From IMG/VR virus record IMGVR_UViG_3300042868_002472, positions 1 to 57,556 of that record: a DNA stretch of 57,556 nt. One strand, given 5' to 3'. This document shows, piece by piece, positions 1 to 57,556 of this stretch; within the stretch, counting starts at the first letter, position 1, and each line of letters begins with the position of its first letter. The position numbers and the translations under genes were made by a program. The notes under the pieces are model-generated. The model searched no databases and had not been told where the DNA came from. It was given only the letters and a program-made list of their open reading frames with translations. The DNA is from a virus.

Positions 1-514
1 TAGTTGCTGTAGCTGTTGTGTTTTGCAACATAGCAGCTGGAACGTTTAATAAAGTACCTAACGCTGTAGAGTTAGAGTCAGTTACGCGAATAAACGCAGC
101 TGTACCTGGAACAGTTACGCCAGAAGCGATGTCTGAATCAACTTGGATAGCAGCCAATGTGCCCCCTGGAGTTACGCCAGAAGCAACACCTAAAGTAGCA
201 CGCAATGCGTTAGCTGCACCAGAAATAGTACCGCCAGTGCTAACTGACATAGAGATGTGCGCACCGTTAACTGTGCCAGCTGCAGCTGCGCCTGCGCCAG
301 TTACTACAGAGAATGCACGCAATGTTTCTCCTGAACCTGTAGATGTGAATGTCAACTTGTCATAAACAAGACGAGTATCACCTGTAGTTGCAGATGTTGT
401 TGCGTAAGCTGAATTAATGTTGCCAGCAGTTGTTACCACTACTGGAGCTGAAGAAGTACCAGAGATAAAGCCGTTTAAGCTCGTCACTGGGCCTGTGAAG
501 GTGGTTGATGCCAT
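1..514 (-). CDS. Virion structural protein, 3'-truncated by the window edge
   Basis: The leftward reading frame starts at an ATG (514-512) preceded by AAAGGAAA and runs open to base 1, giving 171 visible residues. The product is rich in Ala, Thr, Ser, Gly and Val with no charged clusters, typical of a beta-rich phage head or fibre-like protein. It lies just downstream of the major capsid protein and an HNH gene, so a capsid-associated role such as decoration or head fibre is a guess from context. No family is recognised. The C-terminus lies outside the window. Joined directly to base 57556 it would read about 20 more residues to a stop, but that is a different frame from the gene seen open at the right edge. 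Confidence 0.6.
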   Translation of the reverse strand, partial: MASTTFTGPVTSLNGFISGTSSAPVVVTTAGNINSAYATTSATTGDTRLVYDKLTFTSTGSGETLRAFSVVTGAGAAAAGTVNGAHISMSVSTGGTISGAANALRATLGVASGVTPGGTLAAIQVDSDIASGVTVPGTAAFIRVTDSNSTALGTLLNVPAAMLQNTTATAT

Positions 515-602
515 GATAATTTTCCTTTTTGCACAAGTCGCTTATTAGTCTGTGCAACGTCCGCTGGAACGGTCTAATAAGCTAAAATAGTAATTCCAGA
601 AT

Positions 603-1064
603 TTAATTAACGATAAAGTGAGTATGCTTCTTACAATTCTCAGAGCCTGCAATCACTTGCAAATTCATTGGGACGTGTAGTCCAGACACCCGTTTACCTT
701 GTAACGGTATTACATGATCAACATGCCATTCGAAATTAAAAAGTTTGCTGCGTATTTGCGCCAAATCGTACGCCTCCTCAATTAACCAAAAGTCGTCAGC
801 ATCCAACCACCCTGGTGTTCTTTGAAGTAGCGTCGCACGACGTTTTGCTTCATACGCAGCTCTCTTTTCAGGATTATTAATAGCCCACTCTCGATTGTAT
901 ACGGAGCGTTGCTCCTTATGCATATCTCGATTGAGTTTCTTTATTTCCTTACGTTTCTCTGGATTAGCTACAGCCCATGCTTTCGCACGGGTTATAGTTA
1001 GCTCGCGATTACGAAGATACCATTCTCTACGTAAGCGTTTAGCATTTTCTGCATCGCGAGCCAT
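603..1064 (-). CDS. HNH endonuclease
   Basis: This 153-residue protein has a basic, Arg/Lys-rich N-terminal two thirds, probably DNA-contacting helices. It ends in an HNH nuclease motif: WHVDHVIPLQGKRVSG at about residues 113-128, followed by the conserved Asn in MNLQVI and a Lys-rich tail. The His-Asp-His and Asn residues of the beta-beta-alpha metal site are present. HNH proteins of this size in phages act as homing endonucleases or packaging-associated nickases. Its position 6 bases after the major capsid gene, away from the terminase, favours a mobile homing type. It starts at ATG 1064 with no clear ribosome site of its own, so it may rely on coupling to the capsid gene. Confidence 0.8.
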   Translation of the reverse strand: MARDAENAKRLRREWYLRNRELTITRAKAWAVANPEKRKEIKKLNRDMHKEQRSVYNREWAINNPEKRAAYEAKRRATLLQRTPGWLDADDFWLIEEAYDLAQIRSKLFNFEWHVDHVIPLQGKRVSGLHVPMNLQVIAGSENCKKHTHFIVN

Positions 1065-1070
1065 GTTTGC

Positions 1071-1985
1071 CTAGATTCCGGCGGTGCCGTAAGCGGCTCT
1101 TGGGTCAGTCCAACCTAGGCTGTAACGCTCTGTTGCTTTATAACGCATAGAGTCAGTCTCAAAGTCGCCTTCCATCGATTTTTCCAAACCACGACGCATA
1201 ACGATTTTCAAACCTTCTGGCGCGTCTGTTTTCACCCACCAAGCGGTGTTTGAAGTCAAACGAGACATGTTAGCTTGACCGCCAGATAATAGACCCATTG
1301 ATTTAATCGGGTTCAAGTCGTTGTCTGCTGTACCAGCGCGTAACACACTGTTCAACAATACTTCGCCTTGGAACACGTTAGATGGGCTTAGAACTAGTTT
1401 TTGTGGTACTAAACGGATACGTTTACCGTTGTTGTCCACAGCTTGACGGATTTGAACCAAAATTTGCTCTAATGATGTTTGAGACAAAGCGGCAGCAGTA
1501 GTTAACTGGTTGCTGAATGTACCATTCACGATTGGGTGAGCAGTGTTGATCAATGAAACACCGTCGCCACCTTGATAGGCGTTATTGAATGAGTTATTCA
1601 ATACGTTGGCCGCTAGTGTTTCTTTTGTTTCCACAAGTGATTGTGCTAAGTGTTTAGCGTACGTTTGACCGATACGGATATGATCACCATCTTCTACCAA
1701 GACTTTAGTCAAGGCAAAAGCTAGGCCATATACTTTGTACCAGTAGCGTTGTGCAAACAAGACACCACCAGATTGGTAAGTAACTGCCATACCATCAGGT
1801 AATTCTGGAGCTGCACCAAAGCCGTACAACACTGGCTCTTCATGGTAGTTACGTTTGATACCTTGAACCTCATCAAACACGCCTTTCCACTCATCAGCAC
1901 GTTGGCTATAAATACCGTCAAAACTTTCGTTAAGGATCGGCTCAACAATGGACCTAAAGTCCGTACTTCTCATTGGGGTTGCCAT
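1071..1985 (-). CDS. Major capsid protein (HK97-fold candidate)
   Basis: This 304-residue protein forms the icosahedral shell. No catalytic motifs are expected. The assignment rests on length, position after scaffold and portal, and recognisable capsid-like features: an N-terminal helical arm (SFDGIYSQRADEWKGVFDEV, residues about 20-39), a long helix with a QSLVETKETLAANVLN pattern near residue 115, and a C-terminal GWTDPRAAYGTAGI tail as in Mu gpT-like and podoviral capsid proteins. A strong ribosome site (AAGGAGG, 8 bases before ATG 1985) fits a highly expressed gene, in contrast with the weak sites around it. Codons avoid rare forms. I am fairly sure of the role and less sure of the exact subfamily. 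Confidence 0.85.
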   Translation of the reverse strand: MATPMRSTDFRSIVEPILNESFDGIYSQRADEWKGVFDEVQGIKRNYHEEPVLYGFGAAPELPDGMAVTYQSGGVLFAQRYWYKVYGLAFALTKVLVEDGDHIRIGQTYAKHLAQSLVETKETLAANVLNNSFNNAYQGGDGVSLINTAHPIVNGTFSNQLTTAAALSQTSLEQILVQIRQAVDNNGKRIRLVPQKLVLSPSNVFQGEVLLNSVLRAGTADNDLNPIKSMGLLSGGQANMSRLTSNTAWWVKTDAPEGLKIVMRRGLEKSMEGDFETDSMRYKATERYSLGWTDPRAAYGTAGI

Positions 1986-1998
1986 TTGTCAGACCTCC

Positions 1999-2604
1999 TT
2001 AGATAGACGCTGTTGGATACTTGTAAGCGTGTTCGTTGATACGAACGTACGCAACAACATAAGCATCTGTTAGCGATTGGTTAATGTTAGTGGCAAAACC
2101 AGTGATTTGGAACTGACCAGTACCTGAGCCTTCGATAGCAGCTAATTGCGCTGTTGAAAGACCTGTACGAGTAGAGCCACCTGGAGCAGCAAAGCCAGTA
2201 AAATCACATTGTTCACCTACAGAAGTTTGAACGCTATCAGTACCAGCAGTGCCTGGATTTGTGTATTGTGCTTCAAATAATGTTTCAGGATCATCGTACA
2301 CGTAAGCAGTGATATACGTTGCTGTTGTGCCACCGATCCAGAATGGTGATATTGAAGGTTTACCTGTTGAATCTAAGTATTCAACGCCAGCTAAAGTACC
2401 AAGCAATGTTACGCCTGCGACTGTACCTGTACGTGAACCATCAGATGTACCTAATTGAATTACACCAGTGTCTACTAATTTCACGGGATCATTTGAAAAA
2501 ATGTTCGTGGCGTAGGTGCTGGCAATTGTATAAGCTTTCGGACGAATCTGACCACTGTTGTGGAAAGAAGGACGAAAGCCAAACGGTGCGCTTGTTGAAG
2601 ACAT
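1999..2604 (-). CDS. Putative head decoration/cement protein
   Basis: This 201-residue protein begins MSSTSAPFGFRP and is rich in Gly, Thr and Ser with alternating hydrophobics, i.e. a beta-sandwich composition. It lies 13 bases upstream of the major capsid gene with a good GGAGA ribosome site. Proteins with the opening SAPFGFRPxxHNSG are common directly upstream of the capsid gene in environmental podoviruses and are usually called structural. A capsid decoration or stabilising role is inferred from position and composition only. It has no signal peptide and no membrane segment. Confidence 0.6.
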   Translation of the reverse strand: MSSTSAPFGFRPSFHNSGQIRPKAYTIASTYATNIFSNDPVKLVDTGVIQLGTSDGSRTGTVAGVTLLGTLAGVEYLDSTGKPSISPFWIGGTTATYITAYVYDDPETLFEAQYTNPGTAGTDSVQTSVGEQCDFTGFAAPGGSTRTGLSTAQLAAIEGSGTGQFQITGFATNINQSLTDAYVVAYVRINEHAYKYPTASI

Positions 2605-2631
2605 ATTGTCTCTCCTTATTACTAATTGAGA

Positions 2632-3174
2632 TTAGGTCAAGTCAAATTGAGCTCGACCTGCATTTTTCCTCAAATCCTGCGTACCATCACCTTCAAACAC
2701 ACGACTGCCGGTACTTTCTGCTTGCTGCTTAAGGAACTCGGAAGTATCCGTTAGCTTTTCTAGCTCACGCAAAGGTGCATCGTGGTGCGCCTCTTGCATG
2801 TACTTCTCATAAAGAGAAAGTGGTAGCTTGAACGCAAGCATCTCATTAACCCCAATAAAGCCAACCCATTCACCTGTCTTAACAGATGTTGATTCCCAGC
2901 CAGGAATGTCTTCTGGCTTAATGGCTTCGTAACCCAACCTCATACGCATATTTATCGTATCTCGTGGGTTTGTAGTGGTCAACCAGCATACATGGTAACC
3001 AGGTATTTTTGGTAGATCAGGAAGTGAAGATTGGAAGAACTGTTGCCGAAATATATCTAGACGGTCGGAATCAGAGATTTCACGATTTTCTGTGACAGCA
3101 CGATTTTCCATCGTACGATCCCCACGACCATCACCTACAGTTTTCTTTAAACGTTCATCATTTGTATTTGTCAT
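2632..3174 (-). CDS. Conserved capsid-module protein of unknown function
   Basis: This product of about 180 residues lies between the scaffold and the putative decoration protein. Its first 50 residues are charged and probably disordered. The middle (PGYHVCWLTTTNPRDTINMR at about residues 62-81) looks like a small ordered domain, and the last third is helical and charged. An in-frame ATG exists 12 bases upstream (3186), but the GGAG inside ATGGAGCAAGTA sits 8 bases before the second ATG (3174), so I take the latter as the start. It is probably a minor head or assembly protein; no named family is recognised. Confidence 0.65.
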   Translation of the reverse strand: MTNTNDERLKKTVGDGRGDRTMENRAVTENREISDSDRLDIFRQQFFQSSLPDLPKIPGYHVCWLTTTNPRDTINMRMRLGYEAIKPEDIPGWESTSVKTGEWVGFIGVNEMLAFKLPLSLYEKYMQEAHHDAPLRELEKLTDTSEFLKQQAESTGSRVFEGDGTQDLRKNAGRAQFDLT

Positions 3175-3236
3175 TACTTGCTCCATTCAGCAATTGAAAA
3201 AATTATATTCCACATTTTAAATAAAATAAACATATA

Positions 3237-4190
3237 TTAATTTCTATTTTGTTTATCGTATTCAGCATAACGCTTAACGTAGCGTTGACGTAGTACGGGA
3301 TCATCCCAAACACCGGCCTCTTGCATTGCCGCCTTACGCTCAGGAGAAATATAAATTTCCTTGCGCGTTGATGACGGTGCGTGCTCACGACCAGAGCCTA
3401 CTGCGGGACCGCCAGCTGGCTTTCGTGCCGCTGGCTCCTTAAACTTCTCAGGGAGGCGACGCTTAACACGACTGTGTAGCTCATCCCAATAATCTTCAGT
3501 GCGTGGATCGTATCCCTCTTGTGAAAGACGCGCGTCAATTGCTAACACAATTGCCGAATCCTCGTCCTTACCAGCCGGATCGTACCACTTATTCTCAGCT
3601 AAAAACTCTTTAGCGTAATGCATTACCTCAGTATCAACACCCTGTTGCTTGGCTTGCGGCGGTTGATACGTTGATTGCTGTTGCTTGGTTTGCGCTAGTT
3701 GCTGCGCCTTAGCCATAGCTTGATCACGGTAACGCATTGCCTGTGCAACATCCTCACCGTTACCAGCCTCAACCGCGCGGGCAATGATTTTTTCAGATGT
3801 CTCAACCTCATACACCGCTTGCTGAATTTGCTGATCAATCTGACTAAGACTGCTTTGATGCGCGTGTGTCTCAACTGCACCAACACGACGCTCTAGCTCA
3901 TCGTTGCGAGTGCGTAAGAAGTTAAGCTCTAACTTATCACGATTAATCGCCTTCTCACGACGTTCTTTTCTTTCACGCTTTTCTTCACGGCGACGGGCGC
4001 GGATAGTTTCAATGTCGACCCCATCTTCGTCGTCTTTAGACTTGAGGCTACTGTCTTCCTCATCGTCGTCGTCTTCGTCTTTTATTTCTTCCTTTTCCGC
4101 TGGTTTACTAACAGCAACGTACTCGGTATCCTCTGAATCTTGTTCTAAATCTTCATCGTCCTCAACTATGAGGTTTTTATCTTCTGCCAT
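3237..4190 (-). CDS. Capsid scaffolding protein
   Basis: This 317-residue, highly charged protein has an acidic N-terminus with Asp/Glu runs (residues about 8-57), followed by a basic, coiled-coil helix (IRARRREEKRERKERREKAI, about 62-81), further Gln-rich helices to about 190, and a basic C-terminal segment near residues 225-317. This acidic-coil-basic plan, absence of Cys, and its place between portal and capsid genes are those of podoviral scaffolding proteins, whose basic C-terminus binds capsid subunits during procapsid assembly. Ribosome site GGAG before ATG 4190. The function is inferred from architecture and synteny. Confidence 0.75.
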   Translation of the reverse strand: MAEDKNLIVEDDEDLEQDSEDTEYVAVSKPAEKEEIKDEDDDDEEDSSLKSKDDEDGVDIETIRARRREEKRERKERREKAINRDKLELNFLRTRNDELERRVGAVETHAHQSSLSQIDQQIQQAVYEVETSEKIIARAVEAGNGEDVAQAMRYRDQAMAKAQQLAQTKQQQSTYQPPQAKQQGVDTEVMHYAKEFLAENKWYDPAGKDEDSAIVLAIDARLSQEGYDPRTEDYWDELHSRVKRRLPEKFKEPAARKPAGGPAVGSGREHAPSSTRKEIYISPERKAAMQEAGVWDDPVLRQRYVKRYAEYDKQNRN

Positions 4191-4206
4191 TACTAGCTCC
4201 TTTCAG

Positions 4207-4605
4207 CTATAAGAAAGCACGGATTTTTAATGGATCGACTGTTACTTTACCAATTAAGTCCGTATCTTTAAAAATTACAAACATTGCTGTGGTTTCTTTA
4301 TCGATGGGTACTTCCCAACGATCACCACCATACTTTGCTACTCTTACAAAGTCACCCTTTTCACACCAAGCGCCCTCTGGCCATGACTCCATCGTGTTGC
4401 GGTTCTTAAAGGCTAGTGGGCCAACTGTCACTACTCGACCAACCTGCGTGTTCCATTTCTCGGTCTCTGTAGTCTCAGCCTGTAAAATAATACCGCCAGC
4501 TGTTTTAAGTTTTGGTGCTCTAATTTGTACTAAAACATAACTACCAAATGGTGTTATGCCTGGGTCTGCGTTTGGGAACGCGTCATTCAGCGTTTGTTCA
4601 GACAT
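4207..4605 (-). CDS. GroES-like co-chaperonin (Cpn10 fold)
   Basis: This protein of about 132 residues has the Cpn10 pattern: PFGSYVLVQI (residues 19-28, equivalent to the opening strand of GroES), a GroEL-binding mobile-loop equivalent KTAGGIIL (34-41), VGRVVTVGP (55-63), and the roof/barrel segment GDFVRVAKYGGDRWEV (84-99). T4 gp31 and related phage proteins replace host GroES to let GroEL fold the larger phage capsid protein; the location in the capsid module supports that role here. Three ATGs are stacked (4611, 4608, 4605) after AGAGG; spacing favours 4605. It overlaps the end of the upstream small gene. Confidence 0.72.
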   Translation of the reverse strand: MSEQTLNDAFPNADPGITPFGSYVLVQIRAPKLKTAGGIILQAETTETEKWNTQVGRVVTVGPLAFKNRNTMESWPEGAWCEKGDFVRVAKYGGDRWEVPIDKETTAMFVIFKDTDLIGKVTVDPLKIRAFL

Positions 4606-4780
4606 CATCATCCTCTTTAATTGTTGATAAAATTATTTCTACAGCACGCTCTAATCCAGCGTACATCCCCACCATGCGTCCGTATTCAAACACATCATGT
4701 GAATTGGGTGTACGGATCGCAGTCGTTGCTACTTGTGACTGCGCTTCCGTTAATAAACTTATTACCTTGTCAATGTTCAT
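4598..4780 (-). CDS. Small conserved helical protein
   Basis: This 60-residue acidic protein is predicted to be largely helical (MNIDKVISLLTEAQSQVATT at the start, then MVGMYAGLERAVEIIL). It begins inside the stop codon of the 41-residue gene upstream (ATGA overlap) and ends inside the start of the co-chaperonin gene, so it belongs to a translationally coupled set between portal and scaffold. No family or catalytic residues are recognised. It may be a small virion or assembly factor; function unknown. Confidence 0.6.
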   Translation of the reverse strand: MNIDKVISLLTEAQSQVATTAIRTPNSHDVFEYGRMVGMYAGLERAVEIILSTIKEDDDV

Positions 4781-4902
4781 GCTGGGATTGGTTTAGTAAC
4801 CGGTGCCGTCCCAGGTAATGCCTTGCCGTTTAAGTTAGCGCCCATTGCCATGCGTTGGTGCTGTGATACTGCTTGTGAATCTTTTTGATTAGGTGTTGCC
4901 AT
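4777..4902 (-). CDS. 41-residue protein downstream of portal
   Basis: A short leftward gene of 41 codons, MATPNQKDSQAVSQHQRMAM at its start and a Pro-rich end. Support is a near-ideal ribosome site (AAGGAG, 7 bases before ATG 4902), tight fit between portal stop and next gene, and an ATGA overlap with the following gene. Composition is polar (Gln, Ser, Lys) and probably disordered. Function unknown; it might be a portal-associated peptide or merely a coupling leader. Confidence 0.6.
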   Translation of the reverse strand: MATPNQKDSQAVSQHQRMAMGANLNGKALPGTAPVTKPIPA

Positions 4903-4913
4903 GTTGTTTCTCC

Positions 4914-7412
4914 TTAAGGATTAGGGTTGGGGTTAATACCGGTGCCCGTAGTCATGCCGAACTTCTCGCCACTTAGTACTTCTACTGCTGCCAGTTCTTT
5001 AGCTGTTGCATTATCAGCCTCGTTCATTTGCAACCTAGCTGCCAAGTCGGCTTGCTTGCGTGCGTCTTCACGATCTTGCACCAGCTGCTCACGTTGCAAC
5101 ACAGCCTGCTCTTTACGATCAAGCTCTTGCATACGCTGAGCCAAGTCTTGCGCCTTGAGTGCGTTCTTCTGTTGCGCGTCCTTAGCTCGCTGATCAATCG
5201 CAGCTTGCTGAGTTTGTTGTGCCAACTGAGCCACAGCCATCGTTGGATCTTGTGGGCCAGGGCCTTGCATCTCCATAACTTGTTGCTCAAGCTGCGGCAT
5301 GATTTGACTCAATGATCCTAGTTGTTGCTCAATCACAGCCAATACTTGATTAATCACTTGAACTTGCTGCTCAGAGCTCTTATCAATCATTTTCGTGTCT
5401 TGCGCTGTATTAATGGCAGAGTGCGACTCGGCCAAGTAGTACTGAACAATATGATCGCGCAAGTGCGTGATGATTAGAGGCAAATAAGTACGCGCAATCA
5501 CTGGATTTTGACCAAATAACGGGCTTTGCAGGTAAGCTAAGTGCACATGCAAGTGAGCAACGTGGTCTTGTTGCGGTAAAACCATGATTGGTCTGTTCAT
5601 TGACGCTGCTGCGTTCTCAGACGCAGGGTCCATGTCCTGTGCTTCAGGTTTTTCAACCAATAAGTCCTCAGAATTAGGAATTTTTAGCTGTTTTAGGAAT
5701 AATTCTTCAACTTTGCGGACGTCATACACCATTGGCAACATTGTCGCGCGCTGTTGTACCGCCTGAATCTGCGCAAAACGCTGTGTTTCACTGAAAACAG
5801 CTGGGTCAGAGACAGGAATGACGTCCATCGGACCGTCAAAGTCACTCGGATCGACCATTTTCTCGCCAACCTCGTCCATAACCATGTCTTCGGTGAGGTA
5901 CGCACTGTTTAGACGGTGCACAACCTTCAAGACTTGGTTCATGGAGTTGTGTAGGCGAGCGTGAATTGATGAAAATACCACCATCCCTTGCTCAATTAGC
6001 GCCAAAGTCGTGCCTACTGGTGCGTTCGGGTTCTGATCGTACAGTTTTTCAAAGGACGTTTGAACCACACCCTTACCGGCGTCAACTAAAAAGCCTAGCA
6101 ACTGCATTAAAACAGGGCTTGGTGGATTAAACGGTATCGGCATTGCAATCTTACGCACGTCATCGATGTTAATGCCACCCTCAATCTCTACCACTTCGGT
6201 CGGTTGCGGGTTAAGGTTCTGGCCGTTAGGGCCACCTTTTAGTTTTAACATCGTTGGGATGTTCTGTATGTGCGCAGAATCTAACAGCGCACGCAATGCG
6301 CCTGTCGCTGCGCCACTCAAGCCGCCAATCATTTGCGTCAAGCCGATTGGGTACGCGCCGCGCCAAGGGATGAATGGGAACTCAACCATGTTGGTAAGGT
6401 TGGCGCGCGTATCATCGTCTGGTGCCCAGTTACGGTACACGGCCAAACACTTGCCGGTCGCCTTGTCAATTGTAATCAGGTACGGATCAAACTCGTCACC
6501 CTCAATGTCTGCGTGCGTATCGATCTCAAATATAGTACGCAGGCCGTCCTCGTTGTAAGAGTTCTCCTCACGTCCCTCAATCTTGTCATTAGCCTTAGAT
6601 GCTTTAGAGTACTCAATCTCATCAGGTAGACCTAGATCAACGTCACGGTACATGCCTGTGCTTACACGCTTCTCATACTCATACTCAGTCACATACTGGA
6701 CGTGCGTCTTGCGCTCAGCCGAGTAGTAGTTAGAGGCCGCGAACGGTAGGTACACATCATCGACAGGCACGAACTCACTGGTAATGCGGTTCTTGGAGTG
6801 ATCAAAGTACAGCTTGAGGTACTGCACGCCGCCTAGTGGCAACTGAGTGAACAGCTGCTCAAGGTCAGAGCGGAACTCAGGCATCTGCTCAGTTAGCTGC
6901 CAGTTCATGTAGGTCGCCTTGCGCTCGGCCTTCTCTGACTTCTTAACGTCAGTCTTACCAATAATCTTAGTGCGTACTGGACCGTGCGGTGGGAACAGCT
7001 CCTTCATGGCCCTCGCTGAGAAGTCAACACAGGCCTCGGTCATCATCGGGTGAACGACCTTGTTAGCGCCAGTGAACTGCGCCCCACCTGGTGCATCATC
7101 GCCCAGGCCAGTGCGACGGATACCCTCCTCGTACTGCTCGTCACGCTTCTTACGTGCTTCCTTGTCACGCTCAATCTTATCTAGCAAGTCGTCAACTAAA
7201 GTTTGCAACTCTCTAGGATCAATGTCATCAACAATATTAGCGAAGTGCTCTAACTGCGTCGCGCGGTCTTGCTCGTTCTCAAGCGTAACCATCGCACCAC
7301 CATCATCGGTGTCCGTTACGCCCGTGTCTTCCTCATCGAGCTCAATGTTCTCGCCGTCTTCGGTGTTGCCTTCGTCTAATACTTCTTCGTCAATAAACTT
7401 GTCTTTAGCCAT
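4914..7412 (-). CDS. Portal protein
   Basis: This 832-residue protein forms the dodecameric portal vertex through which DNA enters and leaves the head. The first 75 residues are acidic and variable. Residues about 95-165 (GGAQFTGANKVVHPMMTEAC, then DFSARAMKELFPPHGPV) match the conserved start of the large podoviral portal family. The centre holds wing/stem/clip regions. Residues about 680-800 are Gln/Ala-rich coiled coil, like the long C-terminal barrel of P22 gp1. It lies between the terminase/polyvalent genes and the scaffold. Ribosome site AAGGAA before ATG 7412. The length agrees with P22-type portals (about 725 or more residues). Confidence 0.88.
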   Translation of the reverse strand: MAKDKFIDEEVLDEGNTEDGENIELDEEDTGVTDTDDGGAMVTLENEQDRATQLEHFANIVDDIDPRELQTLVDDLLDKIERDKEARKKRDEQYEEGIRRTGLGDDAPGGAQFTGANKVVHPMMTEACVDFSARAMKELFPPHGPVRTKIIGKTDVKKSEKAERKATYMNWQLTEQMPEFRSDLEQLFTQLPLGGVQYLKLYFDHSKNRITSEFVPVDDVYLPFAASNYYSAERKTHVQYVTEYEYEKRVSTGMYRDVDLGLPDEIEYSKASKANDKIEGREENSYNEDGLRTIFEIDTHADIEGDEFDPYLITIDKATGKCLAVYRNWAPDDDTRANLTNMVEFPFIPWRGAYPIGLTQMIGGLSGAATGALRALLDSAHIQNIPTMLKLKGGPNGQNLNPQPTEVVEIEGGINIDDVRKIAMPIPFNPPSPVLMQLLGFLVDAGKGVVQTSFEKLYDQNPNAPVGTTLALIEQGMVVFSSIHARLHNSMNQVLKVVHRLNSAYLTEDMVMDEVGEKMVDPSDFDGPMDVIPVSDPAVFSETQRFAQIQAVQQRATMLPMVYDVRKVEELFLKQLKIPNSEDLLVEKPEAQDMDPASENAAASMNRPIMVLPQQDHVAHLHVHLAYLQSPLFGQNPVIARTYLPLIITHLRDHIVQYYLAESHSAINTAQDTKMIDKSSEQQVQVINQVLAVIEQQLGSLSQIMPQLEQQVMEMQGPGPQDPTMAVAQLAQQTQQAAIDQRAKDAQQKNALKAQDLAQRMQELDRKEQAVLQREQLVQDREDARKQADLAARLQMNEADNATAKELAAVEVLSGEKFGMTTGTGINPNPNP

Positions 7413-7421
7413 TTATATTCC

Positions 7422-10400
7422 TTAATTACAGTTCCAACGTTTTAACGATGCTGCCTTACGTGTAGGGTTGCCTTGCTCATCCTTCATTGGCCCAGGCATG
7501 CCTGACATGCGTGCGCAGAATGACTTGCGTCGTCCTGCGTCTGCCTTTGTTTTTGGATTTGGTGCCGGTGCCTTTAAGTTAGAGCCAGTGGCTGCATTGT
7601 ACTTGGCTCTTCCCTTTGCTGTTAGCCCTGCGCCCTTTGACACAGGCAGCTTCTCGCCTCGGCCAACAGACAATACAGGCCCACCCTTAGCGAAGCCTGG
7701 CACTGTTTGTTTAAACTCATACATCGCATCATAGTCCACCTCGCCACCATCTGCAAATGCGGGCGTCTCTTTTTTATTCCAGAACGGTGACTCACCCATC
7801 GCCTCACGCTTGTTAGCGCTGCGGATGGCTGTGGCCACTGCGTCCTCAGGCACGGTGCCCGTCTCACGAATGTAATTGATGTCAGCTGGGTGCATGCCCT
7901 CAACGATGCTCGGCATCTCACGGCCGTCCACGTTGATGGAGTACTCGGTCATCACGTCACGGCCGTTAGGCATGCGGATCTCGCCCAAGGCGCCAGTGTC
8001 CTTAGCCTCGCCAGTCTCACGGTTGCCGTAGTCTTTAAACTCGTACATCTCGTCGTAATCAGTGCCATCAGTCTCTACCGCGCCGCCATCTGCAAAGTTC
8101 TCTTCCTCGTACTGTGGCAGCATCTTAGATGAGCGCTTGCCGTAATCGGCTGATCGTCTTTGTATCTCGTCCTCGGTAGCACGTCTGCCGCGCTCCTTGA
8201 TCCCAGCCTCAACGCCGGCCATGTTCTCGTAGTAGTCACCGACGGCGTCGCTCTTAGGGCCAGTGAACGGTGAGAAGAAGTAGTCGGTGTACTGGTAGGC
8301 CTTGCCCATGTCCCTAGCCACGTCAGCTGGGATGTCTTGTCTGACACCGAAGTCGTAGCCACCGCCGTAGTTGATTGCCACATCAAGCGGCGAGCGGTTC
8401 ACTCGTGAGTTGCCGAGGTCGTCTAGGTACTTTTTCTTTAACGCCGATGAGAGCGCGTCTGGGTACTTGCCGTGCTCAGTAGCTTGCTCGTTGTATTGGA
8501 TGCGGTACTTGGCCGCCTTCGCTAACAGCTTAGCCTTGTCGAGCATCGATAGGTTGGCGAACGGGTCGCTCACCTTACCGCCCTCGTCCATGTGGACTGG
8601 GCCGCCTTCTTTAAATACTTTAGGAAAAATCTTAGCGTCACGAGGGTCACCTTCATGAAGGCTTCTATATATTGGCTCTGGACGAACCAATGGCTGCATC
8701 TCTAGCTCTTTCTTAAGAGCCTCGATGTACTCCTCTTGCGATTGTCTTGGTAGTCCTGAGCGCAAATCACCATAAGGTAGCACCTCAATAAGCGTAGCCT
8801 GATCACCTAGCTTATTCAAAGCTCTAGTGCGATGACGGCCTTCATGGCCAGTCATGTAAGGCTTTAATGGTATACCAACCTCGTCCTTACGCATTTGTAA
8901 GTATGGAACGTCAGAGAATCCGCTGTCTGTGGCAATCTTCGCCAAGTAGTCGATGTATTCATCATGGCTCATGAAGCTCTCTAAATCAGGGCTGTAGTTC
9001 TTATTGCTGGAAAATGATTTGCTTAACGGTTGCGCCCATTCTTCAAACTCCGACGGCCGCATAATAGTCAATGCTTGAGCGGTATCGCCTTTGCCAGTGA
9101 ATGCGTTCTTTAACGCGTTCTTGGTGTACTGCTGCTCAAGGTTAGGTACCTCATCGGCTGCGCGCTCTACGCGTTGTGCTCCGTAACGGCCATTGTACTT
9201 GGCCACTAGGTCCATCAAGTCCTTAATACCAGAGCGAACTATGCCGCCACCAGCGAACGCAGGTAGGCCTTGGTTAATCACGTAGTCACGTATCTCTGGC
9301 GTGATGTCGAAGCCCATCTGCTCAGACACGTTGTTGCCAAGTTGCACGCCGATAGGTTTAACGCGCTCCGTTACACCCATTGATTTCAGTATGTCGTTGG
9401 CCGTGCTGGGTATGATTTGATCGTAGTACGTCCTCATACCTTCGCCGCCGACCTGTAGATCCAAGCCAGATAGCGTCCTTGGTTGTGGTGGGGCGGCAAC
9501 GTCGCCGTATATTGATGGCTCTGCCTCCCATCCTACGCTAGTGCCTACTGGTGCCTCTGCGCCCTCAGTCTTAACAATCTTCTCTGCTATGTCTTTACCT
9601 AATTGATCAGCAAGCTGATCCTGCGTTAGGCCATCTCTTGAAATAACCGTTTGGCCATTTTTTATTGCTGAAAAGCCGTAGGTACCGTCAGGATTCATCC
9701 TATGATTTATGCTATCAATCTGCGTAGCCAGGTTGTAACGATTAGCCTGCTGCGTGCCAGTGGTCCAGGCCAAATGGCTTTGCCCCTCGTCAACCGCGCG
9801 CTCGATGGCTTTCTTCAAGCCCAACGCTGTCCAGTCGCCTGTGTCTTCGACGTATGGTCCGCGAGGTATGCCTTTTTCATTCTCATACATATTTCTAATC
9901 ATGGCTTTTGAGTTGTCGTCTAACTCTTCCCAGGGTGTTGCACCAACATTGGAAGCTTTTTGATTGTAGTACTCTTCTATCGTATTAGGTCTAAACCCTC
10001 TCTTCCTACCCTGCTGCGCCCAGTCTGACTGCAACTCCTCTAGGAAGAGCACGTCCTTGTTGTCAGGTGTAAGCTTAATGTTGGTGCGCAGGTGAGCCAA
10101 GACGTTGGGCTCGTCGAAGTGACCAGACCTAAAGTTAGATGGGTCACGGAGAACATCGCTAAGGTTGGGCTGATCAAACTCACGCACCACCCAGTCAGGG
10201 TTGTTGTTAATCTTCTCAAGCGTGCGCATCGGTATGGGCATTGTGCCACTAGCGAGGACGGTTCCGTTAGCGTCTGTAATCTCAAAGGCCTTATCCATTC
10301 TGATTTTAGGTGAGCTTGTGTTTGCAGGTAGATGGATAAGCGTCTCGGTGTAGTCCTCGCCGCCTGGCAACACGTACTTGCCGTACTGGGTCTCGTCGCT

Positions 10401-10679
10401 ACCATAGCCATCAGCGCGGAGGTTCTTGGTATTGATCTTGGGTGACTTCTCTTGAATGTATTTGACAATCTCAGCCTTGGTGAGCTTAGGCTGCTTCGCT
10501 AATAGCTCGTCTAGTCTGACGGCTAGTGCTTCCTTCTTCGCGCCTTTGGGTGCGTTGGCCTTGATGTACGCTGCCCACTGTGAGCTTGGCATGCTTTCTA
10601 GCTTGTGCGCAATCACCGCCCTCTCCAACGGAGAGTACATGTTCTTGATCTTGGTGAGTGCGCTAATTGGGCTCGGCAT
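7422..10679 (-). CDS. Large polyvalent protein, probably packaged or ejected
   Basis: This protein of about 1085 residues sits between TerL and portal. Residues about 185-475 carry a domain typical of phage and conjugative large polyvalent proteins: LFLEELQSDWAQQGRKRGF (211-229), LAWTTGTQQANRYNL (303-317), and GGEGMRTYYDQIIP (411-424). A GHEGRHRTRALNKLGD segment (611-626) resembles ParB/nuclease-like folds of such proteins. The C-terminal 400 residues hold repeated Gly-Gly motifs (EGGPV, EGGKV, DGGAV, DGGEV, KGGPV). Such proteins are thought to be delivered with DNA. An in-frame TTG exists at 10724, but AGGGA precedes ATG 10679, which I prefer. GC content is high compared with tail genes. Specific activity unknown. 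Confidence 0.7.
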   Translation of the reverse strand: MPSPISALTKIKNMYSPLERAVIAHKLESMPSSQWAAYIKANAPKGAKKEALAVRLDELLAKQPKLTKAEIVKYIQEKSPKINTKNLRADGYGSDETQYGKYVLPGGEDYTETLIHLPANTSSPKIRMDKAFEITDANGTVLASGTMPIPMRTLEKINNNPDWVVREFDQPNLSDVLRDPSNFRSGHFDEPNVLAHLRTNIKLTPDNKDVLFLEELQSDWAQQGRKRGFRPNTIEEYYNQKASNVGATPWEELDDNSKAMIRNMYENEKGIPRGPYVEDTGDWTALGLKKAIERAVDEGQSHLAWTTGTQQANRYNLATQIDSINHRMNPDGTYGFSAIKNGQTVISRDGLTQDQLADQLGKDIAEKIVKTEGAEAPVGTSVGWEAEPSIYGDVAAPPQPRTLSGLDLQVGGEGMRTYYDQIIPSTANDILKSMGVTERVKPIGVQLGNNVSEQMGFDITPEIRDYVINQGLPAFAGGGIVRSGIKDLMDLVAKYNGRYGAQRVERAADEVPNLEQQYTKNALKNAFTGKGDTAQALTIMRPSEFEEWAQPLSKSFSSNKNYSPDLESFMSHDEYIDYLAKIATDSGFSDVPYLQMRKDEVGIPLKPYMTGHEGRHRTRALNKLGDQATLIEVLPYGDLRSGLPRQSQEEYIEALKKELEMQPLVRPEPIYRSLHEGDPRDAKIFPKVFKEGGPVHMDEGGKVSDPFANLSMLDKAKLLAKAAKYRIQYNEQATEHGKYPDALSSALKKKYLDDLGNSRVNRSPLDVAINYGGGYDFGVRQDIPADVARDMGKAYQYTDYFFSPFTGPKSDAVGDYYENMAGVEAGIKERGRRATEDEIQRRSADYGKRSSKMLPQYEEENFADGGAVETDGTDYDEMYEFKDYGNRETGEAKDTGALGEIRMPNGRDVMTEYSINVDGREMPSIVEGMHPADINYIRETGTVPEDAVATAIRSANKREAMGESPFWNKKETPAFADGGEVDYDAMYEFKQTVPGFAKGGPVLSVGRGEKLPVSKGAGLTAKGRAKYNAATGSNLKAPAPNPKTKADAGRRKSFCARMSGMPGPMKDEQGNPTRKAASLKRWNCN

Positions 10680-10739
10680 AGCATTCCCTAAACGGATTGG
10701 CTTTCCCGCGATTGTAAAACACAATCAATTAAATTACAA

Positions 10740-12281
10740 CTACATCGCGTAAGGATTCGTTCTCTCCTTGCGTGGCGCAACGTCGTACTCGTCCTTGTTG
10801 TTATCGATGCTCAGCATGCGCGTGTCACGCAGGTAGATCAGCGCCTGCGTCATGCTGTCGACCATGTCGTCGTGCTCGCCGTTAGGGAAGATCATCAGCT
10901 CGTGCATCATCGCGTCGGTCCATGCAGGTGCGCGACCTGGCGTCTTCTTAGACTCAGGCAGGTACACCAGACCAGACTCAAGCAAGGGAGCAACCGCATG
11001 CACCCGTGTCACCTTGTCTGCTCGTCCTGGGTTGTACGGATGGCATGGCACGCCGCTGCGCCTCAAGTCTTGCATCAAGCTAATGCCCGATCCCTTCTCC
11101 TCGATCAGCACCACGTCGACCGTCTTGTCCTTGTCGCCGTACTTGGACTTGTACTCCTCGCCCATCTTCTTGCGCAGGTCCGGGTAACTTAGGTGCTCCT
11201 TCCAACAATCAAGCAACACGACGGCCTTACCGTTCGCGTGATTGAATATGCCCCAGGTGCTGCACGCTGTCGGGTCGTTCTGTGTCTTCTCAGTGAAGGC
11301 CGTGTCGTAGGACTGCACAACGTACATGAGCTTAGGCAACGGCTCATCGGCTGGCAGCAGCTTGAACCAGTCACGCTTGATGATACCGCCGGCCGCTGGT
11401 GACGGACGTTGTTGCAGCTGACCAGAGGTGCCGTACTCGCCAAGCTGCACCTTGAGCTCGTCAATCTCTTTGATCCCGAAGCGCCCCTTCCACAGCAGCT
11501 CGCCATCCTCGGTGCGCGGATCGTAGTTGCCCAGCGTGGTCTTGCTGCGTCTGCCCTTCTCGAACTGAGCCGGCAAGCAAAGGTGGTCCCAGCCACCCTG
11601 CTTGAGTACGTGACCAGAGAGGTCGTTCTCGTGCAGCCGCTGCATCACGATCACCTTGCAGCCAGTCTTAGGATTGTTAAGCCGCGTGCTCATCGCCTGG
11701 TCCCACCACTCAAGCGTGGACTCACGCATCGTGTCGGACTGCGCCTCCATCGAGTTGTGCGGGTCATCGACCACTAGCACGTCACCACCATGGCCCGTGG
11801 TCGACGCGCCAACAGAGGTAGCGAACCGGTAGCCTGACTTGTCGTTCTCGAAGAACGTCTTAGCGTTCTGGTCGCCAGTCAGCGCGAACCGATGGCCCCA
11901 GCGTTCTTGGAACCAGGGGCTGTCAATCAGTCGCCGGCACTTGAGTGAGTCACGCACCGACAGGCTGATCGCGTAAGAGGCAAACAGCCATCGGAACTGC
12001 GGCTGCGTCATCCACACCCACACCGGCCACATCACAGCGACCTGTATCGACTTCATGTGCCTGGGCGGTACGTTGATGAGCAGGTTGCGTATCTCGCCCC
12101 TCGTGACGGCCTCCAGGTGCTCGGAGATGGCATCGAGGTGCCAGTTGCCGATGTAAGGCGTGCCAGGCTCGATGACGTGCCACGCCATCTTAGTGAACTC
12201 ACTCAAAGACTTCTCAGCGCGGCGCCTGTCGTGCTCCAGCTGTATGTCCCGCAGTGGGATCACGTTAGACATGTCGATCAT
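10740..12281 (-). CDS. Terminase large subunit
   Basis: This 513-residue DNA-packaging motor has an N-terminal ATPase with a Walker A variant VPPRHMKS (residues 71-78), Walker B VLVVDDP (168-174) and a likely coupling motif near QRLHEND (214-220). The C-terminal RNase H-like nuclease supplies Asp326 (YDTAF), Glu394/395 (LIEE) and Asp471/472/475 (DDMVDS). The segment QQRPSPAAGGIIKRDWF (290-306) is characteristic of Terminase_6-type proteins. It overlaps the TerS stop by four bases (ATGA); a second in-frame ATG three codons on is also possible. It cleaves concatemers and drives DNA into the head through the portal. Confidence 0.95.
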   Translation of the reverse strand: MIDMSNVIPLRDIQLEHDRRRAEKSLSEFTKMAWHVIEPGTPYIGNWHLDAISEHLEAVTRGEIRNLLINVPPRHMKSIQVAVMWPVWVWMTQPQFRWLFASYAISLSVRDSLKCRRLIDSPWFQERWGHRFALTGDQNAKTFFENDKSGYRFATSVGASTTGHGGDVLVVDDPHNSMEAQSDTMRESTLEWWDQAMSTRLNNPKTGCKVIVMQRLHENDLSGHVLKQGGWDHLCLPAQFEKGRRSKTTLGNYDPRTEDGELLWKGRFGIKEIDELKVQLGEYGTSGQLQQRPSPAAGGIIKRDWFKLLPADEPLPKLMYVVQSYDTAFTEKTQNDPTACSTWGIFNHANGKAVVLLDCWKEHLSYPDLRKKMGEEYKSKYGDKDKTVDVVLIEEKGSGISLMQDLRRSGVPCHPYNPGRADKVTRVHAVAPLLESGLVYLPESKKTPGRAPAWTDAMMHELMIFPNGEHDDMVDSMTQALIYLRDTRMLSIDNNKDEYDVAPRKERTNPYAM

Positions 12282-12811
12282 ACGTCAGTCACCACCTTAA
12301 TGCTATCTAGGCTCTCGTCTGAGGCCTTCGCTGTTAGTCTGAGGTACTCAGCTAGCTCGTCGTCAGTTAAGCGGCTCAGCTTGATCTCACTAGCCAGTGA
12401 GCCGTTTATGTTTATGTTCTTGCTCTCGACCTTGTCAACGTACAGGCCACTCACCTTCCCACGCAGCATCTCACCATTGATGGCAGCAGAGTACTGATCC
12501 TTGGCTGCCGCCAGGTCACTCAGCTGGCCCAACTTAATCAGGTGCTCTTCGAGTGTGATCTGCACCTTCTTGATCACAGGAGCGCGTAGCTCAGCAATCC
12601 TTGCAATTAGCTTGGGTTTTGACATGAGCTCATTTGCAGCTCGATAAATGGTTGAATCCTTGTAGCGACTGGTGTCGTAGGCCGCTCTGTAGGCATCTGA
12701 CTGGTTGTTGCCCCTGACAATGTTCTGACAGAAGACCTCCTCTTGCGCGGTCAAGCCGCTAGGCATCAGTGTCGTCGATGCTCTCTTGCGTGACTCACTT
12801 ACTTCACTCAT
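12278..12811 (-). CDS. Terminase small subunit
   Basis: This 177-residue protein has an N-terminal helix-turn-helix region, LTAQEEVFCQNIVRGNNQSD (residues 20-39) followed by AYRAAY, the signature of the Terminase_2 family that recognises the packaging site. A central helical oligomerisation region (about 65-130) and a charged C-terminus for binding the large subunit follow. It overlaps TerL downstream and the HTH gene upstream by four bases each, so the three are translationally coupled. Confidence 0.9.
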   Translation of the reverse strand: MSEVSESRKRASTTLMPSGLTAQEEVFCQNIVRGNNQSDAYRAAYDTSRYKDSTIYRAANELMSKPKLIARIAELRAPVIKKVQITLEEHLIKLGQLSDLAAAKDQYSAAINGEMLRGKVSGLYVDKVESKNININGSLASEIKLSRLTDDELAEYLRLTAKASDESLDSIKVVTDV

Positions 12812-13062
12812 GCTTTAAGTCCTGACAAATTTTCAATGGTAAGCGTAAAGCCTTCACGTCTTGCGATGTGCATAATCTCAATCCAATACTTCTGTGGGAT
12901 GTGCCCGTCGGTCCCCTTCATGATCTTCGGGTAGGTCCAGCGAGTGATCGTGCTCGGACTGATACCCAACTTCCTGGCTAGGTCTCGGTTGCTCTTGAAC
13001 TTAGCTAAGACCGTCGATGCGGGCTTCTTGTTCATTAGGTGGCTGTAATCTTCGGTGTCCAT
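12808..13062 (-). CDS. Helix-turn-helix DNA-binding protein
   Basis: This protein of about 84 residues has an HTH: NRDLARKLGISPSTITRW (residues about 24-41), followed by IPQKYWIEIMHIARREG, as in small phage regulators. It is the first gene of the TerS-TerL operon, so it may regulate that operon or assist terminase. Another ATG lies at 13083, but the leftward promoter just upstream (-10 at 13097-13092) would start the transcript at about 13085, leaving no leader. The ATG at 13062 has TTGGAA before it and fits better. Autoregulation through the adjacent control region is plausible but not shown. Confidence 0.72.
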   Translation of the reverse strand: MDTEDYSHLMNKKPASTVLAKFKSNRDLARKLGISPSTITRWTYPKIMKGTDGHIPQKYWIEIMHIARREGFTLTIENLSGLKA

Positions 13063-13091
13063 TTGTGTTCCAATAACATTCAATAGCCGGC

Positions 13092-13120
13092 AGTATAAAT
13101 CAATTGTGCGTTTACCTCAA
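13092..13120 (-). promoter_or_regulatory. Leftward sigma70-type promoter for the HTH-TerS-TerL operon
   Basis: On the minus strand TTGAGG (13120-13115) is followed after exactly 17 bases by TATACT (13097-13092). The expected start point is about 13085, giving a leader of about 22 bases before ATG 13062. The spacing and hexamers are close to consensus. Confidence 0.65.
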
Positions 13121-13175
13121 CATAATAACACAACTTAAATAAAATTACCCTTGAAACCTAATGATATCCTCATTC

Positions 13176-13205
13176 TTAAAAATAATTAAAAATAATTAAA
13201 AATAA
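13176..13205. repeat. Three perfect 10-bp tandem repeats, AT-rich
   Basis: TTAAAAATAA is repeated three times without a mismatch (13176-13185, 13186-13195, 13196-13205), ending 3 bases before a -35 box. A-tracts spaced at about one helical turn curve DNA, and such sequence often acts as an UP element. Confidence 0.85.
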
Positions 13206-13236
13206 GTGTTGCGTTTCTCTCAACACTCTGTATAAT
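13206..13236 (+). promoter_or_regulatory. Rightward promoter copy 1, with inverted repeat
   Basis: TTGCGT (13209-13214) and TATAAT (13231-13236) are separated by 16 bases. An inverted repeat AGTGTTG (13205-13211)/CAACACT (13221-13227) overlaps the -35 and spacer, a plausible operator. The whole region from here to the start codon is repeated nearly identically at 22134-22217. Confidence 0.75.
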
Positions 13237-13283
13237 GACTTCTGTGGTAGGACAACACAATAAAACTAAAAGGACTAAATAAA

Positions 13284-13568
13284 ATGACAAATCTAGCTAA
13301 ACTTCAAGCAACAACTCAAATCGATCAACTAGGCATCTTGTTAGCGCAAATCGCTGACCTTGAGGCACAGGCCGAAATCATCAAGAACGAACTCAAATCA
13401 AACGAAGGTGTTATCGAGGGTGACCTCTTCCGTGGTGTTGTAACACTGTCAGAAAGAAAGACAGTCGACAACAAGGCAGTCTTCATTGCTGCCGACGTAC
13501 CAGCCGAACTGATCGCTAAGTACACAAAGACAACGGCTGTTATCACTTTAAAAGTAACTTCAAGATAA
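13284..13568 (+). CDS. Conserved small early phage protein
   Basis: This 94-residue protein has a helical coiled N-terminus (QIDQLGILLAQIADLEAQAE, residues 12-31, then IKNELKSN) and a beta-rich second half containing GDLFRGVVTLSERKTVDNKA. It resembles a small conserved protein seen in early regions of many phages, but I know no function. It is a single-gene unit: a strong promoter with curved upstream DNA, ribosome site AAAAGGA, and a terminator beyond 13797. It is surrounded by leftward genes on both sides. The strong, isolated promoter suggests immediate early expression against the host. Confidence 0.7.
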   Translation: MTNLAKLQATTQIDQLGILLAQIADLEAQAEIIKNELKSNEGVIEGDLFRGVVTLSERKTVDNKAVFIAADVPAELIAKYTKTTAVITLKVTSR

Positions 13569-13827
13569 AAACCAATCTGCACCCAAAATTGAAATAGGGG
13601 TGCGGTGCTCGGTTCTTCTTATACTACTTAAATGTGTAATGTGTGTGTGTTTTATGTGTATACCAATTCTAAAATACATACACACTCTTCTCATATGAAT
13701 ACTTTTTACCCTTTTACTGATCACCGATATCCTAAATAAAAAATATATAGTAAAAACAAAGAATTAAATAGGGGCGCGGTTAGGGGCGCAGTTGCAAAAA
13801 AGGGCGCGGTCACTGCGCCCTTTTTCA
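13569..13827. other. Non-coding 259-base region with G-rich repeats and a terminator
   Basis: No credible gene is seen. The region holds four copies of a related G-rich element (ATAGGGGTGCGGT near 13597, ATAGGGGCGCGGT near 13768, TAGGGGCGCAGT near 13781, AGGGCGCGGT at 13801), a TG-rich tract near 13632-13662 with a CA-rich partner near 13671-13685, and a bidirectional terminator at its right end. Confidence 0.6.
13797..13825. terminator. Bidirectional rho-independent terminator
   Basis: AAAAAGGGCGC (13797-13807) pairs with GCGCCCTTTTT (13815-13825) around a 7-base loop. The stem is GC-rich and each strand ends in a T run, so it can stop the rightward gene at 13568 and the leftward primase gene ending at 13828. 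Confidence 0.85.
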
Positions 13828-16287
13828 TTAAAATTCTACCTTTTCTAAAAATCCACCATTTTTGTTGTTATAAAAATCCCTGACGATGGTTTTCACCTCC
13901 AAAATCCTGTCATCATCGACCGCGCCCCTAATCCATACATAATGATGCCCGTCGCCATAGATTTTTATCTTGCGTCCAGGTATCGGGGCGTACCCCATTT
14001 CGGACAAAATAATCGAGGCTGTTCTGTTCTTAGGAAGCTCCCCACCCTGACCAACGATGATCTTATTTAACCAGGTAACATCGATTATCTTATCGTTAAT
14101 AACCTCGCAGGTATTGTTGCTGATAGCGTCATCGATCGCGTCCCACTCAGGCGACACGCTCAAGGCTTTCATCTCGCTCTTGGCGCCGGTGTCTGGCGCA
14201 CGACCGCTAGGGTCAAAGCTCTTAGCGATCTGCCTATTAAGTAAGAACCTAGCGATCGCGTCTGGGCGACGTCGTGTGTTAGCGAACAGCTCATCGAAGT
14301 ACTCGCGAGCCTTCTCACGGCCACCGAAGGCATCGAATAACTCCTCCTCGCTCTGGATCCTAGAGAACATAGCGCAGTAGCGACGCTCACCGTCACCAAG
14401 TGGGACCGCGTCCTTGTGGTTGGTCAGCAACAAGTACGATGTGAAGTTAGGCACGGTCCTGTGGTCGCGGCCCTTCTCCTCGATCTGGATGGTTGAGTTA
14501 GAGATAATAGGCTTAAGCTTGTCCAGGATCTCGTACTTGTTAGTGCCGGCGATGCGGATCTCTTCGACCACAGTCACCAGTGAGCCATGCGCCCAGCCAG
14601 TAAAGCGACCAGAGATGGCCTGCGTGTCGAGCGACCTAACGTTGCTGCCAAGCAGCTCCTCGAAGACGTTGCCGAAGTAACTCTTGCCGGTGCCGGGCGC
14701 ACCTTGCAGCAGCATGGCCCAGCCCACTCGCTTGCCTGGGTTCTGGTAGATGTAAGCCATCCAGTCTAGGAAGAGCTCCTGCTCGGAGGGACGCTCAAGC
14801 GTGAAGGCGACGTGGCTCAGGAACATGTCCACGACCCTCTGGCCGTCAGCGTCAATCGTGTCACACGGGGCGACGCCCTTAGGTGAGTAAGAGTTCATCA
14901 TGCGCTTGTGTTCGTACGTGAAGAACTTACCGGCAGCCGGGAAGAACATCACGTCCACCACGGTCTGAAGGTTGTAGTTAACCAACGCAAGCTGTGAGGC
15001 CTGACGCTCGGCAGCCACGCACTCAGGCTCGCGGTCGAACTTGGCGTTGAAGGCCTCGCGCTTGATCATGTAGTCGGCCACCTCGGCGTTGGCGAACGAG
15101 CATGTGTTCTCAACGTAGACCCAAGGGTCGAGCCAGTCCGGCTGCACAACGGAGTGAGCCCTGGCGACGCGACTGGCCTGCATCTCTTTGGTGATGGCGC
15201 CCTTGGCGACCTTGTTAATCTTGCCGAAGTGATCAGCGAGCTCGCTCACGACACCGGACCGGTAGACGGGAGGCAAGACGTGATCGCTCATGGCGGTGAT
15301 CTTGTCCTTGAAGAGCTGGTACTCGTCGAAGGTGGTGACACGCGACGCCTCAAGCAGCAGCGTGTCGAACATGTTGTCCACAGCGACGACGCCGCCGGCC
15401 TCCTTGACCCAGTGCATGATAGAGGCGAACGTGATGGGTGACTCGGCGCCACCAAACGAGCGCCACTTGGTGGGCATCTCTGAGTCGTTGAAGCGTTCAC
15501 TGTCGGCACTGGACCAGCCAACCCAACGCTCGAAGCCAACAGCCGAGCCCTCGAACTGATGAAAGAGCGCCATCCCTACCTTGAGCCAGGTGTCGTACGT
15601 GGCGGCAGTGGGATCAAGCGCGGACAGGTAGGCGTCGACCATCTCAGGCGTGATGTCGAGCGGCTGGTTGGCGAGCACACTGCTGAGCTCATCGAGCTCG
15701 TCGGACGAGTCGCTGATGACGTGGCCGCGCACGCCGTGAGGCTCGACACCGTGGATGACCTCAGGCACCTGAAGCTCACCGCCAGCCTGGGTCATGGTCC
15801 AGAACTCACCGCCCTCTGGGTGCTGAGGCAAGAACATTGCCTGGTTGGGCACGGAGGAGCACTTGTCGAAGGCCTCGAAGGGGATGGAGGTGCTCAGCAT
15901 GAAGCTGATCGCGAAGGCGCGGTACTCGTCCGGCGTGAGCTCACGGCTCAGAGGCGCGACGACACGCACGCGAGGCTTGGTGTTGCTGTGACGGTAGCTA
16001 GAGTAAGCGACGAACGAGCAGGGCACGCTCATCTCAAGATCAAACGCCAGGTCATCGACCGTGCCAACGTAGCCGTCGATGTCTAACACCAGCAGCGTAC
16101 GGGCGAGCATGAACTCTTCCTTGCGCACGTCACCACTGTAGTAACCACCGACCAGGTACTTGCCGCCCTTCTTAGGTGTAACAACATGCGTCGACAGTAC
16201 GGTCATGATGTGTTGCCAATCACGAACGACGCCGGCTACCTTATTACTCGATTCGGTCTTACCAATCGAGAGCTTGTATGTTTTCAT
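13828..16287 (-). CDS. AEP primase / superfamily 3 helicase fusion
   Basis: This protein of about 819 residues combines priming and helicase functions for replication. The N-terminal part has archaeo-eukaryotic primase-type motifs: LVLDIDGY (67-74, acidic pair D69/D71) and SYRHSNTKPRVRVV (97-110). A PriCT-2-like linker spans about 208-300 (TYDTWLKVGMALFH, then GFERWVGWS). The C-terminal SF3-type helicase has Walker A GAPGTGKS (529-536), Walker B VVEEI (573-577) and a sensor-like LLLTNHKD. This layout resembles NrS-1-type primase-polymerases. A GTG at 16332 overlaps the upstream Cro gene; the ATG at 16287 with TGGA upstream is preferred. The gene is markedly GC-rich. It is transcribed opposite to the polymerase module. 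Confidence 0.85.
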   Translation of the reverse strand: MKTYKLSIGKTESSNKVAGVVRDWQHIMTVLSTHVVTPKKGGKYLVGGYYSGDVRKEEFMLARTLLVLDIDGYVGTVDDLAFDLEMSVPCSFVAYSSYRHSNTKPRVRVVAPLSRELTPDEYRAFAISFMLSTSIPFEAFDKCSSVPNQAMFLPQHPEGGEFWTMTQAGGELQVPEVIHGVEPHGVRGHVISDSSDELDELSSVLANQPLDITPEMVDAYLSALDPTAATYDTWLKVGMALFHQFEGSAVGFERWVGWSSADSERFNDSEMPTKWRSFGGAESPITFASIMHWVKEAGGVVAVDNMFDTLLLEASRVTTFDEYQLFKDKITAMSDHVLPPVYRSGVVSELADHFGKINKVAKGAITKEMQASRVARAHSVVQPDWLDPWVYVENTCSFANAEVADYMIKREAFNAKFDREPECVAAERQASQLALVNYNLQTVVDVMFFPAAGKFFTYEHKRMMNSYSPKGVAPCDTIDADGQRVVDMFLSHVAFTLERPSEQELFLDWMAYIYQNPGKRVGWAMLLQGAPGTGKSYFGNVFEELLGSNVRSLDTQAISGRFTGWAHGSLVTVVEEIRIAGTNKYEILDKLKPIISNSTIQIEEKGRDHRTVPNFTSYLLLTNHKDAVPLGDGERRYCAMFSRIQSEEELFDAFGGREKAREYFDELFANTRRRPDAIARFLLNRQIAKSFDPSGRAPDTGAKSEMKALSVSPEWDAIDDAISNNTCEVINDKIIDVTWLNKIIVGQGGELPKNRTASIILSEMGYAPIPGRKIKIYGDGHHYVWIRGAVDDDRILEVKTIVRDFYNNKNGGFLEKVEF

Positions 16288-16312
16288 TGGAGTATCCAAA
16301 CAGTTGTTATTA

Positions 16313-16516
16313 TTAAAGGTCAGCTGACTCACTCGGCGCTACAATATCCAGCGCCTTGAAGCGGCCCTTGGTGATACGCTCAACCTCAATCGCCCGACGA
16401 GCAGGCAACCCTCCCGTGGCGAGCCACTGACTGACCGCCCCCTGCGTGACCTCTAACGCGTCGGCCATCTTGTCCTGCGTCCCGAAGTACGCAACCAGCT
16501 CTACTAACTTACTCAT
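16313..16516 (-). CDS. Cro-like transcriptional repressor
   Basis: This 67-residue protein is a Cro/YdaS-type DNA-binding protein: DKMADALEVTQGAVSQWLAT (residues 15-34) is a classic helix-turn-helix, followed by LPARRAIEVERITKGRF, the dimer/wing part seen in the Cro family. It is divergent from the rightward module at 16624 and shares with it a 107-base control region holding two tandem 15-bp operator candidates. It very likely represses its own promoter and the rightward early genes. No CI-type repressor or integrase is present in the window, so lysogeny is not implied. Confidence 0.87.
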   Translation of the reverse strand: MSKLVELVAYFGTQDKMADALEVTQGAVSQWLATGGLPARRAIEVERITKGRFKALDIVAPSESADL

Positions 16517-16549
16517 TATGTTTTACCCTTTAGTTAAATACAGAAATAT

Positions 16550-16579
16550 ATTAGCACAAGTAATATTAGCTGTGGTAAT
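16550..16579. promoter_or_regulatory. Two tandem 15-bp operator candidates
   Basis: ATTAGCACAAGTAAT (16550-16564) and ATTAGCTGTGGTAAT (16565-16579) abut exactly. Both are imperfect inverted repeats of the form ATTAGC-N3-(G/A)NTAAT and match the perfect copy at 18124-18138. They overlap the -10 of the leftward promoter of the Cro-like gene. Confidence 0.7.
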
Positions 16580-16591
16580 ATTATTTCGCAA
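16563..16591 (-). promoter_or_regulatory. Leftward promoter of the Cro-like gene
   Basis: On the minus strand TTGCGA (16591-16586), 17-base spacer, TAATAT (16568-16563). The operator copies sit over the spacer and -10, consistent with autoregulation. A rightward promoter must also lie here, but no clear hexamer pair could be chosen. Confidence 0.6.
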
Positions 16592-16623
16592 CACATCATT
16601 TAAAACTTAAAAGGAAAACTAAA

Positions 16624-16995
16624 ATGGCACTAGAAGATAACATCAAAGAACTAACACTGGCCGTCCACAAGCTGATCGCTGCGCTAGACGTTACAACCGC
16701 GAGCGTAACGCCGGCACAGACCGAGACAGTCTACGAGGTTGAGCTAGAGGCGCCGGCACCTAAGAAGGCCAAGCCTGAACTCAAGGCCGTGCCCACTAAA
16801 GAGGTAGCGGCCGACACACCTGAGCAGACGCACGAGAAGCTGAAGGCGCTGTGTCTAGACTTGGTACGCAAGGACCCGGCCAACCGTGATAAGGTCAAGG
16901 CCGTGATCTCTGGGTTCGGTGCGACCTTAGTTAGCGACGTCACCGAAGACAAGCTGCCGGAGCTCGCTAAACAACTAATGGCGCTGGCATCATGA
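16624..16995 (+). CDS. Conserved phage protein, first gene of the replication module
   Basis: This 123-residue protein has a helical N-terminus, a Pro/Ala/Lys/Glu-rich flexible middle (about residues 30-65), and a helical C-terminal domain of about 55 residues (LKALCLDLVRKDPANRDKVK, then FGATLVSDVTEDKLPELAKQ). The C-terminal pattern resembles small helical modules found in phage replication accessory proteins, but no name can be given. Ribosome site AAAAGGAAAA. It overlaps the start of the DUF2800 nuclease by four bases (ATGA), so it is probably coupled to recombination/replication. Confidence 0.65.
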   Translation: MALEDNIKELTLAVHKLIAALDVTTASVTPAQTETVYEVELEAPAPKKAKPELKAVPTKEVAADTPEQTHEKLKALCLDLVRKDPANRDKVKAVISGFGATLVSDVTEDKLPELAKQLMALAS

Positions 16996-18128
16996 GCACC
17001 GCGCACGCTAAGCTGAGCGCCAGCGGAAGCGCCAAGTGGTCCCTCTGCCCTGGCAGCGTGTTCGCCGAGAAGGACTTTCCCAACACGACCTCAGTCTTCG
17101 CCGAAGAGGGCACAGCGGCGCACGAGCTGGCTGAGCTGTTGCTGCGAGGCGATGACGAGCTAACGTTGGTGGGCGACGTGATAGGCGTGACGCTACCAGA
17201 TAGCGGCGTGGTCGTCACGCAGGACATGTACGACTACGTGCAGACGTACGTTAGCTACGTCAACTCGATAAGCGGCGAGCTGTTCGTTGAGCAGCGGGTG
17301 GACTTTAGTCACATCGCGCCAGACGGGTTCGGGACCAGTGACGCCATCGTGATCAACGACAACACCATGACCATCATCGACCTTAAGTACGGCAAAGGCG
17401 TGCGCGTTGACGCCGAGAACAACACGCAGGGCATCCTGTACGCGTTGGGCGCCGTGAACGACTACGGCATGCTGTTCCACATCAAGACTATTAATATAGT
17501 TATTGTGCAGCCGCGCCTCGATCACATCTCCGAGTGGACCATCGGCATCGACGAGCTTAACCGTTGGGGTGAGCGCCTCAAGCAAGCGGCCGAGCTGGCG
17601 CTGAGCGAGAACGCACCGAGGTCACCAGGCGAGAAGCAGTGTCAGTGGTGCCGAGCCAAGGCCACCTGCCCGGCGTTGGCTAAGCTGACCGAGAGCACGC
17701 TGATGACGTCGTTCGACAACCTAGACACCAGCAAGCCAGAGCAGCTGACCGACGAGCAGCTGAAGATTGCGCTAGATAACAAGAAGCTGATTGTCTCATG
17801 GTTCGATGCCGTCGAGACGCTGGTGACCGACCGCCTAAGCGCGGGCCAAGGGTTCAACGGTTACAAGCTGGTAGCCGGTAGGGCCAACCGCGCCTGGCGT
17901 GATGAGGCAGCGACAGCGGCCGCACTGCGTGACGTGCTAGGCGAGGAGACGCTCTACACGCGCAAGATCATATCGCCGGCGCAGGCCGAGAAGGAGCTGG
18001 GCAAGTCACGCGCTGAGCTGCTTGACGACCTGGTCACCAAGCCAGAGGGCGCGCCAACGCTAGTGCCTGAGTCAGACAAGCGACCACCGGTCAACGTCAG
18101 TAAAAATGACTTTGACTTAATTAATTAG
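16992..18128 (+). CDS. DUF2800 family PD-(D/E)XK nuclease (Cas4/RecB-like)
   Basis: This 378-residue protein matches phage DUF2800 proteins. Nuclease motifs in order are an HELAELLL helix with Glu (residues about 42-49), GTSDAIV (Asp near 115), IIDLKYGKG (Asp and Lys near 127-129) and NTQGILYALGA. An N-terminal SLCPGS Cys and a later CQWCRAKATC cluster give four Cys suited to an Fe-S cluster, as in Cas4/AddB. It probably processes DNA ends in recombination-dependent replication, with the adjacent ssDNA-binding protein. The Cas4 resemblance is structural; no CRISPR array is present. Confidence 0.82.
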   Translation: MSTAHAKLSASGSAKWSLCPGSVFAEKDFPNTTSVFAEEGTAAHELAELLLRGDDELTLVGDVIGVTLPDSGVVVTQDMYDYVQTYVSYVNSISGELFVEQRVDFSHIAPDGFGTSDAIVINDNTMTIIDLKYGKGVRVDAENNTQGILYALGAVNDYGMLFHIKTINIVIVQPRLDHISEWTIGIDELNRWGERLKQAAELALSENAPRSPGEKQCQWCRAKATCPALAKLTESTLMTSFDNLDTSKPEQLTDEQLKIALDNKKLIVSWFDAVETLVTDRLSAGQGFNGYKLVAGRANRAWRDEAATAAALRDVLGEETLYTRKIISPAQAEKELGKSRAELLDDLVTKPEGAPTLVPESDKRPPVNVSKNDFDLIN

Positions 18129-18140
18129 CTGTGCTAATAT
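18112..18140 (+). promoter_or_regulatory. Rightward sigma70-type promoter for the ssDNA-binding protein
   Basis: TTGACT (18112-18117), 17-base spacer, TAATAT (18135-18140). It begins inside the last codons of the nuclease gene. The leader contains CACAATAAA (18161-18169), also present in the two duplicated leaders at 13256 and 22189. Confidence 0.8.
18124..18138. promoter_or_regulatory. 15-bp operator overlapping the -10 box
   Basis: ATTAGCTGTGCTAAT is a perfect 6-bp inverted repeat with a TGT centre. It overlaps the -10 of the adjacent promoter and matches the tandem sites beside the Cro-like gene, so the same repressor probably controls both. Confidence 0.72.
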
Positions 18141-18196
18141 TCTTTTGTGCGCTGTCTAGGCACAATAAACTTTAAATGTAAAAGGAAAAAAGTAAA

Positions 18197-18712
18197 ATGG
18201 CTCAAATTAAACTTAAAAATGTACGACTATCATTTCCCTCACTGTTTCATAAGGCGTCGTTCCAAGGCAACGAAACTAAGTACGAGGCTACCTTCCTACT
18301 AAACAAGAAGACACACGCGGACACAATCGCTGAGATCCAATCTGCAATCGCTGATAAAGTTAAGAACGATCTAAAAGGTGCCAAGCTTGGTGCTGACAAG
18401 ATCTGTCTTAAAGATGGCGACGAGATTGACTACGACGGTTACGCCGGTCACTTTAGTATCAAGGGCGCTAACGGCAAACGTCCGTTGGTTATCGGTAAGG
18501 ACAAGTCACCAATAACAGAGGACGATAATGTCATCTACGCTGGTTGCTACGTCAACGCGATAATCGAGCTTTGGGCACAGGACAACGGCTTCGGTAAGCG
18601 TATCAACGCTAACCTGTTGGCTGTTCAATTTGCCGGTGACGGTGAACCGTTCGGTGACGGCGGTACGAGTGTCGGAGTTGATGACTTCGATGTGATTGAC
18701 GACGACTTTTAA
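18197..18712 (+). CDS. Single-stranded DNA-binding protein (DUF2815, Enc34 type)
   Basis: This 171-residue protein matches DUF2815, the family of the phage Enc34 ssDNA-binding protein with an OB fold. Visible signs are KLKNVRLSFPSLFHKASFQG at the start, KYEATFLLNKKTH, a Gly/Asp-rich core and an acidic C-terminal tail DDFDVIDDDF that in such proteins recruits replication partners. It has its own consensus promoter and operator, and ribosome site AAAGGAAAA, fitting a protein needed in large amounts. It acts with the polymerase, nuclease and helicase genes downstream. Confidence 0.87.
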   Translation: MAQIKLKNVRLSFPSLFHKASFQGNETKYEATFLLNKKTHADTIAEIQSAIADKVKNDLKGAKLGADKICLKDGDEIDYDGYAGHFSIKGANGKRPLVIGKDKSPITEDDNVIYAGCYVNAIIELWAQDNGFGKRINANLLAVQFAGDGEPFGDGGTSVGVDDFDVIDDDF

Positions 18713-18732
18713 TACGCGTTACATGTAACACC

Positions 18733-18753
18733 GCCCCTCGATGTCTGAGGGGC
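18733..18753 (+). terminator. GC-rich hairpin between the SSB and polymerase genes
   Basis: GCCCCTC (18733-18739) pairs with GAGGGGC (18747-18753), loop of 7. No T run follows, so it is probably a partial attenuator or mRNA-stabilising structure rather than a full terminator. The CCCCTT just before the polymerase ATG could pair with the AGGGG arm instead. Confidence 0.45.
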
Positions 18754-18778
18754 GCATTAACTAAAAGGCCACCCCTTA

Positions 18779-20548
18779 ATGTTTATAATCGATACCGAGG
18801 TCTACTCGGATTATTTCCTACTCTCCATGATGCGCCTAGATGATGGCAAGATCCGTCACTTTGAGATGCACGCCACCGCTGAGCTAGACGTCAAGAAAAT
18901 ACAAAGCCTGTTTAAAAATGAGACAGTCATTAGCTTCAACGGCAACAGCTATGACATACCAATTATCAGCGCAGCCATCGCTGGCTACAGCAATAAAAAA
19001 ATCAAAGACCTGTCTGACAGTATCATCAAGAGCAATCAGCCCAGCTGGACAATATTGCGGGCTCATAGTTTTTCGTTGATTGAGACCAATCATATTGACT
19101 TGATTGAGGTCGCCCCTGGACGGTCCAGCCTTAAGATTTACGGCGGTCGCATGAACGCCCCCAAGATGCAAGACCTACCGATTGATCCAAACAGCACCAT
19201 CTCGCCTAAACAGCGAGCCGAGCTTCGAGAGTATTGTGAGAACGACTTACACACGACCGCCTTACTGTACAAGGCACTGAAACCACAGATTGACTTGCGT
19301 GTTGCCTTGAGTGCGCAGTATGGCATGGACCTACGCAGTAAGAGCGATGCGCAGATTGCCGAGACCGTAATCATCAGCGAGATGACTAAGATCACTAAGC
19401 AAAGTTACGGCAAGGTGGCCGTCAAGGACAACATGACCTTTAGCTACATTGATCCTGGCATCGTAAACTTTACCGACACGAAGCTTAACCTACTGATCAA
19501 CAGCCTGTGCGAGCATAAGTTCACGCTTGGGCTAAACGGTGCCGTGCAGATGCCTGACTGGTTGCGTGACACTAAGATCAACATCGGCAAGAGCGAGTAT
19601 CAGATGGGCATAGGTGGCCTGCACAGTTGCGAGAAGTCGCAGCACATCAAGGCCAACGACGAGCACATGCTGATCGAGCTTGACGTGGCCAGCTACTACC
19701 CTAACATTATATTGCAGCAGCGCCTCGCACCTAAGAACATGGGCGCGACGTTCTTAAAGGTTTACCAAGGCATCGTCACTCGCCGGCTGAAGGCCAAACG
19801 AGATGGCGACAAGGTAACGGCTGACGTGCTTAAGATTGCCGTCAACGGCAGCTTCGGTAAGCTTGGCAGCAAGTACAGCGCGCTGTTCGCGCCTGAGCTA
19901 CTTATACAGACGACCATCACTGGCCAACTTGCGTTGCTGATGCTGATCGAGGCGGTCGAGCTGGCTGGCGCTAAGGTCGTCAGCGCTAACACCGACGGCG
20001 TTGTAATCCTGTGCCCACGCAAGCTAGAGAAGCGCATCGAGGAGGTGGCCTTCGATTGGATGCTGCGCACCTCGTTTGACCTTGAGCGCACAGACTACCG
20101 AGCACTAGCCAGCCGTGACGTGAACAGTTACGTGGCCGTGAAGCTAGACGGCAAGGTGAAGGGGAAGGGCGTCTTTGCTGGTGCCGGCCTAGCCAAGAAC
20201 CCAGACGACCCGATCATCGCGCAGGCGGTGGCCCAGTACGTTGCTAACGGGATCCCGCTAGAGATTACCATACGCAACTGCCGTGACATTACGCAGTTCG
20301 TCACCATACGACGCGTGCAGGGCGGTGCAACGTGGCAAGGTGAGTACCTAGGTAAGGCCGTGCGGTTCTATCACAGCAACGCTGTACCGAGCTCGCAGTG
20401 CATTCATTACGCTAGTAACAGTAATCGCGTGCCTAACTCAGCGGGCGCGAGACCATTGATGCAGTTGCCGTTCACGTTTCCAGAGGACGTTGACTACAAC
20501 TACTACCTGGTTGAGGCTGAGAAACTTTTATGTGAGGTAGGGCTATGA
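18779..20548 (+). CDS. Family B DNA polymerase with 3'-5' exonuclease
   Basis: This 589-residue replicative polymerase has an N-terminal proofreading exonuclease: Exo I IIDTEVY (D5/E7), Exo II SFNGNSYDIP (N54, D59), Exo III YCENDLHTT (Y152, D156). The polymerase motifs are A LDVASYYPNII (301-311), B KIAVNGSFGKLG (352-363) and C SANTDGV (402-408). Motif C is NTDG where DTDS is usual: the second, metal-binding Asp (D406) is kept and the first is Asn. It is short, close to protein-primed polymerases in size, but has no terminal-protein gene beside it. GC content rises after the first 300 bases. Its stop overlaps the VRR-NUC start. Confidence 0.88.
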   Translation: MFIIDTEVYSDYFLLSMMRLDDGKIRHFEMHATAELDVKKIQSLFKNETVISFNGNSYDIPIISAAIAGYSNKKIKDLSDSIIKSNQPSWTILRAHSFSLIETNHIDLIEVAPGRSSLKIYGGRMNAPKMQDLPIDPNSTISPKQRAELREYCENDLHTTALLYKALKPQIDLRVALSAQYGMDLRSKSDAQIAETVIISEMTKITKQSYGKVAVKDNMTFSYIDPGIVNFTDTKLNLLINSLCEHKFTLGLNGAVQMPDWLRDTKINIGKSEYQMGIGGLHSCEKSQHIKANDEHMLIELDVASYYPNIILQQRLAPKNMGATFLKVYQGIVTRRLKAKRDGDKVTADVLKIAVNGSFGKLGSKYSALFAPELLIQTTITGQLALLMLIEAVELAGAKVVSANTDGVVILCPRKLEKRIEEVAFDWMLRTSFDLERTDYRALASRDVNSYVAVKLDGKVKGKGVFAGAGLAKNPDDPIIAQAVAQYVANGIPLEITIRNCRDITQFVTIRRVQGGATWQGEYLGKAVRFYHSNAVPSSQCIHYASNSNRVPNSAGARPLMQLPFTFPEDVDYNYYLVEAEKLLCEVGL

Positions 20549-20814
20549 TATTAGAGCGTGACGTAGAGAAGAAGCTGGTGGCCAGGGTAAAGGCGCTGGG
20601 CGGGATGTGTGAGAAGTTTACCAGCCCAAACAAGCGCAGCGTCCCTGATCGGATTGTCACGCTACCCGGCGGCAGGATTATCTTTGTTGAGTGTAAACGC
20701 CCAGGCGCCAAGCCAACTGAGCTGCAGCTGCGCGATCATGCTGCCAGACGTGAGCTTGGCTGCGACGTGAGGGTCGTCTCTACTGTGGAGGAAGCAAATG
20801 CGTTTCCTGATTGA
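20545..20814 (+). CDS. VRR-NUC domain nuclease
   Basis: This 89-residue single-domain nuclease of the VRR-NUC type (PD-(D/E)XK fold) has SVPDRIVTLPGG (Pro-Asp at about 32-33), IIFVECKRPGAKP (Glu-Cys-Lys core at about 49-51) and TELQLRDHAARRELG. Stand-alone phage versions cleave branched DNA such as Holliday junctions. It overlaps the polymerase stop (ATGA) and the helicase start by 17 bases, so all three are made together and probably act at replication intermediates. Confidence 0.87.
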   Translation: MILERDVEKKLVARVKALGGMCEKFTSPNKRSVPDRIVTLPGGRIIFVECKRPGAKPTELQLRDHAARRELGCDVRVVSTVEEANAFPD

Positions 20815-22138
20815 TTTACACCAGTATCAGCTGCACGCGATTGAGTTTATCAAGAAGCAGAAGCGCTGCCTGCTAGCTATCTCGATGGGCCTAGGCAAGA
20901 CCATCTCAACACTGACGGCCATCAACGACTTGATAGACTCGTTCACCATACGCAAGACTCTGATTGTTGCGCCCTTAAGGGTTGCTAACAGTGTCTGGGC
21001 ACAAGAGGCCGAGCTGTGGGACCACACTAAGCATTTAAAGGTTAGTGTCTGCACGGGCAGCGAGAGGCAACGCCTGACGGCGCTTATGCAAGACGCAGAC
21101 ATCTTTGTCATTAACCGTGAGAACATCCATTGGCTAGTGAAGGTACAAAAAAAATGGCGCTTTGATTGTGTCGTGATTGATGAGTCTGACTCGTTCAAGA
21201 ATGCAAGCTCTAAGCGTTTTCGTGCCTTGCGTAAAATACTACCGGAGACCACGCACATGATCCTGCTATCAGGTACGCCTTCGCCAAATGGGCTACTAGA
21301 CATCTGGGCACAGATGTACCTGATTGACTTCGGTGAGCGCTTAGGTAGGACGATGACTTCGTACAAGGATCGCTTCTTCGAGCAGGATTACATGGGCTAC
21401 AACTACACGCCAAGAGAAGGCAGCGCCGATAAGATTCATAATTTACTCAGAGACAAGGTGCTTAGCATGAGCAGCGAGGACTACCTTGAGCTGCCGGATC
21501 GGATCGATTTAACAATGTCGGTGGAGTTGCCATCAAAAACGTTGCTTGATTATAAAGAGTTTGAGACCACACTGCTGGCGACACTGCCAGACGGCGAGGA
21601 GATCGAGGCCATGAACGCGGCGGTGTTGGCCGGTAAGCTGTTGCAGTACGCCAACGGCGCGATGTACACGGACGAGCTGCACAACTGGACACACATCCAT
21701 GAGGTTAAGCTGGACGCGTTGGCCGAGGTTATTGAGAACAACGAGGGTGAGAACATCCTGGTGGCGTACAACTTTAAGCACGACCTGATGAGATTGCAGC
21801 AGCGCTTCCCTGGCGGCGTTGTGTTAGACAAGGACCCAGACACAATCACAAGGTGGCAGCAGGGTAAGATCAAGCTATTGTTTGCCCATCCGCAGAGCGC
21901 TGGCCACGGTATCAATCTACAGGCTGGTGGGTGTGTGGCCGTTTGGTTTGGCCTGACGTGGTCATTAGGCCACTATCAACAGTTTAACGCGAGGCTGCAC
22001 AGGCAAGGACAAGGTCGCCCGGTGCGTATTATTCACATCATTGCTGCCGACACAATCGATGAGCGAGTGGTGTCAGTACTGAGTTTGAAGGGTGCCGTGC
22101 AAAATAATTTACTGAATGCGTTAAAAAGACCAAAATAA
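20798..22138 (+). CDS. SNF2-type superfamily 2 DNA helicase
   Basis: This 446-residue protein has motif I SMGLGKTIST (29-38), motif II VVIDESD (126-131, DESD for DEAH), motif III LLSGTPSPNG (156-165), and motif VI FNARLHRQGQ near residue 400. It matches compact phage SNF2/DEAD-like helicases that translocate on DNA and assist replication or recombination. The start is fixed by an excellent ribosome site, GGAGGAAGCAA before ATG. It is the last gene of the polymerase-nuclease-helicase block; a duplicated promoter follows its stop. Confidence 0.88.
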   Translation: MRFLIDLHQYQLHAIEFIKKQKRCLLAISMGLGKTISTLTAINDLIDSFTIRKTLIVAPLRVANSVWAQEAELWDHTKHLKVSVCTGSERQRLTALMQDADIFVINRENIHWLVKVQKKWRFDCVVIDESDSFKNASSKRFRALRKILPETTHMILLSGTPSPNGLLDIWAQMYLIDFGERLGRTMTSYKDRFFEQDYMGYNYTPREGSADKIHNLLRDKVLSMSSEDYLELPDRIDLTMSVELPSKTLLDYKEFETTLLATLPDGEEIEAMNAAVLAGKLLQYANGAMYTDELHNWTHIHEVKLDALAEVIENNEGENILVAYNFKHDLMRLQQRFPGGVVLDKDPDTITRWQQGKIKLLFAHPQSAGHGINLQAGGCVAVWFGLTWSLGHYQQFNARLHRQGQGRPVRIIHIIAADTIDERVVSVLSLKGAVQNNLLNALKRPK

Positions 22139-22169
22139 GTGTTGCGTTTATCTCAACAGTCTGTATAAT
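22134..22169 (+). promoter_or_regulatory. Rightward promoter copy 2
   Basis: TTGCGT (22142-22147), 16-base spacer, TATAAT (22164-22169), with the inverted arms TGTTG/CAACA around the spacer. It is nearly identical to 13201-13236, and its leader to 13237-13283 (GGACAACACAATAAAA in both). Confidence 0.78.
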
Positions 22170-22217
22170 CGTTTTTGTGGTTGGACAACACAATAAAAGG
22201 TTAAAAGGAGAAATAAA

Positions 22218-22649
22218 ATGGCTTATGTATCAAACGAAAAGAAATCACAAATTCAAGCGGCATTAAAACCCGTATTTAAAAAGTACGGCATTAAAGCTAC
22301 TGTCGGTCGTAATTCTTATAAATCAACGTTAGTTGTAAACTTGTCTGCCGGCGACATTGATTTTGGTACTGAGTACCAACAGGTCAATACTTATTGGGTA
22401 GATGATCACTACAGCGGTGTCGCCAAAGACTTCTTAAATGAAGTGCTAGACACCATTAAGCAAGCCGGTGAGTGGTATGACGAATCTAACGCACAGATCG
22501 ATTACTTCAACACCGCATTTTATATTGATATCAATGTTGGCCGTTGGGACAAACCATACAAGTACAACAACGCTAACTTGTTGGACGATGTTTTACAGTT
22601 CAAGGCATTAAAAGAGCTCGGCAAACTTCAATTAATTTATGTAAGATAA
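22218..22649 (+). CDS. LPD29-like domain protein
   Basis: This 143-residue single-domain protein resembles large polyvalent protein-associated domain 29: KPVFKKYGIKATVGRNSYKS (residues 17-36), LVVNLSAGDIDF, and a C-terminal YIDINVGRWDKPY. Such domains usually occur inside huge mobile-element proteins; here it is alone, under a strong duplicated promoter and a good ribosome site (AAAAGGAGAAA). It opens the block of tiny early genes. The biochemical role of the domain is unknown to me; an early host-directed function is inferred from expression context. Confidence 0.68.
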   Translation: MAYVSNEKKSQIQAALKPVFKKYGIKATVGRNSYKSTLVVNLSAGDIDFGTEYQQVNTYWVDDHYSGVAKDFLNEVLDTIKQAGEWYDESNAQIDYFNTAFYIDINVGRWDKPYKYNNANLLDDVLQFKALKELGKLQLIYVR

Positions 22650-22659
22650 GGGAGCTATC

Positions 22660-22773
22660 ATGACTGACATCAATGAACAGCTAGCTAAAATTATTCGTCA
22701 AATACAAGCGGCTCGTAAAGAGTTTGAGGAACTAGAAACGCGCATGGCGCAAAGGGAGAAAGATCATGAGTGA
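22660..22773 (+). CDS. 37-residue helical protein
   Basis: A short gene with a good ribosome site (AAGGGAG before ATG). The product is one amphipathic helix, rich in Glu, Arg and Gln (KEFEELETRMAQREK). It overlaps the next start by 8 bases. Codon-by-codon it is a sensible coiled-coil peptide. Function unknown. Confidence 0.55.
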   Translation: MTDINEQLAKIIRQIQAARKEFEELETRMAQREKDHE

Positions 22774-22939
22774 TGTTGATTACGCAAAACAAATTGAGCA
22801 CCTAGGCAAGAACATGACCGAAGCTGAACGACAATCAGCAATCATCAACGGTCTTCAAAACAACATTGCTGTTTTGATAGACTGGGTTCAACGCTTAGAT
22901 TTACGTTTACAACACCTTGAGGAGAAAAAAGATGAGTAA
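22766..22939 (+). CDS. 57-residue coiled-coil protein
   Basis: The product is acidic and helical with a heptad-like segment (VLIDWVQRLDLRLQHLEEKK). It is preceded by AAGGGAGAAAGATC and overlaps both neighbours (start inside the previous gene, stop inside the next), as expected in a compact coupled block. It may dimerise or pair with the previous peptide. Function unknown. Confidence 0.6.
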   Translation: MSDVDYAKQIEHLGKNMTEAERQSAIINGLQNNIAVLIDWVQRLDLRLQHLEEKKDE

Positions 22940-23111
22940 CTATCGTCAACCTTGGGATAAGAGCAATTACCAATTTAATCGCCAGGACGAATGGACCGGC
23001 GCTACATTTGCAGAAGAAGACCATTGGGACGCAGATCATGTGCGTCTCTATACTGGCCGCTGGATTATGGTTTGCTTAGTAGCTTTGGGTGCGTTGTTAT
23101 GGATAATGTAG
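22932..23111 (+). CDS. Small membrane protein, 59 residues
   Basis: The N-terminal 40 residues are polar and aromatic (NYRQPWDKSNYQFNRQDEW); the C-terminus is one hydrophobic segment IMVCLVALGALLWIM, a likely C-tail membrane anchor. The start is ATG 22932, 8 bases after GAGGAG. It is part of the tiny-gene block. A single-pass inner-membrane protein expressed early could act in superinfection exclusion or host takeover, but that is inference. Confidence 0.65.
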   Translation: MSNYRQPWDKSNYQFNRQDEWTGATFAEEDHWDADHVRLYTGRWIMVCLVALGALLWIM

Positions 23112-23485
23112 CGACGTTTATTAAGTCGGCAACTAAGACTGATGCTATCGCTAAGGTGCGCATGGAGCTGTACACAGAGATCCTTATAGCTGACCGTACA
23201 GGCAAGAGTTTGATGGCCCAAGGCTTTAGTCGGTCTGACATTCAATACAGCATGCAGGTGCTTGTTAAAGAGGGGCTTGTTTTTAAGTATGGCGTAGGTG
23301 TAAATACATATTATTCTGTGACCAAAAACGAAAGCCAAGAGCGATCTAAAAGATTAGATCCGGTTGTTATTCCAGAGCAATACGTTGGCAATTTAAAGTT
23401 AGGGTTTAGGATGGGTTACACTGACATCCCACCAGGTAAAGGCAAAGTATTTAAAGGAGCACTAAGTGTCTACGAAAAATCGTAA
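23099..23485 (+). CDS. Putative winged-helix protein, 128 residues
   Basis: The start chosen is ATG 23099, 13 bases inside the preceding membrane-protein gene; upstream in-frame codons belong to the overlap and give an implausible Cys/Arg-rich peptide. Residues about 15-78 resemble a small winged-helix fold: IAKVRMELYTEILIADRTGK, GFSRSDIQYSMQVLVKEGLV, then a wing FKYGVGVNTYYSV. The C-terminus is basic and Pro/Gly-rich. DNA binding is plausible, unproven. Confidence 0.58.
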   Translation: MDNVATFIKSATKTDAIAKVRMELYTEILIADRTGKSLMAQGFSRSDIQYSMQVLVKEGLVFKYGVGVNTYYSVTKNESQERSKRLDPVVIPEQYVGNLKLGFRMGYTDIPPGKGKVFKGALSVYEKS

Positions 23486-23657
23486 TCCAATCACTGGGGA
23501 TAAAATTATTACAAAACCTAAGTCAAATGCGTTTGACGACAATTTTGATTTAATTTTTCGTAGCTCTAAACCAGACTTTACGCCAGAGGAAAGGGCTACG
23601 TTTAAATGGTCTAACGAAGAACAACTTAGGAAAAAACAAAATGCAGATAAGGCGTAG
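23466..23657 (+). CDS. 63-residue polar protein, GTG start
   Basis: The gene starts with GTG (23466) behind an excellent AAAGGAG ribosome site, 8 bases away, within the end of the previous gene. The product is charged and has FTPEERATFKWSNEEQLRKK near its end. No family is recognised. It probably functions as a small soluble early protein. Confidence 0.6.
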   Translation: MSTKNRNPITGDKIITKPKSNAFDDNFDLIFRSSKPDFTPEERATFKWSNEEQLRKKQNADKA

Positions 23658-23811
23658 GTATGCCAAGACTATTATGGCTAGCATGCGTCGAGATCATTTG
23701 CCACACAATGTTAGATTTTTAGCGCATGCGGCTTTTACAACACGCATGAAATACGGTCGCTACGCTTGCACATACAGGTGGCACTTTAAAGGAAAAATAC
23801 ATGAACAATAA
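23641..23811 (+). CDS. 56-residue basic protein
   Basis: Frame open from ATG 23641 to 23811. The product is Arg/His/Tyr-rich (MQIRRRYAKTIMASMRRDHL at its start), strongly basic, so it may bind nucleic acid. The ribosome site is moderate (AGGA, about 10 bases upstream), and both ends overlap neighbours. No homologous family is known to me, so the call is tentative. Confidence 0.42.
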   Translation: MQIRRRYAKTIMASMRRDHLPHNVRFLAHAAFTTRMKYGRYACTYRWHFKGKIHEQ

Positions 23812-23977
23812 ACACAGCAGAGCAACAGTAGTGGTAGCGGTGTTGATGATAATTTGTATGCTGTCATTATGCTACGGATTTTATAGGTTACTATTGTCGC
23901 CAATAAAAGGTCAAGAGTGTGCAATCGAAGTGCAATTTAAAGACAGCCGAGCAACTTACATAGGAACCACGGTATGA
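23801..23977 (+). CDS. Small single-pass membrane protein, 58 residues
   Basis: After a short basic N-terminus (MNNKHSRA) comes a membrane segment TVVVAVLMIICMLSLCYGFY (residues 9-28) and a soluble tail with one Cys. Ribosome site AAAGGAAAAA precedes ATG. The stop overlaps the next start (ATGA). It is oriented like a type II or signal-anchor protein with its tail in the periplasm. Role unknown. Confidence 0.6.
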   Translation: MNNKHSRATVVVAVLMIICMLSLCYGFYRLLLSPIKGQECAIEVQFKDSRATYIGTTV

Positions 23978-24180
23978 CAGAGCCATGCGAAATATGCGGA
24001 GCCAAGGATGCTCAGATTTTTCAACTCACTGCGCACATTGCACGGTTGACGCAAATGATGGCGCAAGATCATGAGCTTATTATGATTTTAAAATATGAAT
24101 TAACTTTAGAAAGAGAAAAAAATGACAGACGAACAAATGAAAGAGCTGCGCGACTTACTACTGAAAGCGCAACAACATAA
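23974..24180 (+). CDS. 68-residue protein with N-terminal CxxC and coiled coil
   Basis: The product starts MTEPCEICGAKDAQIFQLTA, a CxxC knuckle that may bind metal, followed by a helical region ending in charged residues. It begins in the stop of the membrane-protein gene. Only two Cys are present, so any zinc site would need a dimer. Function unknown. Confidence 0.57.
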   Translation: MTEPCEICGAKDAQIFQLTAHIARLTQMMAQDHELIMILKYELTLEREKNDRRTNERAARLTTESATT

Positions 24181-24199
24181 AAAAGGAGAAACAAAATGA
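24122..24199 (+). CDS. Possible 25-residue peptide gene nested in the preceding gene
   Basis: MTDEQMKELRDLLLKAQQHK starts at ATG 24122 behind GAAAGAGAAA and reads out of frame with the gene containing it; its stop overlaps the next start (ATGA). The sequence is a convincing amphipathic helix, but it is very short, so this is a tentative call. Confidence 0.33.
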   Translation: MTDEQMKELRDLLLKAQQHKKGETK

Positions 24200-24426
24200 G
24201 CGGATACATAACGGCATCAACTTTAATTTCTAACGCGTTGCACCAAGCATATCAAGAAGGCGCAAACCTTGACGAGGTGTACGCAGCCTTGTCAGTACAA
24301 AAGGAAGTAACGTCTGTGCATTTAGCACAAGCGGCGTTGCATCAACAGTCAGTGCTAGCGCAACAAGCGCAAGAGCAAGCTGACCTTAAAAAAGACACAG
24401 ATGGAGAAAACAATGGCACCCACTAG
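24196..24426 (+). CDS. 76-residue Ala/Gln-rich helical protein
   Basis: A strong AAAAAGGAGAAA ribosome site precedes ATG. The product has an N-terminal helix with ITASTLISNALHQAYQEGAN and a long Gln/Ala-rich helix (QAALHQQSVLAQQAQEQADL). No catalytic residues. It overlaps the next gene. It could be a small adaptor or inhibitor made early; function unknown. Confidence 0.6.
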   Translation: MSGYITASTLISNALHQAYQEGANLDEVYAALSVQKEVTSVHLAQAALHQQSVLAQQAQEQADLKKDTDGENNGTH

Positions 24427-24565
24427 ACAAGAATTAATTTTAAGTTTTATGCATTCACTAGCAAGCAATCCTGAATTATTAAACCCAGGCACATCAAGGG
24501 CACCGGAACGTATTATTAACATGGCTATGGCATTAGCCGATGAGTACCTAAAAAGCTTGGAATGA
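24413..24565 (+). CDS. 50-residue small protein
   Basis: Starts at ATG 24413 behind GGAGAAAACA. The product MAPTRQELILSFMHSLASNP continues with APERIINMAMALADEYLKSL, giving two amphipathic helices. Both ends overlap neighbours by four or more bases. It looks real from its ribosome site and composition. Function unknown. Confidence 0.57.
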   Translation: MAPTRQELILSFMHSLASNPELLNPGTSRAPERIINMAMALADEYLKSLE

Positions 24566-24753
24566 ATAATTTAAAGCAACTGATTGAAGACTGCCGATCA
24601 GTTGGAATAGAAATACCTGAAAAATTAAGTGAAAGCGATTACGAAGTGCTTTTTGCAATTCAGGCGATAGTGTTCCTACAAATCGGCAGAATTCAGCCAC
24701 CTACAACAAATAATTTTTCTATGGTCAATGCTAGGACATTAGAAATAACATAA
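24562..24753 (+). CDS. 63-residue small protein
   Basis: The start overlaps the previous stop (ATGA), so it is read by coupling. The product is acidic with a hydrophobic helix (EVLFAIQAIVFLQIGRI, residues about 28-44), amphipathic rather than clearly membrane-spanning. Function unknown. Confidence 0.55.
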   Translation: MNNLKQLIEDCRSVGIEIPEKLSESDYEVLFAIQAIVFLQIGRIQPPTTNNFSMVNARTLEIT

Positions 24754-24814
24754 AACCAGCCAATGGCCCTAAAAATGACCAGTACGGGCATTTGGGGTGA
24801 AAAAGGAGAAAGAT

Positions 24815-24994
24815 ATGACAATATTTAATAAAAAAATACCAACACCAGCAGAAATTCAATGGCATAAGGACCGTCAAGATGAGCGCTGGGAGAAACGCGT
24901 TGAATACCTTGAATGGCAGTTTAGTAAACGCAGCGTTATTCTTCCAAGGCAAATTGCTTATTTAAACGCTCTTGCTTCATGTAAAGCCGTTTAA
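24815..24994 (+). CDS. 59-residue basic protein, last gene of the rightward block
   Basis: An in-frame GTG lies at 24797, but AAGGAG sits 7 bases before ATG 24815, which is the better start. The product is basic and Trp/Arg-rich (IQWHKDRQDERWEKRVEYLE), predicted helical. Its TAA stop (24992-24994) shares bases with the stop of the converging 1297-residue gene. Function unknown. Confidence 0.6.
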   Translation: MTIFNKKIPTPAEIQWHKDRQDERWEKRVEYLEWQFSKRSVILPRQIAYLNALASCKAV

Positions 24995-27900
24995 CGCCAA
25001 TCTTCCGGTACGGCATTAGGTGATAAGAAAACGGCTGGCACTATTCCGGCCTCAGCTGCTTTTCTTAATCCAGCCCAGCCGTCTTTAGCAAATATTTCCC
25101 TTGCTCTAACCATATCTTCTCTAACTTTACCTAAACCTGCTTCTTCAGCAGTTAAATCGCGAGCAGTTCTTGCTTTAACTGTATCACGATAAAGTTGACT
25201 TCCTTCTAATTTAGATCCAGTTACTGGAGCAGCGTCTATATATTTTAATAATTCTTTTGTTACTGACCCTGGAACACCAGAACTCCAAGCATCACCGTAA
25301 TCAATATACTTAGATTTTAATGCACCAAAATCTGTTTTTGTATTAGAAAAAATATTTTTGTTGTTTTTTAATATTTGTCGAATATCATTAGAAAAATCTT
25401 TACCAACTGGCGTATTAGAATTTGTCATAACCGTTACCCCATCAGGTGCGCTAGCTATGTAGTAGCCTTTGCTTTCAAACAATGGTGCTACTTTTTCCAT
25501 ATCTGCTTTTGTAAAGTCCCTGCCAAAATCAATAGTTACACCAGTATAAGCATCGGCATTTTTAGCAGGCATAAGTTTATGCCATGCCGCAGCTTCTTGT
25601 GCATCAAAGTACGCTCTAGATGCTTCTACTGCATTTAAAGCGCCTTCTGATCCCGGCGTCATAGCTCGTTCACCAGCGGCTGTTGTTTCAGTACCAATCA
25701 CAGGACGTGCAACAAATGCTGGATTAGCTGAATCTTTAAATCTACCGACAGTATAAGAAGACTCACCTGGCAATAAACCAGATACAGTATATCCAATGTC
25801 TCTACCAGAAGCCGATGTATCCCATGATCCGCTAGGATCAAATGTATATTTTAAACGCTCTTCAAAAGGAGCATCAAGTAGTCCTTGCAAATGTCCTGTT
25901 ACTGGCGAGCTTACTGATTCGTATGTTGCATTTGCTTCGTGCAACGGCAAATAATCAGCATACGATTTTGCAGCATCTCCAGCAGAGATGTCGCCTCGTC
26001 TAATTTTATTTCCAGACCATGCTGCTGCTTGTGCATTACCAGTACCCCAGTCATTAAACCCACCAAGATTTGTTTGATTTGCTTTATCAATAGCACGAGC
26101 TCGTATTTCATCCATAAATGAATGTTGCGTTGCCCCAGCAACTTTACCTGTTGGATACCCCATTAATTCGGCTTCATGCATATCGTTAACACCACGACCA
26201 ATTCTTTCTGGAGCATAAGCAACGCCCAATTGTGTTGCAAACGGATCGCGTTTATGCCCAAGGTATTCTGCTTGCCCTGCGTCATACATTGCTTGTAATG
26301 GTGGCGAATCTTTACTTGGGAATCGACCTGTTTTAATAGGATCGCCGGTTGCTGCTTGAATATGCGCTTTAGCGGACATTGATGTATTGCCACCAACATT
26401 ATTTGCTCTACTTAAAATAGCAATGTTTTGAGCTAACAAATCAGCTTCTGTCATATTGTGACCAGTTCGATCCCAAATATCTTTACTTGAATCGGTATAA
26501 AAATTTCTACCTGGTAAGCCTTGCTCCATACCTTTAACATAATCATTTACTAAAGCACCAAGTGCCTGTGGCGAATCAATACCTGGAGGTGCGCCAACAT
26601 ACTGACCTGTTTTTTTGTTTGTTCTACTAGCGCGAGTAACTTCTGCGCCTCTGTCGTTTGTTCTTATTGTTTTACCTTTATCTTTTTCAACAATATTCAT
26701 TCTAGGTTCAACCATGTACTTACCAATACCAGTACCCGCTTCATATTGTGACGCTAGTTCGTTAAATAATTTTTTGCCGCCAGCTTTAACTAAAGGTAGC
26801 CCTGCTTTTGCAGCAGATACTATTGGCACTTCAATACCAGCCAGGTTAAGAAAATCTAACGCTCTAATATCACCGTATGGATCTGTATGCATCATCCCAC
26901 CAGTGGCTGGGTTAGGTACCCACTTATTACCAAGCACTGGTCCAGGCATGCCGGCAGTAGTATAGTCATACAGTGCCTCTGGCATTTGACCAATTAAAAA
27001 ATCACCTACATCTAATTTGCTGCTTTTTGGATAGAGCACACTTTCATCAAACGCCGGGCTACTATTTAATGCATCTCTTAACTTTTCTAAACCCTTAGAT
27101 GCCAAACGACCTGCACCACCAATATATTTGTCAGCCAGTCTGTCTCTTTGTGCAACCATGTTACGAACCACGTTGCCCTCGTCTGAAATAACGGGTGACC
27201 GCATGTCGCTGTTGCTGTCATCTAATCTATGGCCATAATACTCAACTAGCTCATCGATGTCTTTGCCCTTGTTGCCACCTTCGGCGTATCCTTTTACGGC
27301 ACCACCTAATCCAAATTTAGCAGGTGATTTTTCTTCTTCATTAGAGTCACGGTAGTAGTTAATGGCTGGCGCAGCAAGTGAAGTCAAACCACCGATAACT
27401 TTAAGACCCGCACCAACTGGACCAATAGGCGGCACCATAGACAATGCACCACCAAGGGCACCAACACCACTGATTGCTGCGCCTGGGTAGTCGCCTTGTT
27501 TAAAGCGCTCACCGGCCTCAACTAAATCTAAACCCGCACCAGCGCCCGGCAACATAGACATGCCAGGTATTCTGCTTAAGTAACGAGCGACGTTTGTACC
27601 AAGGCCTGGTAACTTCTTAGCTTTTGCATTGGCGTAGTCTTGTTTGGCCACATCTAAGTTTGCTTGCGCCGTTGTTTTACCAGTCGGGCCTTTTTCTGTT
27701 AAGTTGCGTAAGCGCTCGGCTTCTTTTTGAGCAGCGGTTTCAGCATTTTCGGCAGCCTTAGCTAAACGTTGGTACTCTGCATCAGCAGCGGCCAATTGTT
27801 TTTGCGCAGCAATTTGTTCAGGATTATAGACAGACGCACCTGCGTACTTATCAGGAACAATCAAACGTGATTTTTGTGAGTAGCCAGAGCCAGCCGCCTC

Positions 27901-28884
27901 TGTACCTTTGCGTACAACGTTGGCCTCATGAACTTCGCCCATAACGTTAGAGTGACGCATTGCGCCGGAGCCTAAGCCACCTTGCTGCGTTACGCCACCT
28001 GGCGTGGTCTTAACAGTCTCTTCTAGTACGCCGTATCGACGAGCGTTTTCTGTAGCCTTGGCCAATCGTTCCTCTGCCGCTAGTTGCGCCTCGCGTAAAC
28101 GAGCAGCCTCTTTAGCAGCGTTCTCTACGGTCGCTGTTTGTATTTTAATACGGCCTGTGTGCTCGCCCTCTTTGGCAGACAAACGAGTTTCACCGGCAGC
28201 AATACGTTTTTCTGCTGACGTAACTTGACGTTGAGTGGCCTTTTCAGCAGCCTCAGCTTGTTTAAGTTTTGTTTCACCGTACGCACCACCAAGCACACCG
28301 GCTGTTGCACCTAATGTTGCACCAGTGGCTTCGGCTAAGGCGTTACGCTCAAAGGGAGCTTTTTGTTCTTTGGGAATGGTAATGATTGGTGTTTCGCCGG
28401 TATCAATCTCGGCTTCTTTTGGCTTGTATAGTTTGTCTAGTTGATCTACATAGTCAAGCGTCTCGGTTGGGATAACACTAAGATCATCTGTCTCTAAGAA
28501 CTTATCAGCCACACCAGGGCCAGCGTTGTAAGCAATCCCAGCAATGTATGGGTCGCCCTTATACTTATCGAGCATACGCTTGTAATAAGTAATGCCGCCA
28601 GAAATGTTTTGATCAATGTCGTTTGGATCAACTTTTAATTCTTCAGCTGTACCAGGCATTAATTGCATAGGGCCTAACGCGCCCTTTGGTGACGACCCAG
28701 TTTTAAAACGATTTTCAATGTGAGCAATGCCAAGCATAAGCTCAGGATCAACACCTTGCTTTTCAGCCTCGGCGACAATTTTTTCAGCAATAATTAATTG
28801 CTCATCAGACAGTTTAGAAAAATCAATCCCATTTGTTTCTTTACCCACCTCAATAGGAGGGAGAACAATAGTAGTTTCTGCCAT
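24991..28884 (-). CDS. Large virion protein with lytic transglycosylase domain
   Basis: This 1297-residue protein has an N-terminal SLT-type lytic transglycosylase (about residues 28-165): LMLGIAHIENRFKTG with catalytic Glu57, GALGPMQLMPGTAEEL and GIAYNAGPGV. It would cut peptidoglycan during DNA entry. Residues about 200-420 are long coiled coil, about 440-520 Gly/Ala-rich and possibly membrane-interacting, with LGGAVKGYAEGG near 530. The remainder resembles large polyvalent proteins. It ends an array of four big proteins and probably corresponds to the ejected internal proteins of T7/P22-like phages. The second half is more AT-rich than the first. Ribosome site AAGGAAG. Confidence 0.82.
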   Translation of the reverse strand: MAETTIVLPPIEVGKETNGIDFSKLSDEQLIIAEKIVAEAEKQGVDPELMLGIAHIENRFKTGSSPKGALGPMQLMPGTAEELKVDPNDIDQNISGGITYYKRMLDKYKGDPYIAGIAYNAGPGVADKFLETDDLSVIPTETLDYVDQLDKLYKPKEAEIDTGETPIITIPKEQKAPFERNALAEATGATLGATAGVLGGAYGETKLKQAEAAEKATQRQVTSAEKRIAAGETRLSAKEGEHTGRIKIQTATVENAAKEAARLREAQLAAEERLAKATENARRYGVLEETVKTTPGGVTQQGGLGSGAMRHSNVMGEVHEANVVRKGTEAAGSGYSQKSRLIVPDKYAGASVYNPEQIAAQKQLAAADAEYQRLAKAAENAETAAQKEAERLRNLTEKGPTGKTTAQANLDVAKQDYANAKAKKLPGLGTNVARYLSRIPGMSMLPGAGAGLDLVEAGERFKQGDYPGAAISGVGALGGALSMVPPIGPVGAGLKVIGGLTSLAAPAINYYRDSNEEEKSPAKFGLGGAVKGYAEGGNKGKDIDELVEYYGHRLDDSNSDMRSPVISDEGNVVRNMVAQRDRLADKYIGGAGRLASKGLEKLRDALNSSPAFDESVLYPKSSKLDVGDFLIGQMPEALYDYTTAGMPGPVLGNKWVPNPATGGMMHTDPYGDIRALDFLNLAGIEVPIVSAAKAGLPLVKAGGKKLFNELASQYEAGTGIGKYMVEPRMNIVEKDKGKTIRTNDRGAEVTRASRTNKKTGQYVGAPPGIDSPQALGALVNDYVKGMEQGLPGRNFYTDSSKDIWDRTGHNMTEADLLAQNIAILSRANNVGGNTSMSAKAHIQAATGDPIKTGRFPSKDSPPLQAMYDAGQAEYLGHKRDPFATQLGVAYAPERIGRGVNDMHEAELMGYPTGKVAGATQHSFMDEIRARAIDKANQTNLGGFNDWGTGNAQAAAWSGNKIRRGDISAGDAAKSYADYLPLHEANATYESVSSPVTGHLQGLLDAPFEERLKYTFDPSGSWDTSASGRDIGYTVSGLLPGESSYTVGRFKDSANPAFVARPVIGTETTAAGERAMTPGSEGALNAVEASRAYFDAQEAAAWHKLMPAKNADAYTGVTIDFGRDFTKADMEKVAPLFESKGYYIASAPDGVTVMTNSNTPVGKDFSNDIRQILKNNKNIFSNTKTDFGALKSKYIDYGDAWSSGVPGSVTKELLKYIDAAPVTGSKLEGSQLYRDTVKARTARDLTAEEAGLGKVREDMVRAREIFAKDGWAGLRKAAEAGIVPAVFLSPNAVPEDWR

Positions 28885-28886
28885 GT

Positions 28887-31475
28887 TTATCTTCCTTGAC
28901 GGTTAGCGCGTTCTTGTCTTAAACGTTCTACTATACTGCCGCCAGTGCTTGCCGGGCCTTTATATTCAAACGGAATATTATTTTTTTGCACAAAGTCCAT
29001 GTACTTCTTATCATACGCTGCTTCAATATTTTTGAATTCAGGCGTTTGATAAAAAGATTGTGGTCCAGCTTCAGGGTGCTTAGATTTATACGCTTGGTAA
29101 GCATCAATCACTCTAGCTTGTTTGGCCGCACCGATTTCAATCATGCCAGCCTTACGTTGAACAGTCACAGGGTCGTCAGACAATTGCGGACCAATGAACT
29201 TAGCCAATTCACCCTCTACGTTAGACACGGGGCCTTCACCTTTAAGGTATAACTTACGGAAGCCAATTTCCATCTCAATCAATGGTTGTAAGACTTGACG
29301 ACGTGCTTGTAAGTCTGTTTTGCTTAATTTTAACTTAGCTAAAGGCTCTTCAACGTCAACGCTGATTGCGCCCCACGGTGTGCTTACGCCCTTATCAATA
29401 ATAGTAGCAACCGCGTTACTTAAACCAGGGTCGGCAATTATACCGAAGGATTTAGGGTTAGTTTTAGCCATACCTGAGATAGTCTTAGCAAGCTGTACTT
29501 GTTTTTGAGCAAATGGTTTAGACGCAACCAATGTTTTGCCCTCTTCAATGTCTGCCTTTGCTTGCTCAGTAAGCGCTACTTTTTTAGCTTCCATTTGTTC
29601 TTGTGACAAAGGTGCTTGTTGTTGAGCTGCACCAGGAGTTGGGCTTGCTTGAGCACCCTTAGGAGCTAAACGAGTAGGCAATATGCTAGACTCATAGTAC
29701 TTGCGAGCCTCAGGGCCAGTAAGTTTAAACGTGCCGCCTAACTCAGGAACAGACACATCTATTTGCTCAACCTTGCCTTGTAGGTTGTCTTGAATAATTT
29801 CATTACCTTTCTCCGGAGAAATAGCGTTATTGGCAACTAAATACTTAACGCCTCTGATTAAGTCAGAAGGCTTGTTGTTTTCTTTAGCGAAGTCAATCAA
29901 TGTTGCAATGGCTTTCTCTGGCGGCTGTGTCAAAATAAGCGCTCTCATGTCATCTGGCAAACCGTCGCTATCACTAGCTGATTTTCCTGAAACGTCATCA
30001 ATAACGTTTTTGCCTTTGTTCATGTACTTGTAGACCATTTTTTGTAAGTTTTCTTCTTTGCCCAACTCACGTTGCTCTTTTAATAAACCCATGCGAGCTT
30101 GAATGTTAGCAATTTGTTGTGCCGCACCAAGGCGCTCTGATTCTTTACGTGAGGCCATTGTGTCTGCCAATGACTCAGCAACTGGGCCTAGGCTTTCACC
30201 AAAACTACCAAACCTTGTAGGCCTGCCTAACGCAGCCGCTATTCTAAAGTAAGCCTCTGCGTCAGATGCGCCTGTATTTTTAGGTTGTTGTTTGCCAAGC
30301 GCAGTTTGCAATTGTGCTAACAAAGCGCGTTGTTCTTCGTAAGATTTAGCCTGGGCAGGATCAATGTCATAACGTTGAGCCATTTGATTGATAGGCTCAT
30401 CTTGTCGCGTAGGAAATTGTTGTTGCCCCGCTGCAAAAGCATCAGCAAACGCTTGGCCGTTATCATCAGTTACTAAATCGCCATCTGCATAACCACGTAC
30501 GGCACCGCCGTTGTAAAATTGTTTAGGTTGCATTGCTGGCGGCTGACCCATAGGCATTTGGCCCATAGGCATTTGGCCCATAGGTGGTTGGCCCATAGGT
30601 ATTTGGCCCATAGGTGGTTGACCCATAGGCGGTTGGCTCATAGGAGCTTGACCTAGTGGTCGGATTGGTTGACGCTGAATGTTATAACGTTGCATCATGT
30701 CTTGCACCATTGGTTTCTGTGGTTGAACTGCGCCGCCGTCAGCGTACTTACGCATAAGGCCACCACATGCGGCAGCCGTCACTGTTTGTTCTTGTTGCGC
30801 TTGTTTAGGCGCAAACTTATTGTAGTATGCGTTTTGTACTACCGGCGTTTCGTACATTTGAACAGGTTTATAATACTCTTGTGGATTAGCTTTAACGGCA
30901 GCAGCGCGAGTATTGTAATCAGCTAAACTGGCATCGTACGCACTTTGATTGGCCGTGCGACTGGCGTTGTACTCATCAACGATTTTTTGTTGTTCTTGGG
31001 CTGCAGTTAAGTCATTACCCTTGTTATAGTCAGCGATGTAAGAATTGTACATTTTGTCTGTCAATGCGGTTTTACCACCACCGTACTGCGCCAGTATTTG
31101 CGCTTGCTGCTCTGGCGTTACTGTCTGTTTAAAAGAAGACAAATTAATATTATTGGCAGTGTTGTAATTCTTAATATAATCATTTAACGCAGTCTCATTA
31201 AAGGCTGAGGCTGTTTTGGTTGGATTGCGAGTGTTGTAATCTTGCAACACCCTGTTAGCATAAGTAGACAATGCACTGGTTGGATTAGCTACATCGTATC
31301 TAAGCGCAGGCGCAGAGCCTTGTTGTGCCATTAGCTGTTGTAACTCATAACCATAGCTAGGCGTATAGGGAGCAGGAGTAATATTGTATTGTGTATTAAT
31401 ACTTGCCGGCGTTGCGTAATTAGCCAACAACGATTTCCAATCATATGGATTTGGATTGTATGTAGTATTCGCCAT
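28887..31475 (-). CDS. Large internal/ejection virion protein with MGQPP repeats
   Basis: This 862-residue protein begins with a Tyr/Asn/Gln-rich region (residues 1-220, many YN pairs), then Gly-Gly motifs (ACGGLMRKYADGGAVQ and FYNGGAVRGYADGD) bracketing a Pro/Met/Gln repeat (PPMGQ units, about residues 275-310) encoded by seven 15-bp repeats. The C-terminal 500 residues are helical and charged. No enzyme motif is seen. Its place between the transglycosylase protein and two other large virion proteins suggests it is packed in the head or short tail and ejected. Ribosome site AAGGAATAAATT. Confidence 0.62.
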   Translation of the reverse strand: MANTTYNPNPYDWKSLLANYATPASINTQYNITPAPYTPSYGYELQQLMAQQGSAPALRYDVANPTSALSTYANRVLQDYNTRNPTKTASAFNETALNDYIKNYNTANNINLSSFKQTVTPEQQAQILAQYGGGKTALTDKMYNSYIADYNKGNDLTAAQEQQKIVDEYNASRTANQSAYDASLADYNTRAAAVKANPQEYYKPVQMYETPVVQNAYYNKFAPKQAQQEQTVTAAACGGLMRKYADGGAVQPQKPMVQDMMQRYNIQRQPIRPLGQAPMSQPPMGQPPMGQIPMGQPPMGQMPMGQMPMGQPPAMQPKQFYNGGAVRGYADGDLVTDDNGQAFADAFAAGQQQFPTRQDEPINQMAQRYDIDPAQAKSYEEQRALLAQLQTALGKQQPKNTGASDAEAYFRIAAALGRPTRFGSFGESLGPVAESLADTMASRKESERLGAAQQIANIQARMGLLKEQRELGKEENLQKMVYKYMNKGKNVIDDVSGKSASDSDGLPDDMRALILTQPPEKAIATLIDFAKENNKPSDLIRGVKYLVANNAISPEKGNEIIQDNLQGKVEQIDVSVPELGGTFKLTGPEARKYYESSILPTRLAPKGAQASPTPGAAQQQAPLSQEQMEAKKVALTEQAKADIEEGKTLVASKPFAQKQVQLAKTISGMAKTNPKSFGIIADPGLSNAVATIIDKGVSTPWGAISVDVEEPLAKLKLSKTDLQARRQVLQPLIEMEIGFRKLYLKGEGPVSNVEGELAKFIGPQLSDDPVTVQRKAGMIEIGAAKQARVIDAYQAYKSKHPEAGPQSFYQTPEFKNIEAAYDKKYMDFVQKNNIPFEYKGPASTGGSIVERLRQERANRQGR
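30547..30651. repeat. Seven tandem 15-bp repeats inside the virion gene
   Basis: Units of the form CCCATAGGNNNTTGG repeat seven times in register, with changes mainly in the three middle bases and in the last unit. They encode the MGQPP/MGQMP/MGQIP series. Slippage here would change length in steps of five residues. Confidence 0.9.
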
Positions 31476-31485
31476 AATTTATTCC

Positions 31486-32823
31486 TTAAGGATTGGCTAA
31501 TTTATAAATACCGGCAAGAGCGGCTAATCCTTGTGCACCTTGAGTAGCGATGCTAGGACCATAACCAGTGCCTGTTTGAGTTTGTGATGTAGCCACATTA
31601 GGCGCCATACCACGAATTTGCGTGTTAAGCCAATCAGCTTGTGTTTTAGGATAGTCTTGTTGCTCTTTCCAGGAAGCATAAGCAGCGTCTAACTCTTGTT
31701 GTTTTTGAGCTTGTTGCGCAGAACCAATTGATTGCAGTGCTGCGGCATCACCAGTCATCAGACCTTGCTGTTGTTGCGCTTGATTAGCCAACTGTTGTAA
31801 CGCTGACTGCTGACGCTGCGCCTCACTGATTGAGGTGCCTGCGTATTGATTACCAATGTTGGCTAAATTCTGTTGTTGCTGACCAGTTAGTGTGCCGTAA
31901 CTTTGACCAATATTTTGAGCTTGTTGTGCCGCTTGTAACTGAGAGGCAATATCTTGAGCACCAACTGCGCCATATTGTTGACCAGCTTGCAGTAACGCTT
32001 GTTGTTGCTGACCAGTCAATGTACCGGCAGCTTGACCAACTTGAAGTTGTTTTTGTGCCTCAGCTTGAGCAGCAGACATAGCTTGGCCATAACCTTGTTG
32101 CAGCGCCTGAGCTTGTTGATTTAGAACAGACTCTTGTGTATCGCGCAATGCACGTTGACCAAACTCACCCATGCGAGTACCACCAAACGTACCAGACCGA
32201 ATAAACGCATCGGACACACCAGGCAATAAGTTTTCAGACAGATTACGCGCACCAAGATTAGCAATCTGGCTTGTAACAGCCTGGTTGTAAGGGTTCATGT
32301 AATCTTGAATGTAATTAGCAGAAGACTGACCAGCTCTGCCTAAATACGGTTGCGCAGCATTAATGCCGCTTGTTTGTTGCGCCTGATTTAGATAGCCTGT
32401 TACGCCAGGTAACATCTTTTGACCAGCGGCGTTGGTAACTAAATTTGATGATTGTTTTAAATAAGGATCAGCTGATGCAACTGCATCCATTCCGGCAGCT
32501 TTTTGCATGTAACCTAAACCAGTATCAACACCTGCGTTTTGACCAGTTAAAGCCTCAGTGCCAGTCATGGCGGTCGTCATGCCAGGTTGCCAAGCACCAA
32601 CATTCTCACGAGTCATTTGATACGCGGTTTGCGTATCAGGTGTTGCTGTTGATACACGAGGGATTGCCTTACCAGAGGGGTCCGTATACGCTTGATACGG
32701 CATGTTAGCAATAGTAGTGGCAGTGTTTATTTGATTATAAATGGCATCCTGTAACCATTTCGGTTGGTCAGTGGTTGTTTTAACGTACGTTGGTGCGGGT
32801 GTACCGCTAAATAAATCAGCCAT
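31486..32823 (-). CDS. Gln/Ala-rich virion protein (putative DNA ejection)
   Basis: This 445-residue protein has a hallmark segment DYMNPYNQAVTSQIANLG (about residues 172-189) followed by SGTFGGTRMGEFG, shared by internal virion proteins of many environmental podoviruses. Residues about 225-390 are helical with QQQQ runs and the repeated TLTGQQQQ element. The C-terminus is Gly/Ala-rich. It probably forms part of the ejection conduit with its two neighbours. Ribosome site GGAGGGAAATAAG is strong. The family is recognised from pattern memory; the function is inference. Confidence 0.68.
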   Translation of the reverse strand: MADLFSGTPAPTYVKTTTDQPKWLQDAIYNQINTATTIANMPYQAYTDPSGKAIPRVSTATPDTQTAYQMTRENVGAWQPGMTTAMTGTEALTGQNAGVDTGLGYMQKAAGMDAVASADPYLKQSSNLVTNAAGQKMLPGVTGYLNQAQQTSGINAAQPYLGRAGQSSANYIQDYMNPYNQAVTSQIANLGARNLSENLLPGVSDAFIRSGTFGGTRMGEFGQRALRDTQESVLNQQAQALQQGYGQAMSAAQAEAQKQLQVGQAAGTLTGQQQQALLQAGQQYGAVGAQDIASQLQAAQQAQNIGQSYGTLTGQQQQNLANIGNQYAGTSISEAQRQQSALQQLANQAQQQQGLMTGDAAALQSIGSAQQAQKQQELDAAYASWKEQQDYPKTQADWLNTQIRGMAPNVATSQTQTGTGYGPSIATQGAQGLAALAGIYKLANP

Positions 32824-32824
32824 C

Positions 32825-34804
32825 TTATTTCCCTCCTAAATATGCCAACGGGCTTTTAGCGTTTGGGCTTATTTTACCCTTAGCTAAATTTCTACCCTTG
32901 TGCATTCTAATTTGTTCTCTCATTCGATCAAGACGACTTGCGCCCTCATCAGTACTGCCGTCACCCAACATGGCAACTGTCTCGGCGTCTATCACGTACT
33001 CACCGTCACTTAATCTAGCCTCTATTGTATCATCACGACCTGATCCACCACCACGAGCTAACATAGATAATATTCCGCCCTCAGCCTTACCAACAGGAAC
33101 ATTAGCTGGCGTAGCATACGCACCCCCTGCCACGTTCCCCCAGTTTTGTGCTAACCATGTACCGAGTTGATTTGTGCTCTCAAGGTATTGACGTTGTTGC
33201 GGATCCATAGCACCAACCATGTTCATTAACTTGCGTTGATCAGGGTGACCTTCTTGTTGTACTGTTTGTGGTAATTTTTTAGGGCCCATTAAACTAAGGG
33301 CACCCATACCAAGCGCACCATACTTAAGCATATCCATACCACCCATGCCGCCTGGAGCGGTACCAGCTGGTGTGGCTGGCGTGGCTGGTGTAGCTGGTGT
33401 TGCACCTTGACCAATACCCGTAGCACTTTGTAAATGCTGTAAGAAGCTTTGGCTTGTATCGGGTTGCGATGTAAAGCCATAGTTTCCAACAGCCTGTGCG
33501 CCAGTTTGAGTAGGATTAAAATTAGGTACAGCAGGTTGTAAGCTGTATGGGTTTGTTGTACCAGGCGCAGTCGCTGGAACATCACCCATGTTAGTTTGCC
33601 CCATGTTAGGACCAATTGGTTGTTGCCCCATGTTGGCTAAGGTACTTGCATTATAAGCGTCAGTACTAGTTGGCTCAGGAATACCGCTTTGTGGTTGAAT
33701 TAATTGGTTGTTAATAGCTTCTTGCGCGGTAGGCTGAATAATTTCTTGCAGGGCTGGGCTAGAGAAGTTCATGCCTTGCAATGCAATGTTACCTGCACCG
33801 CCCATCGCTCCCATTGTTGCGCCAGCCAATGGACTGCCGCCAAGGTTTGCACCAGTTTTTGCACCCTCTACGGCAGAGCTTGCAATCTTATTAAGTGCAC
33901 CTTCACCTTTAAGGAAGTCACCGGTTGGCTTGTAACCTTGTAATAAATTGCCAGCTATATTAGTGGCACCAGCAGTTAGTGCCCCCTTAAGAGCACCTTG
34001 CCCTGTGACAGTACCTGCTAAGGCGCCAGAAATTCCTGAGTTTAGTAGACCCTTAGTTGTAGAACTAAGTCCTGAGGTAACACTGCTTGGTAAAATGTCA
34101 CCAAATCCACCGGCACCAGCGTAACCACCAATACCACCTAGCGCAGCACCTTGAAGGATGTTGCCACCACTTAAGGCGGCCATGCCGCCACCGATAACGG
34201 CTTGTCCAGCAGCTGCTGCCATAGCGCCAGTTAACCCAAATGATTGACCAATCATTGGTGCAAGTTGTGGGAACGCAATCATTAAACCAACTTGGAATAT
34301 TGGGCTTGTTACAATACCCTTTGCTACTTTTACAACACCTTTAACTATCTTCTTAAGAAACTTGCCAAACTTAAACTCTGGTAGTCCAGTAGATGGATTA
34401 ATCGTACCAGAGCCACCCATTCTCTTTAATGCGCGCGCTTCCATTGGATTAATGTGTGCAAGAATGGTGTCCCCACCACGGCCCTTAGCCGCTAACTCCT
34501 TTGCTGCGCTAGCTAGGCCACCTCGCTTATAACCAGTCTCGCTATTACGCGCTTCCATCTCTTTAAGTACGCCTAAGATGGCTGCAATTAATTGTGCGTC
34601 ATACTCTTCTGGTAAGTCGCCCTCATCAAGCACATCACTTTCAATAGCTTGTTGTAATACTTGAGCATACTGATCTGGATGCTGAATAATGTATGTAAAC
34701 ATCTCAACAAGTTGTTGAATCTCTTCATTAGACAAGTCTAAGCCTTCGATGCCTTTGCGGATCTCTGCTTTGTATTGTGCTAGTTGTTGATTATTTTGGT
34801 CCAT
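32825..34804 (-). CDS. Virion protein with hydrophobic core and SDGEYV motif
   Basis: This 659-residue protein starts with an acidic helical region (1-90), then GGDTILAHINPMEARALKR (109-127) and a basic amphipathic stretch FKFGKFLKKIVKGVVKVAKG (about 144-163), leading into a long Gly/Ala-rich hydrophobic region (about 165-340) that could insert in membranes. Pro/Thr-rich linkers follow. The C-terminus has TIEARLSDGEYVIDAETVAM, a motif common at the ends of phage tape-measure or internal proteins. With the transglycosylase it may build the channel through the cell envelope. Confidence 0.65.
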   Translation of the reverse strand: MDQNNQQLAQYKAEIRKGIEGLDLSNEEIQQLVEMFTYIIQHPDQYAQVLQQAIESDVLDEGDLPEEYDAQLIAAILGVLKEMEARNSETGYKRGGLASAAKELAAKGRGGDTILAHINPMEARALKRMGGSGTINPSTGLPEFKFGKFLKKIVKGVVKVAKGIVTSPIFQVGLMIAFPQLAPMIGQSFGLTGAMAAAAGQAVIGGGMAALSGGNILQGAALGGIGGYAGAGGFGDILPSSVTSGLSSTTKGLLNSGISGALAGTVTGQGALKGALTAGATNIAGNLLQGYKPTGDFLKGEGALNKIASSAVEGAKTGANLGGSPLAGATMGAMGGAGNIALQGMNFSSPALQEIIQPTAQEAINNQLIQPQSGIPEPTSTDAYNASTLANMGQQPIGPNMGQTNMGDVPATAPGTTNPYSLQPAVPNFNPTQTGAQAVGNYGFTSQPDTSQSFLQHLQSATGIGQGATPATPATPATPAGTAPGGMGGMDMLKYGALGMGALSLMGPKKLPQTVQQEGHPDQRKLMNMVGAMDPQQRQYLESTNQLGTWLAQNWGNVAGGAYATPANVPVGKAEGGILSMLARGGGSGRDDTIEARLSDGEYVIDAETVAMLGDGSTDEGASRLDRMREQIRMHKGRNLAKGKISPNAKSPLAYLGGK

Positions 34805-34825
34805 AATTAATTCCTAATCTTAATT

Positions 34826-35062
34826 CTATGATAGTGTATCCACAAATCGTTCTGCCCAATCTTGCCAATTATTAAACTGGTAAGGATTAGGTGGTGAGTA
34901 AGTACTCAACCCGGTGTTTGCCACCCATTGCACCGCCCAATCTTTCCATTCTTCATCGTTCATCAACTTAGAAAAGCTACCAAAGCTATCTAAATCTAAA
35001 ATAATTTGATCTGCCCAATCTCTTAATTCTAATCCGTAAGGGAGAGTTAAGTTGATGCTCAT
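34826..35062 (-). CDS. 78-residue protein with three DWA repeats
   Basis: The product contains three copies of a W/L-x-D-W-A-x-x-h-h motif: LRDWADQII, WKDWAVQWV and WQDWAERFV, spaced about 25-28 residues apart. It overlaps the nozzle gene (TAATG junction), so it is made with the tail machine. A minor tail or virion component is the likely role. The regular Trp motif suggests three equivalent helices that dock on repeated sites of an oligomeric partner. Function unknown. Confidence 0.65.
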   Translation of the reverse strand: MSINLTLPYGLELRDWADQIILDLDSFGSFSKLMNDEEWKDWAVQWVANTGLSTYSPPNPYQFNNWQDWAERFVDTLS

Positions 35063-36684
35063 TATACGCCGCCCAACACCGTACCGTCAGCTGGCTCAAT
35101 GTGCGCAATAACTTGGCCCATCTGGTAATCTCCACCAACGGTATTGCTTTCAAATTTAAAACGCATCTCACGGCGAATGTCTTTAAAGTACACGACTTGC
35201 TCTGGCACAGTCGCCGCTGAATCAGTAAATACTTTAGGCTCGCCTGTCACTTCTTTAGACCTGGCGTTAGCACGGCCAGTTACTTGAACGGTCATATCGC
35301 CAGCCTGTACAAAGTCTGGCTCAATCAAGTCGATCCTAATTGACTTGTTCATGGCGCCCTGTGGGTTAGCCAACAATGACATGTCTGCCAGTTCAAAGTA
35401 AGACTGAATTGGAAAGATGTTAGCGCCATCAATCTCATCAACACCTATCTCATGGCGCCATACTTTATAGCCATTATTTGTTTCTGTTCCACGAGTACGG
35501 CCGTCTTGCGTAATACGAATATCGCCTTCTTGAGTAATGCGTGTGTTAGAAGTATCAATATTAACTACGCCAGTTAAAAGCGGACCGTTAAATGCTGGTG
35601 AATATTGTCCAGCGCTACGTCCATCATTAGGCAATTCAGTATCGTACCAAGTGTTCTCACGAACGTTATAAACAACAGCGTGCGTGCATTCAGTCGCATC
35701 GCCTCTTGGATAACACCACCAAATCTCACCAAACCTTGGCACCTTAACGGCAAATACTTTCATTAAATAATTGCGGTTTACGTTATCGTAGAACCAGTTA
35801 AAGTTGAGCGAGTTAGGCAACTCTCTAACCACACCGTTGAACATATAAAAACGATCAACGCCAGCCCAGTAGTAAATACCATCGTACTCAATAATGCCGT
35901 TTGGCGACATAACTGTAATGCCGTCTGACACAGTGTCAAACTGAAACACCGTTGCTCCACCAGTGAAGGTACAACGAATTAATGAATCATACGCCCAAAA
36001 TAAACCAGCAGGTGCTGATCCAGAACCCGCTCTTAGCGTTAAGCCTTTGACAATCTTTTGACCTGCTACACGAGCAGTTCCAGAGCCCGATCCTGTTAAG
36101 TCTGTTGGATCACCGGCAACTGACCAGCCAATGATGCCAGCTGTGCCGTAATAAAATAAGTAAGGATGCAGAGCAACAATACCACCTGACACAGTTATAC
36201 CTGGCGGCAACGTTATTTCAGTTAACGGTGCTGTCCCAAGTAAATCACCTATAAATATGGCGCCTTGCGTGTCAGAACAAATACAACTTATATTTTCTGT
36301 GACATACGCTATCAACGAGTTATCCGTTGATGATGAGTCGTACATAACGTCAAACATCCAGGTGTTTTGTTCACTACCGGTAAAGCCAGATAGTGGCGTT
36401 CTGTTAGTAATAACTGAGCTATTACCATTGCCGTCTAGCGTAAAACGCTGTAAATACCTAGCTGAACCAGAGTGGCAGTACACCGTTCTTTGTTGAACAA
36501 AGTTTGTAAAGCCCCTGCTAATCTCAGTCAGGTACTTATTAATTGCTCGATAGCCCCACATCTTACGAGGAAGCCCACGTTGAAAACGAACCCACTGGCC
36601 GTCAACGTAAAAGTCACCTTCGTATTTAGTCCCATCCCGCTTAATGCCAGGGAGGGATTTCAAGACCATAGGGGTTGAAGGCAT
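35062..36684 (-). CDS. P22 gp10-like tail nozzle / packaged-DNA stabilisation protein
   Basis: This 540-residue, beta-rich protein has the hallmarks of podoviral nozzle proteins: an N-terminal LKSLPGIKRDGTKYEGDFYV (residues 8-27) and QWVRFQRGLPRKMWGYR, a central propeller-like body with repeated W/Y-G segments (WAYDSLIRCTF, YYWAGVDRFYMFNGVVRELP), and a C-terminal jelly-roll-like domain. It closes the tail tube below the adaptor and keeps DNA in the head. Overlaps with the fibre gene upstream and the DWA gene downstream tie it to the tail operon. Confidence 0.8.
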   Translation of the reverse strand: MPSTPMVLKSLPGIKRDGTKYEGDFYVDGQWVRFQRGLPRKMWGYRAINKYLTEISRGFTNFVQQRTVYCHSGSARYLQRFTLDGNGNSSVITNRTPLSGFTGSEQNTWMFDVMYDSSSTDNSLIAYVTENISCICSDTQGAIFIGDLLGTAPLTEITLPPGITVSGGIVALHPYLFYYGTAGIIGWSVAGDPTDLTGSGSGTARVAGQKIVKGLTLRAGSGSAPAGLFWAYDSLIRCTFTGGATVFQFDTVSDGITVMSPNGIIEYDGIYYWAGVDRFYMFNGVVRELPNSLNFNWFYDNVNRNYLMKVFAVKVPRFGEIWWCYPRGDATECTHAVVYNVRENTWYDTELPNDGRSAGQYSPAFNGPLLTGVVNIDTSNTRITQEGDIRITQDGRTRGTETNNGYKVWRHEIGVDEIDGANIFPIQSYFELADMSLLANPQGAMNKSIRIDLIEPDFVQAGDMTVQVTGRANARSKEVTGEPKVFTDSAATVPEQVVYFKDIRREMRFKFESNTVGGDYQMGQVIAHIEPADGTVLGGV

Positions 36685-37808
36685 TAGAAGGATCCACCGT
36701 CAACTGGGTCAAGCCCTAAATTAATTCTAGCGCCAGCTGCTGTCGTTGCCCCTGTGCCACCCTCAGCGATCGAAATAGGACTAGATAATCCACCGGTATC
36801 GGCAGCAATAACGTCAGAACCATCACAATAAGTAATAGCACGGGCACCTTGTGCGATGGTTACGCCAACACCACCTGATGTTTTAATAGTAAAGGTATAC
36901 GCGCCTGTTGTATTATTGTCCACCCAATACTGTTGGATTGTTGGTGGAACAATAACACTGCGGTTGCCAGTTAAAATACCGGTAAAGCTATATGCCACGC
37001 GGTTTAGTTCGGTAGACGTCAGTGTGTAGTTACCAGAACCAGGTATGTTGACCACGGTATAATCAAAACCAAAGTCGGGGCTTCTGCCCAAACCAATGGT
37101 GTACCAGTCTGAACCGTCCGTTAAGATTAATGCTGAATCGTTAGGTTGAAACGCAACGCTAAGCCCAGCGTCAATTAAATTAACGCCTGATGGAGCAACC
37201 GTTAAGGTTCCTGAACCAATGTTTTTAACTTGAATAAAGAAGTTATCGCCCATTAGCGCAGCAGAGGGTAGCGTTAATGTACCGGCACCGCCATTCCAAA
37301 TAAAGGTATAGGCTCGATCGGTAATAAGAACAGTGTAGTTTACTGACAACGTAATTGTAGGTTGTGCCGTTTGCAGCGTTGAGCTAATAGCAATTAAACC
37401 GTTGCCGGCTAGAGTTGCAGCGTTAGCTGAAGATACAGCAGCGCCAAATTGATACGCTCGCCATGTGCCTGACTGAGTTGTGTTGTTTGTTAAGTATAGT
37501 TGCCACGTTGTACCAGCTGCTGCCGATAATAAAGTCACGCCTGTTGTAGACTTAACAATAATTGGATAAGAGCCTACGTTATTAAACAAGGTCGTGACAC
37601 CGTTACTTGCCTGCATGGCGTCCGGCATGTAGATAACTCGGTTAGCCTGGTCAGAGGTAACGTCAATAATACTTGAAACAACAGGCACTCCTGCGTCTGC
37701 TTCAAGAGGCCAAAATAGTATCTCGTCGCCGGTTAACGCTAACGCGCTGTATGAAACATCTGATGGGTAGATATTTGTTCCACCAAATACTTGGGTGTAG
37801 TTTGCCAT
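36684..37808 (-). CDS. Tail fibre/tail surface protein
   Basis: This 374-residue protein is rich in Thr, Gly, Val and Asn, with predicted beta strands throughout and repeated short sugar-binding-like beta segments (GTWRAYQFG; NNTTGAYTFTIKTSGG). Its end, ISIAEGGTGATTAAGARINL, is a motif very common in tail fibres. It lies between the adaptor and nozzle genes, so it probably attaches to the tail hub. Ribosome site GAGGCTTAATAA. Confidence 0.68.
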   Translation of the reverse strand: MANYTQVFGGTNIYPSDVSYSALALTGDEILFWPLEADAGVPVVSSIIDVTSDQANRVIYMPDAMQASNGVTTLFNNVGSYPIIVKSTTGVTLLSAAAGTTWQLYLTNNTTQSGTWRAYQFGAAVSSANAATLAGNGLIAISSTLQTAQPTITLSVNYTVLITDRAYTFIWNGGAGTLTLPSAALMGDNFFIQVKNIGSGTLTVAPSGVNLIDAGLSVAFQPNDSALILTDGSDWYTIGLGRSPDFGFDYTVVNIPGSGNYTLTSTELNRVAYSFTGILTGNRSVIVPPTIQQYWVDNNTTGAYTFTIKTSGGVGVTIAQGARAITYCDGSDVIAADTGGLSSPISIAEGGTGATTAAGARINLGLDPVDGGSF

Positions 37809-37811
37809 TTA

Positions 37812-38453
37812 TTAAGCCTCCATCCTTTGAGCATTACGGTCAAGGATTTTAGATAGGTCTTCGCCGTTAAGAGTTTGAGCAGCGCGGTCATAAAAACCTT
37901 GCCACATTTGAATGCGTTCGTCTTGTTTTAAGAAAGGCGTTGCCTCAAGTAAGGCGCCATACGTCAATAAGTTTGGCGCAAAGTCGGTAATCCAATTTTG
38001 TTGATTTTCATCATCTAACAATGGGGGTAGTTCGTAGTATAGGATTTCAATGTTTTCTGCTGTAGCTGGAGTGGGCACAATTAGCCAGTGTTTATAGTCG
38101 TAGTCACAATAAAATTGAGGCGTACCAGTTTCACCCTCGTCTGGCCAATACGAGCGGCAATACTCGTAAGAACGAGTAAACAGTGGCGTACGCTCCGTTG
38201 TGCCGTAATTCATGGAAACGGTATCGCGCCAGCGATCTGGTTTAGGATAAACAGAGACCCCTGCTTGAAGGGTTGAGGTTACTACAGTTTGGAGTATTTG
38301 GACTTTTAGCTCGCGCGCGATACGTCGCTCAGCCATGTTAATTAGGCGAGGAATTTGCTCATAAACAAGCGGATCATCTTGTTCAGTGAAACCACGTTCG
38401 AGATAACGTCGAAGGTCTTGTTTCAATGAATCGAAAGTCATAACGTATGCCAT
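37812..38453 (-). CDS. Head-tail adaptor / tail tubular protein (gp4/gp11-like), copy 1
   Basis: This 213-residue protein matches short-tail adaptor proteins: a helical N-terminus (DSLKQDLRRYLERGF, IPRLINMAERRIARELK), a central domain with YPKPDRWRDTVSM and FYCDYDYKHWLIVPTPA, then YYELPPLLDDENQQNWITDF and a final helix. Such proteins form the ring between portal and nozzle (P22 gp4, T7 gp11). A second, more divergent adaptor-like gene lies at 54982-55965. Ribosome site AAGGATTTTAC. Confidence 0.75.
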   Translation of the reverse strand: MAYVMTFDSLKQDLRRYLERGFTEQDDPLVYEQIPRLINMAERRIARELKVQILQTVVTSTLQAGVSVYPKPDRWRDTVSMNYGTTERTPLFTRSYEYCRSYWPDEGETGTPQFYCDYDYKHWLIVPTPATAENIEILYYELPPLLDDENQQNWITDFAPNLLTYGALLEATPFLKQDERIQMWQGFYDRAAQTLNGEDLSKILDRNAQRMEA

Positions 38454-38504
38454 GTAAAATCCTTAGTTACATGACTACTTATACAGCAGTCGATTTTTTT
38501 GATA

Positions 38505-38532
38505 ATTATAACCTAAAAACGCAATTAGTAAA
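38505..38532 (-). promoter_or_regulatory. Candidate leftward promoter for the tail module
   Basis: On the minus strand TTTACT (38532-38527), 16-base spacer, TATAAT (38510-38505), about 52 bases before the adaptor start. The -35 lies inside the end of the lysozyme gene. It would let tail genes be read independently of the modification cassette. Confidence 0.4.
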
Positions 38533-38974
38533 TACTGTTAAATAATTGTGCCTCTGCTTTACGGCGTAGGTCTAGCCCTTTAAGCACCTTACCAGCGGCT
38601 TTATTATACTTGAGGAGACTTTGAATAGCACCGTCCTTATCTCCCCTATTAATCTTTTGACGCAAGGTTGATCGCTGAAGTGTACCAAGACCAAGATTAA
38701 AGCTAAAACTAACAAGAGCATCAAACTGACCCTGTGTAAGTCTTGCAGATATATAACGTGCAACCCCACGCTCAAATCGTGCGACATCCTTAGCCAATAG
38801 TGCGTCAATCTCTGCGGCCTCTAAATTCCTATTCCAGCTATCAGGTAAGCTAAGCCCATCACCGATAAGGTGCCCAACACCCACAGTCCAAAGACCAGCA
38901 GGGCAACGATACGGTTTACGTCTGACTCCCTCATACCGCTTGATTAAATCCAAACCTGCCTGAGACGTCTTCAT
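38525..38974 (-). CDS. Lysozyme-type endolysin (GH24)
   Basis: This 149-residue muramidase degrades peptidoglycan at lysis. The GH24 catalytic motif is in the form Glu15-x8-Cys24-x5-Thr30 (YEGVRRKPYRCPAGLWTVGVGH), with Cys where T4 lysozyme has Asp; this E-8-C-5-T variant is known in phage endolysins. Further family signs are LTQGQFDALVSFSFNLG and RRKAEAQLF. No signal or anchor segment is seen, so export needs the holin just upstream (ATGA overlap). Confidence 0.92.
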   Translation of the reverse strand: MKTSQAGLDLIKRYEGVRRKPYRCPAGLWTVGVGHLIGDGLSLPDSWNRNLEAAEIDALLAKDVARFERGVARYISARLTQGQFDALVSFSFNLGLGTLQRSTLRQKINRGDKDGAIQSLLKYNKAAGKVLKGLDLRRKAEAQLFNSIY

Positions 38975-39456
38975 TTTTTACCAAATGCTTGAGTTCCAAA
39001 CCAAAATGAGACAACCGACGCCCAGATAATCTGAGTGTCGTCGTCCCATAGTAGATTAATTACCGTTGAATACTCTGCGCCTGTCTTTACTGCGTAATAA
39101 CAGCCAAATAAATCAATAAACACAAGAAGACCAAACAGCCCGTAAGTGATAACCGGACGAACCATCGCTCTTGCATTAATAACCCATGTGCTCGCGCCTT
39201 TACCGATTTCAATGTCGTGCGCATATAAGGCAGTACGCTCTTGAGCTTGTGTAGTAAGTTGAATTTCATCATACTTGATCTCCTCTAGTTCTTTTTTTAA
39301 TGTGAAGCCTGCTTTTTGTAACTCCAACTGCTGCGTAAACTGCAATTGCGCCATTTGAATTTCATGCTTGTTGTCTGAGCGGTTTTGAAAGAAGTCTAAT
39401 AGTTTAGGCATACCACCAGACAAGAAGCTAACAACTGTGGTTAATAGAGTAAACAT
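38971..39456 (-). CDS. Holin, 3TM family
   Basis: This 161-residue protein has an N-terminal hydrophobic segment (FTLLTTVVSFLSGGM), a long polar coiled coil (about residues 25-85), and two C-terminal membrane segments: PVITYGLFGLLVFIDLFGCY (about 98-117) and IIWASVVSFWFGTQAFG. The INARAMVRPVITY lead-in is typical of the gene-transfer-release 3TM holin family. It overlaps the lysozyme gene and presumably controls lysis timing. Confidence 0.78.
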   Translation of the reverse strand: MFTLLTTVVSFLSGGMPKLLDFFQNRSDNKHEIQMAQLQFTQQLELQKAGFTLKKELEEIKYDEIQLTTQAQERTALYAHDIEIGKGASTWVINARAMVRPVITYGLFGLLVFIDLFGCYYAVKTGAEYSTVINLLWDDDTQIIWASVVSFWFGTQAFGKK

Positions 39457-39725
39457 TATTTGCTCCTTTGTTTTTCACGTTCTTCGATTAGCTTAACTTG
39501 TACCTGTAGCTCGCTAATTTTTTCCATTAAGTCTTCTTTCATATTAGCTCTACGTTCAGCGCTAATGGGGCTATCAGTAGGAACGCCTTGCTCTGTAATG
39601 AGAATAGGCATCTTAGACTTGATGTTGATAAGGTCTGCTTGCATAGCGTTTACGCTGCTAATCATCCAGCCTATGGCGGCCACGATGACTGGAAATGCCA
39701 TCTGAATTAATTTTTCAAAATTCAT
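39456..39725 (-). CDS. Lysis-cassette membrane protein with coiled coil
   Basis: The 89-residue product has an N-terminal membrane segment AFPVIVAAIGWMISSV (residues 9-24) followed by a coiled coil (MKEDLMEKISELQVQVKLIE). This plan, with one anchor and a periplasmic helix, is that of inner-membrane spanins or accessory holins. No lipoprotein partner gene was found. It overlaps the genes on each side. Confidence 0.62.
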   Translation of the reverse strand: MNFEKLIQMAFPVIVAAIGWMISSVNAMQADLINIKSKMPILITEQGVPTDSPISAERRANMKEDLMEKISELQVQVKLIEEREKQRSK

Positions 39726-39958
39726 GTTGGCCTACGTTTTTCTAGTATGTCAAAGACGCGCTCGATGGCATTCTTTAAATCTTTCACATCCTGGCGGTAA
39801 TCGTCTTTAGAGACGTAATCCTTGGGTAACTCTTCGCGTAGCTTTGCTAGATCGGCTTTTAATTCTTGCGACGCTGTCCATAGCATCCGCAGCACCCATC
39901 CAAAGACTGAGCCAGTCCCCATGATGACGATATTTACTAGTCCTTGTTCCATGTTCAA
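39722..39958 (-). CDS. Second lysis-cassette membrane protein
   Basis: This 78-residue protein has a membrane segment near residues 6-27 (LVNIVIMGTGSVFGWVLRML) and a charged coiled-coil tail (YRQDVKDLKNAIERVFDILE). It overlaps both the HldD-like gene upstream and the next lysis gene. It resembles small phage holin or antiholin-like proteins with a cytoplasmic or periplasmic coiled coil. Exact role unknown. Confidence 0.6.
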   Translation of the reverse strand: MNMEQGLVNIVIMGTGSVFGWVLRMLWTASQELKADLAKLREELPKDYVSKDDYRQDVKDLKNAIERVFDILEKRRPT

Positions 39959-40722
39959 CCCTTCAGCGTCTTATTTAATTTTGTCAAGTCTGCTTTTGTA
40001 TAAGCTTGATAACCGCCGCGTAAATTTGCTGGCATTGGTATCTCTACTATTTCAGCCCCTGATTCAGACGCTATCTGTTTTGCAACATCTTCAAATGACG
40101 TTGCCTCGCCAGTGCCAACATTCCATACACCTGACTCAGCAATATCAAAAAACTTCTTATGCACATCTATAACAGTCTCGACCGGCACAAAGTCACGCTT
40201 AAAGTTAGCGCTACCTTCAAACAACCGGATCTCACCCTGCTCAGCCTGCTTTCTAAATTTGCTATACGGTGAAGCTTGATCGCCCTTATGGTCCTCGTGC
40301 TTACCGTACACATTAAAATACCTAAAAAATTGTACCGTACTGGGCAGCTGTTGTAAATTATACTTTGTTTCTACCAGCAACTTGCTGTAAGCATACAGAG
40401 TATTGGGCACTGCTAAGTCTGTCTCTTTAAAGGTTGTGTTGTCTTTACCGTATACGCTAGCGCTAGAGGCCATCTGTATTGGTATGCGACGCTCTATGCA
40501 CTGATCAATTAAGTCATAGCTAAACATTATGTTCTGCGCCCTAAGCGCCTCTATGTCAGTGCACGATGTGCTGCTAATAGCGCCAAGGTGAATCACACGA
40601 TCTATGTTATCTAAACTGTATGGCTTATCGCCCCACTCGTACCCGGTCAAATCATGATCGGCCAATGCCTCCATCATGTTCTGCCCTATAAAGCCTTTAT
40701 GTCCCGTGACTAGGATACGCAT
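39955..40722 (-). CDS. hldD: ADP-L-glycero-D-manno-heptose 6-epimerase (HldD-like)
   Basis: This 255-residue SDR epimerase would convert ADP-D-glycero- to ADP-L-glycero-D-manno-heptose, the donor for LPS core. It has the NADP site GHKGFIG (7-13), HLGAISSTS (45-53), SSASVYG (86-92) and the YxxxK pair Tyr110/Lys114. FRYFNVYG, HKGDQAS and LFEGSANFKRDFV align closely with E. coli HldD; Tyr110 and Lys146 correspond to its two catalytic bases, Tyr140 and Lys178. It is about 55 residues shorter than the bacterial enzyme, lacking part of the N-terminal domain and the C-terminal tail. It overlaps the kinase gene. Confidence 0.87.
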   Translation of the reverse strand: MRILVTGHKGFIGQNMMEALADHDLTGYEWGDKPYSLDNIDRVIHLGAISSTSCTDIEALRAQNIMFSYDLIDQCIERRIPIQMASSASVYGKDNTTFKETDLAVPNTLYAYSKLLVETKYNLQQLPSTVQFFRYFNVYGKHEDHKGDQASPYSKFRKQAEQGEIRLFEGSANFKRDFVPVETVIDVHKKFFDIAESGVWNVGTGEATSFEDVAKQIASESGAEIVEIPMPANLRGGYQAYTKADLTKLNKTLKG

Positions 40723-41414
40723 ACGGCGCCTAGCTTAGTGCAAGACTCTGCTGCCTTCTTATTAGCGTAAGTCAAAGCTTTTCCCATAGTGTCGGTTCTT
40801 AAGTGCTCTGCTACCATCGCGGCTAGGAATACATCCCCAGCACCACACACGTCCACTACATCAATCTGCTCTACTGGGTACTCTATGCCTGTATAGATGC
40901 ATCCCCTAGCCCCTCTAGTCACCACGTAGTTGTCGTTGAGTGACTGTGCATTGTGGTACTCTATTTCATTAATTTTAAGCATGATCCCGTTAAACTTCGC
41001 TAAGTCTGTCTTTTTGGTGTCCATGTACATTGAACCGCCGAAGGTATTGCGTATTGCCCTCACCGCTTCCGTTGTAATGAACCCCTTGTTATAATCTGAT
41101 ATTACTATCGCATCGTAATCGTATTTCTCTTGTGGCACATAAGGCGCACAGATTACGTCTTCATCTACTCTAAGTAAGTGGTCGCCTGTTCGCATGTCTA
41201 TAAATCTAACCTTGCGCGAAATCTTATCTGGTACCACTAAATCCACTTCTATGCCAAATGAACGTAGGTTGTCAGCCACATTATAGGCCATCCCTAGGCG
41301 TTCGTCTTTCTTCACAAAACTCAGTAGCTGGGCAGTAGACTCAGGATTAATCCTGTTTATCACGCCATAACGGTACTCGTCTATACACGCATCACCAATT
41401 ACCAAGACTCGCAT
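40710..41414 (-). CDS. Heptose-7-phosphate kinase (HldE kinase-domain/HldA-like)
   Basis: This 234-residue ribokinase-fold (PfkB) protein opens with [20 protein letters not shown] (residues 3-22), as the HldE kinase domain does. The catalytic loop VCGAGD (189-194, Asp194) and the ending KKAAESCTKLGAVCVS correspond to the HldE kinase end. It would phosphorylate D-glycero-D-manno-heptose-7-phosphate at C1. It is shorter than the E. coli domain (about 318 residues), so it is compact. GGAG precedes ATG 41414, within the cupin gene. Kinase and adenylyltransferase, fused in E. coli HldE, are separate here. Confidence 0.84.
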   Translation of the reverse strand: MRVLVIGDACIDEYRYGVINRINPESTAQLLSFVKKDERLGMAYNVADNLRSFGIEVDLVVPDKISRKVRFIDMRTGDHLLRVDEDVICAPYVPQEKYDYDAIVISDYNKGFITTEAVRAIRNTFGGSMYMDTKKTDLAKFNGIMLKINEIEYHNAQSLNDNYVVTRGARGCIYTGIEYPVEQIDVVDVCGAGDVFLAAMVAEHLRTDTMGKALTYANKKAAESCTKLGAVCVS

Positions 41415-41764
41415 TGACTGTCTCCAGGCTCTACTCTGTAGTTGTCTTCTACGCTATCAGGGGTTGAGACCTCTATAATTGTCCCAGCTTCTAAACAAAT
41501 CAGTTGGTGTGGCACTAACGGTGGGTTATGCCAAGTGTCACTTGGATTAAGCGTAAACTCACTCCGACTTGCATCCCTAGTGTTAATTATCACTACCTTA
41601 AACTTGCCAGACTGGACATACCATGTCTCGTCCTTGGCTGAATGAAAGTGCATCGAGAACTTAGCGCCAGCATTAAAGTGCATCAGCTTGCCACAATACT
41701 TGTCATTCGTAGCCCAGATTAGCTCTGAACCCCAGCCCTTCTTTACAATTCCATCAAGTCGCAT
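41399..41764 (-). CDS. Cupin-domain protein of the heptose cassette
   Basis: This 121-residue single-domain cupin has metal-ligand candidates His39, His41 and Glu46 in the first motif ([17 protein letters not shown]) and His86 in the second (VPHQL). Small cupins of this form include sugar isomerases and epimerases and often sit beside heptose genes. It lies between, and overlaps, the kinase and adenylyltransferase genes by 16 and 22 bases, so a step on a phosphorylated or nucleotide heptose is likely. It is not one of the five standard pathway enzymes; the activity is open. Confidence 0.75.
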
Positions 41765-42126
41765 ATCATCTTCGTCGTTGAGTAACCCTTTAACATAGGC
41801 ATAATAATGACAGGCTTGCCACCACTCACCACCTGGTCCGGCTTATAATCGCCGCCCTTAACTACTACGTCTGGATCAATCCGCTTAATCAACTCTAGCG
41901 GTGTATCTTCATCAAAGATAATTACTTCATCTACATAGCGCAACGCTAGCAGCATTGCCTTCCTGTCTTCCTGATTGTTAATAGGCCTTGTTTCGCCTTT
42001 TAAACGCTTGACCGATGCGTCAGAATTCAACCCTACCACTAGACTGCCAATCTTGGCGGCTTCTTTTAAGTACTCTATGTGGCCTCTATGCAGGATGTCA
42101 AAGCACCCGTTAGTAAATACTATCAT
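41743..42126 (-). CDS. hldC: Heptose-1-phosphate adenylyltransferase (HldE C-domain/HldC-like)
   Basis: This 127-residue nucleotidyltransferase has [20 protein letters not shown] (residues 4-23, HxGH site as HRGH), [31 protein letters not shown] and the final GYSTTKMI loop. This is nearly the whole signature of the RfaE/HldE cytidylyltransferase-like domain. It would join ATP and heptose-1-phosphate into ADP-heptose. It is stand-alone, as in bacteria with split HldA/HldC. It overlaps the cupin downstream and the P-loop gene upstream. Confidence 0.9.
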
Positions 42127-42530
42127 CTTTTGTTGATCTCGTGCATAATCAATGAGACCTCTTCGTCCACTAACATGCCCTCTGGCACAACCACATCAAC
42201 AATCGTTGGCGGCTCAAATAACTTGTTCGTATCAGCAAAGCGACCTTCGTCTATGCGGTCAACCCATATAATAAAGGCTTCCCCAAAGGCTCTGCGTGTC
42301 TCGCTAGTAGGGCAAACAAAGTCTGCAATCACATGCTCTGTCTCAGCTGCATCACATAACTCACCTAGTCTCGTTGCTTGACGTATCCTGCCCTCTACCG
42401 AGAAGTCCCAGTCATCGTGCAGCCGTCTTGCGTCATCGGCATTGTAGTGCGTAGCCTTTAACCGCTTCGCTAATGCTTTAGCTAGCGTTGTTTTACCAGC
42501 GCCAGGTAGTCCCATAATCAGTATTTTCAT
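42123..42530 (-). CDS. Adenylylsulfate-kinase-like P-loop protein
   Basis: This 135-residue P-loop kinase has Walker [10 protein letters not shown] (7-15). The following [29 protein letters not shown] and [13 protein letters not shown] resemble APS kinase (CysC), where GDN-R, DLGFS and FISP motifs hold APS. APS kinase makes PAPS, the sulfate donor, and a sulfotransferase is encoded 4 kb upstream in the same operon. The motifs are divergent and the protein is shorter than CysC (about 200 residues), so another small-molecule kinase is possible. Confidence 0.68.
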
Positions 42531-43105
42531 AGCTTGCGTATTGCTATCTGATATCCATTACCTAGTTGTTCTACAGCTACCTTATCCCAGTAGCAGTTTA
42601 AGAAGCTGTCCACCGCTAGCTTAGGGTTATCCTGTAACCGTTCTTGGCGCCAAGCAATGCAGTCATCGCATAGTAGGATGCCACCGTCGTTGAGTAGATT
42701 GAACCCCATAACGAGGTCTTCTAGCACGGCTGCAGCTCTATGGTCGCCATCAATGTAAATCAAGTCAGCCTTCACGCCACGAGTGTATAACTCCAGTAGC
42801 GCGTCCTTAGAGGTCATCTGCATAAACTCGATGTTGCCTTTATGCTCGAACTCTTCTAGGTTAGCTTTAAATATTACTTCAGCTTCGTTGACCACCTCGT
42901 TAGGTAAGTCGGCTGATGCACCAAACGGATCAATCGCATAGTGCTTATACTCTGGGTAACGCTTAACCATCTCTTGAGTTAGGTTGAAGGTCGTGTTGCC
43001 CTCAAACAATCCTATCTCTATAACTACTTTCGGAACTCCAAATCTACTTACCAAACTTGTAATACTTTGCTGCGCGTACTCGTGAAACAGCACGGTGAAT
43101 TTCAT
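42527..43105 (-). CDS. Class I SAM-dependent methyltransferase
   Basis: The 192-residue protein has the SAM-binding motif I VVIEIGLFEGNTT (about 27-39), HYAIDPFG, and ADLIYIDGDHRAAAVLEDLV, followed by GGILLCDDCIAW. This fits Methyltransf_24/TylF-type enzymes that methylate sugars or small molecules, often in polysaccharide clusters. Its substrate is probably a glycan or nucleotide sugar of this cassette. GGAGAAATAA precedes its ATG, and its stop overlaps the kinase-like gene. Confidence 0.78.
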   Translation of the reverse strand: MKFTVLFHEYAQQSITSLVSRFGVPKVVIEIGLFEGNTTFNLTQEMVKRYPEYKHYAIDPFGASADLPNEVVNEAEVIFKANLEEFEHKGNIEFMQMTSKDALLELYTRGVKADLIYIDGDHRAAAVLEDLVMGFNLLNDGGILLCDDCIAWRQERLQDNPKLAVDSFLNCYWDKVAVEQLGNGYQIAIRKL

Positions 43106-43798
43106 TTATTTCTCCAAGTTGTCGTTACGTTCCGTTGTGCGTCCAGCTTTCGGACGGTTTAATATTGTTGTCTCTGCACCCTTTTCATCGTAAGCATAGA
43201 TGCCCATTTGATGGATAGGAAAAATGTCAGCCCTCAATAATATATCAAGTGGAGCGCAGATACCATACTTTAAGACATGCGCTAACATGTTCTTGGCTAC
43301 CGCAGGGTCGATTGCATAAGCGTGTGCGCGACAGATAAAGTGGTAGTTAGGACCTTCTGATGCGTGTGGTGGCGTAGGAAAGACTCCCCAGCCTTGTTTT
43401 ACTTGTTCGTGTGAGCCTAGGAAGCAGATGGAGTTATAAACGCCATGTTGGGTAAAGGCTTGGGTCATTACGGAGTCATGCTCTAGAACGATAAGAGGCT
43501 TGTCTTGTTCTACGCACTTAGCCCATAGACTGATATGTGAAAGAGCGCAGGCAACCTCTCCACGGGTTAGGTAGTGGTCTGTCACCTTAATCATCTTCAT
43601 CACGCTATTGTGATGGGCTGGTGGCTGTATTTCACCAGAGAGACCGTTGTAGGCTTCCCAGTATTCCCAAGGCTGACCCACGGTATCGCATGAGTCTGAA
43701 CATCTTTTTGCTTGTGTCTCAGAGTTTTGATTGCCAGCGACTCTGATGATGTACGCCTTGTCTACGACAGTGTCGTAGCTAAAAAATAGGGATTTCAC
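43106..43798 (-). CDS. Glycosyltransferase family 25-like protein
   Basis: This 230-residue protein shows the GT25 (LPS/LOS glycosyltransferase) pattern: KAYIIRVAGNQNSETQAKRC (14-33), PWEYWEAYNGL (43-53), GEVACALSHISLW (80-92) and an acidic metal motif LEHD (105-108) in place of EDD. Such enzymes add galactose or glucose to LPS core or proteins. It starts with GTG 43798 behind a strong AAGGAG site. It directly follows the 14-blade propeller gene, which makes fibre or LPS glycosylation equally likely. Confidence 0.76.
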   Translation of the reverse strand: MKSLFFSYDTVVDKAYIIRVAGNQNSETQAKRCSDSCDTVGQPWEYWEAYNGLSGEIQPPAHHNSVMKMIKVTDHYLTRGEVACALSHISLWAKCVEQDKPLIVLEHDSVMTQAFTQHGVYNSICFLGSHEQVKQGWGVFPTPPHASEGPNYHFICRAHAYAIDPAVAKNMLAHVLKYGICAPLDILLRADIFPIHQMGIYAYDEKGAETTILNRPKAGRTTERNDNLEK

Positions 43799-43808
43799 CC
43801 TTTTCTCC

Positions 43809-46085
43809 TTAAGTTGTTAGTGCCCCACATTGATAATAGCTAGATCCTTGAGTAACGGCTGACCAGTTAGTATTGCTTCCTAATTGTACAGGTGATGAGC
43901 GTTTTACTAAGTCATCAAATCCGCTGGTTCCACTTATTCCACCGCCCCATGACCATAATGTACCGTCAGTTTTTATGGCTATTGACTGTGATAAATTCCC
44001 AGAAACCTTAGACCATGTAGTTAAAGCCCCCACCTGCACAGGAGATGAACGAGCAATAGTATCATTTTGCCCTAACTGCCCATAGTTGTTTCTACCCCAT
44101 GACCATAACGTACCATCTGTTTTAATTGCAAGAACCCCAGCATACGCCGCTTCTACAGTTAACCATGTGGTTAATGCGCCAACTTGTACGGGTGATGAGC
44201 GATTTACTGTATCATTTTTGCCTAACTGACCATTTCCATTAATTCCCCATGTCCAAAGTGTTCCATCGGTTTTTGTAGCGATGGTAAAATAATCGCCAGC
44301 GCTAACTGACAACCAAGTAGTTCCAGCACCAATCTGCGTTGGAGATGAACGATTAACTACATCATTTTGACCTGTTTGACCGTTATTTGCAGATCCCCAA
44401 GACCAAAGCGTACCATCAGTTTTAATCGCAGCGCCATGAAGATAACCATTAGATATTTTTAACCATGTAGTTAAAGCGCCAATTTGAACTGGAGACGACC
44501 TATTAATTACAGTGCCATCACCTACTTGACCAGAAATATTGTGTCCCCACGCCCAAAGTGTGCCATTTGTTTTTACAGCTGTTACGAATGCATATCCAGA
44601 ATATACGTTTGACCAATTAGTATCTGTACCAACTTGAGCTATTGCAGACCTATATACAATATTATTTTGAGCTAGTTGGCCTGTACCATTTCGACCAGCA
44701 GTCCATAAAGTTCCATTAGATTTAATTCCCGCCATGAAATTTGTACCGTAAGAAACAATACTCCATGAAGTTTGACTACTAACTTGTACTGGTGAGGAGC
44801 GATTGATAAGATCACCTTGAGCTAATTGTCCATTTTCATTAGATCCCCAAGCAAACAAGTTAGACGCTTCTAGGGATGGGACGTTGAAAGCGCCCAAATT
44901 ATCACCGCCGCCATAAGGTGTTGTCCATGTAGCAAGCGGTCCTACTTGAACTGGGGACGATACATTTACAGCAACAGCTATATTTTGAGCTAATTGTCCC
45001 CAATCATTCCTGCCCCATGACCACAAAGCGCCACTCGAATTAACCGCAAATAAAGAATAGTCAGAGGCGCCCATCTGCGACCATGTATTTAATGTTCCTA
45101 TTTGAATAGGAGAAGAGCGATTAACTATATCATTTTGACCTAATTGACCATACGCATTACTTCCCCACGCCCATATAGTTCCATTTGTTTGTATAGCCGC
45201 AGCGAAAGCCCCTCCGTTATAAACTTTAGACCACGTAGTTAATGCACCTACTTGAACAGGTGATGAACGATTAACTCTATCGTTTTGACCTAACTCACCA
45301 CTAGCATTACTTCCCCAAGACCAAAGAGTACCATTTGTTTTAACAGCAAATGAACTATTGCTAGCGGCTAAACTAGCCCAGTTTGTATCAGATCCTACTT
45401 GTACTGGAGAGGAGCGATGAACCGTGCTGGCTATATTTTGGCCTAACTGCCCGTTATTATTTCTACCCCAAGACCACAATGTCCCATCTGTTTTTATGGC
45501 TAGCGCGTGATTTGATCCTACAGCAGGGATTGACCAATTAGTTAGGGCGCCAATTTGTACGGGTGATGAACGATTAACTCTATCGTTTTGACCTAACTCA
45601 CCGCTATTGTTATAACCCCATGACCATATTGTTCCATCTGTTTTAGTTGATATAGATGCAAGTGATGCTGAGATATTAGCCCAATTAGTCAATGCTCCAA
45701 CTTGTACTGGTGATGAACGATTAATTGTCGTGTTGTCACCTAGTTGGCCATAAGCATTATATCCCCATGCCCATAGTGCCCCACTAGAATTTATGGCAAA
45801 CGTTGTATAGTATACCGACAGTTTTTTCCAATTTGTTGACGATCCTACTTGAACAGGTGACGAGCGGCTTACTAAGTCATTTTGAGCCAAGGAACCAAAT
45901 TGATTTCCACCAGCAACATATATTGCTCTAGGGATAATAGGCTTAGGCCACGTACCCTGCTTGACGTATCCGCTAGCTTGTTCTAATGTCCAAACGCCAG
46001 GCGCACTACCACCTTCCCCATCCGTTGGGCCAACCACTACAGGTGCTGAACGGTTTATTAGACCGCCTGGATAACGTTGTGACAT
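43809..46085 (-). CDS. RCC1-repeat protein, 14 blades (double beta-propeller)
   Basis: This 758-residue protein consists almost entirely of RCC1-type repeats of about 49 residues with the core LWSWGxNxxGQLGQND, xRSSPVQVGALTNW. Fourteen repeat junctions are present after a short N-terminal lead. A linker (FNVPSLEASNLFAWGSNENG) falls after the seventh, so it probably folds as two seven-bladed propellers. It has no signal peptide. It sits in the late tail operon, so it is probably a fibre or receptor-binding protein. Lead segment YPGGLINRSAPVVVGPT resembles the start of the third RCC1 protein. Ribosome site GGGAGTTCTT. Confidence 0.85.
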   Translation of the reverse strand: MSQRYPGGLINRSAPVVVGPTDGEGGSAPGVWTLEQASGYVKQGTWPKPIIPRAIYVAGGNQFGSLAQNDLVSRSSPVQVGSSTNWKKLSVYYTTFAINSSGALWAWGYNAYGQLGDNTTINRSSPVQVGALTNWANISASLASISTKTDGTIWSWGYNNSGELGQNDRVNRSSPVQIGALTNWSIPAVGSNHALAIKTDGTLWSWGRNNNGQLGQNIASTVHRSSPVQVGSDTNWASLAASNSSFAVKTNGTLWSWGSNASGELGQNDRVNRSSPVQVGALTTWSKVYNGGAFAAAIQTNGTIWAWGSNAYGQLGQNDIVNRSSPIQIGTLNTWSQMGASDYSLFAVNSSGALWSWGRNDWGQLAQNIAVAVNVSSPVQVGPLATWTTPYGGGDNLGAFNVPSLEASNLFAWGSNENGQLAQGDLINRSSPVQVSSQTSWSIVSYGTNFMAGIKSNGTLWTAGRNGTGQLAQNNIVYRSAIAQVGTDTNWSNVYSGYAFVTAVKTNGTLWAWGHNISGQVGDGTVINRSSPVQIGALTTWLKISNGYLHGAAIKTDGTLWSWGSANNGQTGQNDVVNRSSPTQIGAGTTWLSVSAGDYFTIATKTDGTLWTWGINGNGQLGKNDTVNRSSPVQVGALTTWLTVEAAYAGVLAIKTDGTLWSWGRNNYGQLGQNDTIARSSPVQVGALTTWSKVSGNLSQSIAIKTDGTLWSWGGGISGTSGFDDLVKRSSPVQLGSNTNWSAVTQGSSYYQCGALTT

Positions 46086-46099
46086 AAGAACTCCCTAAC

Positions 46100-46519
46100 T
46101 TATAGTACGTCTAAATCTTCGTGTGTTGTTGCGCCTGCAATGTCAGCTAACTTAGCATCCAATGTAGCTTTAGCTGTTGCCACACGAGCAGCGTCATATG
46201 TTTCTGCTGGGTTGTCATTGATTTGCTTTTGTGTCTCTTCGTTAACAACACGTTGGAACTCGCCTTTAGCGGCGCCAACTAAACCACCTTTGCGGTCATC
46301 CACGGTCAATGCAACCTTGTGCCAGATGATTTCGGCTGGTGTTTTGTCTGCATCGATAGTGTGGTGTGAGATGTACTCACGGTTAGGAACTAGGTCTGGA
46401 TGAATCTCAATGGCTGCTTTCCAACCAGCTTCTGTCTCTACTGGTGGTTGTGTGTCCCATACTTGTGTTACGTTGCCATCTTGGACGCGAATCCAGTAGC
46501 CTTGTTTTACTGTTGACAT
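46100..46519 (-). CDS. Fibre-associated protein, possible chaperone
   Basis: This 139-residue protein has an N-terminal beta region (GYWIRVQDGNVTQVWDTQPP, residues 7-26) and a helical C-terminal half (GEFQRVVNEETQKQINDNPA). This two-part plan is like tail-fibre assembly or attachment proteins. It lies between the sulfotransferase fusion and the 14-blade propeller gene. A good GGAGATTATT site precedes its start. The chaperone idea is inference; it could instead be a small fibre subunit. Confidence 0.55.
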   Translation of the reverse strand: MSTVKQGYWIRVQDGNVTQVWDTQPPVETEAGWKAAIEIHPDLVPNREYISHHTIDADKTPAEIIWHKVALTVDDRKGGLVGAAKGEFQRVVNEETQKQINDNPAETYDAARVATAKATLDAKLADIAGATTHEDLDVL

Positions 46520-46528
46520 AATAATCTC

Positions 46529-48298
46529 CTATGCGGTTAATTTCTTAAGTTCTCGAAGTTGTGCACCGATTTTCTTGAAGGGATCGGTCCAGTCCCCAAA
46601 ACTCGTCTGTCTAAACAATGTTACGCTATTATACCAAACTGAGGTATTCGTTGGAGGTGCCCATAAATAATAAGGTAACACCGGCACCACAATCCATGTC
46701 TCTACACCCATCGCCGCAGCCAAGTGCGCTACAGACGTACAAGAGGTAATCACTAGGTCACACGATGCAATCGCTTCAGCAGTCTGCTCCCAATGGTCTA
46801 GCGATACTTGTCCAACCCAGTTTGGGCGATACTGTGAACCTTCATCGCGCTGTAGGCTGATAACTTCAGCGTCAACACCCTTTACAGCGTCAAACAATAG
46901 TTGACTTGGGAATACGCGGTGCTGTTCATGCTCAAACTGTGGATTACCTTGCCAGCGTAACCCAATACGGTATTTAGACGATTTCGGTACATTCGGACGC
47001 GGAATGTATGCCTCTCCGCTAACATCCTTGTATTCTAACTCTAAAACCATAGCCGCTGACATAGATGGTAGCCAGAAGTCGTGTACAACGCCGAATAAGG
47101 CTTCATGTTGGATTACTGCGGTGATACCATCAACGTGACGTAGAAGTCCAGCTAGAGGGCCACTACACGCGACGATTACCTTGCATCCACGCTCTAAAAT
47201 GTATTTGACGTACCTTACCCCGTGAATTTGATCTCCAAGACCGCCTTCGAGGTTTAACATGACTACGCCTTGAGATTTTCCATCCCATATAGGCATCGGT
47301 GAGCTAGGAACTGGGTTACCAAATACGCCTTCAATACGACCACGATAAAGTAGTTTTTCGCCATCTAATAAGTTGCCTTTCCACATTTGGTACCAGCCAC
47401 GATTAAACGCAGCCCTGTGGTTCCAAGGCTCGTCCTTCTCAATCTTCTGCGCTAGTCGCCAGCCTTCGTTAAAGTTTCCCATCAAGCCTGCAGACAGTTG
47501 TAAGTCTAGGTCATGGATAGGGCGGTGGCCTGGGCCTTCGTTTAACCAGAAGCGTGGTTGTTGGTAGTCGCGATAGAACACACCAAGCACGTCTTCCGCT
47601 GTGGTTGAGTGTTGGCGTTTAAGCTCTGGCTTAACATCGTGAAGACCTTTAACCTGCCATACCTCTTCGTCGTTCTCTTTTAGGTGATCCGCGTTAATCA
47701 TCGCCAAGTTATAGTCAAACGCTGGGATGTCTAAGAAGGCATGAATGCGGTCTAGCTCTTTCTGTGGGTTATTAAGTAGGTCGTCGTAGTCCACGAATAG
47801 AATGCACTCAGGAGCGAAGCGGTAGCCTGACTCTAGTGTTTGGTATGACTCTTTAACGTGTGAGACTAGCTCACTTGTCCTTAAGAACTCTTCTAGGTTG
47901 TCAGGCTTGGCTACACGCACCATAGACGCTACGCAGTCAGGGATGTTACGAACCGTCGCTATAATCTTAGGCTTGTGACCTAAAACCTTTGCCATCGTTG
48001 GGATGTTGACGTCAGATGCCCAGCCACGCGCTTTGTCTAGGATGATAGACTTGCCTACGTCCTCGTACTTAGATTCGCAGATGTTTCGTAAGATACGCTG
48101 TATCTCAGCTTCCGACTTAGCCTTGTCTGGCGTAGCTTGAACTGACATTGAGTCCGCCCAAGCTCGTAAGGTACCCACTAACATATCTAATAGTCCAGAT
48201 GTCGCAGTCGTGTGAACCTCTGGGTTTTGACTCAAGATTGCAGCTAAGACGGTTGAGCCAGAGCGTGGAAGTCCTGATAAAAAGTATATGTTTTTCAT
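46529..48298 (-). CDS. Sulfotransferase fused to GT9 heptosyltransferase-like domain
   Basis: Protein of about 589 residues. Residues 1-255 form a PAPS-dependent sulfotransferase: 5'-phosphosulfate loop LSGLPRSGSTVLA (7-19), 3'-phosphate motif VRNIPDCVASM (116-126) and CILFVDYDDLL. Residues about 264-325 look like TPR helices. Residues about 345-589 resemble GT9: GGLGDQIHGVRYV (352-364), GLRWQGNPQFEHEQH (446-460), and CDLVITSCTSVAHLAAAMGV (513-532). It could both transfer heptose and sulfate a glycan. An upstream TTG (48319) is in frame, but ATG 48298 follows GAGAGAGAA. It lies between two RCC1 genes. Confidence 0.84.
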   Translation of the reverse strand: MKNIYFLSGLPRSGSTVLAAILSQNPEVHTTATSGLLDMLVGTLRAWADSMSVQATPDKAKSEAEIQRILRNICESKYEDVGKSIILDKARGWASDVNIPTMAKVLGHKPKIIATVRNIPDCVASMVRVAKPDNLEEFLRTSELVSHVKESYQTLESGYRFAPECILFVDYDDLLNNPQKELDRIHAFLDIPAFDYNLAMINADHLKENDEEVWQVKGLHDVKPELKRQHSTTAEDVLGVFYRDYQQPRFWLNEGPGHRPIHDLDLQLSAGLMGNFNEGWRLAQKIEKDEPWNHRAAFNRGWYQMWKGNLLDGEKLLYRGRIEGVFGNPVPSSPMPIWDGKSQGVVMLNLEGGLGDQIHGVRYVKYILERGCKVIVACSGPLAGLLRHVDGITAVIQHEALFGVVHDFWLPSMSAAMVLELEYKDVSGEAYIPRPNVPKSSKYRIGLRWQGNPQFEHEQHRVFPSQLLFDAVKGVDAEVISLQRDEGSQYRPNWVGQVSLDHWEQTAEAIASCDLVITSCTSVAHLAAAMGVETWIVVPVLPYYLWAPPTNTSVWYNSVTLFRQTSFGDWTDPFKKIGAQLRELKKLTA

Positions 48299-48308
48299 TT
48301 CTCTCTCG

Positions 48309-49445
48309 TTATGATGCAATGCCTATTGTTGCGTAAAAATTATTGTATACTTTACTCCAATTTAAACTACTGCCTATTTGCACGGGAGATGAACGATAAA
48401 CTAAGTCATTCTGACCTAATTGGCCACCGACGCTGTAACCCCAACTCCATAATGAACCATCTGATTTAATAGCATATGAAGCGTTATACCCAGCATTAAT
48501 GGTAGCCCAATTAACTAAAGTTCCTACTTGTACTGGTGAAGAACGATTAACTCTATCATTCAGGCCTAATTGGCCCCCAAGATTTTGCCCCCAAGTCCAT
48601 AATGAACCATCTGTTTTAGTAGCTAATGTAAAATAACCGCCACAAGAAACTTTAGCCCAATTTGTTAACGCACCAACTTGAGTAGGTGAAGAACGATACG
48701 CTATATCGTTTAGGCCTAATTGGCCGCTATCATTCAGACCCCAGCTCCATAGGGTACCATCAGTTTTAATGGCAAATAAATAATAACCACCAAATGATAT
48801 TGAGCTCCAATTAGTTAACGCCCCTACTTGAACAGGAGATGAACGTCTGATTGTATTGCTTTGTCCTAATTGGCCATACGTGTTTTGCCCCCATGCCCAT
48901 AAGGTTCCGTCTGTTTTAATGGCTGCTGATGAATATGCGCCGCATGCCACATTTAACCATGTAGATAATGAACCTATTTGAACAGGCGATGAACGATATC
49001 CCCCTGATACATTCAGACCTAATTGACCCTGATTATTTTTACCCCATGACCATAATGTGCCATCTGTTTTAACGGATAATGCATGATAGTCTCCTAAAGA
49101 AACTAAGCTCCAATTGGTCAATGCACCCACTTGTACTGGAGACGAGCGACTAACTTCATCGTTTTGACCTAATTGGCCATTGCTATTATTACCCCATGAC
49201 CAAATTGTATTATTTTGTTTTGTAGCTATTTCATATGAATTACCAATAGCAGCATTTCGCCATGTTGTATCGGTGCCTACTTGTACTGGTGAAGAACGAT
49301 TAACTCTATCATTCAGGCCTAATTGGCCTAAATTATTTGCACCCCAAGACCATAATCCTACTGGCATTGGTGGGTATGACCATAATCCCTGACCAGCCGC
49401 CTGCATCTGCGCTTGTAGTGTCCACATTCCGCTGTAGTTTGGCAT
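48309..49445 (-). CDS. RCC1-repeat protein, 7 blades
   Basis: This 378-residue protein has a short N-terminal region (MPNYSGMWTLQAQMQAAGQG), then exactly seven RCC1-type repeats; each ends in RSSPVQV-like and TNW-like elements. One closed seven-bladed propeller is expected. The last repeat ends with YNNFYATIGIAS, the strand that would close the ring. It has no signal peptide or membrane segment. It is probably a virion fibre or adhesin. Ribosome site AAGGAAACAAAAGA. Confidence 0.83.
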   Translation of the reverse strand: MPNYSGMWTLQAQMQAAGQGLWSYPPMPVGLWSWGANNLGQLGLNDRVNRSSPVQVGTDTTWRNAAIGNSYEIATKQNNTIWSWGNNSNGQLGQNDEVSRSSPVQVGALTNWSLVSLGDYHALSVKTDGTLWSWGKNNQGQLGLNVSGGYRSSPVQIGSLSTWLNVACGAYSSAAIKTDGTLWAWGQNTYGQLGQSNTIRRSSPVQVGALTNWSSISFGGYYLFAIKTDGTLWSWGLNDSGQLGLNDIAYRSSPTQVGALTNWAKVSCGGYFTLATKTDGSLWTWGQNLGGQLGLNDRVNRSSPVQVGTLVNWATINAGYNASYAIKSDGSLWSWGYSVGGQLGQNDLVYRSSPVQIGSSLNWSKVYNNFYATIGIAS

Positions 49446-49457
49446 TCTTTTGTTTCC

Positions 49458-50840
49458 TTAAGACGAGATGGCTATGGAAAAAATATTATTAGTATCAACA
49501 AGAATCCAAGTAGTAGCGCTCCCAACTTGTACTGGTGATGAACGACTTACTTTATCGTTTTGACCTGTTTGACCATAAATATTATACCCCCAAGACCATA
49601 GCGTTCCATCTGTTTTTATGGCAAGCATTGGGCCTGAAGCTGCTGACTTTGCCCAATTAGTTAAAGCCCCTACTTGTACTGGAGAAGAGCGGTCTACCCT
49701 ATCATTTTGACCTAAAGTACCGTAACTATTTTCTCCCCACGTCCATAATGTTCCGTCTGTTTTAATGGCGGCAATAGAATTACTGCCAGAAACATTTGAC
49801 CAATTAGTTAAAGCTCCAATCTGCACTGGAGAAGAACGATACACCCTATCATTTTGACCTAATTGGCCATTTTGATTTTGGCTCCAACTCCATATAGTTC
49901 CGTCTGTTTTAATAGCAATATTCATTTTTGGAGATATCTTAGACCAATTAGTTAAAGCCCCAACTTGGACTGGAGAGGAGCGATTAACTCTATCATTTTG
50001 CCCTAATTGACCATCATTATTGCTACCCCAAGACCAAAGAGTTCCGTCTGTTTTAGTAGCTACTGTATGATTATAACTAACTGATATATTAGAAGTCCAG
50101 TTTGTTAAGCCACCAACTTGTACTGGGGATGAGCGATTAGCATATGAACCTGCTTGATTTAATCCCAGTTGACCATAACTTCCATTCCCCCATGCCCATA
50201 ATGTACCGTTGGTTTTTACGGCAAGCATAAATTCACCTGAACATATAACGCTAGACCAATTAGTTAATGCTCCTATTTGTACAGGAGATGAACGATTAAC
50301 TAAATCATTTTGACCTAACTGTCCAAAATTATTTCTACCCCAAGCCCAAAGTTTTCCATCTGTTCCCGTAGCAGCTGATTGTTGTGTTCCAGATGATATA
50401 CTTGACCATGTAGTGTCCGCACCAACTTGAGTTGGAGAAGAGCGGTCTACCCTATCATTTTGTCCTAATTGACCATAAGAGTTTTGTCCCCATGTATACA
50501 GCAGTCTAGGCTGAACGGGTGTTCCTGAAGTACCTGTGCTGTAAGGGCCTGGACCGTACGCATTTACCGCACATACTTGAACTGTATATGCCGTTCCATT
50601 AGTCAATCCTGTAATCGTGATTGGAGAAGCAGAGTCTGTTGCTGAAAACAAAACACCAGCGGCTGACTGAGCAATTGCTATATAAGAGGTAATAACTCCA
50701 CCCCCCACATTAGATGGGGCAGTAAAGGCAACAGATACTTGTGCGTTGCCTGCAGTTACAGTTCCTATTGTTGGCGCATTAGGCACCTTCAAAGGGTTAT
50801 ACGAGGCTGTGATGAACCCACCTAAATAGCGCATTGACAT
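49458..50840 (-). CDS. Fibronectin III plus 7-blade RCC1-repeat protein
   Basis: This 460-residue protein has residues about 18-110 forming a fibronectin type III-like domain (VPNAPTIGTVTAGNAQVSVA, ITGLTNGTAYTVQVCAVNAY), a common fold on phage virions that aids surface attachment. Residues about 112-460 are exactly seven RCC1-type repeats, one propeller, closing with NNIFSIAISS. The start MSMRYLGGFI resembles the 14-blade protein's start, suggesting a shared attachment peptide. It is the first of the three RCC1 genes in transcription order. Confidence 0.85.
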   Translation of the reverse strand: MSMRYLGGFITASYNPLKVPNAPTIGTVTAGNAQVSVAFTAPSNVGGGVITSYIAIAQSAAGVLFSATDSASPITITGLTNGTAYTVQVCAVNAYGPGPYSTGTSGTPVQPRLLYTWGQNSYGQLGQNDRVDRSSPTQVGADTTWSSISSGTQQSAATGTDGKLWAWGRNNFGQLGQNDLVNRSSPVQIGALTNWSSVICSGEFMLAVKTNGTLWAWGNGSYGQLGLNQAGSYANRSSPVQVGGLTNWTSNISVSYNHTVATKTDGTLWSWGSNNDGQLGQNDRVNRSSPVQVGALTNWSKISPKMNIAIKTDGTIWSWSQNQNGQLGQNDRVYRSSPVQIGALTNWSNVSGSNSIAAIKTDGTLWTWGENSYGTLGQNDRVDRSSPVQVGALTNWAKSAASGPMLAIKTDGTLWSWGYNIYGQTGQNDKVSRSSPVQVGSATTWILVDTNNIFSIAISS

Positions 50841-50844
50841 ACGA

Positions 50845-51243
50845 TTAACTCGCTATGAGTTCATAACTTATTGAGTATGTAATGCCGCTAGCAGTACCTG
50901 AAGTTACCGTGATTGATGAGCCTTCTTCTAAATAGATAGCCGTTGTTTTATCCGCAACAATTAATGATGCATTAGCAGGCACGGAAATTGTACTTGTAAC
51001 TGGATACGCTGTACCGCCAGAAGGAGCAGAGCCTTGAGCTACCGCGCCGTTAGTGTAGATAGACACCGTTGCGTTTACCGCTGATGAGCCATTCACGTTA
51101 GCAGCCACAATCTGATTAATCTTCATGACTGTACCAGAAGCCGCTGCGTTAGGTAAAAGCACCACAGCAGTCGTTCCACTAGGTGTAAGGTATGTTGTTT
51201 TGCCGTATATACTCGTTACGGCGACGATGTTCGGGGATGCCAT
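50845..51243 (-). CDS. Small beta-rich virion protein
   Basis: This 132-residue protein starts MASPNIVAVTSIYGKTTYLT and consists of alternating hydrophobic/Thr/Ser strands, consistent with a small jelly-roll or beta-sandwich. Similar short proteins are found next to fibre genes in many phages. A GGAGAAATAACTC ribosome site precedes the start. It is probably a fibre-associated structural piece; function unknown. Confidence 0.6.
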   Translation of the reverse strand: MASPNIVAVTSIYGKTTYLTPSGTTAVVLLPNAAASGTVMKINQIVAANVNGSSAVNATVSIYTNGAVAQGSAPSGGTAYPVTSTISVPANASLIVADKTTAIYLEEGSSITVTSGTASGITYSISYELIAS

Positions 51244-51256
51244 GAGTTATTTCTCC

Positions 51257-51763
51257 TTAAAAATGATTGGCGTAAATGCCATGATACTTATTTCTGGCCT
51301 CTACAGCCACCAATTCAGCAAAGTCTAAGTCATTGAAATAACCTATATTTTTGCGTTTTTTATTCTCATCCACGTACACAAACCATTTGTTACTGGCCTT
51401 ATGCCAAGAGACACCTTTTACTCCAGATGTATTGGATGAAAATAATTTTCTATTGCTAGCATTTTGAGCCGTGGTAGCCTCGCGTAAATTTTCAATGCGG
51501 TTATCTATTGTGTCTATGTTTATATGATCTAACTGTTCAGGCCATTTGCCCGTATGCCATAAGTATATAAGCTTATGTACGCAATAATGTTGACCTTTAA
51601 TCTTTGTTGTCACATACCTACGACTTCTAGTTATTTCTTTTGGCTTAGACCCAACAACACGACCAGCATAATTACCATTACCGCCACATGCGTTTTTTCG
51701 CACAAGGTTGCCGTCTTCTCGATAATCGAAAAGCTCTTTAAGCATTTCTTGTGTAATTGTCAT
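51257..51763 (-). CDS. HNH-AP2 homing endonuclease
   Basis: Protein of about 168 residues. The middle has an HNH_3-type nuclease, CVHKLIYLWHTGKWPEQLDH followed by NIDTIDNRIENLREAT. The C-terminus is an AP2-type DNA-binding domain (SGVKGVSWHKASNKWFVYVD, KKRKNIGYF, AVEARNKYHG). This is the domain order of phage HNH-AP2 homing endonucleases. The start is ATG 51763 after AGGAAAT; upstream in-frame codons overlap the fibre gene and look non-coding. It lies as a cuckoo gene within the fibre cluster. Confidence 0.86.
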   Translation of the reverse strand: MTITQEMLKELFDYREDGNLVRKNACGGNGNYAGRVVGSKPKEITRSRRYVTTKIKGQHYCVHKLIYLWHTGKWPEQLDHINIDTIDNRIENLREATTAQNASNRKLFSSNTSGVKGVSWHKASNKWFVYVDENKKRKNIGYFNDLDFAELVAVEARNKYHGIYANHF

Positions 51764-51768
51764 ATTTC

Positions 51769-52137
51769 CTATAAACCAAAAATAAGGGAGAAAGCAATAG
51801 CCTGTCCCTTTGATGCACCTGAGGCAGCAGGGGTAGTTGATGCCCAAGTAGTGCCGTCACTCGTTAGAACATTACCAGCGGTACCAGGGGCTACGCCAGC
51901 AGCTAATAACTTACCAGTAGTACCATTATATAACGGTACGGCGTTAGCTGTAGATGAGGCAGGGCCAACAACATCCCCTGATGTACCGCTAGCGATTACA
52001 ACAACGTTTCCGCCAGCGTCCTTAGTATACAGTTTTTTGTCGGTTACGTTAACCGCCAGCTCACCTTGAGTTAACGACCCAGCACCTGGTACTGAACTAG
52101 CGGTGGATGAATTTTTAGTAATAATTGTGACGGCCAT
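51769..52137 (-). CDS. Tail fibre C-terminal piece, separate gene
   Basis: This 122-residue protein starts with TIITKNSSTASSVPGAGSLT, a typical fibre opening, and ends GASKGQAIAFSLIFGL, a very common fibre C-terminus. Its centre (GDVVGPASSTANAVPLYNGT) repeats a segment of the 848-residue fibre next to it (GDVVGPASATDNAIARYNLT). It starts in a TAATG overlap with the fibre's stop. It may be a separate tip subunit or the remnant of one long fibre split in two near the homing gene. Confidence 0.66.
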   Translation of the reverse strand: MAVTIITKNSSTASSVPGAGSLTQGELAVNVTDKKLYTKDAGGNVVVIASGTSGDVVGPASSTANAVPLYNGTTGKLLAAGVAPGTAGNVLTSDGTTWASTTPAASGASKGQAIAFSLIFGL

Positions 52138-54683
52138 TAATAGGTCCCTCCGTTAAGTGTACCCGTACAGTTTGAAATATCACCAGACGAAGGGGTACCT
52201 AGTGCTGGTGTAATAAATGTTGGACTAGTATCATAAACCAATTTGCCCGTACCTGTCGCGCCAGTGCTAGTCACACCTTCAAAAGTAGTATGCCCTGAAG
52301 CAGAAAGTGTAACAGTGCTAACAGATGACAGCCCTGCAAGAGTCGTTGATGTTGCACCTAAGCTAATAGATGTTGAACCAATCGTTACTGCAGAGTTATC
52401 AAGGTTAGTATTAGGGATAGATGCTACATTTTCCCAAGCGGTGTTACCCGCGTTTCTGCGTATTAAGTTACCTGCGGCGGTACTTGTAAAACCTACGTCA
52501 CCTTCATATTGGCCTAGTATACCGCCAAACGATGGTCGAATAAACAATGAACCGTTAGCCGCAGCATGAACTACCGCGCATACTTGTACCTTGGCATTAG
52601 GCGCAGATGGCAGTGTCTTTGTTAATCCACCAGCAACAGTAGGATCATAATAAAGTATTTGACCATCAATCCAAGCCTCTGCCCCACCAGTGGTGTCAAT
52701 ACCACGAACCAAGCCAAAACCAGTTACATATATCCAATCATTTAGCGCACCGCTTTCAGTAGCTACGCCCATGACATATGACGCAGTAGAAGCCGTTAAT
52801 CCTGTAGCTGGAGCGCCTGTCAATCCACCGCTAGAACCAACTGTGCCAGTAAACATAACCACTTGGCCTTCAGTTACTGCGGAAGAGCATTTAATTCTAA
52901 AGTAAGTTTCTTCACCTATTTGCTGAACAGCGTTACCGCCTTCCATAACCAAGCTTAATGTTTGGATGGAATCAGCGTTATCCCAATACAATGTGCCTTG
53001 GGCTGTTGGCAAGGTTGTTGGTGTAATGTCAAACTCAACAGAATTTACGTTACCAACATCACCGTTGTCACTAACAGTAACGGTTGAGTTTTGTAATAGC
53101 TTGCCGGTAGTTAAATTATAACGGGCAATAGCGTTGTCTGTAGCACTTGCTGGACCAACAACATCGCCGCCACCTTTGCTATTAAACGTATTCCAATCGG
53201 TAGAGGTCAAGTAACCATCAACGGATGTTGATGCCGCAGCCATTGAAATAGCTGGTGTAGATCCACCAGATGATACAACGGGCGCGGTGCCTGTGACACT
53301 AGTAACACCACCAGGTGCCGGTGTTTGCCAAGTAGCCGCCGTACCGCTAGTGGCCGTCAACACCTGACCTACTGTAGGGGCCGAAGAGGATGACACGTTA
53401 ACCACGGTCGTGGCTGAGTTTAAGGCGTTTGCCTTAGCTGCCGTACCGGTCGTGTCTTGATTCCAAGTCGGTATCGCACCTGCTAAGTCAGCGTAGGCAA
53501 TACTTACAACACCAGTCTGGCCGTTAACGCTAGTAACCGTATTAGACTGGTCAATCTTCTGCCAAGCTGTGCCATTAAAGATAGCCCAGTCACCCACTTG
53601 CCAATCGGTAATGCCGTTAAGGTTAGTCGTACCTGCCACAGAGACAGCGTAGTAGTAACCGTTAGTGCCGACGCTAGAAGTAAGTGTTGGCGTGTTTGTT
53701 GATGCGTTCCAGGTACCTTGGTACGCCAAGGCGCCAGTGATGGCTGCCGTCGTTGCGCTAGTGATAACACCCTTGGCGTTAACCGTTAAGATAGGTATCG
53801 CTGTAGTTGAACCGTATGTGTTAGCCGACACGCCTGATGCAGGCAAGTCAGCGTTAACCAATGCTCGGTAAGTTGGATCCGCGTCAGCGCCTGAAGTAGG
53901 ACCAGCCCTGACTGTATTAGCAGGGACAGGAGCAACAACCTCAACCGTCGCCCATGATGGCGCACCGCTACCTTGAGAGGCAAGCACCTGGCCAACTGAA
54001 CCCACTGTTGAAATTTGAATGCTTGAACCGTCTGAGTAGGCAATCCCACCAGCAGCCGGGGCAGTTAATGGTGTACCTGTACCACCACGGGTAATATCAA
54101 GGACGCCCTCTGTTTGAGCTAGGTCTGCTAAGTTAATGGCAGGGTGAACGTGATCTTCGCGAGAGCTTACGTTAGCCACACCAGCCGTCGCTAAGCCAAC
54201 AGCTAGTGGCGTTGCACTTGAGAACACGGCATACAGCGTAACGTCGTTGTTTAACGCACCGCCACCTGTTAAACCAGTGCCCGCAATCACTTGACGACTA
54301 GTTGGCACGTAACCAGTAACAGTCACAGAGGCCGTAGTCATCGCTGTTACGCGGCCGTTTGCGTCAACGGTAACAACTGGAATCTCTGTCGTCGTGCCGT
54401 ATGTGCCAGCTGCCACGCCAGTGTTATCTAGCTGAGTAGTACCAATGCCACCAGGTGCTACAGAAATGGTTCTGTTAACGCTTAAGTCGCCGCCGCCTGT
54501 CAAGCCCGTGCCGGCATTAACTTGGCGCGTTGATGGTACACCGGTTACGTTTAATACTGCGTTAACTTGTACCTTGTAGGTTACGCCGTTATTAACATAC
54601 ATCATCCAGCCCGTATTAGACGGAGACGGATCTTCTGGTAACTGCGTAATCGAGGTTGGGACTAAATTACTTGGAATTGTCAT
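52137..54683 (-). CDS. Long tail fibre protein
   Basis: The 848-residue protein is rich in Thr, Gly, Val and Ala. An N-terminal attachment region (TSITQLPEDPSPSNTGWMMY) is followed by repeated fibre elements: GTGLTGGG occurs twice (about 58 and 139), then RGGTGTP, NSKGGGDVVGPASATDNAIA, and a C-terminal FITPALGTPSSGDISN. These are typical of trimeric tail fibres and of phage proteins with short knitted beta repeats. It probably contacts the cell surface. It overlaps the upstream CxxC gene. Confidence 0.78.
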   Translation of the reverse strand: MTIPSNLVPTSITQLPEDPSPSNTGWMMYVNNGVTYKVQVNAVLNVTGVPSTRQVNAGTGLTGGGDLSVNRTISVAPGGIGTTQLDNTGVAAGTYGTTTEIPVVTVDANGRVTAMTTASVTVTGYVPTSRQVIAGTGLTGGGALNNDVTLYAVFSSATPLAVGLATAGVANVSSREDHVHPAINLADLAQTEGVLDITRGGTGTPLTAPAAGGIAYSDGSSIQISTVGSVGQVLASQGSGAPSWATVEVVAPVPANTVRAGPTSGADADPTYRALVNADLPASGVSANTYGSTTAIPILTVNAKGVITSATTAAITGALAYQGTWNASTNTPTLTSSVGTNGYYYAVSVAGTTNLNGITDWQVGDWAIFNGTAWQKIDQSNTVTSVNGQTGVVSIAYADLAGAIPTWNQDTTGTAAKANALNSATTVVNVSSSSAPTVGQVLTATSGTAATWQTPAPGGVTSVTGTAPVVSSGGSTPAISMAAASTSVDGYLTSTDWNTFNSKGGGDVVGPASATDNAIARYNLTTGKLLQNSTVTVSDNGDVGNVNSVEFDITPTTLPTAQGTLYWDNADSIQTLSLVMEGGNAVQQIGEETYFRIKCSSAVTEGQVVMFTGTVGSSGGLTGAPATGLTASTASYVMGVATESGALNDWIYVTGFGLVRGIDTTGGAEAWIDGQILYYDPTVAGGLTKTLPSAPNAKVQVCAVVHAAANGSLFIRPSFGGILGQYEGDVGFTSTAAGNLIRRNAGNTAWENVASIPNTNLDNSAVTIGSTSISLGATSTTLAGLSSVSTVTLSASGHTTFEGVTSTGATGTGKLVYDTSPTFITPALGTPSSGDISNCTGTLNGGTY

Positions 54684-54982
54684 GGGACTAAATACCCCTC
54701 ATTATTTTGTGTAATAATAAACAGATTATCTAGCTCGTTAACTACACCTGCCGGGGATGTATTAAGCGGCAAATCTGGTCGCACAAACGGCAACACAATC
54801 TTATCAGCCGGTCTTGGCGCCAATCTGTATGGATCGTATTGATCCACGTCTTCTTTACAAACCATTAGATTTGGATAGTTAGGATCAGGCATCAACTCCC
54901 CTAGTGGGAACTTGCGGCTACACCTGGCACAGATTGCAATGCCTAGTGTTGAGTTGCCAGAGGTGTCTAAAAACTTAGCCAT
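54680..54982 (-). CDS. Conserved CxxC virion/tail protein
   Basis: The 100-residue protein has ICARCSRKFPLGELMPDPNY (residues 17-36) and MVCKEDVDQYDPYRLAPR, so three Cys, two in a CxxC knuckle, possibly a metal site. The DPYRLAPRP segment is shared by proteins placed directly after the adaptor in many environmental podoviruses. It overlaps genes on both sides (ATGA and shared base). A structural tail role is likely from position. Confidence 0.65.
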   Translation of the reverse strand: MAKFLDTSGNSTLGIAICARCSRKFPLGELMPDPNYPNLMVCKEDVDQYDPYRLAPRPADKIVLPFVRPDLPLNTSPAGVVNELDNLFIITQNNEGYLVP

Positions 54983-55965
54983 TATCTAGTATAAGGTGCA
55001 ATCCACGGCTGGATAGTGGTAGGGCTACCATCGTTGTCCCCATTCCATGCTGTGTTCATATTAAGTGCTGCCGCTTGGCTTAATGGCACCAATAAATTAG
55101 CGTCAACAACATCAATCTCTTGCGCCAATTTAAACGCCAGTTGTGACACAATCGCTTCGTACCAACGCTGTGGTATGTCTAGCTCTTGTTGTAACGTACC
55201 CACGTCCATGATCTGACGGTGACGCCACACAATCAACTGCGCACCCTCAGCTGCCAAGTTAGGCGCTGGCCATAGATGCAAGATAGGTTGATTGATGTCG
55301 CGTTGAAACCAGTACGTCGTAGGGCGACCGGCAAATATTTGATTGCTCTGTGCCACGTAAGAGTCACGATTTAATACACCAAACGGAATCTCACTTGGCG
55401 TGTTACCAAGGGTAATCACACTATAAGACAGCGTGCCAGAGGTCGCGGTGATTTTAAAGTACTGATACGCAATCGCAGGGTAGATATCAAACCAAGTGAT
55501 TTGCCCAGCTGTAGCGCTAGGCGTTACAGTATCAACCACTGTCCATGTTAAATTGTCATTGGACACAGAAAAGGTAAGTGGAACGGCAGCAGCGCTCCAT
55601 TCAATACCTACTGTACTAACAACCGTGCTTGACGTGAAATTGACCTGATACACTGTTGATGTAGATACGACTGCACCAGTAACTGGTTGCAAGTAACGGT
55701 AGTTAACGTTTAGCACTTCTTCAGTACCTAAAGGCAAAGTGACGTTAGGCTGACCTTCGTAGAACGGCAATATTAATTTTTCAATACACCAAGAGGGAGT
55801 TCTGACTGAGGCCATCTCTGACAAAAGAAGATACAGAACATCAGTTGCGATGCTCTGCATTTCAGCGGTAACACGCTGCGCGGTAATTTTACAGCGACGA
55901 AACGCATGGTCAATCACCTTGTTGGTGTTGAATGTTGTTGCGCTTATTGTCCCAGATACAGCCAT
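54982..55965 (-). CDS. Head-tail adaptor-like protein, copy 2 (P22 gp4-like)
   Basis: Protein of about 327 residues. The N-terminal helices (DHAFRRCKITAQRVTAEMQS) and the segment NRDSYVAQSNQIFAGRPTTY, WFQRDINQPILHLWPAPN, followed by WYEAIVSQLAFKLAQEIDV, match podoviral adaptor/stabilisation proteins. A Thr/Ser/Val-rich beta domain of about 100 residues (100-200) is inserted, absent from copy 1 at 37812. A TTG is in frame one codon upstream; ATG 55965 after GAGGA is chosen. It probably builds the ring under the portal, with copy 1 serving the other ring. Confidence 0.72.
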   Translation of the reverse strand: MAVSGTISATTFNTNKVIDHAFRRCKITAQRVTAEMQSIATDVLYLLLSEMASVRTPSWCIEKLILPFYEGQPNVTLPLGTEEVLNVNYRYLQPVTGAVVSTSTVYQVNFTSSTVVSTVGIEWSAAAVPLTFSVSNDNLTWTVVDTVTPSATAGQITWFDIYPAIAYQYFKITATSGTLSYSVITLGNTPSEIPFGVLNRDSYVAQSNQIFAGRPTTYWFQRDINQPILHLWPAPNLAAEGAQLIVWRHRQIMDVGTLQQELDIPQRWYEAIVSQLAFKLAQEIDVVDANLLVPLSQAAALNMNTAWNGDNDGSPTTIQPWIAPYTR

Positions 55966-56050
55966 CAAGTAGTCCTCACGGTTGATGGCAGCTGTTACAG
56001 CGTGCCCAATTTTTTAATATTATGCCCTATAATCAGCACAAATAAAACTA

Positions 56051-56392
56051 CTATTTTTTAGCTTTGCCACCACACATAAGCATAGGGACACGAGGATCAC
56101 GACCGGCTACCATAGCTGGGCCACGAACAACGCGCTTTTGAACCATCTCCTCGCGCTGCATGCGAGGTGTCTCCATAGACTCGTGCTTTACCATTGCCTT
56201 GCGACTAGCATAACGTTCGCCAGTGGCTTTCTCAAGCACCTTGCCGCCCTTTTTAAGTTTGGTCAAAGGCTCACCCTTGTGCATGGCCTTTTCATGCTTG
56301 TGAACAGCAGACTTAACCATAGCCTTGTCTTGTTTTAAATCAATCTTGCCACCTTCAGCAAACTTAAACTCTTTAACGTATGTACATGCCAT
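56051..56392 (-). CDS. Basic Lys-rich virion-associated protein
   Basis: This 113-residue, strongly basic protein has repeated Lys/His/Met stretches (KAMVKSAVHKHEKAMHKGEP) and Gly-Gly motifs (FAEGGKID, LKKGGKVLE, MCGGKAKK at the end) like those in the large virion proteins. Its charge suggests DNA or membrane contact. Similar proteins occur in tail regions of environmental phages without a known function. AAGGAAAAACATC precedes the start. Confidence 0.6.
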   Translation of the reverse strand: MACTYVKEFKFAEGGKIDLKQDKAMVKSAVHKHEKAMHKGEPLTKLKKGGKVLEKATGERYASRKAMVKHESMETPRMQREEMVQKRVVRGPAMVAGRDPRVPMLMCGGKAKK

Positions 56393-56403
56393 GATGTTTT
56401 TCC

Positions 56404-57036
56404 TTAATAAGTGTAAGCAATAGGGCCTTGGTTAGCAACAAAAGTGCTACCAGGGATAATTGCGCCTAATGTACCGAATGTTCCTGCAGAAGAGTTAGTG
56501 ACTGATAGATATGCACTGCCTTCACCCCCAGGGATTGTTCTGAACTTAGCTGTAGTACCGTTAAATTGAACAGCAACGTAGCAATAATTAGGGCCTAGTA
56601 CACTTTCAGGTGCAGTAAATGCGACCTGCTGTATGTTGTTAGTGCCTGTCACTGTAGCGCCAGCTAGTGCTGAATTAGCTAACAATGCACCAGCATTGTC
56701 ATATAGCGCAACAATAACTTTGTCTGTGCCTGCAACAGACCCTGTTAAATAGCCAATGCCTGTTAATGTTATGCTGTGTGGTATATAAACACTTGCCCAG
56801 TAAATGTCACCATTTGAGCATGCACTATCAGTCCCACCAGCAAGTGCGCCTAATAGAGGGTATGTAGCAAAGAACGGGAGTGCATTCGTCACACTCACGC
56901 TCGGCGTTACATTCGTATAGGCTTTAATCTGGTCAGCCGTTACTTGTACTGACACCCCTGATTGAACTGACTCAAACGGGTCGGAAGCCGAGACTGCCGA
57001 TCCCGCTGTTAGATCCGTGATATTAACGTTAGCCAT
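56404..57036 (-). CDS. Virion structural protein
   Basis: The 210-residue protein starts MANVNITDLTAGSAVSASDP, an attachment-like opening found in several fibre proteins, followed by a beta-sandwich-like region rich in Gly, Thr and Ala (DIYWASVYIPHSITLTGIGY, GPNYCYVAVQFNGTTAKFRT). It is probably a capsid or tail surface protein, possibly carbohydrate-binding. Ribosome site AAGGGGTTATC. No named family is recognised. Confidence 0.62.
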   Translation of the reverse strand: MANVNITDLTAGSAVSASDPFESVQSGVSVQVTADQIKAYTNVTPSVSVTNALPFFATYPLLGALAGGTDSACSNGDIYWASVYIPHSITLTGIGYLTGSVAGTDKVIVALYDNAGALLANSALAGATVTGTNNIQQVAFTAPESVLGPNYCYVAVQFNGTTAKFRTIPGGEGSAYLSVTNSSAGTFGTLGAIIPGSTFVANQGPIAYTY

Positions 57037-57045
57037 GATAACCCC

Positions 57046-57465
57046 TTACCAAGTAGACGGATTAGCGTACGTTTTAATGCACTCTAAGATGATTGTGTAT
57101 CGATCACCAGCTGTAGCACCAGTAGTTGTGAATAACACATCGCCTGTTTTGCCTGTGCTAGAATTATTTGGAATGCCTCCAAAGTCAGAGAAGCACATCT
57201 TGTACATCACATCTGCCGGAACAGTATCAGCGATAACGTTAGTGTCTGCATCCCAAAGGATGTCAACCGCCATGCCATAAGTTTGTGCCCAGATTTTATT
57301 AATCTTTACACCATTGCACGCGTGGCCGTAAGTGTCAGGGTTAAGTGTTGAAACATCTACCTTAACAACAGCAGTTTCGCCTGTGCCATCAGAGATGTTT
57401 GTGAATTTTTGAATGACAAGTCTCTCGCCATCAAGGATTGTTTGTGTTGTTACTGCATCTGCCAT
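57046..57465 (-). CDS. Virion structural protein
   Basis: The 139-residue protein MADAVTTQTILDGERLVIQK continues with FTNISDGTGETAVVKVDVST, a pattern seen in small virion proteins near the capsid and tail genes of environmental podoviruses. It is beta-rich with Trp/Tyr in the centre. AGGAGAATAGC precedes the start and overlaps the stop of the gene upstream. Role unknown beyond structural. Confidence 0.62.
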   Translation of the reverse strand: MADAVTTQTILDGERLVIQKFTNISDGTGETAVVKVDVSTLNPDTYGHACNGVKINKIWAQTYGMAVDILWDADTNVIADTVPADVMYKMCFSDFGGIPNNSSTGKTGDVLFTTTGATAGDRYTIILECIKTYANPSTW

Positions 57466-57466
57466 G

Positions 57467-57556
57467 CTATTCTCCTAAATCAGTAGAGGGTGTTTCAAGT
57501 CGGTTGATCAACATTTGATAAGCCACGATAGTCGCTTGGGCTTGAATAACGAAAGT
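57467..57556 (-). CDS. 5'-truncated gene at the right edge
   Basis: Only the last 29 residues are visible, TFVIQAQATIVAYQMLINRL plus PST-DLGE, ending at TAG 57469-57467, where the stop overlaps the ribosome site of the next gene. Frame and codon use look genuine. A short helical end such as this is common in phage structural genes, but nothing further can be said. Confidence 0.5.
   Translation of the reverse strand, partial: TFVIQAQATIVAYQMLINRLETPSTDLGE

Follow-up and report, generated by a model that had tools for sequence, protein, structure and literature searches.

The window analyzed here is the whole of IMG/VR record IMGVR_UViG_3300042868_002472 (57,556 bases; the record may be incomplete), and it carries portal, terminase, primase, DNA polymerase, and helicase genes. 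Its TerL matches that of Roseobacter phages CRP-901/902 at 49%, while the DNA polymerase points instead to Pseudoalteromonas phages, and a megablast search of the 20 kb around the locus described below against phages gave no match. At positions 39955 to 42126, four overlapping minus-strand ORFs form a cassette, with the transcription order HldC-like adenylyltransferase, cupin, HldA-like kinase, and HldD-like epimerase, and with successive overlaps of 22, 16, and 13 nt (Table 1). These are the four genes listed in the original prediction, which had been made from the sequence of the window. Six-frame searches of the window gave no match to GmhA (SIS) and none to GmhB or any other HAD homologue, in agreement with the same prediction; should the record be incomplete, a phosphatase gene could lie outside it.

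Table 1. Genes of the cassette and of its surroundings in the window
Feature	Position	Strand	Size and supporting features
HldC-like D-glycero-D-manno-heptose 1-phosphate adenylyltransferase	41743..42126	-	127 aa; TIGR02199 E=1.5e-48; YSTTK motif
Metal cupin, proposed sedoheptulose-7-phosphate isomerase	41399..41764	-	121 aa; Cupin_2 E=6e-8; PF01050 E=1.5e-4
Compact HldA-like heptose-7-phosphate kinase	40710..41414	-	234 aa; TIGR02198 E=5e-28; GAGD motif; D194
HldD-like ADP-heptose 6-epimerase	39955..40722	-	255 aa; TIGR02197 E=4e-60; Y110, K114, K146
APS-kinase-like P-loop kinase	42123..42530	-	PF01583 29.7 bits vs cut-off 21.1; overlaps start of HldC-like gene
GT25-family glycosyltransferase	43106..43798	-	PF01755 54.8 bits
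Three RCC1-repeat proteins	43809-46085, 48309-49445, 49458-50840	-	~50-aa repeats
Sulfotransferase	46529-48319	-	PF13469 66 bits

For each of the three Hld proteins, the best NCBIfam model is the expected one, with bit scores that lie below the curated cut-off in all three. The adenylyltransferase scores 164 bits with TIGR02199, the best of all NCBIfam models and just under the cut-off of 181.5; 14 of its residues are invariant across 40 viral relatives, and its HxGH motif (H13-x-G15-H16) is invariant. The kinase scores 98 bits with TIGR02198 (curated cut-off, 345 bits) and lacks ~80 residues of HldA, with a portion of the profile beyond about position 67 absent. A profile of 57 viral kinases has HldA 4e84 as its best PDB match (E=1e-31), followed by the ribokinase family (1e-12). 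In the same way, the AlphaFold model of the kinase (pLDDT 94.9) has only HldA structures at Foldseek ranks 1 to 7 (1e-17 to 1e-19), and the first non-HldA match is a sulfofructose kinase (1e-13). Both profile and fold thus put the kinase, which retains the GAGD motif, nearer to HldA than to general ribokinases, although in so compact an enzyme the specificity may have been altered or lost. The epimerase scores 203 bits with TIGR02197 (cut-off, 274.6), with galE far lower at 54 bits. Its best PDB matches are the HldD structures 1eq2 and 2x6t (E=2e-46 and 8e-46), while other sugar epimerases match at 3e-14 or weaker. The result that would have spoken against the original prediction, a kinase among general ribokinases and an epimerase among UDP-sugar epimerases, was thus not obtained. 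The two catalytic bases expected from the original prediction are found at their positions, Tyr110 within YAYSK and Lys146 within HKG; Tyr110 is invariant and Lys146 nearly invariant among 36 sequences, and both align with 1eq2 at the HldD positions.

Based on these best family models and solved structures, the gene set is, by homology, an ADP-heptose pathway, as had been proposed. A different nucleotide sugar as the product, with the three Hld-like enzymes having shifted to some other heptose or hexose and the cupin isomerizing that substrate, is quite improbable. The scores of all three Hld proteins under the NCBIfam cut-offs, the truncated kinase, and the lack of an encoded GmhB are compatible with such a shift, but the nearest families and solved structures are those of HldA and HldD, not of neighboring families, the HldD residues Y110 and K146 are kept, and archaeal homologues of full length score above the cut-offs for HldA and HldC. 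Compared with the known ADP-heptose pathway, the window has the same kinase, adenylyltransferase, and epimerase families; it differs in lacking GmhA and GmhB, in the shortened kinase, and in the cupin, which we propose for the GmhA step.

The cupin falls just under the cut-off of PF01050 and contains the metal motif G(X)5HXH(X)4E(X)6G in full. All 154 viral and cellular relatives have H39, H41, K44, and E46, and every relative that covers the respective column also has H86, E98, D107, and the N-terminal W11-G12-x-E14. The metal site of D-lyxose isomerase type, composed of three histidines and one glutamate (H39, H41, E46, and H86), is therefore complete. A profile of 49 viral cupins matches the D-lyxose isomerases 2y0o, 7nzo, and 3kmh, and its alignment with 2y0o runs through a 'TDRYC.K' segment, the HxH, the K, the E, the H, and the distal E. 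The counterparts in the Thermofilum D-lyxose isomerase (TsLI) are H75, H77, K86, E88, H143, and E156, and loss of the equivalents of K86, E156, or D163 abolishes lyxose isomerase activity (PMC8378251); this residue mapping is our own, made from the alignment printed in that paper and the 6-residue offset between the two enzymes. K44 and E98, which correspond to the essential K86 and E156, are conserved throughout the cupin relatives. The column of D163 holds D in most cellular and cyanophage-type cupins and V105 in the clade of the window, where the invariant D107 lies nearby.

The D-lyxose and phosphomannose isomerases (2y0o, 7nzo-q, 3kmh, and 7zvy) have in common with the window cupin the fold, the HxH..KxE..H ligands, the catalytic lysine, and the distal glutamate. 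In contrast, identity is about 15 to 19%, and the window cupin has no loop between HxH and KxE and has an N-terminal KGWGxE of its own. An archaeal operon cupin has a single NCBIfam match, to TIGR01479, in the isomerase part of GMP_PMI (mannose-6-phosphate isomerase). Both the D-lyxose isomerases and the phosphomannose isomerase found through PF01050 and TIGR01479 are aldose-ketose isomerases. Interconversion of fructose 6-phosphate and mannose 6-phosphate is the same C1-C2 reaction on a substrate one carbon shorter. The fold of the cupin model (pLDDT 91.8) agrees with an isomerase, but the Foldseek result is unspecific, with quercetinases and oxalate decarboxylases scoring alike; we rejected assignment of function from the fold search alone because too many cupin families score alike.

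The cassette also occurs in other phages, including cyanophages whose genomes have long been known, P-SSM2 among them. Relatives of the four proteins occur in 31 to 121 phage records; tblastn matches to the kinase come from 31 records and matches to the cupin from 35, every one a cyanophage or a marine single-cell virus, and P-SSM2, S-CAM3, P-TIM68, Sf-FS3, and Sf-CH8 have all or most of the gene set. The heptose cluster of cyanomyoviruses (P-SSM2 PSSM2_309-313, S-CAM1/3, S-SSM7, and P-TIM68) includes homologues of all four proteins, the cupin among them, at about 36 to 48% identity, and it too often lies beside fibre or neck genes. Unlike the window, this cluster adds a small HAD gene and has other gene orders, and the 57.6-kb phage of the window is unrelated to these viruses. 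Two scans of IMG/VR yielded at least 97 loci. Linkage was counted in the 51 loci, the window included, in which 4 kb or more flank the kinase on both sides. Within 4.5 kb of the kinase, an adenylyltransferase is present in 48 of the 51, a cupin likewise in 48, and an epimerase in 42. The order adenylyltransferase-cupin-kinase-epimerase is that of the window's clade, while epimerase-adenylyltransferase-kinase-cupin, adenylyltransferase-kinase-HAD-cupin, and others are found elsewhere. Since gene order varies among viruses, selection maintains the linkage, and not descent alone. A contig binned as Bifidobacterium breve (L119) and possibly mis-binned also carries a phage-like adenylyltransferase, cupin, kinase, epimerase-like gene, and HAD.

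These observations bear on whether the genes are relics or passengers with no pathway function in the phage, which we consider extremely improbable. The lack of an encoded GmhB in the window would fit a decayed pathway, but the ORFs are intact and overlapping, and the same genes have been assembled repeatedly in different orders. In addition, dN/dS against the nearest relative (L011) is 0.04 to 0.11 in all four genes, with synonymous sites near saturation for three, and all four are under purifying selection.

None of the 97 viral loci encodes a GmhA, and neither these loci nor the window gave a match to the SIS fold or to TIGR00441 (GmhA, GNGGS motif); the cupin may work like GmhA but does not belong to its family. 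A small HAD is present in 20 viral loci and a GmhB-like HAD in 6. The cyanophage protein PSSM2_311 and its relatives, which are labelled "phosphoheptose isomerase," were considered as GmhA and rejected: they are HAD-type proteins of ~110 aa with a DIDGT motif (L001:7719-8063; homologues in L002-L007), match the capsule phosphatase model TIGR01689 weakly (35 bits), and gave no SIS domain match. Judged by sequence, they are candidate phosphatases and not GmhA, and the label is an error. Because this supposed isomerase is a HAD protein, the viral loci examined have no recognizable first-step enzyme. A "phosphoheptose isomerase" gene is also listed for SynMITS9220M01 (PMC7378029), by name only.

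A scan of genome contigs with the cupin gave 77 loci. In DPANN archaea and one Patescibacterium, the cupin lies in an operon of the order cupin, epimerase, kinase, GmhB, and adenylyltransferase, that is, one gene per pathway step, with the cupin at the place expected for GmhA. In one such operon (L174), the kinase and adenylyltransferase score above their curated cut-offs, and the epimerase and phosphatase come close. The operon cupins of DPANN archaea and Patescibacteria have the same partner genes and 20 invariant residues in common with the phage cupins, while the operons differ from the phage cassette in having a full-length HldA, a GmhB, and several domain fusions.

The distribution of the cupin and GmhA was surveyed in 194 genomes of the DPANN phylum to which G007 belongs, with thresholds of at least 280 bits for HldA and at least 140 bits for GmhA. 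Among the 33 genomes with HldA, 10 have the cupin only, 20 have GmhA only, none has both, and 3 have neither (Fisher p=3e-6); when the GmhA threshold is relaxed, both occur together in one genome (p=5e-5). Of the 287 genomes surveyed in the Patescibacteria phylum of G001, 13 are HldA positive at E<=1e-80, and these comprise 5 with the cupin only, 7 with GmhA only, 1 with both, and 0 with neither. In the genome with both, GmhA adjoins the kinase, and the cupin, a weak match, is on a different contig. Pooling the 46 strong-HldA genomes gives 15 with the cupin only, 27 with GmhA only, 1 with both, and 3 with neither; the pooled Fisher p=2.3e-8 is a guide only, since it ignores kinship, comes from incomplete MAGs, and depends on thresholds chosen after inspection of the score lists.

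Fusions follow the same pattern for both proteins. A kinase followed by a cupin within one ORF is seen in L247, L248, and L249 (439 to 443 aa), in L250, where the ORF is cut by the contig end, and in L270 (Patescibacteria), and cupin-kinase fusions in L268 and L269. Correspondingly, kinase-GmhA fusions occur in L253 and L254 and a GmhA-kinase fusion in L271. One archaeal ORF of 475 aa is a GmhB-cupin-HldC triple fusion (L251:3105-4532). Operons that begin with gmhA (L260 and L261) otherwise match operons that begin with the cupin gene (L255 and L262). Since both are fused to the kinase and exchanged in otherwise matching operons, the cupin and GmhA behave as interchangeable parts.

The exclusion between GmhA and the cupin, the fusions, the place in the operon, the viral linkage, and the conserved active site all point to the cupin as an isomerase, and we consider it likely that it is a non-orthologous sedoheptulose-7-phosphate isomerase, so that the phage would encode four of the five steps and borrow only the GmhB phosphatase. 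Extension to the phage protein rests on its membership in the family (viral and archaeal cupins are only about 31 to 44% identical but have 20 invariant columns in common) and on its having the same partner genes as the cellular cupins. Against the isomerase stand the single genome with both genes, the three with neither, V105 in the D163 column, and the shortened kinase. The original prediction had the host supplying GmhA, which is not supported, since relatives of the cupin replace GmhA in cellular operons and exclude it by genome. Homology supports its three steps of kinase, nucleotidyl transfer, and epimerization, but the cassette more likely accounts for four, with only the bisphosphate phosphatase missing.

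The same prediction saw in the cupin the source of a modified heptose, and relatives that fuse to the kinase as GmhA does give this no support. More generally, a tailoring enzyme (epimerase, 3,4-ketoisomerase, or dioxygenase) could convert ADP-heptose or a heptose phosphate to a sugar absent from the host, with both GmhA and GmhB supplied by the host. Cupins carry out reactions of these types in other sugar pathways. PHROG 7851 carries the label cysteine dioxygenase, quercetinases are among the high Foldseek ranks, and many loci also contain 2OG oxygenases, carbamoyltransferases, and methyltransferases. We nonetheless consider a tailoring role unlikely, because it leaves unexplained both the exclusion between cupin and GmhA in HldA-positive genomes and the fusion of each to the kinase, and because the closest functional matches that keep the catalytic residues are aldose-ketose isomerases.

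As a sedoheptulose-7-phosphate isomerase, the cupin would convert sedoheptulose 7-phosphate from the host pentose-phosphate pathway to D-glycero-D-manno-heptose 7-phosphate in an aldose-ketose reaction, with a divalent metal held by H39, H41, E46, and H86 and with K44 and E98 at the substrate. The compact HldA would then add the C1 phosphate, host GmhB would remove the 7-phosphate (in other phages, a GmhB-like or small HAD phosphatase could do so), HldC would add AMP, and HldD would invert C6. Neighboring transferases would pass the heptose to a phage fibre or to the host surface. We infer both the reaction of the cupin in the phage and this destination of the sugar, and the phage may, as originally suggested, control its own donor supply.

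It also seems probable that in many phages, DPANN archaea, and Patescibacteria this cupin family, unrelated to GmhA, carries out the step that commits the substrate to ADP-heptose, that these phages accordingly have a pathway without GmhA, and that the cyanophage HAD proteins are mislabelled. In a tree of 66 cupins, which has few columns and leaves many forks unresolved, the window's clade is one separate branch of a mixed viral and cellular family. Some relatives lie outside heptose operons (G102, G107, G183, and Binataceae-type contigs), and the wider family may include isomerases for other sugars. By eye, L122, L149, and similar Myxococcota/Binataceae-type contigs have a distant cupin branch before a GDP-mannose 4,6-dehydratase-like gene.

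Until now, the heptose genes of phages have been catalogued as LPS genes resembling those of the host, accompanied by an unexplained cupin and lacking a genuine GmhA. A literature search that covered few subscription papers returned no paper linking a cupin with GmhA or with the sedoheptulose-7-phosphate isomerase step. With the cassette itself already present in cyanophages, what our comparisons newly suggest is a previously unrecognized substitute for GmhA. Should the cupin prove to be the isomerase, many viral cassettes would gain the first step that they lack, and a textbook reaction would have a second solution, unrelated to the first; ADP-heptose synthesis would then be likely in many DPANN archaea and Patescibacteria, and the conserved residues would provide a sequence signature for finding cupins that replace GmhA.

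The cassette lies among RCC1-repeat genes, which probably encode virion fibre or appendage proteins, together with genes for the GT25 transferase, a methyltransferase, the APS-kinase-like protein, and the sulfotransferase. Given these neighbors, a decorated and perhaps sulfated fibre or surface glycan is a plausible end product, and the GT25-family glycosyltransferase is a candidate user of the heptose donor. The C-terminal half of the sulfotransferase ORF resembles GT9 heptosyltransferases below the cut-off (PF01075 E=0.01), and a check of this half for a heptosyltransferase gave no PDB profile match. The APS-kinase-like gene adjoins the cassette in 21 loci, counting the window. Both it and the sulfotransferase gene recur beside the cassette in the window's clade, a hint of a sulfated glycan. 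Elsewhere in the window, a GroES-like co-chaperonin (Cpn10, 36 bits) is encoded at 4207-4611 (-), and a 67-bp repeat with TATAAT boxes, 90% identical between its copies at 13199-13265 and 22132-22198, probably represents twin promoters.
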